From Crambe crambe (lineage: Eukaryota; Porifera; Demospongiae; Poecilosclerida; Crambeidae): a stretch of 64,000 nucleotides of DNA. Made by a program: the position numbers and the translations under genes. The first letter of the stretch is position 1. Every line of letters starts with the position of its first letter. Shown here piece by piece: positions 1 through 64,000 of the stretch. The notes beneath the pieces are model-generated. The model saw only the letters and a list, made by a program, of their open reading frames with translations. It was not told the DNA's origin and ran no database searches. The DNA lies in NCBI GenBank assembly GCA_963924555.1, contig OZ004596.1, forward strand, positions 3,916,139 to 3,980,138. The letters run 5' to 3'.

Positions 1-754
1 TATTTTGGGGGTGAACTTGTTACTAGAAAGTGTCCTGATTAGAGAAAGGTGTCCTTACTTCAGGGTACCCTCATACCCCTGCATAATTTAGAGCCTGGGT
101 ACGAGGCTAACTTTGTGAATTCAGTACGTTACAGAAACAGGAAAGTGTGAGGGGTATCTTTAATTAATTCAGAAGGTAAAAAAAAGTTCCTGCAGTCTCT
201 GATAGAACAACATAAAATAGGGGCTAGATCTGATGTCTCTTGGGGACATTGCCATCATGCATGGATTCATCCATCCATGCTGTGTACAGTGCAGTAGTTA
301 AAGACATAACATCGTAAGTGTGCAGGCACTCATCCAGTGCTGCCATGAATGTCATGCATCCACCCACACATGTATAGTATTAACCATGTGCACCTAGCAG
401 ATGGCCGTATCCTTGGATACAATGTATTTATGCTGAGATCCGGTCACATTGCAGGGTTCATATTACAGTGGGACCTCATATTAACCTTATAATGACATTC
501 CAAGCAGTGAACTGGAACGCGTGTCCTGTTTATAAGGCTGGTATGCATACCTGCCACACCCACTGACAGAGAGCCACAGATTGCTTATCCTGCTGTGTTT
601 AGGATATCCCTTACAGGGAATAACCCACTGGCCTGGAGAATTGATATCAAACCTAAACCTTGTGGGAAGTTGAATTATGAACAAGGGAGTTTCATACTTT
701 TGTTTCCAATGCATTTTCAACTCCATTAGGGGAGATGGATTAGATATAAATGTG

Positions 755-940
755 GTCTAAAGCATTCACCTTGCCCCTCGATCATTCACTATAACTGCTA
801 TAACTTTCTCAATTCTTAGCCAAATTTCTTCAACAGAGAGCTGATTATCCACTCTCTCTGCTGTGTTTGAAATTTGAAATTTGGTCAAGATTTGAGAAAG
901 TTATAGCAGTGATCAAGGGGCAGAGTGAATGCAAATAGAC
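755..940. repeat. Foldback (inverted-repeat) element
   Basis: Two arms of about 80 bp (755-838 and about 858-940) are imperfect reverse complements. Both contain the words CTGCTATAACTTTCTCAA and CCAAATTTC in inverted orientation around a short spacer rich in CTCTCT. This is typical of a MITE-like element. No coding capacity is visible. Confidence 0.7.
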
Positions 941-976
941 TTTTAGGATGGTCTTGAAGTCATTATGCTCTGTAAC

Positions 977-981
977 TTTTT

Positions 982-1012
<31 letters not shown>

Positions 1013-1017
1013 GGGGG
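977..1017. repeat. T15-G26 homopolymer tract
   Basis: A run of 15 T is followed directly by 26 G. Such tracts are prone to slippage and to assembly error, so the true length is uncertain. Confidence 0.9.
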
Positions 1018-1202
1018 AGGGTGCAAAGGTTATAATAATGTGAGCATGACATTGGTATGGGAGTAATGTACTGAATTGCATTACGTGTGTGTGTGTGTGT
1101 GTCATTATGGACAAGGATGTGATGTCACATAACTACACTCTGTGTGTGACAAAGTGCATTTGAAAATTTTAAACCTGTGGTCTTGAGATGTGTAGCTAAC
1201 CC

Positions 1203-1258
1203 CCTTGATGAAGAACCCCTATGTGGATGAGGAACCCCTATATGGATGAGGAACCCCT
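1203..1258. repeat. Short tandem repeat, unit about 20 bp
   Basis: Three imperfect copies of a unit close to GATGAGGAACCCCTATATG lie head to tail. No function is evident. Confidence 0.7.
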
Positions 1259-1586
1259 TTGATGTGTGGGACTAGAGTTAGGGCTAGGGCATCATAGCTC
1301 GCCACTGAGTATAGGCATTATCTCAAGTCTGAAATATAATAATATAGTACATAATTCATGCCTATCTTGTGAAAGGATGCTGCATTTGTAAAAGGAGTTA
1401 GCTAGCTATAATTAGTGGCAACCCTGTTATGACAGCCAACTTATATGACTTGTATAGATGATGTGTTAATTAACCACTTGGAATGAAGGACACCCCAATA
1501 ATAATTGGGACACTTTGTGCAATTAGGGGCAGTCTGAATAACTGTGTGTAACTATGGATACTAATATGATATTTGTTATCTTGCAG

Positions 1587-1659
1587 CTGGTACCTCTCCC
1601 AGGCGGTTTTTGCTGATACTATTATGGCCTATCTCCAAATCAAAGACGAAAACAATTAA
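1587..1659 (+). CDS. Possible last exon of an upstream gene
   Basis: A good splice acceptor (TTGTTATCTTGCAG) is followed by an open frame reading WYLSQAVFADTIMAYLQ and ending in a TAA after IKDENN. The frame fits an incoming phase-2 intron. I do not recognise the protein, and the rest of the gene would lie left of the window or in the repeat-rich sequence before it. The call rests only on the acceptor and the short frame and could be chance. Confidence 0.3.
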
Positions 1660-2597
1660 CCACAAAGAGAAAATGCCATCAATCATTAATCAGCCACAAC
1701 CAATTTTTAATTGACTCAATCATCAAGTTATTATTTAATTTTCTGTCTGTCTCCAATCATGACATTATAATTAAAACAGTAGCTATATTTTATGGTGGAG
1801 AAGAGTGGCAATTTGCATAGCAACAATCATCAACATTCACTTCAGCCTTTTGTGTTGGTTACTACCCTATAGAACATCTTTGCCAAGCTATATCAACACC
1901 CATGGTGATGATTGAGTGCTGTACCAAATTTGTCCAGCCATCATCAGTCAGTGGATGATTATTAAATTGGTGCTTATAAACTCGAGAGCAGTTATGCAAT
2001 CGTGATTTCTTTCAGCTCGAATTTCAATCAAGTACGTGCCGAGCAGCTAGCCAGTAGCTATCTCATCTCTCATTCTCAAGTGAATGCAGCTGTAAGTTAG
2101 CAGCTTCATGGGTAAAGTCAATAAGAACTATGGCTAGCAGCTGTAACAGCTGAGCTGCAAGAAAAAATTGTAAAAGTTGTATAATCTAATTTGTCTAGCT
2201 AGCTATCTCTCAGTGAATGTAGCTAAGTAGAGCATTAAATATGTCCCACTCTTGATGACCTAGCTAATACCTGTAGTGAATGGTGTGTAATCACCAGTCA
2301 TGCATTCATTTTGCTATAGTTTATGTAGCTAGCTAGTAGCTACATCTAGAATAGGTGCATTTTTTGTTGGAGAGTCATATTTCAGCAGTGGCATCAACTC
2401 AATAACCCGTAGACATAGCTGGAGTTCTTCTGCAGTCACTACATTAACTAGCTAGCTAGCTATTTGATGGAAATCATCACAATTGTAACAGCTCTGTCCA
2501 CTCCACTGGTTACCAACTGCTAGTGTAGTTAGCATAGTCTATAGACTACTATTGTGTTTGCTTAATAGCTAGAATTTGCTAATTATTGCTTCCACAG
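1660..2597. other. Gap holding the upstream region and probable 5' UTR intron of the pseudokinase gene
   Basis: No coding exon is visible. The sequence just before the kinase exon ends in a consensus acceptor (GCTTCCACAG, last base 2597), three bases before the first ATG. A non-coding first exon therefore probably lies in this stretch. Clusters of AGCTAGCT words occur at 2040-2470. Confidence 0.4.
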
Positions 2598-2600
2598 AAA

Positions 2601-5051
2601 ATGATGACAGATTTGATGCAAAGTACGGGTTTCCAGTATCAGCATGTCACGATCATTGAAGATAAGGAGTTAGGAAGAGGAGTATATGGTCGAGTCTGCA
2701 GGGCATCATGTGATGAGTTGCCCAGTGCAGCTAAACTGCTTAATCCCAAGCTCTTTCAATTCAGCGATGATCTAGTGGTAAAGAGTTTCAAGGAGGACTG
2801 CAAGTTGTTGATCGCTATCAGTCATCCCTCCATTGTTCAGTATTTAGATGCCTACATCCAACCAGAAACTAGACGGGCTGTGCTACTCATGGAACTATTG
2901 GACGAAAGCCTGACTGATTTCCTCGATCGATTGCAGAACCCTCTTCCAATGCATCTTCAGATCGACATCTGTCATGACATGATCCAAGCCCTTGCCTATC
3001 TCCATTCAATCAATATCACCCACAGGAACTTGACAGGAAAGAATGTCTTGATAAATGCAGGAAGCCGAGCCAAAGTGACAGATTTCATGATGATGAAGAT
3101 GGCAGATGCCCAACAGGCAGCCAATCCACATTTCAAGCACATGACAATACCAGATTCTTCAGGTTATATGCCTCCAGAGGCATTCAGATTTCCACCATCT
3201 TACACAAACATGCTTGATATTTTTTCCTTTGGAGTTGTGTGTCTTCAAGTCATCACTAAACAGTTCCCCCATCCTTCGTCATACAAAATCTCGGAAATTG
3301 AACGGAGGAGGTCCGATTTGAACTCAGTGGATCCAGGCCATCCAATGTTGGCCATTGTTATGAGTTGTCTCAAGGATAGAGATATCATTCGACCACCTGC
3401 CACACAATTGTGCCGCAAGTTTAGACAACTACAAAATACCCCGATGTACGCAGAGAGCCAGCTGAAGAGGGAGATAGCTTTGGAGGAGATAGAGGGGATC
3501 AGAATTGAACTTGACCAGCTGCAAAAGAAGAACAAGCAGCTGGCATCTCAATTGGAGAGTGTCCACATTGAAAATGAGCAGCTCTGTAGGCTGATTTCCA
3601 AACACTCTGAGAGCATCAGTTCGAATGTTAAATTAGGTAAGATCTTTTAGAAAGGAGATATGATTTCTTTTTGAACCCAAAGCACACAGGGATACAATCC
3701 ATTTAGTCCTGTAGTCATGTTTCAGCATCAGGTATTTTATCTCTCGCATGCCAGCATCGGAATGGTATTACCAGATCATTAATTCAATTAGTCACTAAAT
3801 AAGGCGTTGGTTCATTTCATAAGGTTAGATATTCACATCTGCAAAATAAGCTATTAAATTTCAAAATGAATCCTTCTCTATGCACACTTGAATAGTGATG
3901 TAGTTATGCTGTGTAGCTATCAAATCGCTATATGGGACTCTCTGAAATGTGAATGAGGTATGGGTATGAGCTATGGATATCCTTATTCATAAAGGGGTGT
4001 GGTGGTTTGCATCACTGCATGGCTATCTTTTAATAGCTGCATGCCTGGCTTGGACTCTCTGAAATATGAAAACAAAAATGGGGATACTTTTCCAGCACAG
4101 TGAATGAGTTGTGCATATTTGGACTATACAGTGTAGTACCTAAGTTTATGGGAAAGGGGTTCCACTGTAAACATGCAATCATTGGGAGTTCCTTTAACTG
4201 TATGCCTGGCTAGTAATAATAGGCTAGTGTTTTTTGCATCAACTGTGAAGACAACCAGAGCAGCCCCTGACACTTTTTGGGACCATTAGCTATAGTGTTC
4301 TGATACCAAAAGAACATTTTGGGATTATATAAATATAAAGATATAAACTTTTCTATATACCGGATGTTTTACTCAGTTGAATAATTAAGTTTTGGGGATT
4401 CCTGCATTAATGAGAAAAGTCACTAATTTTAATTTGTGTTTACCACACACAGCTAAGCCTTTTGGGGTCCCTGAGGACTACCTGGAAATTGATGATCCTT
4501 CACTGTTAGATGATGGTTTGGAGAGTCAGATGGACTTGTCTGCACCACACCCTGCTCTGTGGGTTATTAAGCTGTAGTTATTAGATGAGTAGTACTACTG
4601 AAGAACTAGGTATGAAGTATATAGCTACTTCCCTTAACAACAACAACAACAAGAACCAGCTGGTCCCAAAAGTGATTAATGATAAGATAACTTGTAACTA
4701 TTTTTCATTTCTTTCTTCAGATGGTATCACGGAAGTATTAAAAGAGATACTGCATGCATGAGGTTGCAGGGTATGTCCAAACCTGGGGCTTATCTGGTCA
4801 GAACAAGTGAGAGTGAGCCAGGCAGTTACGTTCTCTCTTTCCTGGATAAGCAGCTTCGTGTCTTCAACTACAAGATTGCCTGTCGGAATGGACAGTACAA
4901 TGCTCAGGGACAGAGCAAGAAATGGTTTTCTTCTCTGGGTAATTTGATTGGGTACTACACTCGGCACTCCACTGTCAAACAGAATCAGCATTTGGACATA
5001 CCAGTGGCTCCCCCTGAGGTAAATTCAAACTTGGTTTTCAATCACCAATGA
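2601..5051 (+). CDS. Pseudokinase-SH2 protein with RASA1-like SH2 exons
   Basis: Three exons (2601-3636, 4453-4558, 4721-5051) join in phase to give about 490 residues. A kinase fold occupies residues about 20-300: glycine loop LGRGVYGRV, the VAIK-type lysine K45, and a PPEA segment. The catalytic HRD is H-R-N (N143) and DFG is D-F-M (163), so loss of phosphotransfer is expected. A coiled-coil (about 305-340) follows, then an acidic linker and an SH2 domain starting WYHGSIKRD with the phosphotyrosine-binding Arg in YLVRTS. The linker and SH2 exons match RASA1 exons 1-2 downstream in wording and intron phases (2, then 0), so they probably arose by local duplication. The stop at 5051 lies past a possible donor at 5018; the last exon could instead splice onward. 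The ATG at 2601 is the first after the acceptor. Confidence 0.75.
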
Positions 5052-5230
5052 TGAGATTCATAATTTTCTCCCTAGGTGGTTCCTTTGCCAATTATGTTAA
5101 AGACTTGATTAATTTATTTATCTTTTTTTATTGTTAATTTTTTTAATTCTATGTAATTTTGCTGTTACTGATTATGGTAAACGGTCGTTATACATTATTT
5201 TATAACCTGGATATCGGTAATGATCGTTAG

Positions 5231-5236
5231 AATAAA
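5231..5236 (+). terminator. Polyadenylation signal AATAAA
   Basis: A canonical AATAAA lies 180 bp after the pseudokinase-SH2 stop and 54 bp before the RASA1 start codon. It would separate the two transcription units, although the spacing is very tight. Confidence 0.45.
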
Positions 5237-5289
5237 ATGCGCATGACGTAATTTCAGAAGAAGAGCTGAGCTAGCTAGCCGATCCGAAG

Positions 5290-8200
5290 ATGGCGACAGG
5301 TCAGGTGGCTGTAGCAGATGACATTGATGGAGACGTGGAGATCGAGCCTCCGATTTACATAACCAGACGGTTATTGCAGCAACTTGCGTACATTCCTGTC
5401 ACGGGGGATGAGGACTTCTCGCCAGACGAAGAATGCGAACCCGAAGAAGCGGAAGATTACGACCTTGTAGCACCACCATTGGAATCGTGAGTGTTGGAGG
5501 AGATTAGCTCTGGAGGGTGAAGTGCTGGGGGAAAGGTACTGTAATGCATATGCTTCCTTACTAGGTGGTACCATGGAAGGATAAGCAGGCAGACAGCTTG
5601 TGAGCGTTTGGAGTTGGTTGGTGAAGCAGGTGGGTATGTGGTTCGGGAGAGCGTGCAACAACCTGGTGATTACGCCATATCCTACCTGAGCCGAACAGGG
5701 CACATCCACCACTTCAAAATCAATTCCAACTGTGGTGACTTCTACATTGGAGGGAGACAGTTCTATTCGCTGAATGACCTCATCGGGTTTTATGCCAACT
5801 GCTCGTGCATTTTAGAGAATGAATCACTGCAAGTGCCAGTAGTACCACCCAAGGTTAGCCACACCCCTTATTAACGGTTCCACTTGTCCTCTGAGTGTAT
5901 GTTTTCCTTTCATTACTCAAAATTGGTTGTTGCAAGTTCCTTATATGGAAGGTAGACCTGCCGTTGAGCAAGTGACTTATTTAGTGGAGGAGTCATTATT
6001 TTTTTGCTTTCCATTTCACAAAAGCAAATCAGTAATCTTCATCTGATAGCAAAAGTTTTTTTTTCCCCCATATTGTTTTGATTTTGGTTGTAGCCTAAAA
6101 GAAAACAGTTGTGAGCATTCAATATATCAACAAGGCTTCCTTTTCCAGGGAGGTGTGGACATTAAACATTAAGAGCATGAGGATAATATTCCAGTCAGTG
6201 GAATCGATACCCTTACACCTAAAATTTAATCTCTCCATTCTCTCTTGTAATTCAAATGTCCTGATTGGAAGGGTGGCTCAGCTAAACGTCAATTTCACTA
6301 GTCCTGACTTTAGGGGGTACAGAATCATCTGGTTTTCAGGGGCTCAGGGTAGTACCCTCGTGCTCTTAATGTCCATACTTCTCTGGATAAACACTGAATG
6401 CTCATAACTGTTTTCTAAAATCAAATCAAAACTAATGGGGGGAGAAAAACAAAACTTTAAAAGGTACAGACTTGAGGGAATCATCTGGTTTTCAAGGGCT
6501 CAGGGTTTCTATGATGTGTATTGTGTAAATATTTGCAGCCCGTGCCTCTCTACATGATGCTAAGGGCCACCACCTCCCATGAAAAGACACTTGGAACAGA
6601 TGAGCTAACGTGAGTGGCATATTATTGTATGGACAATGAAATATACACAACGTATACATAATCTGCCAGTTTTCTAATCAGGTGGCCAGTCTTCTAATCA
6701 GGATACTTGGCCAGTTTTCTAATCAGGACATTTTCATGGTCCCCAAAGTGTCCTTACAGAAAATTCCACTGCATGTGTGGAGAAGATTTGATGCTGTTGA
6801 TAATAATTATGGGGTTACCCCTGTTATTAATCTGTGTATAGCTGGTTGTTATGACTGCTAGCTCGAGTGTGTGTATATCAATCAGCTTTAGTATTGTTTA
6901 GTACACACCATGGGTTATCATGTGGAGCCATGCTATCCCTGTTCAGAAAGTTCCATTAGTCACAGCAGCAGTAGCTGAATAGTGGAAATTGGAGGGATAT
7001 CCCCTTAAGAGGTGATTATTAGAAGTAGCTTTTTAGTCCGACTTTTGATGACCTTATTTGGAGTTGTTGGGTGTAGGTTAACTAACAAGTAATCTGTTGC
7101 CATGACAATTGTTGCTGCTGTGAAGTCACACCTAAAGGAAACTTGTTTCTCTGATACTATGCAATTCCTAATAAGTTCAAGACCACTTGTCACTTTACAA
7201 TAACTACTACACACTTTCCTCTTGCCTGTCCCTCTCCTCCCTTCTCTTCCTCTCCCCTTTCTCCATTAATTTTTGATTGTCTTCATTTTCCCATTCCATC
7301 TCCTCCTCAATCCTCTGCTCCCCTTCTCCTCCCCTCTTCCTCCCCTTCTCCCCCTCTCCTCTTCCCCTCCCTCTCCTCCTCCTCTTCCCCTCCTCCCTCT
7401 CTCCTCCTCCCCTCTTCCTCCGTCTCCTCCTCCTCCATATACAGGATTGATGCTGGAGAGGTGTTCCTCTTACTCAGCCTTTTAAGTGACGAGTGGGGGT
7501 GGGGGAGGTCCCAGAAGACCGAGCTGTGTGGGTTGATCCCCATTGCTATCATGGAGGATGTCGTAAGCTCCTTTTCTCCAGACTTTGCAACAATTATCTC
7601 TATCTTTATTTCTAGACTCATGAGGACAGCAACCTTGGTAAGCCCTGGTATCATGGAGCCATTGGGAGAGATGATGCCGTCAAGTTTCTCATGCAGAGTA
7701 AGTGTCAACATTTCTCCCTTCTTGCTACATGTGGCTTATCTCCCTTGTATTTACAGAAGGAGTTCCTGGGAGCTTTCTGGTACGGAAGACAAGAGGTGGG
7801 GAGGATGAAACTCACTACTCCATGGCTGTGCGGACATTCGACAGGGTCCAGAGGTTCCTCATCACACGATACACAACAGGATATTATGTCTTTGGAGGCC
7901 GTCCCTTCAATTCGTGAGTTAGAGAGCGAGAGAGAGAGAGAGAGAGAGAGAGATCCTAGTCATGGCTTTACTCTCTTCACAGGATGGAGGATATTATCGA
8001 AAGATATCGGAGTGAAGTCATTTTGGATGGTCTGAAACTAGGCTCTCCATTACCCCTGGTATGTATCCTCCCCCAACCTCCCACTTTGCCACCCCTCTCT
8101 TCCCCTGGTTCCTTCTTTCCCATTCTGTCATAAGCAGTTTTTTTTTTTCACTCCTTTGCTCAGGAACCAGAGCTGCTGCAGTCAATGTCGACTCAGCCCA

Positions 8201-11200
8201 CTTCCAGAATAGTGGAGAGCCTTCCCTCAGGCTCAAACCGCCGTGGCTCCATCAGTGCCATGCCTGGGGACATCACAGGCACTTTATCACTTAGGAAAGG
8301 TCAGTCAATTGACAGGAGTCAAAAAAAGGCCTTTTTTGAGGCACTTGGCCTATGATTTATTTCATAGGGAAGAAGAGTCCAGTGTATGGCAAAGGGAAAC
8401 AATTCTATTTTGTCCTTCAGTGGAAAGATAGAAAACTCCTTTACTATGAGCATGAATCAGTGAGTAGATCAACTCCTACCAATGTATTATTCACTCCTCT
8501 CCTATAGCGTCACAGGGCAAAAGGTTTGCTGGATCTGAGACAGTGCAAAGTTTATGAAGTGCACCCCAGTTTATTTGGACCGTAAGAGCCTTTCCAGTAT
8601 ATCACATGACTTATCACCTGACTTATTGTTTCTATAGAAACTGTATCGTGGTGATGCTTAAGTATTTGAATGAGGTTTCATTTTACTATCTCTCCACTGA
8701 AAGTAGTGGAACTATGCAGGTATGCCCAGTTGTACAAACCACACCCTTCAAAATCCTGACCTATTTTTAATTTTTTTTCTTTTTCTCTAGGAGTGGCTGA
8801 AAGTTCTTCGGCTATGCACAAAGCCGCCAGAGGCTCAGGAGCAGAAACAGATTCAGCAGGCACGCTCCCTGAACATAGTGGTGAAGGACTGCAAGCTCTC
8901 AAGACCAAATACACAGGTAACAGAACCTCATCTAGACCAATACATACGCTAGTAATAAGTGTACTTCTGAACCTCATCAACAGAATGTGCAGGGGTTATT
9001 ATTATTATATGTAAGACTACGATATCAGGACTTGCAATAACAGTCAGTCACAGGATAATTTTCCGGTCATCATTTATCATTTTCTGACCAATTCTTATAT
9101 TAAAAACTGCTATTAAAATATCATCTCCAGACAATAGAGTGTTACTGTGAGCCCTGCAATACTCCTTAAACTTTTTTGTTCTGTCAACACTTGCGTATCA
9201 TGTGACTGTTCTCTTGTGCCTGTTGTGTATCACATGACTGTTCTCTTATGCCTGTATTGTATTGCACAACTGTTCTCGTATTCCTGTGTTGCGTATCACA
9301 TGACTGCACTGGCTCTCAGTAGGTGTGTAGGATCTAAAGATCCCTTGACAATATAACTTTTTTTTGTAAATCCCAGAAGATAAACACCCTTTCATTCCCA
9401 TTGAATGAATATAAGTGCTGTTATTGTTGGACAAACATAAATGGATTGTTGAGCACAAAAACCACAATGTTTCAGCAGAATTGAAATAACAGCCTGACTC
9501 TGACGCAGGAACCTTTTTACCTTTGTCTGGTCAAATTCTAGTGAGCGCAAATTTTTCGTGGGTCAAAATTTTCGTGGTTTTGCAATAAATTCCCTTATTC
9601 TCCACAAAATCCACGAAAAATTTTACCCACGAAAATATCGCGCTATACGGTAGTCTCTCAGCCACTATGTCTGATCAGTACTACACTGACTTATGTAGGA
9701 ACTGAGAATAAGGAGGATAATAATCATATTAACTGTGCATAAAATAGTATGTCTGATCAGTATTGCACTGACTTGTGTTGTTGATTCATAGAACTGAGAG
9801 TAAAATCATTTTTAAGAGGATACACTGACTTGTGTAGTTGATTCATAGAAATCATTTTTAGGAACTGTGCATAAGAAGTGTCTAATATACTGAAGAATGT
9901 GTGCATACCTTTACTAAGAGTGTTTGTTGTTAGAAGAAAGAGTTGACAGTTGTTGATGCATGTTTTTAAAGGTTTCAATGTTATGAGGTGTCTGGGTAGG
10001 TACATGGGGAAGTCTGCCAGTGGGAAGACATCCCAACTGAGCTGCTTCTTTGGAAAAACTGTATAGTGAGGAAGAATTTTTTGTGGAGCAAAATATTTTT
10101 GTAGTTTTGCATGACCCATGAAAATTTCCTGCTATTAATGAATTGGCATGATTATGGTTTGTATTGTGTTGTGTTAGGTATATGCATTAGTCTTCATTGA
10201 TGGTGCATGTGTTGCTCGGACAAGGGCCATGCCTGAAGTCCCTTGCGTCTTCGACGAGGAGTTCTACTTTGAGTAAGTTCAAGCTTCCTAAGGTGCCCAA
10301 TGGCTAAGATATACAAAATGGTGTTTATGTACATGGGCAACCTGACCTACCACATATTTTTGTACATGATGACCCTTACCAAATAGTTGTCTCACAGTAC
10401 AGATCATGCCCAGAAGAATTGTATCATACTTGTCAATATGTGTTTGCACAAACTACTGATTCAACCTAACTGGTTACAGCTAGCAAGCTCACTCCTCAAT
10501 TGATGACCCTTTACCCACTTTCTTGTTAATTTTAGAGATCTTCCACCGTATTCTCAAGACTTTGTATGTGAAGTGCACACAACAAGAACAAAGAGACTTG
10601 GGAGTATTGTTAACAGAGAAAACCATTTAGGTGAGTCTAGAGAAAGAAAGAAGGACCTCCTTCACCTTCCCTTACTACCTCTATGTCTGTCTATTTTCAC
10701 TAGGACGTGTGCAGGTGTACTTTAGTGACCTTCCAAGTGGCCAGGAAGATGACCGGTGGCACCAGCTGATAGTGGGCAAGGCACCAAAAGGCTCCATCAG
10801 ATTCTGTGCTCTCTTCAAGGACTACGTCATTCTCCCTGAGGAAGAGTACGAAGGCCTCAAAAACGTGAGTTTGTGGTCTGAAGGCTGTGTATATGTGAGG
10901 GGAGACAAGTCATGTGATATAGCTACTAGATCACATGACAATTATGTGATGATCATGTGTTTGAGAAATGTTTATTTCTATAGCTTATTTTGAGTGATGA
11001 CTTGAAGACGATAGAAGCTCTGGCCAAAGTGTGCAAGGACCATCATGCAGAACTAGCCTCCACTCTTATCCACATCTTCTGCACTTATAATAGAGTCATT
11101 CCTCTAATTAATGCATGCTTGGCAAAGTCTGTCGACAATGAGGGTAAGTGGGCTGTCCTATCCCTCCCTCTCTCTCTCTCTCTCCTTTTCCCTTCTTTCC

Positions 11201-13160
11201 CCTTTCTGTCACTCCCTTCCTCCCTCCCTTTCTCTCTCCCTCCCTTCCTCCCTCCCTTTCTCTCTCCCTTCCTCCCTCCCCTTCTCTCTCCCTCCCTCCC
11301 TCCCCTTCTCTCTCCCTCCCTCCCTCCCCTTCTCTCTCCCTTCCTCCCTCCCCTTCTCTCTCCCTTCCTCCCTCCCCTTCTCTCTCCCTTCCTCCCTCCT
11401 CTCCCCTTCTCTCTCCCTTCCTCCCTCCCCTTCTCTCTCCCTTCCTCCCTCCCCTTCTCTCTCCCTTCCTCCCTCCCCTTCTCTCTCCCTTCCTTCCTCC
11501 CTTTTTCTCCCTCCCTTTCTTTCTCCTTTCCTCTCTCCCTCCCTCCCTTCCATAATCAACTGTTCTACTGACCTTTAGAGAACGTATCAACTCTGTTTCG
11601 TGCCAGCACCCTTTCCACCATGTTGATGGACCAGTTCATGAAACTCACTGCATCTGACTATCTCCGTTCCATTCTGACAGAATCTGTCAAGCAGATCACA
11701 GAGTCACATGATTCCTGTGAGGTAAGCATGTGACATGTGGTTCTGTAGAAGCTGACAGTCATAAATGGAGCTCCACACAATGGTTGTGCTCAATTGATAT
11801 TTTGCAGTTAGTACAAACAGCTTTCTTTTTTTCTTTCTTTCTTTAGATCAGTCCTACCAACCTTCCTAAGGGTGCTGACCCCACCTCCAACCAGAACCGG
11901 CTCCAGGCCCACATCACACACGTCCTGTCTGGCATCTTCTATTCTGCTGAACAGTGTCCTTCGTAAGCACTTGCTAACTACTAGCATCTCTTTACTCCAG
12001 CCATCTTGCTACGTTCCAATTGATATAGGTGTACCACCTTGTATAGGTTGCTGTGTAAAATGCAGCCACATCTCTATTACAACCACTTTGAAATTCCCAG
12101 CACTAGAGAGAGAGAGGTTCCTTCTATTGGACCATGCACTTTAGATTTTCCCTCTATAGAGGGAGTGATGAACCTTCCATCTATGCAATGCGTGCAATGC
12201 AGATCATTAATTAGTATTCTTTTTGCTGCAGTGCACTAAGATACATTTACCACACCTTGCAAGAAAAAGTGAGTGAAAAGTGGCCAGGAGATGAAACTGT
12301 TCGGATAAGAGCAATCAGGTGTGTTATGTGTGTGACAATTCTTTTTCGACATGTTCATCTTTCCCTGCCTCCACAGTGGATTTCTCTTTCTGCGTTTTGT
12401 CTGCCCAGCTCTGCTCAAACCACAGCTCTTTGATATAGTCTCAGGTGAGTGTGGGAGGAGGCCCTGATATGGTAAAGGGTAAGGGTTAGCTTCAAGGAGC
12501 CGATATGGTAAAGGGCTTTAAGGGTTGAATCCATAAAGAAGGCCTGATATGCATTTGTTTAGTTGTTTGTGGAGGTTCTATTTTGTACACAGTGCATTGT
12601 TGAGTGTTTGTATGCATACCATGCAGAACTGCCCACCCCCACTGCTGATCGGACTTTGAAGTTGGTGACTAAGAGCATCCAGAACTTGGCCAACCTGGTG
12701 GAGTTCAAAGCCAAGGAGAGCTTCATGATTTACCTCAATCCTTTCATGAAGGAGCATATGCCTCGAATGAAACAATTTGTCAACAGCGTCTCTGTAAGAA
12801 TCAAACAGTGCCCTTTAACTACTAGGAATTATCATGTGACCCTCACACTTTTGATCTCCATTATCATGTGACCAATGTTCCAATAGAATTTTGACCAGCA
12901 TCCACAGCCCACGACTATAGAATGCAATCCAGCCAAGGATCTGTCAACCATTTACCATCTCTGTTATATTTACAATGAAAGCTTACAAAAACTTGCCATG
13001 AAAGAGGTAACTAGCATTATTATAGTAATGATGAGGATTGAAGTACTACCACGTAATAGTTATTGCACTAAATTTATTTCAGCTGGAGGTTAAAAGTCTA
13101 CTAGATGTCATGCAGGCATTGAGAAAGGCTGAGAAGAAGTACACAAACAGATACTCGTAG
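5290..13160 (+). CDS. RASA1: RASA1, p120 Ras GTPase-activating protein
   Basis: About 21 exons encode the full p120RasGAP order. A short acidic N-terminus (66 residues) is much shorter than the human Gly/Pro-rich one. It is followed by N-SH2 (WYHGRISRQ, Arg in YVVRES), SH3 split over exons at 6539 and 7445 (ending GLIPIAIMEDV), C-SH2 (WYHGAIGRD, SFLVRKT), PH (from 8371), C2 (from about 8850) and the RasGAP domain from about 10990. The GAP domain keeps the arginine-finger segment TLFRASTLS (about 11595) and the FLFLRFVCPALLKP motif (about 12380). The protein speeds GTP hydrolysis on Ras and is recruited to phosphotyrosine by its SH2 domains. The ATG at 5290 is preceded by an in-frame stop. Introns contain foldbacks and long polypyrimidine tracts. 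Confidence 0.95.
6055..6458. repeat. Foldback element in a RASA1 intron
   Basis: Arms of about 110-130 bp (about 6055-6182 and 6348-6458) are imperfect inverted repeats. Shared words include GAAAACAGTTRTGAGCATTCA and GACATTAA..AAGAGCA. A partial direct copy of the inner sequence (ATCATCTGGTTTTC..GGGCTCAGGG) recurs at 6478-6508, just outside. It is MITE-like and non-coding. Confidence 0.7.
7206..7440. repeat. Polypyrimidine tract (CTCCTC-rich) in a RASA1 intron
   Basis: A long, almost uninterrupted C/T stretch built of CTCC, TCCTCC and CCCTC words ends directly at the acceptor before the second SH3 exon. It may act as an extended polypyrimidine tract or form triplex DNA. Confidence 0.85.
9195..9310. 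repeat. Imperfect tandem repeat in a RASA1 intron
   Basis: About three copies of a unit near 45-50 bp share GTATCACATGACTGTTCTC followed by T-rich spacer. No coding potential or obvious function is visible. Confidence 0.6.
9544..9650. repeat. Short palindromic MITE-like element
   Basis: The words TTTTTCGTGGGT and AATTTTCGTGG appear on the left, and their reverse complements on the right, around an AT-rich centre. Degenerate related words recur near 10070-10130. This looks like a small non-autonomous foldback inside a RASA1 intron. Confidence 0.65.
11155..11552. repeat. 400-bp polypyrimidine repeat in the RasGAP region of RASA1
   Basis: Nearly pure C/T sequence consists of repeats close to CTTCTCTCTCCCTTCCTCCC in an intron between two RasGAP exons. 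It gives long open frames on both strands that encode only Ser/Pro/Leu or Arg/Glu/Gly repeats; these are not genes. Confidence 0.9.
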
Positions 13161-13405
13161 TAGTGGTTGCCCAGGGATTCACAGCTAGATGGAAATTAAT
13201 TTTACAGCAGAATTACACAAATCATATATACAGTTTCAGGAATAATGTAATGTGATATTCAAAAACTTTAAGTTTTGCCAGTGTGTTTCATTTGCTTTCA
13301 ATTTTTGTGTCTCTCTTTTTTATCTGCCCATGGGCGGAACTTAATGCTATTCGAAATAACGAGCACCTTCGTTGTGGGAGTGGTGCATGTCAGTCTTCGA
13401 TCATC

Positions 13406-16400
13406 ATGGCAAAGCTTTTGAGGTTCGATGGCCGTGTGGCCTTAGTTACTGGAGCAGGCGGAGGTAAGCTAGCTGTTTGCGTCGCATGCTTTTTGATCAG
13501 ATGAGCAGCCATGCCATAGCGCTAGTTAAATAATACAATTAAGCTAACTAATAAAGCTGCAGAACTTTCTGCGCACAGCATTATAGTTCTATTTTTGTGT
13601 CTCAGGCCTGGGGAAAGAGTATGCTCTTTTGCTTGCATCCAGAGGAGCCAAAGTTGTGGGTAAGAAGTGTGGCAAGCAGCTGCAGTTTGTTGGTATTATC
13701 TCTGAAATTTGATCATCCTCTTATTAATATTCCAGTGAACGACCTAGGGGGTGGTATGCATGGTGATAGCAAGGCCTCGTCCAGACCAGCTGATACTGTG
13801 GTGTCCCTGATCAAGTCCAGAGGTGGCACGGCTGTCCCTAATTATGGTACGATCACTAATACAACAAGGTAGTTGTTAATTTAATATGTTCCACCCTAAA
13901 GACTCAGTGGAAGAGGGAGAGAAGATAGTGAAAACAGCCATTGACAATTTTGGGAGGCTAGGTTAGTTAAAAGAAATCTAGCTTTTATCTCAATCCATTG
14001 ATTCATTCATCTTTTGTAAATAGATATCTTGATCAACAATGCGGGGTAAGTGATGTTCGTATATATATGGGCACACTGATAGTGTAATGTTCTTGTGCTT
14101 TCTCTTGCAGCATTCTGAGGGATCGTACTTTGATGAGAATGAGTGACCAAGATTGGGGTATGCGAGAACATGAGTAAAACCCTATAATCATGTCTAATAA
14201 ACTGTGTGGGTAAATGTAGACCTCGTGTATAATGTCCACTTGAAGGGAACATTCAAAGTGACCCGTGCAGCCTTCCCATACATGAGGAAACAGAAATATG
14301 GAAGGTAAGCTTTATGATCAATTATCTGACCATAAAAATATGACAATTATAATAATTAGAATAATCATGACAACATCTCCTTCCGGTCTCTATGGTAATT
14401 TTGGACAGTCCAACTACTCAGCAGGTATATGCATCATGACTGCTTCATAGTACATCTTTTTTGATCTTCATGATTTATTCTCCCTCCCTCCCTCTAGCTA
14501 AGATGGGTATTGTGGGATTTGGCAATACCGTTGCCAAGGAAGGAGCGAAGTACAACATTCTGTGCAACACCATTGCCCCTCAAGCTTGGTCTAGAATGAC
14601 CAAAGACCTCATGCCTCCAGGTAATAATAAAAAAGTATGTAGGGCCATGATAAAGTTAAGTAGGGGAGAGGTGATGTAATATAAGTTGACAAAAATGCTC
14701 CCCCCCCCCCCCCTCCATCTGTCCCTTTACCCACTTTACATGCAGCTATGGAAGAGTACCTAAAAACAGAAGATGTAGCACCCCTGGTGGGCTTCCTTTC
14801 CCATGAGGAGTGTCCTGAGAATGGCTGCATCTTTGAATCAGCTGGTGGCTGGGTCTCCAAAGGTACAGCCCCCTCTATTTTATAATTGAGGTAGGGAAAG
14901 TACATTATGTGTGAAATTTTATTACAGTTATGCTTCAAGGAAGTAAAGGAGAAGTTTTGTCCAAGCCATTCACAATTGAAGATGGTGTGCTCATCTAGTT
15001 ACTACATACTAAAAATGACTCTCTCTTTCCCATTTTCAGTGCAAAAAGCTTGGCCCAAGATTTGTGACATGAGCTCTTCGTACTACTCAACTGGTGCTTC
15101 AGGTGATAATGGAGCTCCCCAGAATGCCTCACTACTGTAGTTGATGTTTTTTTGTATGCAGAGAGCTTGATTAGTGTACTTCCAAGGTTTCAAGAAGCAG
15201 CTGGACCATCAGACAGCAAGCCCTCAACTGGTACATATAGAATGCAGTTTTATAACAACAACTACAATAACTAGCATTGGGTTTTTATTCTCCCTTTGTG
15301 AAGGTGATTCTTTTGTCAGCTCAAAGAAGTCGATGAAGTTTGAGTACACACAGCGCGACGTCATTCTCTATGCCTTGGGGAGTGAGTAAATTAAATTTTA
15401 GCCTAAAGATTTGGACTAGGTAGGGGCCCCTCCTTCCCCCAACCCCTTCCCAATCTTATCACTGAACTCCTTTGCAGTTGGCTGCACACTGAGTCAAGAG
15501 GACACTTTGGATTTGAAATATCTCTACGAAGGCCATGAGAAGTTTTCTGTCATCCCTTCCTTCGCTGTAATTGCTGCTCAGGTCTGTTCTGATTCCATTC
15601 CAGCTATTTTGGGAGTGATTGTGACCAAGACTAATCTTTATTGTCTTCTCCTGTTTCCAGTCCCTGGTCATGAATGGTAGCATGTTCAGTGAGGGGATTC
15701 CTGGAGTGACTAATGTCAACTTGGCCCAGGCTCTTCATGGGGAACAGTATGTGGAGCTGCTGAAGCCACTCCCACCCTCAGGTAGGTATATAAGTCTGGG
15801 CACTCTAATATGATGTGACTGCAAGTTTGTATAGTAGATTCATGACCTGTTAACACATTCTTTCTTGATCCAGGAACCCTAATTACCGAAGGGAGGGTGG
15901 TGGATGTGGTGGATAAAAAATCAGGAGCTGTCATTGTCGTTGAGAGTAAGTAACATAGCAGGGACCATGTCTTCGCCTCCTCATTCGTTGTCCTCTTTCC
16001 CACTCTCACGTTCTTTCCTCCTCCCCCCCCCCCCCCCCCCCCCCATCTCACACTGATATAAATTTACAGCCCAGACCAAAACCAAGACTGGAGAGTTGGT
16101 TGCCATCAACCAGTTTGTCACCTTTATGATTGGAGCTGGTGGGTTTGGAGGAAAGAGGTCCTCAAAGTATCTCAAGGTGAGAATTCACAACTTACTTGCC
16201 AAACCTCTTTTGGTATTATTGGCCATTTTTTCTTCTTTCTAGCCTGTGGTGCCTACTCCTCAGCGACCCCCAGATGCGTCTAGACAGTGTAAAACACTTA
16301 CTTCTCAAGCTGCCCTGTACCGATTGAATGGAGACTACAACCCCCTTCATGTGGATGCTGACTTTGCAAAACTTGGAGGTATACATGCGAGATATAAATA

Positions 16401-17518
16401 GCCCTTAGTGATACCGTGTCCAATATGTCCAGGTTTCCAAACACCAATCCTGCATGGCCTCTGTTCATATGGGATAGCCACTCGCCATGTGCTTCGGGAA
16501 TACTGTGGTGATGACGTATCGAATGTGAAGGCCATCAAGGCTCGTTTCTCTAAGCCTGTTATCCCTGGAAATACTATTCAGACTGACATGTGGAGGGAGG
16601 AAAATAGGATCCACTTCATTTGCAAAGTGAGTGTTGTTTGTTCTAATTATGTATGTGGAAACTCTGCCCATCAAAGGTGACCTTTTATGAAAGAACTGTA
16701 GTAAGAACTGTAGTATGGTTTTGGTTACTCCAGCCTTATTGAGGTTGGTAGTGAGTCCTTGATTAGAAGTAGCGTGCTAATGAATCTGTAAGAAAGTGTA
16801 AATTCCCTCCGAGCTGACTGTGTTGCTCCATTTTTAGGTGGTGGAAACCGGAGATGTGTGTCTCAGTGGAGGGTATGTGGACTTAAAGGCAGTGTCTGCT
16901 TCCACATTACAGAACCCCAATTCACCTGGCAACCAAGTAAGATACACTACAGGGGTCACAACAATAGTCCATCACAGGACATCTTTTGGCCAATCTGTCA
17001 CTTTCTGCCCTATTTTTTGTGCAGCTGCCTTCTAGCAGTCTTCAGTCTACAGCTATCTTCCAGCAACTGAAGGAGCACTTATCCTCTGTGCCTGATGTAG
17101 TGAAGAAGGTCCAGGCTGTCTTCCAGTGGAATATCACCAAAGATGGCAAGACTGTTGCAAAATGGAGTCAGTAATGATGATAATTATAGAGTTGATTTGA
17201 CTCTTCTTTTTTTCCCCCTCCCTAAACATTGTAGCTGCTGATCTGAAGGAGGGTTCAGGGTCCATTTATCCAGGAGAGCCCAAGGGGAAGAAGGCAGGTT
17301 GCACCATCACAATATCAGATTCTGATCTTGTTGATATGGTGATGGGAAAACTTGACCCACAGCAGGTACAGTGGAAGAATAAAGTAACTCGGTTCTCTGC
17401 ACTCTTTATTATATTGTGTATATAGGCCTTTTTCAAGGGACAGATGAAGATAGCTGGCAACATTATGTTAAGTCAGAAGCTGCAAGCTCTGTTTCCATCA
17501 AACCAAGCTAAACTATAA
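13406..17518 (+). CDS. HSD17B4: Peroxisomal multifunctional enzyme type 2 (D-bifunctional protein)
   Basis: This multi-exon gene encodes the animal three-domain enzyme of peroxisomal beta-oxidation. The N-terminal short-chain dehydrogenase starts [14 protein letters not shown] and carries the NAG motif (INNAGILRDR) and the YSAAK active-site tyrosine/lysine. The central enoyl-CoA hydratase-2 (MaoC/hot-dog) domain contains YNPLHVD and [15 protein letters not shown]-terminal SCP2 sterol-carrier domain contains [20 protein letters not shown]. The last three residues, A-K-L, form a type-1 peroxisomal targeting signal. Dehydrogenase and hydratase act in sequence on 2-enoyl-CoA and 3-hydroxyacyl-CoA. 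The chosen ATG lies 12 nt before the conserved LLRFDGRV start. The gene converges on the RING-ligase gene with 82 bp between stop codons, so 3' UTRs probably overlap. Confidence 0.95.
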
Positions 17519-17600
17519 GCCTTGATTTTTTTTACCAGATATGTAAAAACCTGGTAGGTTTTGGTAAATAATAACTGGAAGAGAAAAAAACAAGATTGTA

Positions 17601-18592
17601 TCAAGTTGTTGTTCTTTCTTCATTGTCATGCTTGCCAGTGTTCAAGTGAAATCTACATGTAGGACAGGTGTCGTGCTGTGGAAGCAGGGAAGGAAGGAAG
17701 AGGGAAAGGGAAGGAAGAGGGGAGGGGAAAGGGAGAGCAAGAAAGGAAAAGAGTGGAAAGGGATTGAAGAACCTCAAATTGGCAAAATTATGTAGATGGG
17801 ACTCACCAGTTCAAGCCAAGGAATGACACAGTCCTTGTGGTACAAGTGCTTGCATGGAAGTTTCATTAAATGTTCTCCAGGTGTGAAGTCTTCCTTACAT
17901 ACAGAACACAATGCACCTAAAAAATAGAGGTCTGTCAGTCTTGCAAGCTGACCAATCAGAACAGATTCAGGTAGCCTTTTGACCATGTTTGGGATGTTTC
18001 ATCACACACACACTCCATTGGACAACCCAAAGTTGTAACCTTCTGGCCTCAATGCCAAGCTCTTGGTCACCTAATCTAGTGGTAGATGCTTAAGAATGCT
18101 GACTCTGCTACACTCTGGGGGAAGACTCAAACAAGATACACAACTTACAGTCTTTTAATTCTTCAGCTGTGACTACTAAAACTGGCAAAGCGTCCATTTT
18201 TTCTTTGTCAGTTGGAGGCGGTCCGCTGTCCTCCAGATTGGCTAGCATCTGACTAATAATGTCATCCAGACCCTGCGGCCCCCAGGCATAGTCATTTGGT
18301 ACTCCATGAATACCCATCCCCGGCATTCTGAAACAGCATAGCACATAAGGAGAGAGCTGAAAGTTTTCAGTCCCTGGACTCCAGGATGATTTTTCAAACT
18401 TACAGTGGAAAACCAAATAGCATGGGGCCTCCAAATTGAGGGACCTGGGGGTTAGAGGTGCCATTGGCTCCTGATTGTTGATTAGGGTTTCTTTGTGACA
18501 CCATCACTTGAACTGATGGAAAGTTGATAACATGAACATTACTTCTTCTGGCTCCACCACCACCCCCACTTCCTGTAGAAGCTGATGTAGGC

Positions 18593-18632
<40 letters not shown>

Positions 18633-20292
18633 GCTGCTGCTGCTGCTGCTGCTGTTGTTGTTGGTTTGCTTGATCTAGTTAAAGCAACATCTTGATAATA
18701 ACCACTCCAACAAGGAGATTAGATGCCCAAGCTTCAATTTAGGGTTTGAAACAAAGCTCATTTGGTAGTACGTAAAGAAGAACCTGATGCAGGGTAATTA
18801 CATTTCTAGAAAGGAAGGTACTCATGGAAAGTTTGTGGGCCAGGGAGACAGCTTCTATTCCTATCGCACACATTCCAAGACTTGAAATACCTACCTCTTT
18901 GTGCCATGACACTCTCTATATGCCTGTGTATCATTCTATAAGAGAAAACAAAATAGAATCAGGACTGGATTAAAGAGCAAATCATTACAAAGCTCAGAAA
19001 CTGAATGAAAGAAAATTTGGATGCTTTCCAGGAGAAGCTATGTTTGCGTATGTTCACAACAGCTACATGCAGTCATCACACACACACACACACACACAAA
19101 CATGATACATGTACAGATCGTGCAGAACTCACTCTCCCAGTGATTGGCGATTAGCTCCTCCAGCAGTCCTTGACTGACTTACCATGAAGACACCACCAGG
19201 GAAAACACCAACGCTGGGATCTGATAAAGAATCAGACTCTGAACTACTGCTATGAATACACATACACACTCACCACTCCTAACTTGTGCATTCGTTCTTC
19301 TTCTTAGCTGTGATGTCTGCTATGTACAGTGTATATTGAACTATTAAACATTCTGACATCATGAAGGTTCAATACAATAATACAATGTTCATGTAGACCC
19401 ACATTAATTACTTCATCTCCAGGGTCTTCCCCTCCATCTGTTTCCATTGGACTCCCATGACCACTCTCCGTACCCTCACCACCTCCTGCTGTGAAGGGGT
19501 CAAAGGGCATACCAAGCCCTCTCCTGAAGATGGGATGGGAGCCAATTGTGATGTTGATGGGTGTACTCCGAGTTGAAGATGAGGGGGCACTGGTGGTAGT
19601 AGTGGTAGCAGCAGTGCTGCTAGTTGTTCTTACTGTGCTGGATGAGGGAGTGGCTAATGAGGGGGTGGGGTCTAGAGGAGGGTCAGCCAATGACTGAGGG
19701 GTTAGCATGGTTCCACCAGCTCCGGCTGTACGAGACTCCCTGTGTTGTTTCGACATAAAGGGGCTGCTGATTTACATTGAATCCCTTTGACTCACTCTGT
19801 CTCTAGCTGTTCCACAAATTCTGAATGGCATGCTGAACAGGAAGGAGGCTGAGAAATGACAGTCACAAACAATTACATCATAATTTATCAATGGTGGGTG
19901 GGGCCATATAAGGGGTAGGGATGGCAGCTACATAGAAACATCTTGTGATGCTAAAGCACACTTCACTTCAGATCTTCACAACAGAACTCCCTATACTCTT
20001 AAATTTGTCTATCTAGGATGAATTGCTGTATAATAACAAATTCTATTATGGTGACTCACAGGGGGTTGAGGGCTATCTGAATTCTATTACAGTGGCTCAC
20101 AGTTGAGGGCTCTAGTTTATAGCACAACATTCAAAATATACGGGGGCTTTCCACCAGGTTGTTTGGCAGCTTTGTACGGAAGCTAGGCAGTTAGCTAGCT
20201 AAAATGACATTGCTTACAATTCCGTCAGATATCACGGGGAAATTTTGGCCACACTCGTGGCAGTAGTAAATTTTGGTAGATATGTCGGCCAT
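17601..20292 (-). CDS. RNF126/RNF115-type RING-H2 E3 ubiquitin ligase
   Basis: The minus-strand exons encode an N-terminal zinc finger split by an intron ([11 protein letters not shown], then [13 protein letters not shown]), as in the BAG6-linked ligases RNF126/RNF115. A Ser/Thr/Gly-rich middle, a glutamine tract, a conserved segment with [16 protein letters not shown], and a C-terminal RING-H2 follow. The RING begins CSVCKEDF, has CKHLYHKDC in the middle, and is completed by a short last exon ([12 protein letters not shown]) ending in TGA at 17601. All eight zinc ligands are present. The family ubiquitinates mislocalised hydrophobic proteins in the cytosol. Vertebrate homologues lack such a glutamine tract. 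I cannot separate RNF126 from RNF115 orthology; the single gene probably predates their split. Confidence 0.88.
18592..18663 (-). repeat. Coding CAG/CAA repeat (polyglutamine)
   Basis: On the minus strand this reads about 20 glutamine codons, with CAG repeats in the middle and CAA blocks at both sides. It lies in frame in the RING-ligase gene, just after the ANQ segment and a splice acceptor. Confidence 0.85.
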
Positions 20293-20433
20293 TCTTTAAT
20301 AAGAGGACAACAGTATCAATGACTTATGGAAGAAACTTATCTTGAAAGACGTGGTACATTTTTGAATGTATCTAATTATGCGAACTAAATCGAGCGCGCG
20401 CGAGTTCTTCAATGAATGACGTAATTAAATGAA
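20293..20433. promoter_or_regulatory. Bidirectional promoter region, RING ligase / MOCS2
   Basis: Only 141 bp separate the divergent start codons of the E3-ligase gene and MOCS2A. A CG-rich patch (AATCGAGCGCGCGCGAG) lies near 20388-20404. I see no TATA box. Shared promoter use is inferred from spacing alone. Confidence 0.45.
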
Positions 20434-20814
20434 ATGGCTCAATGTGTACAGGTAAATTAGATTCTCAATAATAATATGCTTTTATTTGGATCCTTCCCCT
20501 CAATTCTTAAAAAGGTGAACCTACTTTTCTTTGCAAAGAGCCGGGAACTGACTGGAACCTCTCAAGCAACCTTAGACATACCATCCAGCCTCTTGGGGCA
20601 AAATATCATAGATTCTATCTTATCCAACTACCCTCAGTAAGTAAGCAATAGCTACTCCCATGCACAGTATTGAATGGTTCTAATATCTAGGTTAGCGGAA
20701 TTGAAAGGACGTTTTATTCTTTCAGTGAACCAAGAGTTTATAGACAGAGAACAATTAGTTGTATTGCGTAAAGGTGACGAGATTGCAATTATTCCACCAA
20801 TCAGTGGTGGTTAA
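20434..20814 (+). CDS. MOCS2: Molybdopterin synthase sulfur carrier subunit (MOCS2A)
   Basis: Three exons (20434-20451, 20515-20636, 20691-20814) give 87 residues, the same size as human MOCS2A (88). The sequence keeps LFFAKSRELTG near the N-terminus and the family ending GDEIAIIPPISGG. The terminal Gly-Gly is the site that is adenylated and then thiocarboxylated by MOCS3, after which the subunit gives sulfur to precursor Z in molybdenum-cofactor synthesis. The ubiquitin-like beta-grasp fold is known for the family. The stop lies 70 nt before the ATG of MOCS2B on the same strand, so one bicistronic transcript is likely, as in other animals. Confidence 0.92.
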
Positions 20815-20884
20815 TCAAGTGGAAATCTAAACATCAAGTGTATTACTGAGTAACTGTTTTAAGTTCATAGCTAGTAAGTGTACA

Positions 20885-22881
20885 ATGACTTCAAGTCTGA
20901 CTGAAAACGGTAATTTGGTTAGAATAACTCCTGATCCACTCAGCCTGGATGAAATCAAAGATTTTGTGACTGATCCTTCAGCTGGTGGTATTTCAATATT
21001 CATGGGTAAATATTCATGGGTAATGTATCTGTGACATTAACAATTATGGGCTAGAATGCTTATCCTTAAACCTCTAATGGCTATGAGGGCGTAACAAAAA
21101 CTAACCACAATCTGGTTGCTACCACCCCCATAGAGACAGCCTGCAAGATCTAATTACTATTGTCTCCCCTTTGATCTCCATAAGTCAAACATGAAAAAAA
21201 CATGAACTACTCTATTCACTCTATATATACCTATGCCTGACAATGGTGTAATGGTAGGTAGCATATGAAATGGAGCCATACCAAAAAACAAGCTGCCTTC
21301 AGGTCACCCAACCCCCCCCCCCCCCCCCCCCCCCAAGAAAAAAATCAGTGCAGTGTTTCTGCCTCAGATCTAGCCAACTTGATTCCCTCATATCATTCTC
21401 AGCCTCACATGAAGCAAAAATGAGCATGGAATGCAAGATAATTTAGCTATGATAATTTGGCCACTTTATTGGGATACTGTGCTACAAGAAGCCAAAGTGT
21501 TGATAAAATTAATATAGTATGGGTGATGAAAACTGGCAGAACAGCTAGACATGTTGGTGTACACTGTATTCTAGATCATCTGATTTTCTCCTCCTTGCAG
21601 GTACCACAAGAGATAATTTCAAAGGTGTGTTACAATAATTACAGATCTTATCTCATGCTGTAATCTAATATTCACCAACAGGACAGACAGTAGTAAGGCT
21701 GGAATATGAAGCTTATGAGGCAATGGCAATGAAGCAAATGATGCAGATATGTATCGATTGCAGGGAGAAATGGCCCATTTGTAAGATTGCAATTGTCCAC
21801 AGAATTGGGTAACTTATTACATTAGCTAGTAACACAAATCATAAGGGGTTAAGAAATGTTTCAATGTCATTCAGTACAACATTCCAATGTTAGCTAGTTC
21901 AGCTAGGCAACTGGTGGACCAAAGGTCCTCTCTGGACGCTTCTTTATCCACTGAGCAATGTTAGGCAGTGCCGCTACTGCATCCCTCAGCTTTTTCACTC
22001 CCGAATACTCGTCAAAGAGGTTGTCTTCTTTGAACTCTTTCATGAAGTCGGTGACTAGGTACAAATTCAGATCTACATAGGTCACTTTTGAGCCAAAAAG
22101 CCAACCTCCCTCGCTTGTATTATTCTTTATGGTCTTTTCCATGAGGCCGAGATACTTGGGGATAAAGTCTTTAATAACTTCATCCTTCATTTTTCCTTTG
22201 GTTTCTTCATTTTTTTCAAAAAATGCCTTTACCATTTTCATAACGGCTTCATCCTGAATATCCTTAATGGCAGCTATCTTTGCATTATCAAGGTCACTTG
22301 AACCAGCAAGACCATGCTTCTCTGCAAGATATCGTGCTATTGGCCCACTGCCTGCCAAGGTCTCACCACTGAATTCAAGGAGAGGGAGGTACCCAAAAGG
22401 AGTAGATGGTTTCAAAGCAGGCCAATCTTCCCAAGTCACTCTTACATCTTCATATGGGATCTCAGCCTGAGCGAAGATGAATCGAATCAGCTCTCCTTTA
22501 GCTTCCACAGGAAAGTAGGTCAACTTATAAGTAGTCATACTCTCAGTCTCACACCGATAACAGCTCTACGTTGCAGAAAAACCAGAATAGATTTGCGATC
22601 TGTTCTTCTTGCATTTATACCCAGTGCGCATGTGCACCAAATCACGTGCGGCCCGGATACATTGCAAGTTGGTTGTCCAAAATTAAAGCACAAAGCACAA
22701 ATTGACTGCAATACAAACTTGCATCTATTGAGGAAAAGCCACACATCTATTCAGGAATAACCTCAAGATTTGCATCTTACATTGGACAACCAACTTGCAA
22801 TCCACTGTACGTGAGGTCCATGAATATTAGCATGATATGTATTGTGGGTCTGGATATGCACTGAAATAAGGAATTACATGA

Positions 22882-22959
<78 letters not shown>

Positions 22960-23266
22960 GTAATTAAATAATAAACATGCCACACATGATAATTCTTTAG
23001 AGTTGTTCCTATCAAGGAGCCAAGTGTTATAGTTGCTGCTTCTTCTGAGCACAGACAAGAGGCCATCAGTGCTGTGAGTTTTGGTATTGACTCTCTAAAA
23101 AGGGTTGCCACTATTTGGAAGAAGGTAATTATTGTTAATAATATTATTTAGCAGCTAATTAAAGACACCCCCTTCCCTCCTACATGCACAGGAGATGTAT
23201 TTAGAAAATTCCGGAGAATGGAAAGAGAATAAGGAGTGTACATGGCTGCCTCCAGAAAATAATTGA
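20885..23266 (+). CDS. MOCS2: Molybdopterin synthase catalytic subunit (MOCS2B)
   Basis: Five exons (20885-21005, 21601-21624, 21682-21808, 23001-23124, 23192-23266) encode 156 residues of the MoaE family. Visible family motifs are [44 protein letters not shown] and VATIWKKE, with the lysines expected near the active site. With MOCS2A it converts precursor Z to molybdopterin in the cytosol. It follows MOCS2A by 70 nt with no overlap, whereas the human reading frames overlap. The 1.2-kb third intron contains a complete GST gene on the opposite strand and a TAA microsatellite. Confidence 0.9.
21312..21334. repeat. C homopolymer, 23 bases
   Basis: A pure C run lies in the first intron of MOCS2B. 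Its length may be unreliable in an assembly. Confidence 0.9.
21903..22538 (-). CDS. Sigma-class glutathione S-transferase, nested in MOCS2B intron
   Basis: A single uninterrupted frame of 211 residues has the sigma-GST (HPGDS-like) layout. The N-terminal thioredoxin fold has the catalytic tyrosine in YKLTYF, a glutathione-binding [17 protein letters not shown] segment after LPLLEFSGE, and a helical C-terminal domain ending near [13 protein letters not shown]. The enzyme should join glutathione to electrophiles in the cytosol. It is more divergent than the four plus-strand copies next door and carries a short extra tail (TFGPPVA). It lies wholly within the third MOCS2B intron on the opposite strand. 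It is intronless like its relatives. Confidence 0.92.
   Translation of the reverse strand: MTTYKLTYFPVEAKGELIRFIFAQAEIPYEDVRVTWEDWPALKPSTPFGYLPLLEFSGETLAGSGPIARYLAEKHGLAGSSDLDNAKIAAIKDIQDEAVMKMVKAFFEKNEETKGKMKDEVIKDFIPKYLGLMEKTIKNNTSEGGWLFGSKVTYVDLNLYLVTDFMKEFKEDNLFDEYSGVKKLRDAVAALPNIAQWIKKRPERTFGPPVA
22662..22800. repeat. 139-bp element with perfect 19-bp terminal inverted repeats
   Basis: TTGCAAGTTGGTTGTCCAA (22662-22680) recurs as its exact reverse complement at 22782-22800. The interior has no coding potential. This fits a small MITE inserted upstream of the nested GST gene, within about 125 bp of its start codon. Confidence 0.75.
22883..22960. repeat. (TAA)n microsatellite
   Basis: About 26 uninterrupted ATA/TAA triplets lie in the third MOCS2B intron, close to the next acceptor. 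Confidence 0.95.
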
Positions 23267-23409
23267 CAATTTTTTTTGTTTTATGTAATTTTTTTGCTGA
23301 CATGTAATGTATACAAGTCACTTAATTAGATCAGCCCGCTGCTAGCTATAACACGTGCTGATGTTATCTGTGTCTTCTTGATCCTCAAGTTTAACGTTTG
23401 GCGGTAATT

Positions 23410-24027
23410 ATGACTACTTACAAGTTGATCTACTTCAATGCAAGGGGAAGAGCCGAGGTATGTCGCCTTATCTTCGCTCAGGCTGATGTCAAGTATGAAG
23501 ATAAACGTGTGAATTCAGAAGAATGGGCACAGCTGAAACCCACAACACCTACTGGTGCTTTGCCAATGATGGAAGTGGATGGGAAGCCTTTAACAGGTAG
23601 TGGTCCTATGGCTCGTTTCTTGGCAGAGCGATTTGGCCTGGCTGGGAGCAATGATTTTGAAAATGCTGAACTTGCTGGCATTATAGACGTTCTGGAAGAT
23701 TTTCACATGAAAGTAGTGCCATGGTACTATGAAAAGGACGAAGAAAAGAAAGCACAACTCCTTAAACAACTCCAGGACGAGCATGCTCCCAGATATTGGG
23801 GTATTATTGAGAAGAAGATCAAAAACAACAAATCTGAAGCTGGCTGGATCTTTGGCAATAAGCCGACATATGCAGATCTGGCAATTTTCAGTGTACTTGA
23901 ATTTGCAGAGACGCTTTGTCCTAAAATTCTTGTGGATTTTCCTGGTGTTGCTAAGCTGAAAGGTGCTGTGGGAGCACTGCCTAATATTGCCAATTGGGTG
24001 AAAGAACGACCTCAGACAGAGCACTGA
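23410..24027 (+). CDS. Sigma-class glutathione S-transferase, copy 2
   Basis: This intronless gene of 205 residues begins MTTYKLIYFNARGRAEV. The catalytic tyrosine lies in the YKLIYF motif, glutathione contacts are expected in GSGPMARFLAERFGLAG, and the C-terminal half is helical, ending in LPNIANWVKERPQTEH. The start is the ATG at 23410; the frame extends upstream only through non-ATG codons. It begins 144 bp after the MOCS2B stop and opens a run of four same-strand copies. Confidence 0.93.
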   Translation: MTTYKLIYFNARGRAEVCRLIFAQADVKYEDKRVNSEEWAQLKPTTPTGALPMMEVDGKPLTGSGPMARFLAERFGLAGSNDFENAELAGIIDVLEDFHMKVVPWYYEKDEEKKAQLLKQLQDEHAPRYWGIIEKKIKNNKSEAGWIFGNKPTYADLAIFSVLEFAETLCPKILVDFPGVAKLKGAVGALPNIANWVKERPQTEH

Positions 24028-24255
24028 AGTTGAAAACTATACCTCAGACTAACTGAGCATTCCTCAGACTAGCTGAGCATTGAACTTATCGCTGCAATGG
24101 ACAATGAGACTAGCCACTTATTCATTTAACCTTATCATTCAGCCAGCGCCCCCTTTTTCATTAGGTGGTTACAATTTCCTGCCACAGTTGAGCTTTGTAC
24201 TATGAGCAGGAAACGAAGCTAGCTACGCCCTTCTTTAAAAAAAGTCTCTTCCAAA

Positions 24256-24864
24256 ATGTCTACCTACAAGTTAATCTATTTCAATTTTGTGGGAAGGGGT
24301 GAAATGGCTCGCATGATCTTTGCCCAAGCCGGTGTTGAGTATGAATACCAAAGTGTGACAAGATCGGAGTGGCCGCAGCTGAAGCCCAATACACCTACTG
24401 GTTTACTGCCAGTGCTGGAAGTAGATGGGAAGAAATTGACAGGGAGTGAAGCTATAGCTCGTTTTTTGGCAGAGAGATTTGGCCTAGCTGGAAGCAACGA
24501 CATTGAAAATGCTCAAATTGCAGGCATAGTGAACGTTATGGAAGATTTTACTCAGAAACTCATGCCTTGGTTTTATGAGAAAGATGAAGAAAAGAAACCC
24601 CAACATCTCAAGGTGATTCAAGATGTCCATGTTCCAAGGTACTGGAGCATCATAGAAAAGATGATCCAGAATAATAATTCAGATGCAGGCTGGATCTATG
24701 GCGAGAAACCAACATATGCTGATTTTGCTGTGTATGGTTTACTTGAATATGTACCTGTCCTGTACCCCAATCTTCTCGACACATATCCTGGTGTCGCTAA
24801 GCTGAAAAAAGCTGTAGAGGCACTGCCCAATATTGCCAAGTACCTGAAACAAGCCAAGAGTTAG
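24256..24864 (+). CDS. Sigma-class glutathione S-transferase, copy 3
   Basis: This intronless gene encodes 202 residues. The catalytic YKLIYF is kept, but the second motif reads GSEAIARFLAERFGLAG where the other copies have GSGPI or GSGPM. A change next to the glutathione gamma-glutamyl contact is therefore possible. The C-terminus (IAKYLKQAKS) lacks the KERPDTQ ending of the neighbours. A polyadenylation signal AATAAA follows at 24918-24923. Confidence 0.93.
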   Translation: MSTYKLIYFNFVGRGEMARMIFAQAGVEYEYQSVTRSEWPQLKPNTPTGLLPVLEVDGKKLTGSEAIARFLAERFGLAGSNDIENAQIAGIVNVMEDFTQKLMPWFYEKDEEKKPQHLKVIQDVHVPRYWSIIEKMIQNNNSDAGWIYGEKPTYADFAVYGLLEYVPVLYPNLLDTYPGVAKLKKAVEALPNIAKYLKQAKS

Positions 24865-24993
24865 TTATAGCTAATAATACTAATAGAAGCTGAACTGTTG
24901 ATAATTGTGATACCGGTAATAAAATTATTTGATTAAGAAAGGGTGTGGCTTGTAATTTCCATGCAAGACCACGTGCTTGAACTGTTGAGGCAA

Positions 24994-25608
24994 ATGAGCA
25001 CCTACAAGCTGATCTACTTCAATTTAAAAGGAAGAGCTGAAGTAGCTCGATTCCTTTTCGCTCAGGCTGGTGTCAAGTATGAAGATAAACGTGTGGAGAA
25101 TGAAGAATGGTTGGAGATGAAGCCCAACACACCTACAGGCTGTCTACCCATACTGGAAGTGGATGGGAAGCCACTGACAGGGAGTGGACCCATTACTCGC
25201 TTCTTGGCAGAGAGATTCGGCTTAGCTGGAAGCAATGATTTTGAAACTGCTGAGATTGCTGGAATAGTAGATGTGTTGACTGACTGTTTTTTGAAACTTA
25301 TTCCTTGGTTCTATGAACAAGATGAAGAAAAGAAGGCCAAGATAAAGAAGGAGAATCTAGAGGAACACATTCCTAAGTACTGGGGCATCATTGAGAAGAA
25401 GATTCAGGAAAACAAGTCTGATGCTGGTTGGATTTATGGTGAAAAGTTAACATGTGGTGATTTTGCCGTTTATTGTTCACTTGAACACCTCCTGAAATTT
25501 GACCCTGATTTTCTCTCCAAGTATCCTGGTGTTTTTAAGCTGAAAAAGGCTGTGGAAGCACTTCCTAATATCACCAAGTGGCTGAAAGAACGACCAGACA
25601 CTCAATGA
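24994..25608 (+). CDS. Sigma-class glutathione S-transferase, copy 4
   Basis: This intronless gene encodes 204 residues from the ATG at 24994, which matches the start of the other copies (MSTYKLIYFNLKGRAEV). An in-frame ATG at 24961 could add 11 residues (MQDHVLELLRQ) not present in relatives. Motifs are YKLIYF, GSGPITRFLAERFGLAG and the ending KERPDTQ. It is closest to copy 5, with long near-identical stretches in the second half, which suggests recent duplication or gene conversion. Confidence 0.93.
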   Translation: MSTYKLIYFNLKGRAEVARFLFAQAGVKYEDKRVENEEWLEMKPNTPTGCLPILEVDGKPLTGSGPITRFLAERFGLAGSNDFETAEIAGIVDVLTDCFLKLIPWFYEQDEEKKAKIKKENLEEHIPKYWGIIEKKIQENKSDAGWIYGEKLTCGDFAVYCSLEHLLKFDPDFLSKYPGVFKLKKAVEALPNITKWLKERPDTQ

Positions 25609-25800
25609 GACTGTGATATATAAGCTGATTGCAAGCATGTTGCTGATGTTTTTTCCCCTGGTTTTGTGTTGTCGTGTTGTTCGTTTTTTTTTTTTTTGTT
25701 TTCGTTTATTTGTTGTTTTTGTTTGTTTGTCATATAGAATACGCGCGTGCGTTAAGCACGCTCACCCTGGCCCTTGACCAGAGATAGCTACGTGTATAAA

Positions 25801-26412
25801 ATGAGCTACAAGCTGATTTACTTCAACGTGAAGGGAAGAGCTGAAGTTGCGCGCTTTATCTTCGCTCAGGCTGGTGTCACGTATGAAGACAAACGTATAA
25901 AGCAAGAGGAATGGGCGGGACTGAAGCCCAACACACCTACTGGTACTCTACCAGTGCTGGAAGTGGATGGGAAGTCATTGTCAGGGAGTGGACCCATTGA
26001 TCGCTTCTTGGCAGAACGATTTGGCCTAGCTGGAAGCAATGATATTGAAAATGCTGAACTTGCTGGAATAAGAGACATCCTGATAGATTGTTTTTGGAAA
26101 TTTGTTCCCTTTTTCTCTGAAAAAGATGAAGAAAAGAAGGCCAAGATACAGAAAGAAAACCAAGAGGAACACATTCCTAAGTACTGGGGAATCTTAGAGA
26201 AGATGATTCAAAACAATGAATCTGAAGCTGGTTGGATCTATGGCAATACACCTACCTATGCTGATTTTTACATTTATTGTTCAATCGACTACGTGATAAA
26301 ATTTGACCCTGATTTTCTTTCAAAATATCCTGGAGTTGTCAAGCTGAAAGCAGCTGTAGAAACATTGCCAAACATTGCAAAGTGGCTGAAAGAACGACCT
26401 GACACTCAGTGA
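25801..26412 (+). CDS. Sigma-class glutathione S-transferase, copy 5
   Basis: This intronless gene of 203 residues begins MSYKLIYFNVKGRAEV. It has the catalytic tyrosine and GSGPIDRFLAERFGLAG; an aspartate replaces the Ala or Thr found in copies 2-4. It shares DPDFLSKYPGV and the ending KERPDTQ with copy 4. The frame continues upstream only through a TTG, so the ATG at 25801 is chosen. Confidence 0.93.
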   Translation: MSYKLIYFNVKGRAEVARFIFAQAGVTYEDKRIKQEEWAGLKPNTPTGTLPVLEVDGKSLSGSGPIDRFLAERFGLAGSNDIENAELAGIRDILIDCFWKFVPFFSEKDEEKKAKIQKENQEEHIPKYWGILEKMIQNNESEAGWIYGNTPTYADFYIYCSIDYVIKFDPDFLSKYPGVVKLKAAVETLPNIAKWLKERPDTQ

Positions 26413-26929
26413 GCATTGTGTTAAACCGAACAAGATAAGGTGTGATTTTTTTTTGTAGCTACCAGTTGTGTCAACATTCTCGGCTGCACAAAGAATAGAT
26501 CAAAGTTTAGCACTGGCAGTAAACAGGCTTCACTATTCCCTGGAACAGAATAGCCTGGAATTAACCCATGCATCTGTTCTGTTTCAGGGAATTACAGTGA
26601 GGCCTGGATTGAACACCAGAAAGTAGTTCAAATAAAACCCATTCAGTTAGTAGATTTGCTGCAGTGCCCCCACAGTGTGCATGCACACAGTGTGCATGCA
26701 TGTAAGCAGAGACTGCATTGCAATACAGTAGTATGTGGATACACAAATGTACTACCTCTTGAATATCACATGCTACACTGCATGTAGCTAAAATTTCATC
26801 CATATATATATAAGGAATTAGAGATTGTGTAGCCAACTGTTTAATGCTGTCACATTCTTTTCATGACTCTCGTACCAAGGTGAGTGATTTTTCTTTGAAG
26901 ACATGATAGCTAACTCAGTTTCGACTGCA
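26413..26929. other. Intergenic between the GST array and SKIC3
   Basis: I see no gene here. The stretch contains a GTGTGCATGCA repeat near 26674-26701. GST copy 5 and SKIC3 converge on this gap, so both 3' UTRs probably lie in it. Confidence 0.5.
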
Positions 26930-29900
26930 TTAAGAAAACAAACATAACAGTCTTAACATTTCATACCAAGTCTTCATACCAAAGTGTTGCGTGACAGATT
27001 TGTAGTAATTTTTAAGTCCAGGATGACTCATTTGAGCAGTCAATAGTGCCAAGGCCCAGAGATTGTTTGGGTATGAATGGACTAATTTTTGAGCACGAGA
27101 AATGAGAGCATTTTCACTGGAACTGCTATCACTGACTAACATATGCAAGCTCAGTGCTGAAGGTGGAGGCTGCATAAATAGAAGAATGATTTCCCCATCA
27201 ATAACAACCAGTCCATTATTAATGCCTTGCTACATCTAGTTAGTATAATAATATATCTCTTGCATCGTTGTCCACTATAACTCCACCCACTAGTGTATAA
27301 CTAGCTATCTATAATTATAATACCATCACTGGCTGATTGCAATCTGGGATGTCCTTTATGACTTGGTCAAGTGCATCCATACACTCCTGGGACATCTATA
27401 GCAGGAATGAAAATAATAGCACTCCAAAAGAAGGGGAAAACTGTTGACTGAAGAAGACACATAGGTGTACTTTAGGGACAAAATTGCTGGTTCCAATAGT
27501 GTCCTTTAACTATAATTAACTATAATTAGTATAACAAATTTTCATACATCTGGTACACTGGTCAGCAAGAATCTTGTAGCACGTAGTGCTTGTGAGCAAG
27601 ATGGATGGAGCAGGTGAGTTTCATCAGGCTGCCACTCTGTATGAAGTGAGCATAATATCCCTCCCAAATGTTGAGAGTTTTATATGCACGCACATGCAGC
27701 TATTACTAACCTATGACTTTCTGAAGCTCTGTAATACTGGCCAGCAAGAGTGTGGAGTCATTCATCACACAGGCTAGTGCAGTGAGACCCACTAGACCAT
27801 GTAGAGACACTGGAGGACTTTGGAACCTGTGAATTTATATAACACGATCATGATAGCTATAGTGATTGTATGCATGATAGCTCTTCGTACTATTTTTGCC
27901 TACATAAGGCCACTATTAATAGAATGATTATTTCCTGTCCACCGCCCGTGTATTGAAAATGTTACTGCATCAAAAAATATTATTACTGCCACTGTTCATG
28001 CATGCACGCAGTAGAGCATGCATGTTTGGCTTCACATACAGCTCTTTTTGGGAAAGCCCGCAGTGAATGATGAAGACAGGACCTTTGAGACAAACAACGA
28101 AGCAATAATAGAAATAACCAGCACTTGTGGACGTCTTCTTGGACAGGAAACTAGGATTTTATAAATAGTGGCCTACCCAGACCACAAGTATCTACAACAA
28201 ACATTCTGCACATTTGCTTACGCCTGAAACAGTAATTTCTTGCAACTGTCTATATCTCCTTGTGTGTATGCCACCATTGCTTGTGTGGTAAGAGCAGCAG
28301 ATTTCTTGAATTCCTTATCAGAATTCCTTTTGCCAATTGTAATGGATTGTTCATAGGCTGAGAAAGAGATTAATAACCAAAAAGAGAAAGAAAAAAAAAG
28401 TGCCACCTGTGAGGCTCGAACTCACGACCTTCAGATTATGAGACTGACGCGCTGCCGACTGCGCCAAGGAGGCACACATTTAGTCCAGGCCCCAAGTGAA
28501 TGTTATAATACCGCTTGGTCTTATTCAACTAAAAGGGGTCGGCACGTTTATATTACTTTCATGGAGAGAGAAAAATCACCATGATAATTTTAAACCATGG
28601 TAGTGTGTTATATTGTTCAGGGTATTCCCTTACTGCCCACTAATTATACTAACAGGGCCTAGGGCCTAGGGTACTACCGGGTTCAAGCTGCTGATATCCC
28701 TTACCCCCCAAAAACTTGATTATGCATGCAGTTGTCATCCACTCTCTAGTGGGCATGTGCATAGGTGACAAGGTGACTAACCTTGGAGACTATCTGTCAA
28801 TTTATTTCCTCTAAAGAGTGCCAATGCAAGCTCAAGCCAAACTGAAATGATACTGTTATCTTTGCAAATGAGCATCAAAGATGAGATAGCATCCTCTGTA
28901 TACCCTAGAGTACTAGGGGGAGGAAGGAAGGGGAGGGTGGGAGAGGAAGGAAGGAGAGGGTGGGAGAGGAAGGAAGGGGAGGGGGGAGGAAGGAGAGGGG
29001 GAGGAAGGAGAGGGGGGAGGAAGGAGAGGGGGAGGAAGGAGAGGGGGGAGGAAGGAAGGGGAGGGTGGGAGAGGAAGGAAGGGGAGGGGGGGAAAGATGG
29101 GGAAAGGAGGAAGGGAGGGAGGATCAAGAAGGAGGAGAGAGGGAGGGAAGGGGAAGGAGGGAGGGGAAAGGGGGAGGGAGGGAATAATATTATAAATAAA
29201 TAACAATTTCAATTACCTTTGAACTCGTGCAAGGTTGAATTTTATGGCTGCTACATTAGAGTCACTCTCCTCTCTGCTACATTCCAAAGCCCTAGAAAAG
29301 AGAAATCACTTAGCAAGAGAAATAATGAAGGACTTTCATTTTAGAAAAAACCTTTCAAATGTCTTCCTGGCTTCATTAAGGAGACCCTCATGCTCGTAGA
29401 GTAGCCCCAAATAGTTCAGAGCACAAGCATTCCCCGTCTCTCTGATGGCCAGTTTCTGGAGGTTATCTCTGGCCTGCAGCATCGCCTTGTGGGCTACTTC
29501 GTTAAGGGACACCCCACCCGGACTCAGGATCCCTTTGGGAGCAATCGTCCCAAGAGTGTGACACACCCAATACCCATAACTAATACTTGCCACAGGCTAT
29601 CAAAATAAACAAGAAAAATTATATTCACATGTGATCTATCACATGTGAGGGGCTAAATCATGCTCTGAACTTCTTCTTTTAACTACCTCTTACAAACCAT
29701 AGTGATATATTACATGCACAACATGCATTTCAATGCTGGTTAGATTGTAGGATCAAACATGGCAATAACAGTACTAAAGTATTTGTTGTCTAAATAATTC
29801 ATTGATGGGAGGTAAACCATAATCTCTATAAGTTATTTATCTTATACTTTCAATATAAACAAAATCTTGGGACAGTTAAATTGTTTAGAGTGGATTGAAA

Positions 29901-32900
29901 TAATCTTGCAACATGAAATTGCAAAACACCTATCCAAAATTTACATAGCCTCCTCCTTTCAAAGGACTTAATTGTGGGTTTAGAGTTGGGCTACTCAAAG
30001 GAAGCTATATAAATTTTGGTTTGGTGTTCTAAATTTCATGTTGCAAGATTCATGTACAGAGTACAAACGCTGTAGCTATGATATCCTTACATGGTACTCC
30101 AGTTCTGTGCAGTGTCTGAACAGATCCATGGTCTCCTCACTTCCTACTCTTTCAGCAATTAGAGACTGTCCTATCCATGCTTGAACATAGTCTGGGGAGA
30201 TTGCCTGTGCTTTCTTGAAGGCCTCGTGGGCAAGCTGGAAAACCAAAAATAAGCTAAAAAACCACACACTGGTAATCAAATTTTTCAACACTTCAGCCGT
30301 CTAGCTACTCACTAGCTGTAATATTCTTTTACCTCTGTATTGTCATGCTCAAGGTATAAGACTCCAAGATTTGCCCACGCCATTGCATTCTGAAAAAATG
30401 GGAGGCAGATATTGAGATAAATGGTTCCATGTACAAAGTATGTATTATGCAAGTATATTACATTTGATTCCTCTTGTATGGATCGAATGAAACTGTGTTG
30501 AGCTAATGCAGGATCATTTATCTCTGAATGAATATTATTATATAATTATCATAAGAAAATTAACAATAAAACTTATACCTTTACATGCATTAATAACACC
30601 AAGTGTGTTCCAATAGCTGTGATTCTTCGGTTTCAAAGTAATGGCTTTCTTAGAGGCCTATATTGTAAGGTCACAATACATCCATATAATAGCTAGCCAA
30701 TTTATATAATTTATCAATCCTTTAATTACCTTCAAAGATATTTCAAATGTCTCTTGCTTCTTAGGGTCTTCAGTATTAAGACTCTATACGTGCATGAAGA
30801 GTGTATATACAATGATGCATGGCTGGCAATAATAATTGTGCAGTAGCTACTTTGGCAAGATGGAAGTAGCCCAGGGAAAGGTCGTGCCACAAATGTGCCG
30901 CATCTTCTTCCATTTGAAGTGCTCTACCATAACACCTGAAGTATATATATATAAGAACTAACACTATATATGCTACAGAGTAGGGGATATAACCTGCATC
31001 CAATCATGAGTAGCTCTTGTTTCTCGACTCTTTCAAACTCTAGTTCAGGAGACTCAGATTTGTCACTTCGAAGTACATTAGGGACATACGGTCTAAAATA
31101 TATAACTTAGTAGTAACTAGCTGATACATGCACTTGCTGCTTGCCTGGCAAGAGCAGAGGCCACCTGGTTGAGTGCTGTGCAGCTGTCTCCAAGGAGTTT
31201 CCACACACATTTAAACTCCGGGCGCAACTGAGCAGCTCTAAGAAGAATAATAGTTGCATGTATCACACTTGGCATGAATTCTGGTGAGAATTTATGCATG
31301 ATTCACTTACAAGGTGAGTTGTTTTAAAGCTGATGTGATATAATCCACTGCCAAACCATCAAAGTTTTGCTGCAAAGCTGACTGAGCTAATTTCAAGTAT
31401 GTTTCACCTTTACCTGATTTTATGCATGGAAAAGAAAAGTAAAAATAATTGTATTGTTCAAAACTCAATGAATATACACAGAAACATCACAAATTCAAAA
31501 GAGAGCTGCTGGCTAATCACGTGCTATGTGGTAAGTATTAATGTTGTCCACTTTGGTAGATGTAATTAAGTGTTATTGGAGCACTTATAAACATAACTTA
31601 ATTTTCAGGGGGAGGGGCTTGTTCTCCCTCGATATCGACAACACAAGCCTCCATGGTGTTGGTGTGACTCACAACGATCATCTGGTACTCACTTCCGACC
31701 TTCAGACATCCCCGTGTGCCAGGCTTCAGCCTGCATTTAATACATACCTCGTCTGCACTCAAAAAACTGGGCCATTTCCCTTCAAATCGATAGAAAGTAA
31801 TGACGTGAGCGACACCACCGAAAAACCTCTTGAGTTTGGAATACTTTGGAATCATCAGTGGGTGGCAAGTTGATTCATCCAAAGGAATCACTTCGGGCTG
31901 ATCCTCAAATGAGCAAGCACCTATTTCGTCTTGATCTTTGCCCTCAAACTTAGTCTTGATACCACAACGTGTGCAGAGAGAACGACTGAAAGATAACTGG
32001 AGTCTTTCTTCTCGTACTTCTGCTTTTTGAATTGTGTACAAAATATCTTCGCATGTATCATTAAGAGAAATGAATACGATGGGTGGTCTAGGAGTATCGT
32101 CAAAGTTGAAAACTGAATGCATAGCCTCCTGGAAATGGTGCTGAGTCTCAGAGAGCAAATTTTCTGTGAATCTGAAAACTGTACCTTCTGGTACTGCTTC
32201 GTACACAGCAGTAGAAAAGGTTGCTACAACCACCATGCTGTCAAATATTGAGCGACCGAAGTACTTTTCCATTGTTGCAATCTCCATCTTCAGATTATGA
32301 CTGGCCCTCTTCAGTGAACCTTTGTCAGGAAGGAAGTACACAATACGGCTGAAGTTGAGATGATAAGCAGTTTTGATGCGAAGAATTTTCCGCATGATGC
32401 CCAAATCAGCATTAGCAGCAGAAACAGCACGCTCTCCAAGATCATGATGTGATCCATCAGCAGCATCAACACCAAAAAAGCCAGGGACATCCAGCACACG
32501 TACCCTTGTAGATTCATTAGATAACAACTCACAGTTCAGTGTACGTCCATACATATCATTCCCTGTACGAGATTGGTTGATCTCTTTGTGTGAATTTTCC
32601 AGAGCTTTAAAGAAGATCAAGTTCTTTAGCCGTTTAGCAACACTTCTTTTGTCACTCTCATCATCAGAGACATGCCACATGGTCATATCTCCATGCTTCA
32701 ATGTCCCTCTCTCGAAATCAGGGATAGGATCTTCTTGTGAAGCTTCACTATATTGCCTGCCTGTAGAATTAGCTATGAGCAGTTTATCCACTGTGGTGCT
32801 CTTGCCCATGCCAGTCCTACCTATCACCATGATGTCGTAATAGTTAAGTACATCATCATCTTCTTGCTGCAAAGGAACCTCTCTTTCAGCCATCTTTTGC

Positions 32901-35900
32901 CTTACATCATAACCACCCCCATGCATAAATTTGTTTGGAATATTCATGGTAAATCCCTTCAATGAATTTCATTCTATTATTTCATGTGATTCCCAATTGC
33001 CAGTACAGTGTGGGCAATTTGTTGGTTCTTTACATCACTACGTGGACAATATTATTCAATATCATTACAGAAATCAGTAAAAACAATACGAAAACTAGCT
33101 AGCTAACTGTACATCTAGCAGGAACTCAAAACTATCTTTACATTCACAAACGATGGGATTACCGTGACTAGCACTTGCTGTGATACACACAATATGAGGC
33201 ATAATAATCTTGCTCTATGGGGGAGAAGGAGCTTCATCTTCAACTCTGATATTGCGTTCTTCCAAAACATTGGTGTGCTCGACTTCAATCTCCGTATTTT
33301 TATGCCGATACTTGGTTCCAATCTTTAAGCATCCTCGTGTGCCAGGACTCATCTTGCATTGATCGCACACTTCATCCATAGTTGCAAAACTCGGCCACCT
33401 ACCCACGAACTGACAGAAAGTAATAATGTGAGCAATGCCACCGAAAAATTTCTCCAATTCGGAATACTTTGGGATGATCACTGGATGGCAAGTGGTCTCA
33501 TTTGAGGGGATCACTCGTACCCCACTCTCATCTTTATAGGAACTAATACCCATTTCCAGATCTTGATCTTTACCTTCGAACTTTGTCTTGACACCACAAC
33601 GAGAGCATATTGAATGACTAAAAGCTAACTGGAGCCTATCTTGAGGAACTTTTGCTTCCTGAACTTTACGTAAAACTTCCTCACAGGTATCACGGAGAGA
33701 AATGAATATGATGGGTGGTTCAGGAACATCAGAACTGAAAACTGATTGCATTGCCTCATGGAAATGAACGCGAGTCTCTCTAAATAATTTTTCTGAAAAA
33801 GAGACTGGTGTATCTTCTGAAATAGATTCATAAGCAGCTAAAGAAAGGGTTGCAACAACAACCATGCTATTGAATATCGAGCGACCAAAGTACTTCTCCA
33901 TGATCCCTATCTCCATCTTCAGGTTTTGACCAGCTCTCTTCAGTGAACCTTTATCAGGAAGAAAATACACAATACGGCTGAAGTCAAGATGGTTGGCACT
34001 TTTGATGTGGAGAATCTTACGCATGATACTGAGATAGCAGTCTTTGCTCGTTCTTCAACATCTTTCTCATCACCAGCAGCATCTTCACCAAAGAAACCAG
34101 GAACATCCAACACACGAATCTTTGTGGACTCGTTGGATAGTAATTCACATTGATATGTCGCTTTATAAATGGCCATACCAGTCTCACGAGAGTTATTGAT
34201 CTCTTTATGGGGATCCTTAAGAGCTCTAAAGAAGACCAGGTTCTTCAGTCGCAGAGAAACACTTTCAGTCTCATCTTCTCTCTCAGAAACTAGCCACATG
34301 GTCATGTCACCATGCTTCAATGTCCCTTTCTCGTAATCAGGGATAGTATCTTCATGTGAGGCCTCACTATATTGGTTGCCAGTAAGGTTAGCTATGAGCA
34401 GTTTGTCTACTGTGGTGCTCTTGCCCATGCCAGTCCTACCTATCACCATGATGTCATAATAATCAAGCACACCATCATCTAGACCTTGCTGCAAAGGCTT
34501 CTTGCTCTTGATGACCTCACTTTCAGCCATCTTTATCTTACATCATGGAAAAATAAAATATTTTTGATGATATTCATACTTAATGAATTTCATTCTGCTA
34601 TCTTGTGCTGTCTTGTGTGATTCCCAAGCAATATGCTTTTAGCTTATGGGCTAGGGTTTTGCTACTCACTATTTTACATAGACATGTAAAACATTTATAG
34701 CTACACACACACACAATAAAATAATACAAAAATTAACTGCACAGCAGCAGTAATTAAGAAACTTTTAAAATAAATAACAAAAAACAACAACAACAAATCA
34801 AAATAAAAAACACTGTCAACCTAAGCAAGAGGCTCAGCTCGGCCTCCCTCATCAATTTCTGGCTCGTTAACTTGACTGGTGTGATCGACGATGTACTTCT
34901 TTCCCCGGCGAGAAGACTGGTACTCCCTTTTGACTTGCATGCATCCAGGGGTAAATGGGCGCTCATTGCAAGCTATGCAGTACTCTTCTTTATATGATGG
35001 CCATTTATGAGATATAACCTTAGAAATGGTCCTCCCAAGAAGTAATCTCAAAAGAGAATACTTGAAAGCAGGATGACATGTGGACTCATTGTAAGGGATT
35101 GAAGAGCTTAGACTTGGATTTTCTTCAAAGGAGCACACGACTTTCTCACCCCTGATGCTGCCAATTTTCATTCCACACTGAGAACAAGTATTCGGATTGA
35201 ATTGGAGCCTCAAACCTTCTTTGCATTCAACTTCAGCATCTTGTATCTTTTTCAAGATTGACTCACAAGATTCAGCAAGAGAAATGAAGATGATGGGAAC
35301 CTTTGGTTCTGGAAGAGACGGAAGAATATCCTTTATTGCTGCTTTGAAGATTTCGTCACACTGCGCAATGTCTTCTTCGGGAAATTTTTCGTCGTCACTC
35401 TCTTTCTTCAAACTGTGGCGTCTAGAAATAGTAGCAACAGCCACCATGCATTCAAATATGGACTTACCAAATACATGTTCAAGTAGCTGTAATTCAAGCT
35501 TGAGTATAGCACTGGCTCTTTCTAATGGTCCACGGCACGGAAGGAAGTAGACAATTCGACGGAAGTGCATACCCAAAGATGACTGTATTCGAATGATATT
35601 TCTGACGATGGAAAGATTAGAGTTGGCAACATCAGAATAAGAGGCACGAAAATCAGCTGAAAAGCTTTCTGGCCTAATGGGACTTACGACTCCTTTATCA
35701 AAGAAACCTGGAACATCTAAGATTCGGATCTTGGTTGTATCATTTGAAAGAACCTCGCAGGACTCTGTACTCAATGTATTCCTTGGATCTCTCATGGTGT
35801 TCACTTTATCATGAGGATGGGGATGAGTTCGACAAGAAATCAGGTCCTTTAAACGTTTTCCCAAGTGTTCATTGTTATCTTCTTGTTTAAGAAGCCACAT

Positions 35901-38900
35901 GCTGATGTCTTCTAAAATCACTTTGTCACCATCAGCACTAGGCTCAAAGTCAAAAGGTTCATACTTCTCACCACTTGGATTAGCTATCAGCAACTTGTCA
36001 GCTGTCGTACTCTTTCCTTGGCCAGTCATTCCTACCAGCATAACATCGTAGTAAGTCTGACAGAGGCTTGAATTCAACAAGCCTTCTTGCTGCGCAGCCA
36101 TCGTTTCGTTTAGCGGTGCGATCATGCCACGCCTATCCGAAGATACGCGCATGCGCACGTGTGGGTACTACTGACCAGAGATATTCTATACCACTGACCT
36201 ATGCAAAGCCTATCGCTGCCACAATGAAGGTTGCCACTCTGTCGCATCTAATATCATTCAATCAATCATTTGAGGTCTGATTTCAATCCTGACGTCCTTG
36301 GCTTATAATAATAAGGTTGCAACGTTGGAAACTCACTGGAAGCTGATCATCATGCAGGTTATTTGTGCAGCTGGCGTTCTCTCTCTTGTTCCCTTCATGT
36401 TTGTGCACAACCTCACCTCCATATATCTTGGAAAGCAGTTCTCAGAAGGCTCAGTACTAGCCTTGTCCGAGGCTAGCTCAGTACCTGATAAATGTTGTTA
36501 GGAACATGAGCCGCATGTCCCTCAGTGCTGCTTGAGACTACATGGATGGTTGGCATGAGCACAAGTATTAATTAAACACAGCCATCTTTGCATAGAATTT
36601 CACTATAAAAACAATAATAGTCTACTAATTCTTTAAAGTCAGTTTCAGTGGGATTATTGTCTTTTGAAGCACCTGAAGACGTTATAGCTTAATCTATTGG
36701 GGAAGAACTTCATCTTCAATTCTGATATTGCGTTCTTCCAAGACATTGGTGTGCCTGACTTCAATCTCTGTCTTTCCATGCTGATACTTGGTTCCAATCC
36801 TTAAGCATCCTCGTGTGCCAGGACTCATCTTGCAATGAATGCACACTTCATCCATAGTTGCAAAACTCGGCCACCTACCCACATAATGATGGAGGGTAAT
36901 AATGTGAGCGATACCACCAAATTGGAATACTTTGGGATGATCACTGGGTGGCAAGTGGTCTCATCCAAGGGGACCTCACACCACTCTTCATGGGAGCTAA
37001 CACCCATTTCTAAACCTTGACCTTCAAATTTAGTCTTAATACCACAACGAGAGCATACCAAACGACTAAAAGCCAACTGGAGCCTATCTTGAGGAACTTT
37101 TGCTTCTTGAACTTTATGTAAAACTTTCTCACAGGTATCATGAAGAGATATGAATATGATGGGTGGTTCAGGAACATCATCAGAACCTAGAACTGATCGC
37201 ATTGCCTCCTGGAAATGAACACGAGTCTCTTTAAATGATTTTTCTGGAAAAGAGAGCAGTGTACCTTCTGATATAGCTTCATAAACATCTGAAGGAAATG
37301 TTGCAACAACAACCATGCTATTGAATATTGAGCGGCCGAAGTACTTCTCCATAATCCCTATCTCCATCTTCAGGTTTTGACTGGTTCTCTTCAGTGAGCC
37401 TTTATCAGGGACAATGCGATTGAAGTCAAGATGGTTGGCATTTTTTATGTGGAGGATCTTACGCATGATACTGAGATCGGTACGAGTAACAGTCTTTGCT
37501 CGTTCTTCAACATCCATCTCATAGCCAGCAGCATCTTCACCAAAGAAACCAGGAACATCCAATTCCAATACACGAATCTTTGTGGACTCGTTGGATAGTA
37601 ATTCACATTGATATGTCGATTTATAGATGGCCATGTCAGTCTCACAAGAATTATTGATCTCTTTATGGGGATCCTCAAGAGCTCTAAAGAAGACCAGGTT
37701 CTTCAGTCGCAGAGAAACACTTTCAGTCCCTTCTTCTCTCCTAGTCTCTATCCCAGTCTCATTTTTTCTCTCAGAAACTAGCCACATGGTCATGTCACCA
37801 CACTTCAATGTCCCATTCCTGTAGTCAGGAATAGTACCTTCATCACTGCACTGTCTGCCTGTAGAATTAGCTATGAGCAGTTTGTCCACTGTGGTGCTCT
37901 TGCCCATGCCAGTCCTGCCTATCACCACGATGTCATAATAGTCAAGTAAGCTATCATTCAGACCTCATTGATTTATACATGTAGCTAATATTAAGATTAA
38001 GAGTTGGTTCCTGTTCATGTAGTTCAAACTAATGGTATGTGACGGTGGAATGTGGTTCCTATGCATGGGTGTAATGCAAATGAAAAAAAAAAATGGCTAT
38101 GCAGGAACAAAATTAATTAGCTTATTATGTCATCCCTTCACCATGAAACTCAATTACAGGAGGACTTTGATCACCTCTTTGATTGCGAGGTACATCTCTT
38201 GTACTTCCAGGAACAAGAACAGAACTTTCATTACCACCATCAAATGCTGGAACAGGTTGATCTTGAGAAATGTCAGATTCATCACCACTTGGCGATGCGT
38301 TATCTCCTTGGTGGGCCACTTCATCATCGCTTGATAAGGACGTATTTTGGTACAACACCCTATGGTGCTCATCAAGTTCGTTGGTGTGATCCACTTTGAT
38401 CTTAATCTTGCAGCCACCCTCGGCATCAATCTCATAAGTGTCATTGATTTTCATGCAGCCTGGACTACCTGGACCCTTATTGCAATTAGGACACATCTCT
38501 ACCGAATAATCTGGCCATCTTCTCCACGCAAATGTAATAAGATGCAGTATTCCAGATACGATCTTCTGCAAACGGGTATATTTTGGGAGGAATATCGGGT
38601 GACAGTGAGACTCATCATAATCAATGCCATTTTCTTCGCCAGGCTGTATACACTTTATCCGCTCCCCTTTCAGTGATTCAATCTTATGAGAGCATTTGAT
38701 GCACGTCCCTGGGTTGAAAATCAACCGAAGAGGCTCTCTCTCGACTGGAGCTTCCTGCACTTTCTTCAGGATTGATTCACACGTTTCTTGCTCTGACATT
38801 GAGATGAAGATAACTGGAGGATTAGGAAGTGCTTCTTGATATTGTGGTAAAACAGTTCTCAACGCTTTCTGAAATTGCAATTTTGTCTGCTCAATTTTAT

Positions 38901-41900
38901 CTTCAGGAAAGAGCACATCTTCAGGAATATGACTTATTTGACTTAAGTACTCGGAAAAGGTAACAACGAGAACCATACAATCGAATATTGATCTATCAAA
39001 GTAATGAGCCATAAGGACAAGCTCTTGTTCCAATACCATGCTCGGCCTTTCAAGAGGACCTCGTACCGGAAGGAAGTATAGGATCCTTTTGAAGTTTATC
39101 TTCATGGTCGATTGGATGCGGAGGATGTTTCTCATGACAGCTAGGTGGCTGCGAGCTGTGTTAAAAGCACTTGAATAAGGAGATCGTTCTTGATCAGCAT
39201 TCGGACCTTTATTGCCTGTGGATGGTTGGACACTGAAAAATCCAGGTACATCCAACACACGGATCCCAGTAGTATCATTGGAGATAAGTTGACAAGATGA
39301 TGTTATAGGGTTATCTTGATTCTTTCTAGACTCGTTCACTCTTAGATGGGGGTTATCCAACTCACGAAAAAAATCAAGACCCTTTAGATACAGCACAATT
39401 GGCTCTTTCTTGTCATCAGGAATGTCAGATACTGCCCAGAATGTCAAATTTTTTTTAGAAATTTTATCATCTACTTGAATTTGATCTTCATCTTCACTAT
39501 AATCTTCCGGTGGTTGTTCTTTAGGAGGTGACTCTTTTTTGTGATTAGCAATGATCAGTTTGTCTGAAGTGGTGCTCTTCCCTTGTCCAGTCAGACCCAC
39601 TATCATCACATCGTAATAGTCTATATCCAAGTCCTCTTCAGTGGGACGTACTTGAACTGGAGATTTGGGACACTCTTGAATCTGCTCATTGACAACTTGA
39701 GCCATTGTAAAATACTACAGCTCTAATTAGCAAGCAGCTCTCAACCATGCATGCAGTTTACAGCAGGTACACAATGCATTATGGTTATGATCATGTGACC
39801 TATGAATATCAACTAGCTACCAGTATACTATTGTATACTATTGTGGACTGTTATGATCATGTGACCTATGAATAACAATTAGCTACCAGTATACTATTGT
39901 AGACTGTTATGATCATGTGACCTATGAATATCAACTAGCTACCAGTATACTATTGGCCACAGAGAGTGGACCATGCCACATAATTATTATAGCTATAGAT
40001 CTGATGTTGTGATAAGTGCTGATAAACACATACAAGTATGTTTTTTCCCAACCTGCTCCTCTAGCTATAAGCGTAATGCAGTAACACAATGTCAGAATAG
40101 AATATTTTTCACATGCTATAGCTGAAAGGCAAGGGTGTGTAACATATGCATATGGTAATACATCCAATCCATTAAATACAAGGTGTTCAAATATTGCATC
40201 TATGCACCCATGCATTGGAATATGACATAATTGAATACCAGATTATACGTGTACTCACCCTTCAAAGCTGGGACAAAGCTATGATCCTTTTCCAAAACAA
40301 GCGTGTAATCAACAAGGGATTCTTTTAGCAGGCCAAGCTTTTGCTTGATGGTGGCAATCCTAGTGAATTATGTAATTTAACCCCTTATACAGTATGCACT
40401 TTTTCCAGTGATAATTAACAGTTTAAATATGCTATGAACTTTAGTGAACTCACTGGTAGTGGCAGTGAATAGCATCAGGATCAAGCTAGAGAAGAGAAAA
40501 AAAGACCTTGCTTAATCATTATAGAGTGACACATAAATATGAGTGGTCCTGCCCCTCCATCCTTAATGACTATCATGTATATAACATGCTGCATTGAAAC
40601 TAATCAGGCCACCCTTTCTTAGTAAAGGATTCACAGAAACAATATGAAGTGAAACCTGCTTATTGCTGGACCAGGAACTAGTGGCCTTAATGGGGAGGTG
40701 GTCTTTTTATGGAGGCTGGAATAGGTGCTATTGGCTGGGACATGGCCAGGTACTGTAAGCTCCCACATACCTGAATACACTTGGTGAAGGTTCTAAGGGC
40801 GGAGTTATAGCTGCCTCTAGCCAAGTAAGCCTCTCCCAAACACTCCCAGCAATGTCTGCATGCATGTACACACGAGTCCACTCCAATGATAGAGTCCCAT
40901 CTCACATGCACTTACCTATCGTTGGGAAACGCAGACAGAATGGTCTGGAAACTGCATGTATGAGAATATACAGAATTGTGGATGGTTACCACATGATGTA
41001 TGCTCTGAGAGAAGGGGATGACTAGCTGCATGGGGTTGTGATAATTATGAAGATGCATATGTGATATTCCGTAGGATTTTATATTTGGAGTCTAGGGGAT
41101 GGGTGACTAGCTGGAGTTGGTGCATGTGTGGTTCTAGATTTGGAGTCCAGGGGGAGGGGTGACATGCTGCACAATATGAAGGTGCATATGCACACATATG
41201 TACCAAGGATTTGGAGTTCGGGGGGAGGGGTGACTCACTGCACAATATGAAAGTGCATATGCACACACATGTACCAAGAGAAATGCTTACAATGAAAGGG
41301 TTTCCACTAAATGCTGTCAGTATTACCACCCATCATCAAACATTGATCAACTCACCTCTTGATTGCTTCATTGTACTGACTCTTCCTCTTCTGACAGAGG
41401 CCCATTCTCAGCCATGCCACCTTAACCCTTCAGGAACAGTAACATTAGTATGCCATACGTATAACATTACATTACTGTGGATCACTATAATTATTATGTG
41501 TACATGTATGGATTATCAGTGGAACACTTTACATTACCTAGAAGGCAAAACATCTGCAGTAATGGCTCTGTAGACTGCATATGCCTTTTCCTATAATGTA
41601 AAAATAATAATAATATTATGATAGCTAAAACCAAAGCAAATAAAATACCTACGTATTGCAAATATTAAAGTGGACTCGACATATAAAGTCAGGGGGGGTG
41701 GGGGGAACAGTAAAAGCAAAGTTGGGGGAGGGAGGGGGCACCCTGTTGTGATAATTATTGCATACCTCATCTTCGGTTTCCCATAATATGTCCCCCAGAC
41801 AAATGGCAGCATCATGGTGAGAAGGTTGCAGTGTTAGTGCCTTCTGGTAACACTTTTCTGCTCTCCTGCATCAAAAAAGAAAGTTATAATATGGCTGGAA

Positions 41901-44778
41901 ATTAAGGTTATCCATTGTATTCAGAATTCATTCACAAGGCTCGCACCAACAATTCTATGCAAAGGACACTTTTTATTCACAGCTTCTATCCTTCTGTAAT
42001 AGTAACCGCGTTCCGTACTAATACTGATAATATAATGTACTTGAGATCTCCAGTGATCTGTCTCTGGTAGTGTCCCAGTAAAGCGAACACGTCAGGGTTC
42101 ATGGGATCAGCTTTGGCAGCCTACAATCAAGTGTATGTGCATGTGAATGTTATCAACTGTGCATGTGAATGTCAGTTGAATACTTGGAGAACTTGACCTG
42201 CAAAAGAGATGAGTAAGCTTTGGATTTCTCCTGCTCCGGATCTTCCCAAATCACTTTAGCTCTGGTGAAGAGAAGCCATGAGGAGGAGGGACAAATCTTC
42301 AGTCCTTCATCCAATCTGAATACATAATTATAATCTCTTTTCAGAGCAAACATTGCTCAGTTGAGAACAGTACTTGGTAAATGCTGTTCTGTAGTCTTTT
42401 TGGGCCAAACTGACTTCTCCTTGCAGTCCAAGAAACAGGAAACCATCACTCTCTTCCTTGCTCATCTTTTCAAGCACCTTATAGTTATATCATAGAAGCA
42501 TAATGATTATTATTTCTGTCATTGGAATAATACCATTTCAGCACTTGGGATATCACCCAATAGGAGGTGAGCTTCCACAAGTAGCTTGATCACATGACTA
42601 TCACATGATTCCTGAACCTGTATAGTTACATTGAGCTAGAAATGCGGCCTATGACTCAAGGCACCACTGGCCTTTGTGAGGAAGGGAAGGAGTTGGGAGA
42701 GCTGCTTCGTGTTTCCTCTTCCCATGTGCACCTGACACAGACACAACCTGTATATACAAATGCAGGCCTTTAAAGGAAGAGGTCCTTCACATAGAAATAC
42801 AATTGCACGGTAGCTCTATGGTACTCATACCCATGACTTATGCTTCAAGTAATAGAGCTTGTGGTTTGCTAAGGCACACTCAGAATAGTTACATCTCACA
42901 TAGTGTACACTGAGACCCATATGATTTTCACACAGCTGCTGAGACTTACCTGAGATTCTGCTCGAGTTGAAGGGAGAGGAATTTTGGTGAATTGGATAAA
43001 GACATTAGACCTATGAACAGTCCTCATACATGAAGTAAATTGAAGGGTAAGTTAGGCTCAGAGACTAGGTACCTCTTTCAGCTGCTTTCTCTGCTATCTG
43101 GTAGTCACGGAGGTGAAGATGCAGCAGAGAGGAGAAAAACCAACATTCACAAGGGACAGATGAAGACGACACGCCTTATCAGAAAAATAGGTAGTGTAGT
43201 TATTTCATTCTTGCCAATAACATATTTACTTCTTTCAATTGCATCCTTTGCCTCATTCCACTTTCCATCTGCCACACCCACAAGTGCTTGCCCCGCCCAC
43301 CCTAGAGACTGAACACGAGCAGTGGTTCCTGAAGAGTTACCATCAGCAGCAGTATCCGGTGCTAGGGTACAATCATACAGCTGCTGGATCCACTCTCTCT
43401 GCTGCTCAGAAAGCATGACACGCTTCTCTACCAAATCTTGCAAAGTTACTGGGGGGAGGGGGAATTGAAGGGGTCAGTGGAAAAGTGGGCATGAATTGAA
43501 ACTGCTATCAGTATTATAAACCCCACCCTGTATGGTTATAGTATCCATAGTGATTTCATGTCTTGAGCTTGTGTTTTATAGCAGCGAGAAGGGTCTCACT
43601 AACCTGGTAAGGCCTTCATTAGCAGCAAGTGAAGGAGGATTGGAAGTGAGATCAGAGGAGTGGTAGACAGGAGACTCACACACTCCTGCTCAATAAATAT
43701 CCCAAAGGGAGGATCTGGCTCAGTTGAGACCTGTGTGATTTATAGACTGGAAATCTCAGAAACATTGATAGCTTCTTGGTTACTAGTTTAGGTTTAGCCT
43801 CAAACTCAGGCTAAGGCTAATACCAAAGGGTAAAGGTGATGGGCTATTTTTCTTACCAAATATCTTGCATGTGCTTTCTTGACCAGTTTTGCTCGCAATT
43901 CTTGCTTTGCCTCACTTTCCTGGATCATTGCAAATCCTTCCTGCAACTACAACCCAACCAAGCAAGTATACATACTACAAACTATCAATTTCATACACTT
44001 TGGATGGTTACTTACCATCTTCCAATACTTGTCTGTAACCTCGTTTCTTCCCAGCAAGTAGGAACAGCATTCGTGCCAGGTCTCCGAGTAGTTGGCACTT
44101 TCTTCCTCGGATAGATTATCACTATCATATGTTGACATAATTCCATCATAGTACTTAACGACTTTGTCTTCGTGGTTGAACTCTCTATGAAGTGCAAGAA
44201 GCTTGCAAAATGTGGCCCTCTTCTTTTGCACATCACTATTATAGTAGTTCTTGCATAATTGCTCAAAAAAGGTGCCACGATTGTCATACCTTTCTATGAA
44301 ATTCAGTAACTTCTCATATATCTTAATTGCTTCCAGCTGGTCATCTTTCACCACAGGCTTGTTCTTGTCATAGTAATCGGCAAACCCCTTTAATTAAGAA
44401 AGCAGTGGAAACTTATCAAAATGCATGTGAACCAAGTGTTACCCCAAGTGTATACACCAAAGAGGGGTACTTTCATTTTCTTTAATTACCTTCCATGCCA
44501 GTGCTCCCTCAGGCTGTATTCCAACTGCAGTCTTATAGTGCTGCCTGGACTCACTGTATTCACCTAACTTAAGACATGCCAGGCCTGCAAACACTAGACC
44601 TGTGTAGTTTCTTTCATCTGCTTGGAAGATGGCCTGCCAGAGAGATATTCTAAATGATGCTCACCACCAACTACATATTTACATATACCTGACAATGCTG
44701 TTTGGTTGCTTGAAAATCTTGCTTATCTATTGCTGCCTTTGCAGCCTTCAAATGACTCTTAATTTCCTTGGAAGTCAT
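26930..44778 (-). CDS. SKIC3: SKIC3/TTC37, TPR scaffold of the SKI RNA-surveillance complex
   Basis: Many minus-strand exons encode tetratricopeptide repeats matching SKIC3 along its length. The N-terminus [17 protein letters not shown] aligns with human MSSKEVKTALKSARDAI. Internal matches include [20 protein letters not shown], an exon ending FVPALKG joined to [39 protein letters not shown] and [16 protein letters not shown]. The protein scaffolds SKIC2 and SKIC8 and feeds cytosolic mRNA 3'-5' into the exosome. The gene is unusual as a host: one intron (31414-40258, 8.8 kb, against a few hundred bases for most others) contains five GTPase genes, and another contains a tRNA. I did not resolve every exon. 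The stop at 26930 follows an in-frame exon beginning [11 protein letters not shown]. Confidence 0.9.
28401..28473 (-). tRNA. Elongator tRNA-Met (CAU)
   Basis: The minus strand folds into a complete 73-nt cloverleaf: acceptor GCCTCCT/AGGTGGC, D arm GCGC/GCGC, anticodon loop CTCATAA, T arm GTGAG-TTCGAGC-CTCAC, discriminator A. It closely resembles the animal elongator tRNA-Met. The acceptor stem has one T:T mismatch at pair 4. A run of nine T follows on the transcribed strand, a good Pol III terminator. It lies in a SKIC3 intron in the same orientation as the host. Confidence 0.93.
28917..29190. repeat. Polypurine tract (GGAGG/GGAAGG-rich) in a SKIC3 intron
   Basis: Almost pure A/G sequence for about 270 bases is built of GGAAGGAGAGGG-like units. 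Read in the host orientation it is a polypyrimidine tract. It resembles the tracts in RASA1 introns, in reverse complement. The open frames across it are low-complexity artefacts. Confidence 0.9.
31598..32893 (-). CDS. AIG1/septin-like P-loop GTPase with C-terminal Cys/His domain, copy 1
   Basis: This intronless gene encodes about 431 residues. After a short N-terminus it reads [20 protein letters not shown] (Walker A of the GxTGxGKST type), then VLDVPGFFG (G3, DxxG), a conserved [15 protein letters not shown] block, [17 protein letters not shown] where a G4 motif would be expected, and [13 protein letters not shown]. The C-terminal quarter holds paired ligands: CTRCG, STCHP, CIKC, and GC in GTRGCLK, followed by SHTN. 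No NKxD motif, signal peptide or membrane segment is seen. The start at 32893 matches the paralogues; in-frame ATG at 32947 would add 18 residues. I do not recognise a named family; nucleotide binding is inferred, function unknown. It lies inside a SKIC3 intron, same strand. Confidence 0.85.
   Translation of the reverse strand: MAEREVPLQQEDDDVLNYYDIMVIGRTGMGKSTTVDKLLIANSTGRQYSEASQEDPIPDFERGTLKHGDMTMWHVSDDESDKRSVAKRLKNLIFFKALENSHKEINQSRTGNDMYGRTLNCELLSNESTRVRVLDVPGFFGVDAADGSHHDLGERAVSAANADLGIMRKILRIKTAYHLNFSRIVYFLPDKGSLKRASHNLKMEIATMEKYFGRSIFDSMVVVATFSTAVYEAVPEGTVFRFTENLLSETQHHFQEAMHSVFNFDDTPRPPIVFISLNDTCEDILYTIQKAEVREERLQLSFSRSLCTRCGIKTKFEGKDQDEIGACSFEDQPEVIPLDESTCHPLMIPKYSKLKRFFGGVAHVITFYRFEGKWPSFLSADEVCIKCRLKPGTRGCLKVGSEYQMIVVSHTNTMEACVVDIEGEQAPPPEN
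33215..34530 (-). pseudogene. GTPase of the same family, copy 2, broken by a 10-nt deletion
   Basis: The start (ATG at 34530, MAESEV), the [14 protein letters not shown]-loop and [11 protein letters not shown] lie in one frame. The rest ([27 protein letters not shown], the CSRCG/CHP/CDQC/GTRGC domain and EVEHTN) lies in another. Compared with copies 1 and 4, ten bases are missing near 34035, just after the ERAKTA segment; no homopolymer explains the loss. The first half could still give a 196-residue truncated GTPase domain. Apart from this change the reading frames look intact, so inactivation is probably recent. Confidence 0.75.
34821..36101 (-). CDS. P-loop GTPase of the same family, copy 3 (divergent)
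   Basis: This intronless gene encodes about 426 residues from the ATG at 36101 (MAAQQEG). It carries [48 protein letters not shown] and [17 protein letters not shown]. The terminal domain has CSQCG, STCHP, CIAC, PGCMQ and DHTS. It shares the TGQGKSTT P-loop and RGPLER wording with copy 5, while copies 1, 2 and 4 have TGMGKSTT and KGSLKR, so two subfamilies exist. Upstream in-frame ATGs at 36125 and 36152 are possible but less conserved starts. Molecular function is unknown. Confidence 0.85.
   Translation of the reverse strand: MAAQQEGLLNSSLCQTYYDVMLVGMTGQGKSTTADKLLIANPSGEKYEPFDFEPSADGDKVILEDISMWLLKQEDNNEHLGKRLKDLISCRTHPHPHDKVNTMRDPRNTLSTESCEVLSNDTTKIRILDVPGFFDKGVVSPIRPESFSADFRASYSDVANSNLSIVRNIIRIQSSLGMHFRRIVYFLPCRGPLERASAILKLELQLLEHVFGKSIFECMVAVATISRRHSLKKESDDEKFPEEDIAQCDEIFKAAIKDILPSLPEPKVPIIFISLAESCESILKKIQDAEVECKEGLRLQFNPNTCSQCGMKIGSIRGEKVVCSFEENPSLSSSIPYNESTCHPAFKYSLLRLLLGRTISKVISHKWPSYKEEYCIACNERPFTPGCMQVKREYQSSRRGKKYIVDHTSQVNEPEIDEGGRAEPLA
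36102..36693. other. Gap between GTPase copies 3 and 4
   Basis: No supported gene. On the plus strand a small frame (about 36298-36501) contains a hydrophobic stretch ([21 protein letters not shown]), but it begins without an ATG and I recognise no family. The segment before copy 3 probably holds its promoter. Confidence 0.4.
36694..37964 (-). pseudogene. GTPase of the same family, copy 4, decayed
   Basis: It is close to copy 2 in sequence, but homology begins at [12 protein letters not shown] directly after an in-frame TGA, with no usable ATG before the P-loop. A 9-nt in-frame deletion removes the YFL of the IVYFLPDKG block (now RIVPDKG). A 13-nt deletion near 36930 shifts the frame between PKYSN and GGIAHIIT, so the CIHC and GTRGC zinc-ligand half is out of frame. 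These breaks mark a pseudogene. Length and wording are otherwise well kept. Confidence 0.8.
38125..39705 (-). CDS. P-loop GTPase of the same family, copy 5, with long acidic tail
   Basis: This intronless gene encodes 526 residues from a clear ATG ([11 protein letters not shown]). It has [64 protein letters not shown] and [15 protein letters not shown]. The Cys/His domain has CIKCS, SHCHP, CPNC, PGCMK and DHTN. Compared with the others it adds an acidic insert after the P-loop ([13 protein letters not shown]) and about 85 Ser/Asp/Gln-rich residues at the C-terminus, which look disordered. It is the most upstream of the five nested genes. Function is unknown; nucleotide hydrolysis and zinc binding are inferred from motifs. 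Confidence 0.87.
   Translation of the reverse strand: MAQVVNEQIQECPKSPVQVRPTEEDLDIDYYDVMIVGLTGQGKSTTSDKLIIANHKKESPPKEQPPEDYSEDEDQIQVDDKISKKNLTFWAVSDIPDDKKEPIVLYLKGLDFFRELDNPHLRVNESRKNQDNPITSSCQLISNDTTGIRVLDVPGFFSVQPSTGNKGPNADQERSPYSSAFNTARSHLAVMRNILRIQSTMKINFKRILYFLPVRGPLERPSMVLEQELVLMAHYFDRSIFDCMVLVVTFSEYLSQISHIPEDVLFPEDKIEQTKLQFQKALRTVLPQYQEALPNPPVIFISMSEQETCESILKKVQEAPVEREPLRLIFNPGTCIKCSHKIESLKGERIKCIQPGEENGIDYDESHCHPIFLPKYTRLQKIVSGILHLITFAWRRWPDYSVEMCPNCNKGPGSPGCMKINDTYEIDAEGGCKIKIKVDHTNELDEHHRVLYQNTSLSSDDEVAHQGDNASPSGDESDISQDQPVPAFDGGNESSVLVPGSTRDVPRNQRGDQSPPVIEFHGEGMT
39784..39955. repeat. Tandem repeat, three copies of 56-66 bp
   Basis: Three copies of a unit beginning GTTATGATCATGTGACCTA and ending in CAGTATACTATTG lie head to tail with few differences, starting at 39784, 39850 and 39906. 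They lie just upstream of GTPase copy 5, inside the SKIC3 intron. Confidence 0.9.
41080..41280. repeat. Imperfect tandem repeat in a SKIC3 intron
   Basis: A unit of about 70-80 bp (ATTTGGAGTCCAGGGGGAGG..GTGAC..CACAATATGAAGGTGCATATG) recurs two to three times. Copies differ by small indels. No coding capacity is seen. Confidence 0.7.
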
Positions 44779-44952
44779 GCTACATAATTATTATGCTAGC
44801 TCAGCAATAGATTTGCATGAAGCCACATAGCAGCTGCTATACAATATCTTAATTAATTATAAAAGAGGACAATAAAATTATTGTTACAGCATGATTGCAT
44901 GAGAAATATAATGGACTGTAAATGATGAAAGTAGTTTCAGGTCCCATTATTC

Positions 44953-47900
44953 TCACAATATTGAACAACTGTCAGGGTTCCGGTTGCTACTTCTGGATGT
45001 CTGTTGGGGTGATGGATGTGGTGCTGGTGGAGGAGGTGCTGGCCGAGAAGGAACTCTCTGAGGTGGGGGCTGAGCTGGTAATGATTGTGGTAGAATTCTC
45101 TGAGGTGGGATCTGGGCTGGTAATGATTGTGCTGGTCTGGGTCTTGCTTGACTGGCGTAAGTGTAATTCATTCTATAAGTAATGATGTAGGCCGGGTAAG
45201 CTTTTTCGTTGGAGTATGTCATATAGACCTTACTTCCATTGGTAGTTCCACAAACAGAATCATACCGCACTTGTATCAATTGTGAACCAGCTGCTGGTTT
45301 CTCTGGAGGGAATTTGAGTGAGTTATCTGATTCACACTCATAACTGTCTCCTGCCAGTACCTTAGCAAGTATCAATTCTTTCAGGCCACTGTTGGGATCA
45401 TAGTAAGCGTAAGTGTCAGAATACTTGGCCATCTCTGCAAAGTAGTTAGCCTGTCCCCACATTCCCTCACGCGAATATCGCATATCAAATCCTTCTTCAG
45501 AGGCGCAAATCATCTCGGCTTTGGTGTTGCGTGAACCATGAAATAATTCCAGCTCATGAACTTTCCCTGAATTCTTCTCATGGAGTCTGGTTTTCTCTTG
45601 CATGTAACGATTCCATATCCACTTGTTCTGTACTCGCTGCAAGGATGTGATTCGAGCATTTGGCAAGGTTTTTTTCACTCGTTTGCTGATCTTATTATAT
45701 TCAGTAGAGTCCGTTACAGTGAACAGTTTAAACTGCTCAGTTTCAGGCTGACCTTCCCACTCAGGTGGATAGTTCTCAGGAGTAGCTTTCAATAACTGGT
45801 TACTGGAGGTTTGGAATTCGATGATCATATCTTGTATGTCCGCCTTAGCCTCTTTCACTAGATCCTCCAATCCTTCAATTCTCAGAATGTGACGATTCGT
45901 ACTGCTTGCTTCGGAGTCAGTGCCTTCCTTTACTTCACAGCCAACTTTATGCTTCCTTGCAACAGTTATTAATTTTTGTTGAAAGGATGGCCCAGCACTC
46001 TTTGGCAAGGGCACATCTTTGGAACACAAAAGTCCCTTTAAGCATTCGTGAAGGCAATCCCGAGCTGCATCAAGATTTTTTTGCATACCCTTCAGGTAAA
46101 TCACTACTTCATCATCACAAAGAAAAAAGGTATCGATTTTGCGTTGTACATCTCGCTTGTACCCTGTCTGCTCGTTAATTTGCACCATATTCTTGAAATT
46201 GAGCCTGTAACTTCTGGACTGGATAGAGAGCCTTATGATGGGGTGATCTTGTTGGAATTTTTCTTCAATCATGGAAGATATTTTGGGAGTGTACGAACAG
46301 AAAGTCTGATCATCTTCCATGTACTGCCATTCTACAGCTACCTTCTTACCACTATCACCAACTGGCTTCTTCTTCACCTTACGTTGATTCTTTGTGGAGA
46401 GATTCGTTTGCTTCATGGTCTGGAAGTCAATCTTGTACCTGCCATCACCGATATTAAGATAGCAGACCCCAGTGGGGTTGCTTCTGTAAGCATCATTGAG
46501 CTCGTCATTTTGAGCATACTGAGTGAAGGAGCCATAATCATTTTCCCATGACCAAATATGTAGTTTGTTTCCAGAAATGAAAGCTTTCAATGTTTTGACA
46601 TATGCTTTAGCTTCATCTTGTGAATCAACAACTACATTCACTGTATGTAAGGTGGTGGGGCTCAGTGCAACAAGGACGTCAATGAGGGATTTTATCATTT
46701 GTGTGTCGATTCCTGGGTAAGAAACACTTCCCACTTTTTCTTGGATAGAGTGCTCAAGAGTGGCAGTGACCAGGTCATGCAAATTTGCAGATCTTTGCTC
46801 CGAAATGGGAAACAAAGTGTGAAATATCATCATGGAAAGCTTTTCACTCACTAAACTCATGACTTTAGATAACTCACAACCGTCATTGTACAAGTGCTTG
46901 GAATAGCTCTTTCTGAGACGTGGCAACTCAATGGGATACATATGCTGCGTTGTAGCTTCGCCAGTTGGAATAACAATGGCATCTGCTTTCACTGTTGTGA
47001 GTGCACCCACTACTATTTGTATAGCAACCACATGATCACGCTTCACACACAAGTACGCTTGTTCTGCTACATCATCAGAGCTTTTATCAGATGAAAAACT
47101 CGAGATAACACACAGTTTTTTCTTCAAATTCTCTCTACATTTGAGTACTTCATCACGAGAACAAAGAGGTAGATATGAAACATTGTGAATTGACTGACAC
47201 ACACTTATGGTTGCATCATCAGATATCAGCTTGATTCTATCAAGTGTTTCTTTTGCTTTCATATTGCACCCTGAAATAGTGATCGTGACGAGCTTTTTAA
47301 GCGGTAACAATTCACAATCGGGAGGAATCGTGATACGACAGGAACGTTTTGCTGCTTCTCGCTGAATTTCATTGGTGCAATAGGAAACCGTGACTGCTGT
47401 AATATCCACCGCCTCTTCAGCAGGAACTATCCGATTCCAAGCCTCCTCTATGTCCTCAATGCACAAGCCATGCAATTGTGGGGTTTGGTCTGAACAAACT
47501 TTTAACGTGACAGGGAGGCTGTCCACACAGTTCAAAGCAGATGAGAGCCAATTGGAATCGACTTCTATTTGAGGATAACCTTTTAGCTGGAATCTGAAGC
47601 TCTGTAAAGCAGAGAGAGAGATGGTACTATGTTATGTATAAAGACCACTGCTGTTTAATCAATGAAGCCATCCACATGCTTACACCACTTCACTACGCTC
47701 GGCTATGCAGCTATTGTAACAGTTCCAGGTAGTTTATCACTCAATAGCATGAACCACACAAAAGCTGGATCTTAGTTATGACAAAACAAGCCTGACCATG
47801 GAGTCACGAGCACAAAACCTCAATAACATATCTATAGATGAGTTTTGGTGGAAATTGAGTTTCAGTGAAAATCATTCACAGAGTTTGAATTGTACCAAAC

Positions 47901-49648
47901 TTCTGTGGTATGTTGGACTTTAAATATTAGCCTGCAGGTCCACTATTTTATCTAAATGTCAGCCCTAAGTAGTAATCAGCAGAAGTGGTCAATAAACTAT
48001 CAGGGTTCTCCCCACCACTTGCTATTTCAGCCACCACTTGGCTATTTCGGCCCACCATTCATTATAGCTACTATAGCTACTCACTATTACATATCAGTGA
48101 TTGATCATCCCAAGGGACACCCCTAATGAACAGTGTTATAAAGTGGCCAGGGAAAATAAATAACTGGCCAAAATGGCCACTGTTAGGGGCAAAGGAGGCA
48201 GTATTTTGGCTTCCATCTAATGTGTACACTTAGACACAATAGAAGTGAATCCCTGCTACATTGATGTACAATTAACTATTTACCTTTAAAAGCTTTTGTG
48301 CTGTTTGGAATTTGGCCAGATCTCTACTAAACAAAAGAATGTTACATTTGTCATCATTCTCATGAAGTATGATGTATTTGACCTCGGCACACTTTATATG
48401 TGATATTTTTTTACGGATCAGAGCTGGGTTAGCTTTAACCTGGATCACATCAATTAGCAATCCTTTCACTACAGGGTCATTAAGAATAGAAGCAGTTGCC
48501 CTTTCAATTTCATTACTGTCATTCTCAGATAGATAGATCACATCATTCTGCATAATAACTTTGGCAGGAAAACACCCTCTTTTGAGTTTATTAAATGTTC
48601 GATAGTCTGACTTTGATATGTGGACGAGATATGTCATGATTTCTGGTGAACATTGGAGTCTGGTCCTAGAGAAATTGATAGTGAGTTCGTATTGATCATT
48701 CAACTTTGTCCCTTGAAACTTCTTGAGAGCAGCAGCAGCATCTTCTCTTGAAACAAAGATGACAAAACCAAAATTCTTCTGTTGTTTGGTCTTAGGGTCA
48801 CATACAATGAATGCATCTTGGATAACTTTTTGAAATCCTTGGAAGTGTGCCTTTAAGATACTATCACTGATTCCTTCGACATTAGATGTACCTATCAAGA
48901 CAAATAAAGTCCTTGAGTTTCGCTCAAAATCATCTTCTCTGTGATTGCTTTTAGTATTCTTGACATTTCTAGATCCAGGAGGAGCAACCAGAACTGAACC
49001 CAGTGGTTTACTTGCCACGGGAGGCACTGGTTCAGGCACCGATTTACTCACCACAGGAGGCACTGATTTACTTGTCACAGAAGGCACTAATTTACTTGTC
49101 ACAGAAGGCACTGTTTTACTCACAGGAGGCGCTGATTTACTTGTCACAGAAGGCACTGGTTTACTCACCACAGGAGGCACTGATTTACTTGTCACAGAAG
49201 GCACTGGTTTACTCACCACAGGAGGCACTGATTTACTTGTCACATGAAGCACTGGTTTTGCCACATGAGGCATAGATTTACTTGTTACTGGTTTACTTGC
49301 CACTGGTCCACTTGCCACAGGAGGCACTGGTTTACTCTCCACTGGTGTATCACTTTCTCTCCAATACCGCACAAGAAGTGGCTTCCCATGTAATCGGTCA
49401 CCTTGATGAACTTTTACTGCATAGATAGCATCTTCGATGTTCTTAAAGGTTACCTTACCAAATGTCTGGCATGATTGTCTTGTCTTGTCCTTCAAAATTC
49501 TGGCTTCCTGTATTGGATGTTTTTTAAACAGTTCCTCCAGCTCGGTGTCATCAAGTGGAAGGTCCTGATCCCTACCATGCTCACGGATGCAGATGAAAAG
49601 AGAACGATTCTGTCTTCGGTAGCTTGGATGGTAGGTTCTTTGACTCAT
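44953..49648 (-). CDS. PARP14-like mono-ADP-ribosyltransferase with RRMs, WWE pair and CaaX box
   Basis: Two exons (49648-48284, 47601-44953) join in phase (LLK to SFRFQLKG) to give 1337 residues. Order: an RRM (residues 14-100), a Pro/Val/Ser repeat (about 100-230), a second RRM (SRTLFVLIGTSN onward), KH-like segments, one degenerate macrodomain (KADAIVIPTGE..HTLFPIS..) lacking the glycine-rich ADP-ribose loops, two WWE domains (IWSWENDYGSF; VEWQYMEDDQTF) and a C-terminal ART domain. The catalytic triad reads H (LFHGSR), Y (GQANYFAE) and V (SKVYMTY) in place of Glu, so mono-ADP-ribosylation or inactivity is expected, not polymer synthesis. A proline-rich tail ends in C-S-I-L, a CaaX box favouring geranylgeranylation. 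It ends 175 bp upstream of SKIC3 on the same strand. The architecture resembles vertebrate PARP14, with the prenyl box as in ZAP/PARP13. Confidence 0.87.
49014..49290 (-). repeat. Coding minisatellite, 48-bp unit (16 residues)
   Basis: Several copies of a unit encoding SVPPVVSKPVPSVTSK-like sequence lie between the two RRMs of the PARP14-like gene. Units differ by small in-frame gains and losses. The product is probably a flexible Pro/Ser linker, with copy number likely to vary between alleles. Confidence 0.85.
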
Positions 49649-49748
49649 TTCTAAATAGTTAGGCTAGGTCATTTTTATACTAGTATATGGTTGCTTGAAC
49701 TACAATGCTGGCTACCTAGTCTAGCTAGCCTTAATAGAGCCCCTCACT

Positions 49749-49791
49749 AAAATGATGATAGTAGTAGTCAGACTACTACTATCATCATTTT
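49749..49791. promoter_or_regulatory. Perfect 19-bp palindrome upstream of the PARP14-like gene
   Basis: Arms AAAATGATGATAGTAGTAG and its exact reverse complement are separated by TCAGA. The site lies 100 bp upstream of the PARP14-like ATG, between two divergent genes. It could be a DNA-binding site, an RNA hairpin in the 5' UTR or a small foldback. Confidence 0.55.
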
Positions 49792-50263
49792 ACCTTTCTA
49801 GTTAAATGGAGTGAACACATGATTGGGAGCATTTACCTTCCTTTTCCTTGGACTTCACTTTTGCCTACGGAATTATAAGCTCTAATATTATTAATAGCTG
49901 GTCGTTTTGACGACCTTTACCTAATACTTTGCTGGTTCATCTCACATCACATCAGGCACCATTGAATTAAAATCTAGGAGGAGAGCAGGTGCTGGAGATG
50001 CTATCCAAAATCCTGTCATCCTCACATCTATTTGTTTTCATTCACACTTGTAGTAGCTAATACAACCATCCTCTAGGAGGAAATCTAAACTAAAACTATG
50101 ACAAGGAGGAAATCAAAATGATTGGCTAGATACTGTAGCTGATGCCTTTTATGCCTACGTAGAATAAAAGTATATAAAAGTGGACTGGAAACTTAAACCA
50201 TACTAGCTGACCGATGATGATAATTTGAATCATGGAACATCACACTCTGTGTTTCTTTTCGGA

Positions 50264-50675
50264 ATGCTCATGTTGGTGAATTTCACCAACAGTGAGGAAT
50301 TCATTTACGTCTTCAGGCAAGGCCGAAGTGTTAAAAATGCAAGATTTTTTAAAGTTGGATTTGCTAAAGGAGACGCATCTAATAACTATAAAAACCTCGG
50401 GGCTAGATGGACAAACCTGCAAACTGGTAACCCCTTTGAGCTTAACCTTCATTGCAATACCAACTTCGACAAATTTAATGGTTTCTGGAAAGTGAGAGAC
50501 ATGAAAAAAAGCCGAAACAAAGGCACATAAAGCATTGGATGACAATCTGTTTTTTAAACGTGCTCGTGAATTGCCAAATAACGATGGAGGAGGAAGTGAA
50601 TGGTTCATGAATGATAAAGCAGGAAGATGTCCATGTTCATATGTTGAAAGTGCCATCGAGAACCTCATAGTATAG
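50264..50675 (+). CDS. T5orf172-domain (GIY-YIG-like) gene with a frame break
   Basis: The first frame reads EEFIYVFRQGRS, FFKVGFAKGD, LGARWTNLQTGNPFEL and FWKVRDMKK, matching the T5orf172 DNA-binding/nuclease-like domain known from phages, bacteria and some eukaryotes. The domain continues in another frame with AETKAHKALDDNLFF and GGSEWFMNDKAGRC, ending at a TAG. The switch occurs in a run of seven A (50503-50509); one A fewer would restore the frame. Assembly error, slippage or true decay are all possible. ATG at 50264 is the first in frame. It lies divergent from the PARP14-like gene and converges on CMTR2. Function and origin are uncertain; horizontal transfer is possible. Confidence 0.6.
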
Positions 50676-50833
50676 ACTACAGTAGTTGTGTGGACTTCTT
50701 TTTCCAAGGACAGCCATAGCTACTTACTTTACAACAGTTAGGCCCATAATGGTTTGTTTCTGTTTTTTTTGTTTTTTTGCATAATTTTGACTGGAAAACA
50801 TGATGGTATTGGTCGATTGATCACTTGTTATTA

Positions 50834-53800
50834 TCAGAAAGGGTTTTGAGGCAGCTGCAATACTTCTAAAATGCCTTTGGCTAGCAGTTCTTTCTCCTCT
50901 TGTGATGGAAGTTTCTAAAAGGCAAAAAAAAAAAAAAAAAAGGACTCTGTTGTTTTAGACAGGTAGAAATTCAGTCATAAACAAAAATTTTGGACATTCA
51001 GAGCTAAATGTCCAAATCATTAAGTACTCACCTCTGGATTATGAAAAAATCTCTCCAGGAAAGTGATCATCTTAATTCTGTATCTTGCTATTCGTTCGTT
51101 GCTCAAGGTCAAGTAGCGATAAAATTGTTCCTCTGGAAGCAACATTGATAAGTTATGATGATACCATATAACTCCATACTGGGTCACCAGGTTTAATTTA
51201 GTGACACATGCTCCAAATTTTCACCGTCATGATTTTAGCAATGAATCTCACAATCAAAAGTAAACTACTACTGTCCATACTGTTGAGATCTCACTATATT
51301 GTTTCTAGAATTTGAGGCTATGTACAGTACATATTTCAGGCCTGATCCATTCTTTCTCCTGATAGTAAATGAGCCTGAGTAAATACTCCTCAATCTTTAG
51401 AGTGCCATACCCACAATGCTCATACGTTATTCAATTGGATGAAAATATTGAAAGTTTGTACAATACTTTTGGAGTCATGATATAGAAACTTTCTGCCTGT
51501 CATGTACAGAGCAACTTACCGAGGAGCTGTTGAACAGGCAGAATCTCCAAGATGTCTATTTTAGCTGCCAATTCTTTGGACTTCCTCAACTCAGTCATGT
51601 GGCTGTTCATATCCAACAAAAGCTAGGCGGTTAGAAGAGGAGAATAAGACACTCTGTTTGATTGGGATTTTGTCTGCTACCCTAAAACACTGAAATTTGG
51701 TCGGCTATTGGTCGGAAAATGACCAGTGACCCAGCAGTTGTTTCTAGCTCCAAGTTTATCAGGGTAGAATCTACACATAATAATTATCTATGGCATTTAG
51801 AAACCCAAGAGCTTTGGTCAGTACTTAGTGACCCATATAGGTATATTGTACTATTTCTACATTTCAAATCAGCAAGGTGCTATGTACCTGAGTAAGAACT
51901 GATTTGCACCCATTAAAGCCTCTGCACACGATGAATCTCTCTGGTGATGTGGGGGAAGAAGTGACGGGCTTGATGATGGATACCTATACAACAAAGGAAT
52001 GGTGGGGAGGATGGTGGGAAAAGGGTGCATGTGGTGGGGGGAGGGGTAGCAGAGGGTGAGGGTAGTAGGAATGGTGGGGCAGGATGGAGAGAATTGTGGG
52101 TTAGAAATCACAGTCGAATGGTTAATGAAGACACCTCACACACTGAAACTGTCTGGTCATAACACAGTCATGCATGCTTATTGCCAGTATAAACAGGACA
52201 AAAAAGGAATTCTACGTTGATCCATCACCTCATCAAACAGTTTGTACATCACATACAAGAGACCCGCACTGAACCTGGACAGGAGTTCATAACAGCGGCA
52301 AATAAATACTCCTCCTACACACAATATCTGTGTAGTGAAAAAACAACAACAAAACACCAGCTGTTGGGAATTCAGTGAAGTATGGCATGACAGATTACCT
52401 TACACGCACAGATCAACTGTGACAGAAGGAAGCGCTTGGACTGAAACTCCGAATAACCCACAGGGTGGGCACCAAATGGAACGAAAGGGACATCACCGAT
52501 CACCAAGTGGACGCCATCTTGACAGTAGTTCTTGATTCCAGCACATAAGCTGTGGAAATAAATGATACAGATACAAATTTCCAATACTAATTTTTTAGCC
52601 AACTGTTTAAATTTTGGTGCAATCTTGAGCTAGATGGAATACCCAGATATTTGTAAGCATTTCCCTCCCTGATCCATAATATCCACTATCCTTAAAAGGA
52701 AAAGGGAGGGTGAAGAACACGAGGGACTGTTGATTTCTGCACACCATGCCATGTATGATCCTTTAGCCTTTAGCTATCCATGGAGTGTGCAATAAGCTGG
52801 CCACTGGCTCTTTGGCCAACTTTAGTCTGACATTATTTGATCTTGCCTCTTTATCATGACACTATCACTGATGTCCACACCACTGTGGGGTCCCAGAACT
52901 TGGAAAGTCTCCCAGGGAGCCAGCTGCTCGATGATCTTCCCAGGTCCAAGAGTCGGCTTCTCCACCCTCACCATACCCCATCCCTGAGAGGGGAGGGGAG
53001 GAAAAACACAACACAGCACAACACAACAATACACAATGATACAACACAACACAACAACATAACACAACACAACAACATAACGCAACACAGGTAAACATCA
53101 GTAGCTTGGGCTTTCAGGACTATGAATAAATTAGGTGGATTAAGCCCAGTTGAGTAGGATCCCTGCCCTTAACTGAACCACAATATCTGCACAGTACCAG
53201 CTGATCAATGATTTGACATGCAGCTGTGTGCAATACTGCTCATATGTACATATAGTGTTATTATGTCTGGATATTTAACTGTCCTTGTTGGTGCATGTCC
53301 CTTACCTTTGCCAGGTCTTGTTTCTTCCAGTAGATGTAGTGAGAGAAGCCACTAGGAGCTCCAGCCAAATCCATAAACATCATCTCTTCAAACTAACACA
53401 AAAAGATATACATTGCCCTAATACGTACCTGTCTATTGTGGACATCCCCATGCCAACTACATAATAATCTTGTACTGTGGCCAAGAATAAGTGGTCTTAT
53501 AATTAGACAGGGAGGTGGGTGGTCTCCTTGGGGGAGTAGGTACAGAGTTGCCTTGATAGAGAGGTGGTTTGATAGAGAGGTGGTCTCATTACAGGGTGAA
53601 ACTATATTGAATTGTGGCTAATAATAGTTCCTTACAGACCTCTACATGATTTTTGTAAATAATAGAGGTCCATTCAAGGCAAAGCTTTTTATAATCCATA
53701 AGGACTCTGACCTTTCCAGTGAAATTGATGAGGTTATCGAGAGCTGCACAGTTTACTGCATCATCATTGAAGTAAAAGGGTGAATGCCCCACCCTAAGGG

Positions 53801-53996
53801 CATGGCTTGGAGTCACATGACTTGCTACATGCAGGTGCTCGTCAGCATGCTCAGGTTTCATAATCTAAAGGGGGGGAAATCAAACTGTCGGGTAAGGAAT
53901 GGATTTCATTCCCATACTTCAGCCTTCTTCAGGGTATCTGCAAGCTTGTTTATAAGGTCATGGCGACAAAATCGTGAATTCATTACCTACATGAGT

Positions 53997-54086
<90 letters not shown>

Positions 54087-57000
54087 ATTACAGAGTAATT
54101 AGCTTGCTAAGTTACATACTGTGGTGAAGAGTCGGCCATCTTTAGATTTGAGGTTGCCACATACATCACTGGTGTTATTGTTATTCTAAAAGAGAGATAC
54201 ATAAGGACATTCCTCATGAATGACATTCCTCATGAATGAGGTACTGAGTTACCTTTAACCATTGGACTTCATCAAGGTTCATCTCCATGAGAACAAACGG
54301 GAGCTCAGCAGCTGACCTGTCGGCCACTTTCATTGAACCTTCATAGCTAACCATGTCGAGCAAGTGCCTCACAGCTTGACAAGCATCTGCATAAAAAATA
54401 AAAATCAAGTGTGCTCATTTTCATTATAGCACCAGGGTTTACCTCTTTGATTAAACTAAACTAGAGATTATAACCAATCTGACCTTCACTAAGGGCAAGT
54501 CTTGGGTGCTTTGTTGCTGGCACTCCATCTTCATCTTGGTCTTCTTCTCCGTCGGAGAGACTCATCTGCTTCTTCTTTTGTTCCTCCAAATGTTGCACGA
54601 AATCATCCACGCTCCTCTTCATGATCCACTCTCGAGAGGGGTCACCTTGAACAGGCATCATTACATTCAGCACAGTACCATTCTGCACCAACAGGAAAAT
54701 ATTTTGGCTGGCAGCAGTGTCACATGAATGTATATTTTACATTACACAGACCAAGACCACCTCTCGACTACAGCCACTCTGCCATGCTCCTACATTACAG
54801 GGTGGTATGACTGGACAGGTTTCATCGTAGCTGAAACACGTCTAGGTGCATGACAGAGTGACCTTAGGTGGAAAGGTGGCTTCATTACAGGTGGAATAAG
54901 GACGTGCTGGAGTAGCCTTAGAGTCTCACTTCAATGCAGCAATCACGTATGCAATAATATTGACACTGTTCCTGTCCCACAACAGCACCAATTCCAGCTA
55001 CTGGGAGCTCATACTCACCAAATAAATATGCTGCACAACATTCTTGTCTCTTGGCAGTTTCTTCAGCTTGAACCTTGTCTTGAAAGTGTCGCAGGTGAGT
55101 TCCTTGACCTGTGAAACACAACTTATATTTCAAGACAACAGCACAGAGCCACCCACATTAAGCTGGTTGCTATCAAGCAAATGACCAACTAACTTTCAGC
55201 ATTATGGAGTAAACATCATATGTCTGAGAAATCTTGCTTTATGGTATGATAAAAGTAAGCTCACTGTTGAAGATATGTTAGTTACTCATATGCTATTCTC
55301 ACACTAACTTACTTACTTCTGTTATGAATTGCTTCTCTGATGCCCGCATGCACTCGTAAAACCGTAGGTTCTCCTTTATGGCATCAATCTAGACCAACCA
55401 ATTCATATCCTTCATAAAGTGGGGGTGAGACTCGTGTACTATTGTAATGAAGCTTATACTTGGTACTGTGCAAACTTTTTGGCGCAGTTTAGCAGCTGAT
55501 CCAGGAAACTTGAGGGAAACGCCTTCACAGGAAAGAAAGACTCCATGGGAGAACTGGAACCTGTGTGAATGCAAGAAGTGAGATGAAAAAGAGATTTTTC
55601 AGGTTAGTTGAGAGAGCCCAGGGTAAGACCAAGTCATGTTACTCAAAGTCCACTGTGAAGTAGGGGCATCCTTCACTTAACAGAATCCCCCAGGGACACC
55701 TTCATGTATAGAAAATGTCCCGACTAGAGAGGTGACCTAATTCATAGGTGCCCTATTGTACAGCTGCATAACTGTATGTATGATAATATACAGGCAGTTC
55801 AGGAGTCCACACTGCAGGAATACATTCTACAGTACAGAGGATACACATGGTGACTCACAGTAAGCTTGCTTCAGTTTTTCAAAGTGCTTCTGAGTGAGGA
55901 CAGTGTGCCCTTTATAGCCCAAACACACGATGTATTGCTCCGAGTTGCCAGACTTACTGGTAGCTGGTTTGAACACATTAATCTGAACATTGAAAGAAGT
56001 AAGGAGGGATATGTGCACACTATCCAGGAATCTAAATTGCCCAATACAATTGCATTGAACTTAGATCCCTACCCCTTACTTTGGATTTTGGATTCCTTAC
56101 CTCACCGAAGCAGCATACAAGCAAGTACATGAGACAGATCGTTCTGTGTTCCAGAGTGGTGAGTGTCTTCAAGATTAAATTTCCCTTTTGCCTGAGCAAT
56201 AAAAGGGCTGCTACTACCTCACAGAAGATGAGATGTGCTATCATAGCCTCCTGCTCTCCAGGATTCTTGGAACAATCCATGCTCCCATCAGCTGTCACCT
56301 TGGAAACAAATATGAAGGCCCAATTAGAACTACAGATCCTATCAACCTAATTAAAAGGGTTTTCCTCACTTCATTACTCATTTTGTATCCTTACCAAATG
56401 GATCTCTTCCATCTCTTTGTCGACCTCAGCTTTGAACTTTACAAAGTTCTCCCAAGTCATTATGTCTCCAGTGTCATCAGCTCCCACACACCAGTTCTCT
56501 CGTGTCTCTGACATGAACTAATTGTGAATGTTATGGTAAAGGGTTGATACCACAATAGACCCTATGGTAAAGGGTTGCTACTACAATAGACCCATAGTGT
56601 ATGAGGTAATGGACAATGCCTATTTAACATTTGGTGATGATGGGATAATGCCATTGAACTATTCCAGTGGTGGGATAATAGCCTTATATTGGAGCAGCTA
56701 TATTAGTATGCATGCATGCAGTAGCTATGACTACCTTATCTTGATCAATGAGAGAAGTGAAGCTGTTTCCTTCATAGTATGGATTGAGAGTAAAAGCCTT
56801 CCATCTCCAGCTGCAGTCCATCCGATGGGTGCCCAGAAAGTGGTTCAAACTGGCTACAAATGCTCCAGGGGCCTCGCACAGGTGCACCGAATTCAGCTTC
56901 AGGTCAGACTCAGGAACGACATTCTTAAAAGTCCAGAGTATCTCATGCAGTTTAGTCCAACCCTGAAGTAGAATACATCCATATTTATACCCTGGACGTG

Positions 57001-57654
57001 AGTATCAAACCCCCGGCCAGACCCTTGTTTCTACCAGAGATATTGGTCACAGTACCATAGGATATTGCATGCCCAATCAAATTTACTTTCTGATCTATAA
57101 CTTCTGACAGTCACAATCCTGATACTCACTTGAGTGCACATTTCTGGCTCAAAATCTCTCCTCACAGCTGGTATCACAATTCCTGAACGGTTAGTGAAAT
57201 GAGTGTGCCTATTCCAAGAGGTGAGTTCCACGTCATCTAGGGAGCTTTTTGTGTCATTAAGTTCCTTTTTAACTTTCAAAAGGCCCTCGACTTGAAATGG
57301 TTCTCTGTCATTTTCAAACCAAGCGGAAGAGTCAGGTAGCTTCCACTGGTTATGCTCGTCAGAGAATTTGAATTTCTTATTGTAAAGAGTTTCCACTTGG
57401 TCGCGAACATCTTCATCGTAGCTCTTCTTGAATCGTGATTGATTACCATCTGATCCACCTAATCCACCACGCCCCCTGGACCTGTGACTGCCCCTCCCAC
57501 GTCCACCATGGTACCCATATCCACCACGCCCACCCCCTTCATGATCCCTGAAATCATTTATGGGTCATGGCTAGCTTGATATCAATACTACAAACCTGTG
57601 TTCCCCATGGAATTCCTTATTGAATCCTCCAAATCCCCCTCGAGAAGAATACAT
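50834..57654 (-). CDS. CMTR2: CMTR2, cap-2 mRNA ribose 2'-O-methyltransferase
   Basis: Many small exons encode a two-domain FtsJ/RrmJ protein. An N-terminal Gly/Arg (RGG-like) region (GGRGGYGYHGGRGRG) precedes a domain that matches CMTR2 closely: ELTSWNRHTHFTNRSG, VHLCEAPGAFVASLNHFLG (SAM motif), DDTGDIMT, LVTADGSMDCSKNPGEQEA, NLILKTLTTLEH and VFKPATSKSGNSEQYIVCL. The Asp and Lys active-site residues are visible. The second Rossmann domain includes FMDLAGAPSGFSHYIYWKK, VHLVIGDVPFVPFG, VGGVFICRCYELL and IIKPVTSSPTSPERFIVC; the DGG and K positions are changed, so it is probably not catalytic. The enzyme methylates the second transcribed nucleotide of capped mRNA, in the cytosol in known cases. 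The start follows MYSSRGGFGG. The last exon ends LPQNPF. Confidence 0.9.
52988..53091. repeat. ACACAACA-type simple repeat in a CMTR2 intron
   Basis: Repeated CACAACACAACA words with occasional ATA interruptions. Frames read across it are low-complexity artefacts. Confidence 0.85.
53996..54083. repeat. (GA)n microsatellite in a CMTR2 intron
   Basis: More than 40 GA dinucleotides run without interruption. A shorter GA run lies at about 7922-7950 in a RASA1 intron. Confidence 0.95.
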
Positions 57655-57874
57655 ACTCACCAGCTGTTCAAAGTTCAAAGATCAACTCTGCTGTGCTCCA
57701 TTTAGAAAATCAATGTCCTGCTGTGCTATATTTAGAAATAAGAGTTCTCCCTGACTGTCTGGTACATACGTCGCGTTAAAGAGCCGACATTCTCTCAGTA
57801 ACGATCTATATAGGCGATATCCATCGCAGTTATTTCAGCCACTACCTATCTATTAACCTGATGCTGCTGTCTTC
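57655..57874. promoter_or_regulatory. Bidirectional promoter region, CMTR2 / PI-PLC
   Basis: The divergent start codons of CMTR2 and the PI-PLC X-domain gene are 220 bp apart. A near-duplicate phrase (CTGCTGTGCT..ATTTAGAAA) occurs twice at 57689-57740. No TATA box is evident. Shared control is inferred from spacing. Confidence 0.45.
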
Positions 57875-59155
57875 ATGGGTAAAGGTTGTTACTTGTGGAT
57901 AGTCAATAACTCGGGACACACTCTACGACTGGACCGCTGCTGCAGCAACTCCATGAAGAGCTGGAGTTATGCTGACATCAGCACAAGAAAAGAAGCCTCC
58001 TTCCATGTGGAGTTTCTGGATGAGCTTGTGGGAAAACCTGAGGATGTTTCTGGACTGGTAGAATTCAATCTAGATGGAACTGATTACAAATTCCAAGTAC
58101 AAGCTATTTGGAATCAAAGGAGCAGTCATAATTTGAAGGTAGATTGGAATGGTATTGATGCAAGTAAGTATGTACTCTTTCCACCTCCCAACTCGGACGG
58201 CATTAGTGATTTAGGATGGAGCAATGGGTGTTTGTGTCTCGTCGTTCAACAGAATAGCAACACTTCACTCTCTCGACATTCAACTAGCATTACAGAGTGG
58301 ATGGCAGGTTACAGCGATGTGATTGGTCCACTGTCCCTTTGTGAAACAACCCTTCCTGGCTCCCATAACTCGGGCACTTACAAATGTGTTGCCAAGTGGC
58401 CAGCCTCCGCCTACATTCAGTGCCAGGATATCAGTCTAATCGATCAACTTCGGCTCGGGATACGTGTTCTGGATCTACGAGTAGCTCAATGTGGTGATGG
58501 GGGGTTCATCTTATCACATGATAAATGGCGAACTCAATACTCCTTGAAGGAAGCTTTACTTGAGATAGTCAAGTTCATTGATGAAACGGAAAAGGAACTT
58601 GTGATTTTGGACTTCCATCGTTTCAATAATATCAGCTCTAATGACTTTAACTTCCCTCACCTTAAAGAGCAGATTAAAGAACACTTGAATGGCTACACTT
58701 TATCTTATTTTGATGGAGCAATGTCTCTCTCCCTCAATTCCCTATGGTCAGATCACGCCTTGGGGAAAAAGCGTGTGATAGTCACATGGAACTCTGTGGC
58801 AACAAGAGATGCAGATATGTGGCCTGGCATTTACCAGGTGTGGTACAATGAAGCTAAAAGCATCCCTGAACTCCATTCTTGTCTAGAGCAGACATTCGAG
58901 AAAGCCCCCCAGAGCTATGCATGCCTTTGGAGTGTGTGTGTGTTCAGGACGGTGTCATTTCTCGAAACTCCCAAGAAGAATGCCAGGGACTTGCAGCCAG
59001 AGATTGACTCTTGGTTTTATGGCTGTGCAGACTGGACCATGAAGGCTAACATCATAAGTATAGACTTTTGTGATAGATGCAACAATGTAATACATGCATC
59101 AATAGGTGCTAATATATTAAAGGGTGCAAAGAAACGAGAGCCACCAACCACTTAG
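57875..59155 (+). CDS. PI-PLC X-domain phosphodiesterase with an N-terminal beta-rich domain
   Basis: This intronless gene encodes 426 residues. Residues about 150-420 form a phosphatidylinositol-specific phospholipase C X-like barrel. The first catalytic histidine lies in LPGSHNSGTY, IRVLDLRV follows, and the second histidine lies in FILSHDKW, as in PLCXD and bacterial PI-PLC. The first 130 residues (YLWIVNNSGHTLRL..SWSYADIS..) look beta-rich and have no name I can give; similar modules precede X domains in some fungal and bacterial proteins. There is no signal peptide, so a cytosolic enzyme is likely. Substrate is unknown. Absence of introns in an intron-rich neighbourhood could mean retroposition or transfer. 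Confidence 0.85.
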   Translation: MGKGCYLWIVNNSGHTLRLDRCCSNSMKSWSYADISTRKEASFHVEFLDELVGKPEDVSGLVEFNLDGTDYKFQVQAIWNQRSSHNLKVDWNGIDASKYVLFPPPNSDGISDLGWSNGCLCLVVQQNSNTSLSRHSTSITEWMAGYSDVIGPLSLCETTLPGSHNSGTYKCVAKWPASAYIQCQDISLIDQLRLGIRVLDLRVAQCGDGGFILSHDKWRTQYSLKEALLEIVKFIDETEKELVILDFHRFNNISSNDFNFPHLKEQIKEHLNGYTLSYFDGAMSLSLNSLWSDHALGKKRVIVTWNSVATRDADMWPGIYQVWYNEAKSIPELHSCLEQTFEKAPQSYACLWSVCVFRTVSFLETPKKNARDLQPEIDSWFYGCADWTMKANIISIDFCDRCNNVIHASIGANILKGAKKREPPTT

Positions 59156-59315
59156 CATAGTATATGTGTAGATTTTTTATTACCATTTTTTAATTATTTA
59201 ATTTTGTTACTACAAAATTTTATGGGTGTTACTACTAATAAGGTCATTATTGTTTCCTGTTTTTTGGCCACCTTTAGGGTTATATGTAGAAAGCCAACCC
59301 ATCATTTTAGCCAAC

Positions 59316-62300
59316 ATGGACATGGTTGGAGCAGGTCAAACTGCCTTGCTCAAAGGACAGTTTGAGAAAGCTCAATGGGCTCTGGATGGTGCACTCTACC
59401 TCCACTCTTCTAACCCTGGAAAAGGAAACCCATCTCTGTGGCAGAGAGGGCTCAGCTGCTTTTACAGTGGGCATTATCAAGAAGGAGTCAGGCAGTTTGA
59501 ACATGATATGTCAGTCAATGGAAATGATGTTGAAGAAGTTGTATGGCATTTCTTGTGTCGTTGCTGCATCTGTGGCTACCAGAAAGCTCATTCTGATGGT
59601 TTTTTGGCTCTTTCCGGTGATTACACCTCAACGGTGGTGCCCATGCAGCAAGTTCTGGAGCTGTATAAAGGAACAGGTTCAGTTCAAGAAGTGCTGACAT
59701 CAGCAACCTCTAGTGATGGCTCTATGGTGACGAGTTATAATGACACAAATGCTCTAGCATATGCACATTTCTACATTGGTATTTATCATGAGATGCGCAA
59801 GGAAATCTCCGTAGCCAAGAAGCATTTCAAAGCTGCAGCTGAACTAAAAAATCCTGACTTTATTGGAAGGTTGATGCAGATGCATTTTGATCTCTTCAGC
59901 TGTAAATTTCCCTCCATAGTTATCTCTGAAGCTTTCGGAATGACACGGAAATCAAAAGTCATCCACGGTGGGTGGCAACTCTCTCAAGGCCATTTAATTG
60001 GATCTCGGCAAGATGGAAATTGCAAGGCTGAAATGGTCAAAACTTTACTGAGAGTTTTGGATGCTGGAATTCGTTCCTTCGACTGTGGGGACATCTATTC
60101 TGGAGTTGAAGAGATTTATGGCCGGTTTATCAAAGCTCATAGCCTGAGAGGAGGCAAACTAGATGATATTGCGATTCACACCAAACTGGTCCCGGATTTG
60201 GATGCCATTAAAGGCCACTCTGTGAACAGAAAGTACATAGAGTCTGTCACCAAAAGATCCCTTAACCGCCTGGGAGTGGAGTGTCTTGACCTGGTTCAAT
60301 TTCATTGGTGGGACATCTCAGTTTCTGGCTATGTCGAAGCCTGTTTGATCCTGAAGGATCTTGTTGAAGAAGGGAAAATAAAGAATATCGGAATAACAAA
60401 TTTTGACACAGAAACGACGAAGATGTTTATAGATGCTGGGATCAAGATTGTTTCTACGCAGGTGAATAATGATTAGGAAAATAATTATTAGAAAACACTC
60501 TTTCAGTGTTCTATAATAAATTCTTTGTTCCACAGGTGCAGTATTCCTTGATAGATAGGCGACCACTGGAATCTGGTTTGGTCAGTCTGTGTGAAGAACA
60601 TTGCATCAGCATCCTTGCTTATGGAGTCTTGGCTGGAGGATTCTTGACTGATAACTGGCTAGATCAAGAACAACCTCAAAAGGAGGTATAGTGAAACAGT
60701 CTGAAGCTTGTGTATGAAATCGCATACCTTTTATTTAATATTAGGCTCTTGCCAATCGTAGTCTAGTGAAGTATCTGCTGGTCATTGAGGAATTTGGTGG
60801 ATGGGAGTTGTTCCAAGACTTGCTGCACACCCTCCAAGGCATAGCAGACAGACACTCACCTATTTTATCTCCAAATGGAGCTGTGGTAGTTGTTGACATA
60901 GCAATGGTTGCCATTGGTTACGTCTTGGCACAAAAGCAAGTGAGCAGCGTCATCATTGGAGCACATGGTGACAAGTAAGTACTATTACTATAGCAACCAT
61001 TGCAATTGAAGTCATGGAGCACTGGGATAATTTTGTTGTAATTCTTGCAGGTATCTTTCATCAACAGTTGCAGCTTCTTCATTGGTTCTCACTGCAGCTG
61101 ATTTGGCTGATATTGCTTCTGTTCTCGCTCGCTCGAAAGGTCCAGCAGGTGCAGTGTACGGACTTGAGAGAAGGATGCAGGGACCTCATGGCTCCATAAT
61201 GAAGTACAACCTCAACCAAATAAACGGAGGAGTCCACCTTGAAGAGCTTTGCCACAGGTTAATAAGAAAGAGACTGCAATGGAACTTCCAAATAATGGAC
61301 ACACTTGGGACCCAGTATTTAGAGGTTATCCTCTTTTGGAGGTTATTTTGTATGGAGTGTACATAACATACAAAAGTATTATTGAGAGGTTTGTCCTCTT
61401 TGAGAGTGTCCTTTATCAGAGGTTCAACTGTAGCTTTTACTGTGGACATTTTTTTGTGAAAGGGAATGAAATTTCCATTAGGCAGGAATTTTTGTGGGAA
61501 TTTATAAGAATTTATGCTTAGGATATTGTGTCAGTATATTATTTGAGAGCATTTTGTTTCCTAGGTATTTGCACCTCCACTTTGAAGGGCACCCTGTTGA
61601 AGCAACTCGCACTGGTTACCGATTTCCACTACCTGAAGGTCATCATCTTGAGCTTCCAAAAGTAGATAGTGATCCTCAAAAAAGAGATTTTGACTTCAAT
61701 AAACTTACTCTTTCTTCCATGAGAGCATGCAGTTATGACTACTCCACTGGTCCATGTAGTGAGTCCGACATCCTGAGATACTGTACCAAGGTTGAGTCAC
61801 TACTGGAAGAAGTGGAAGGCATAGACAAGGAAATGCTATCAGAGGATCAACTTGTGGATCATACGCTCATCATTTCTGAACTGAAACTCGAACTTCTCCA
61901 GTGGAGGACCATAGAGATTTACAAGAAGGATCCATTGTTTTATCTTCCTCTGAATTCTATTCTCTATCTGCTGCCTGCTTGGGGACCTGAAGGGGGGAGT
62001 GAAGATGATAGAGATTGTTTGAGTCATCCAGGAGTTGTTAGCATGTCTGTTTGCGAGAAGCTTGTGGCTCTTCTCTCACGACTCAGGGCCATACCTAACA
62101 CTTTAGTTCAGGCACATCGGAACTTGACCAAACCAGTGAAACTGTTTGTGGAGACAGCTTTGGATATTTGCACTCCGTTCTGTTTATTCTTGGCTGAAAC
62201 TCTTCCACTGCTTTGTAATTCTCTCATATCAAGTGACAAATCAGGTCTTGCCTTTGGCTCTCTGTCTTTGGAAATAGAATTGGCTGCTTCCATTGCTGCC

Positions 62301-63425
62301 AAAAGCATTCAAAAATACAGGACATTTCTTCAAGAAGATGTCTTACCAAGAGCCTCCGAGTCACTTGGAGTTGGAAAAGAGGTATATGAGAAAATACTGG
62401 AATATAGTCACTTTAGTACTAGCAGTGACCAGCTTTTAGCACTGGGTGAGGAACAGTTCGCTAAAGTAAAGGCTGACCTTGAATCTCTAGCTGCAGAGAT
62501 TGACTCAATAAAGACTTGGAAGGAAATTACCAAGGACGTCATTCAACCTATGCATCCTACAGCTGAAGGACTTCTCCAGGCATACATGTCCGAAATCAAG
62601 CGTAGCCGAGATCACATGATATCACATAACTTGGTATCAGACATTCCAGAAGAAGAGAAAATCATTGGATTTTCGACGCCAAAATTTCTCATTCCTTTCT
62701 CACCAGTTGGGGATTACCTAAACCCCTCTCCATTTGCAGGAATGGGACAGAGTTCAAGCAGCAAAAAAATCCCAAGGATAGGTCACCTTATGCTGCACTC
62801 CATAGAAGCCCAAATGCTCTCCAAATCAGAGGAAATGGAGTTACTTCGAGGTCATGATTACACATGGATCAGTGTTGTGTGCCCTCATGAATCTTATCCT
62901 GGTCACCACATCCAAGCCCTTCGTGCACAGGATCACCCCAGGATACTAAGAAGGTATTACGAATCGATCCTCTTTTACGAGGGCTGGGGTCTCTACACAG
63001 AAGAATTGGCTTACGAAACTGGATTCTTCAACAGGGACCTCACTTATCAAGTTGAGGGGGGCACAGAGATGAAAACCCTTCCAGCTGATGCATATGCAAA
63101 GTTGGCGCGACTGACCCAACTCAGGCTACGGCTTTGGAGGGCAGCAAGGATAATCCTTGATGTCAAGTTGAATACTGGCAAATTCTCGTTTGAAGATTGT
63201 CGTGAGTTCCTTCACAGAGAAGTTATGTTCAACTCAGGGGCAAGCAAGGGAGAGGCTTTCATGTATGCATCTCGACCAGGCTATGCTCCATGTTATATAT
63301 CTGGATTTACAATGATCATGAAACTGAGAAGTGAAAAACAGGCATGTACTGAAAGAGAGTTCAAGCTAAAGGATTTCCACAATGAGGTGTTATCTAAAGG
63401 ATGCATACCATTCAAACTGTTGTAA
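59316..63425 (+). CDS. TPR + aldo/keto reductase + DUF885 metallopeptidase fusion
   Basis: Five exons (59316-60461, 60536-60685, 60745-60974, 61051-61257, 61565-63425) sum to exactly 1198 codons with all phases matching. Residues about 1-200 are TPR-like (WQRGLSCFYSGHYQEGVRQF; AHFYIGIYHEMRKE). Residues about 215-610 are an aldo/keto reductase with the D-Y-K-H tetrad visible (RSFDCGDIYSG, IHTKL, VQFHWWD) and ending HGSIMKYNLNQ. The remainder is a DUF885 protein with a zinc-binding HESYPGHH motif and a second-helix YEGWGLYTEEL glutamate. DUF885 proteins are predicted gluzincin-like metallopeptidases. NADPH-dependent carbonyl reduction and peptide or amide cleavage are expected in one chain; the substrate is unknown. 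The ATG at 59316 is the first in frame. Confidence 0.85.
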
Positions 63426-63560
63426 ACTGTGTAATAGTACTACTTGCAATGAATTATTGTTTGTTTTTCTGTATTGAAATGGAACAAATATACCAGGCAG
63501 CAGAGTGAACTAGATTATTTCAGGCAAACACGACTATAACAAAGACTAAAGTCTATTTGT

Positions 63561-63804
63561 TCAGTCTCTATTGAATCGGGTTTTTACGATTGGTATTTTA
63601 CCCAATACCACCTTCCATTCTGTTAAATACACGGCCGTCACTGCAGCAAATCCTCCCCAAACAGCCGCGGCTCTCAGCCTGTATAATTCATATAGAGGTG
63701 TGATTTAATTAGAATTAATCGACTACTTTACACTACGCTTACCAATAACTAGCACTCTCGGTAGTAAAGCCAAAGAGAGATAGTCTTGAAACAATTTTAA
63801 CCAT
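63561..63804 (-). CDS. UQCR11: UQCR11, cytochrome bc1 complex subunit 10 (small)
   Basis: Two short exons (63804-63743 and 63678-63561) join in phase to give 59 residues, close to the 56 of human UQCR11. The start MVKIVSRL and the single hydrophobic helix (AAAVWGGFAAVTAVYLTEW), followed by KVVLGKIPIVKTRF and a basic end, align with human TAYTWGAVGAVGLVWATDWRL onward. The protein is a small inner-mitochondrial-membrane subunit of complex III. It is convergent with the fusion gene (135 bp between stops) and divergent from the gene at the window edge. Small size and the intron make it easy to miss. Confidence 0.82.
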
Positions 63805-63919
63805 AATTATCTGGCGAGTCTAGCTCCACAGAAGTCTAGTGACTTTTCTTGTGTATATCTGACCTTTGACCTTAATACCCGACCTTTGACCTCGTAAATA
63901 GGGATTTTCCCTAACCCAC
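63805..63919. promoter_or_regulatory. Bidirectional promoter region at the window edge
   Basis: About 115 bp separate the UQCR11 start from the next plus-strand ATG. The phrase GACCTTTGACCTTAATACC-CGACCTTTGACC (about 63861-63891) contains two TGACCTTTGACC-like elements, reminiscent of nuclear-receptor (HNF4/ERR-type) half-sites. Binding is inference. Confidence 0.4.
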
Positions 63920-64000
63920 ATGGGCGGGATGGTCACTGAGTCTAAAATAGCTCTTGCTGATGTGGAGAATGTTTTAAAAAATGAAGGGATTTCATCAGAG
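63920..64000 (+). CDS. Start of an unidentified gene, cut by the window end
   Basis: An open frame begins MGGMVTESKIALADVENVLK and runs to the window edge. A second ATG lies at 63929. It is too short to assign to a family. Support comes from the head-to-head spacing with UQCR11 and the uninterrupted frame. Confidence 0.45.
   Translation, partial: MGGMVTESKIALADVENVLKNEGISSE

Follow-up and report, generated by a model that had tools for sequence, protein, structure and literature searches.

Five intronless paralogues that lie in one intron of SKIC3, all on the minus strand and spanning positions 31598-39705, very probably represent a family of proteins composed of an AIG1-like domain and an undescribed Cys/His domain. 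The window, which is the whole stretch of DNA analysed, is 64,000 nucleotides long (C19:3916139-3980138 of a 143-Mb assembly with 119 contigs). The host intron and its flanking exons are given below.

31414..40258, minus strand: SKIC3 host intron, 8,845 bp, with donor GT at 40258-40257 (GTGAGT) and acceptor AG at 31415-31414
40259..40359, minus strand: SKIC3 exon preceding the intron, with an approximate 5' limit from an AG
31311..31413, minus strand: SKIC3 exon following the intron, with an approximate 3' limit from a GT

The in-frame join of the two flanking exons gave 71 residues that matched human SKIC3/TTC37 (7qdr_B and 9g8o_B) with an E value of 1.3e-12. Therefore, the host, the strand and the intron limits are right. 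A sequence-only reading of this DNA had placed the paralogues on the host strand in this SKIC3 intron, and the splice sites together with the joined exons confirmed it. For two other presumed SKIC3 exon stretches, the PDB search found no match to SKIC3. The intron may act as a shelter for single-exon genes, with no special mechanism implied. Nesting of AIG1-type genes in SKIC3 was not found in searches of open-licence papers.

The five copies, and the two domains of copy 3, are located as follows.

38125..39705, minus strand: copy 5, intact, 526 aa, with an extended tail beyond the Cys/His module
36694..37964, minus strand: copy 4, broken, with the frame lost before the last CxxC
34821..36101, minus strand: copy 3, intact, 426 aa from the MAA start typical of the family
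35214..36059, minus strand: AIG1/Toc34-like P-loop domain of copy 3, residues 15-296
34872..35204, minus strand: C-terminal Cys/His module of copy 3, residues 300-410
33215..34530, minus strand: copy 2, broken, with overlapping frames 33940-34530 and 33215-34024
31598..32926, minus strand: copy 1, intact, with 442 aa counted from the second in-frame ATG

The open frames of copies 3 and 1 are listed from a GTG at 36158 and a TTG at 32962, respectively, and copy 4 has no ATG from the upstream stop to the P-loop. The five copies were confirmed as paralogues, with protein identities of 35-82% over matched stretches. Five genes had been claimed, but only copies 1, 3 and 5 are intact and the frames of copies 2 and 4 are broken. 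Copies 1, 2 and 4 share 51-82% identity over matched stretches, and the DNA of copies 2 and 4 is 82.5% identical over 1,322 columns. The identity of copies 3 and 5 to each other and to the remaining copies is 35-46%. The dN/dS values were 0.19-0.40 in five overlapping comparisons between pieces of copies 1, 2 and 4, being rough Nei-Gojobori estimates in which two of the three compared copies are now broken. These values suggest purifying selection. The silent sites were saturated and gave no ratio when copy 1, 3 or 5 was compared with the copy on contig C14, or copy 3 with copy 5. Among the matches listed for copy 5 (best 120 of 198), the best relative outside the source genome is P0002 with an E value of 9.4e-119. 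Considering this value and the dN/dS range, the likeness is beyond chance. It is very improbable that the array consists of decaying, functionless retrocopies in the source species. All of the copies are intronless, two of the five are broken, and the authors of a glass sponge genome, in the accessible part of their account, leave retrotransposition open for an AIG1 cluster (PMC10282587). However, three frames are intact, the dN/dS range speaks against such decay, and an SNTX-FN3 relative of 962 aa is likewise a single open frame. The intronless state therefore looks usual for the family.

All of the motifs that had been named (GxTGxGKST, LDVPGFF, YFLPxRGPLER, CxxC, CHP, CxxC, GC, and HT(N/S)) are present. 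The P-loop GTPase fold was borne out by the motifs and by an AlphaFold model (pLDDT 87, pTM 0.88), the P-loop half of which is nearest to Toc33/34 and GIMAP. The top fold match of this half was Toc33, and Toc34 and GIMAP ranked ahead of Rag, septin and Ras. In Foldseek, the best GIMAP chains outranked bacterial dynamin and mitofusin, and IRG was absent among the listed rows of the fold comparison; neither is an argument against kinship. With the family profile, IRG gave only a partial match (E 0.09). The gathering cut-off of the Pfam AIG1 model (PF04548) is 27 bits. Copies 5, 3 and 1 scored 18.6, 19.7 and 21.5 bits, all below it, the pieces of copies 2 and 4 scored no higher than the intact copies, and other P-loop models were about equally weak in the window copies. 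NCBIfam gave weak matches only, mostly at the level of the P-loop, and PADLOC likewise, the best being LeoBC (E 8e-4) over the G domain of copy 1.

These sub-threshold scores would fit a wholly separate TRAFAC GTPase family, as distant from AIG1 as septins or Ras. The PDB sequence search with copy 5 gave no match, canonical G4 is missing from all 113 aligned rows, and septin-9 (E 2.2e-4) precedes GIMAP7 (0.082) in the profile matches. We nevertheless consider such a family quite unlikely. The septin and GIMAP profile matches span mainly the P-loop, and the fold ranking places Toc34 and GIMAP first. Moreover, relatives with the same tail pass the AIG1 cut-off, namely P0122 with 29.9 bits (one of four tested) and P0143 and P0141 with 30.9 and 43.1 bits (two of four tested), although another set gave none of ten, with 24.5 bits as the best. 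The bridging relatives and the window copies also fall in one tree, which holds no canonical GIMAP or septin. A precomputed Pfam AIG1 label is found on 4 of the 120 best of the 198 relatives of copy 5. The P-loop part had been supposed to be a family of its own. This is not so, because the solved structures closest to it are those of Toc33/34 and GIMAP, and the cut-off is passed by some relatives that carry the same tail. The resemblance to GIMAP-type immune clusters, which was also suggested, held good.

The conservation of the P-loop domain was evaluated in 113 aligned rows. The P-loop Gly and Lys are found in all of them, the G2 Thr in 110, and the Asp and Gly of G3 (DxPG) in 113 and 112, respectively. 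T224 is kept in 112 rows, and the family has three near-invariant arginines. On the other hand, canonical G4 (N/T-K-x-D, searched as [NT][KR]x[DE]) is present in 0/113 rows in the aligned stretch. Guanine specificity should thus not be assumed from these sequences. The missing motif, together with the fact that no catalytic residues for hydrolysis were identified, raises the alternative of a pseudo-GTPase scaffold, held together by the zinc module, that binds nucleotide but is no longer specific for GTP and perhaps no longer hydrolyses it. We judge it unlikely, though it is the most serious of the alternatives. The P-loop Lys (118/118, 20/20 and 112/117 rows) and the G3 Asp (118/118, 19/20 and 106/117 rows) are near-invariant across three lists of relatives, which argues for nucleotide-dependent work. 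In addition, some G4 variation has been described in the AIG genes of snails as well (PMC7053062, in its accessible part).

The C-terminal module carries eight Cys/His residues in the order CxxC, CH, CxxC, C, and H. In copy 3, they are C306, C309, C342, H343, C375, C378, C387, and H407. All eight are kept in 236 of the 238 relatives that have letters there (of 255 listed). The C-terminal Cys/His domain described beforehand is real. A strict regular expression matched 104/118, 15/20 and 70/117 of the listed relatives; we rely on the alignment count instead, as the pattern is narrow and part of the rows cover the proteins incompletely. Residues 351-370 of the module were modelled with a pLDDT of about 52. 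The module gave no convincing match to Pfam models, PDB sequences or PDB folds, and thus none of these matched the protein strongly over its full length with the Cys/His domain included. The module probably binds zinc.

A single local expansion of all five copies, which had been pictured as one duplication burst, is not supported by the tree, in which copies 3 and 5 fall outside the clade of copies 1, 2 and 4. The tree was made by a quick method from 63 chosen rows with SH-aLRT support only, and copies 2 and 4 entered it as a C-terminal and an N-terminal piece, respectively. Copies 1, 2 and 4 form one clade (SH-aLRT 100), joined by the C14 copy (98). Copy 5 groups with P0002-P0005, P0009, P0012 and P0017 (100), and copy 3 stands near P0015 and its kin with weaker support (90). 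We infer that three lineages predate the recent duplications of the array. Both loss and gain of copies are thus seen. The genome search with copy 5 gave 19 stretches, of which 11 lie on contig C13 at 404-680 kb, 7 in the window and 1 on C14. The relatives were taken as the best 120 of 198 for copy 5 and the best 120 of 183 in a second list; among the relatives listed, the two that bear an organism name are Halichondria panicea proteins. A prokaryote or virus origin was dropped, since at the sensitivity used no relative was confirmed among 583 pattern matches in prokaryote genome contigs, among 157 in IMG/VR, or in phage records. The family is possibly restricted to sponges.

Several relatives carry additional domains. 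P0121 on C13 (962 aa) has an SNTX block (MACPF-like, helical and thioredoxin-like) and FN3 before the GTPase and the Cys/His module, while P0122 and P0123, also on C13, have FN3 alone there, the FN3 match of P0123 being slightly under the cut-off. ZU5 follows the GTPase and Cys/His unit in P0034, P0079 and P0097 above the cut-off (three of ten tested), and slightly under it in P0142. In P0141 and P0143, the G domain is followed by tandem units of about 145 residues and only then by the Cys/His module. The units show 5 and 7 pattern starts, respectively, or number about 6 and 8 by eye. Five units were scanned. Ty3_capsid matched two (E 1.6e-4 and 3.2e-3), DUF1759 two and PNMA two, all under the curated cut-offs, and one unit had no match to Ty3_capsid, DUF1759, PNMA or DUF7083. 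The whole of P0143 matched PNMA at 1.6e-3, again under the cut-off. The capsid-like nature of these units is suggestive but not settled, as it is read from sub-threshold matches. No fusion of a GTPase to Gag or capsid was found among the open-licence papers listed for these terms.

Our preferred reading, held with somewhat better than even confidence, is a nucleotide switch of the AIG1 type whose tail is new and probably binds zinc, working as a modular immune scaffold; its function and zinc binding are what we infer. The eight-ligand module would most likely hold two zinc ions and form a fixed C-terminal domain. Nucleotide-driven pairing of G domains has been reported for GIMAP and Toc34, and nucleotide binding may drive the same pairing here. 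The zinc module could then dock partners or the paired G domain, and the protein would be an intracellular defence scaffold or switch. Its input and output may be varied by fused domains (SNTX-FN3, ZU5 and capsid-like arrays) and by copy-number change. As to the defence role itself, we regard the chances as evenly balanced from the comparisons made. The rank of Toc33 as the top fold match would suit a nucleotide switch with a housekeeping task, such as Toc34-like membrane or organelle traffic, and no defence role. However, the clusters are divergent and multi-copy, some copies are broken, and fusions of SNTX-type, ZU5 and capsid-like kinds were seen. All of these are commoner in defence families, and a housekeeping switch is unlikely. 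If the module of the favoured immune scaffold binds zinc and partners, the output side of early-animal AIG1 switches becomes directly testable.

A wider proposal is offered only tentatively, and we think it rather doubtful. The new zinc fold might define a class of AIG1-type switches, some without the guanine motif, that serves as a plug-in immune platform, and P0141 and P0143 might be domesticated-capsid GTPases that restrict retroelements. The forms of such a platform would be standalone, behind SNTX-FN3, before ZU5, and with capsid-like arrays.

Compared with known systems, the family shares with GIMAP/AIG1 (PF04548) the predicted fold, the P-loop, the G2 Thr, the DxPG of G3 and tandem expansion, and one block resembles what we take to be the AIG1 conserved box. 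It differs by the eight-ligand Cys/His end, the missing canonical G4 and the scores of the window copies under the Pfam cut-off. Toc33/Toc34 are plant chloroplast proteins, whereas these are tandem animal clusters, and septins rank below Toc34/GIMAP in fold for this G domain; we know of no Cys/His module in either. SNTX-FN3 proteins (PF24674/PF21109/PF18078/PF00041) are met in the relative from the same genome as an N-terminal block before the GTPase and the Cys/His module, and none of these four models was reported in the Pfam scan of the window copies. In the accessible parts of the literature, a strict definition of GIMAP asks for a coiled-coil region beside the AIG1 domain (PMC7053062), and a survey of conflict systems in prokaryotes and metazoans covers bacterial GTPase switches of a septin/GIMAP-like clade (PMC8195603). 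Among sponges, Halichondria panicea was included in an AIG1 tree (PMC12373286), and the accessible part of an LPS study on Halichondria names a BTB-domain GTPase, septins and small GTPases, this family not being among them (PMC8242945). The expression of GIMAP-family genes of Dysidea avara was described to differ between symbiont and seawater-microbe treatments (PMC11229196, in its accessible part). The glass sponge Aphrocallistes vastus was reported to have a tandem block of 50 AIG1-domain genes, 38 of them single-exon, and that account, as far as accessible, has no mention of a Cys/His domain or intron nesting (PMC10282587). The array shares with that cluster the sponge origin, the AIG1 domain and the tandem single-exon genes. 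Therefore, sponge AIG1 clusters, single-exon in the glass sponge, are already known. An AIG1/GIMAP protein with a zinc or Cys/His tail was not found in searches of open-licence papers; the tail module looks new, and so does a family without the guanine-specificity motif (N/T-K-x-D). AIG1/GIMAP genes have been described as undetected in Amphimedon (PMC7053062 and PMC11229196, in their accessible parts). A branch with the Cys/His tail, in which the Pfam label is so rarely given (4/120), could help to explain the disagreement between Amphimedon and the glass sponge, and the module provides a searchable marker for this AIG1 branch.

The genome search with copy 5 revealed a second cluster of the GTPase-Cys/His family on C13, another contig of the same assembly.

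C13:404031-679412; eleven stretches (L009-L018); second cluster of the GTPase-Cys/His family

SNTX-FN3-GTPase-Cys/His proteins and FN3-GTPase-Cys/His proteins were found in this cluster. The full module was not seen in its shorter open frames, such as 403899-404897. A retroelement-like ORF pair was also noticed by eye at about 556–559 kb. The family appears to form clusters in other assemblies as well. This is suggested because, among the matches listed, several relatives are on contigs of equal size (for example, four at 27,022 bases), size alone being taken to indicate the same contig.

Additional domains were found in some relatives. In two database proteins, tandem units lie between the AIG1-like domain and the Cys/His module, about six in P0141 and about eight in P0143. 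The units resemble the Ty3/BEL capsid with weak Pfam matches (best E 1.6e-4), and the sequences make a domesticated-capsid GTPase possible. In P0034, P0079, P0097, and P0142, the Cys/His module is followed by a ZU5 domain, with the match of P0142 just under the cut-off. ZU5 is found among death-domain signalling proteins.

The window also contains the following ORFs.

21903-26412; one minus, four plus; run of five glutathione S-transferase-like ORFs
44953-47631; minus; WWE/PARP ORF that also matches KH weakly, just upstream of SKIC3
48272-49663; minus; RRM ORF, just upstream of SKIC3

Two of the five glutathione S-transferase-like ORFs were checked against Pfam and both matched, while the others were assigned by eye. 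Taken together, the RRM and WWE/PARP ORFs (44953-49663, minus) resemble a PARP10/14-type gene in architecture.
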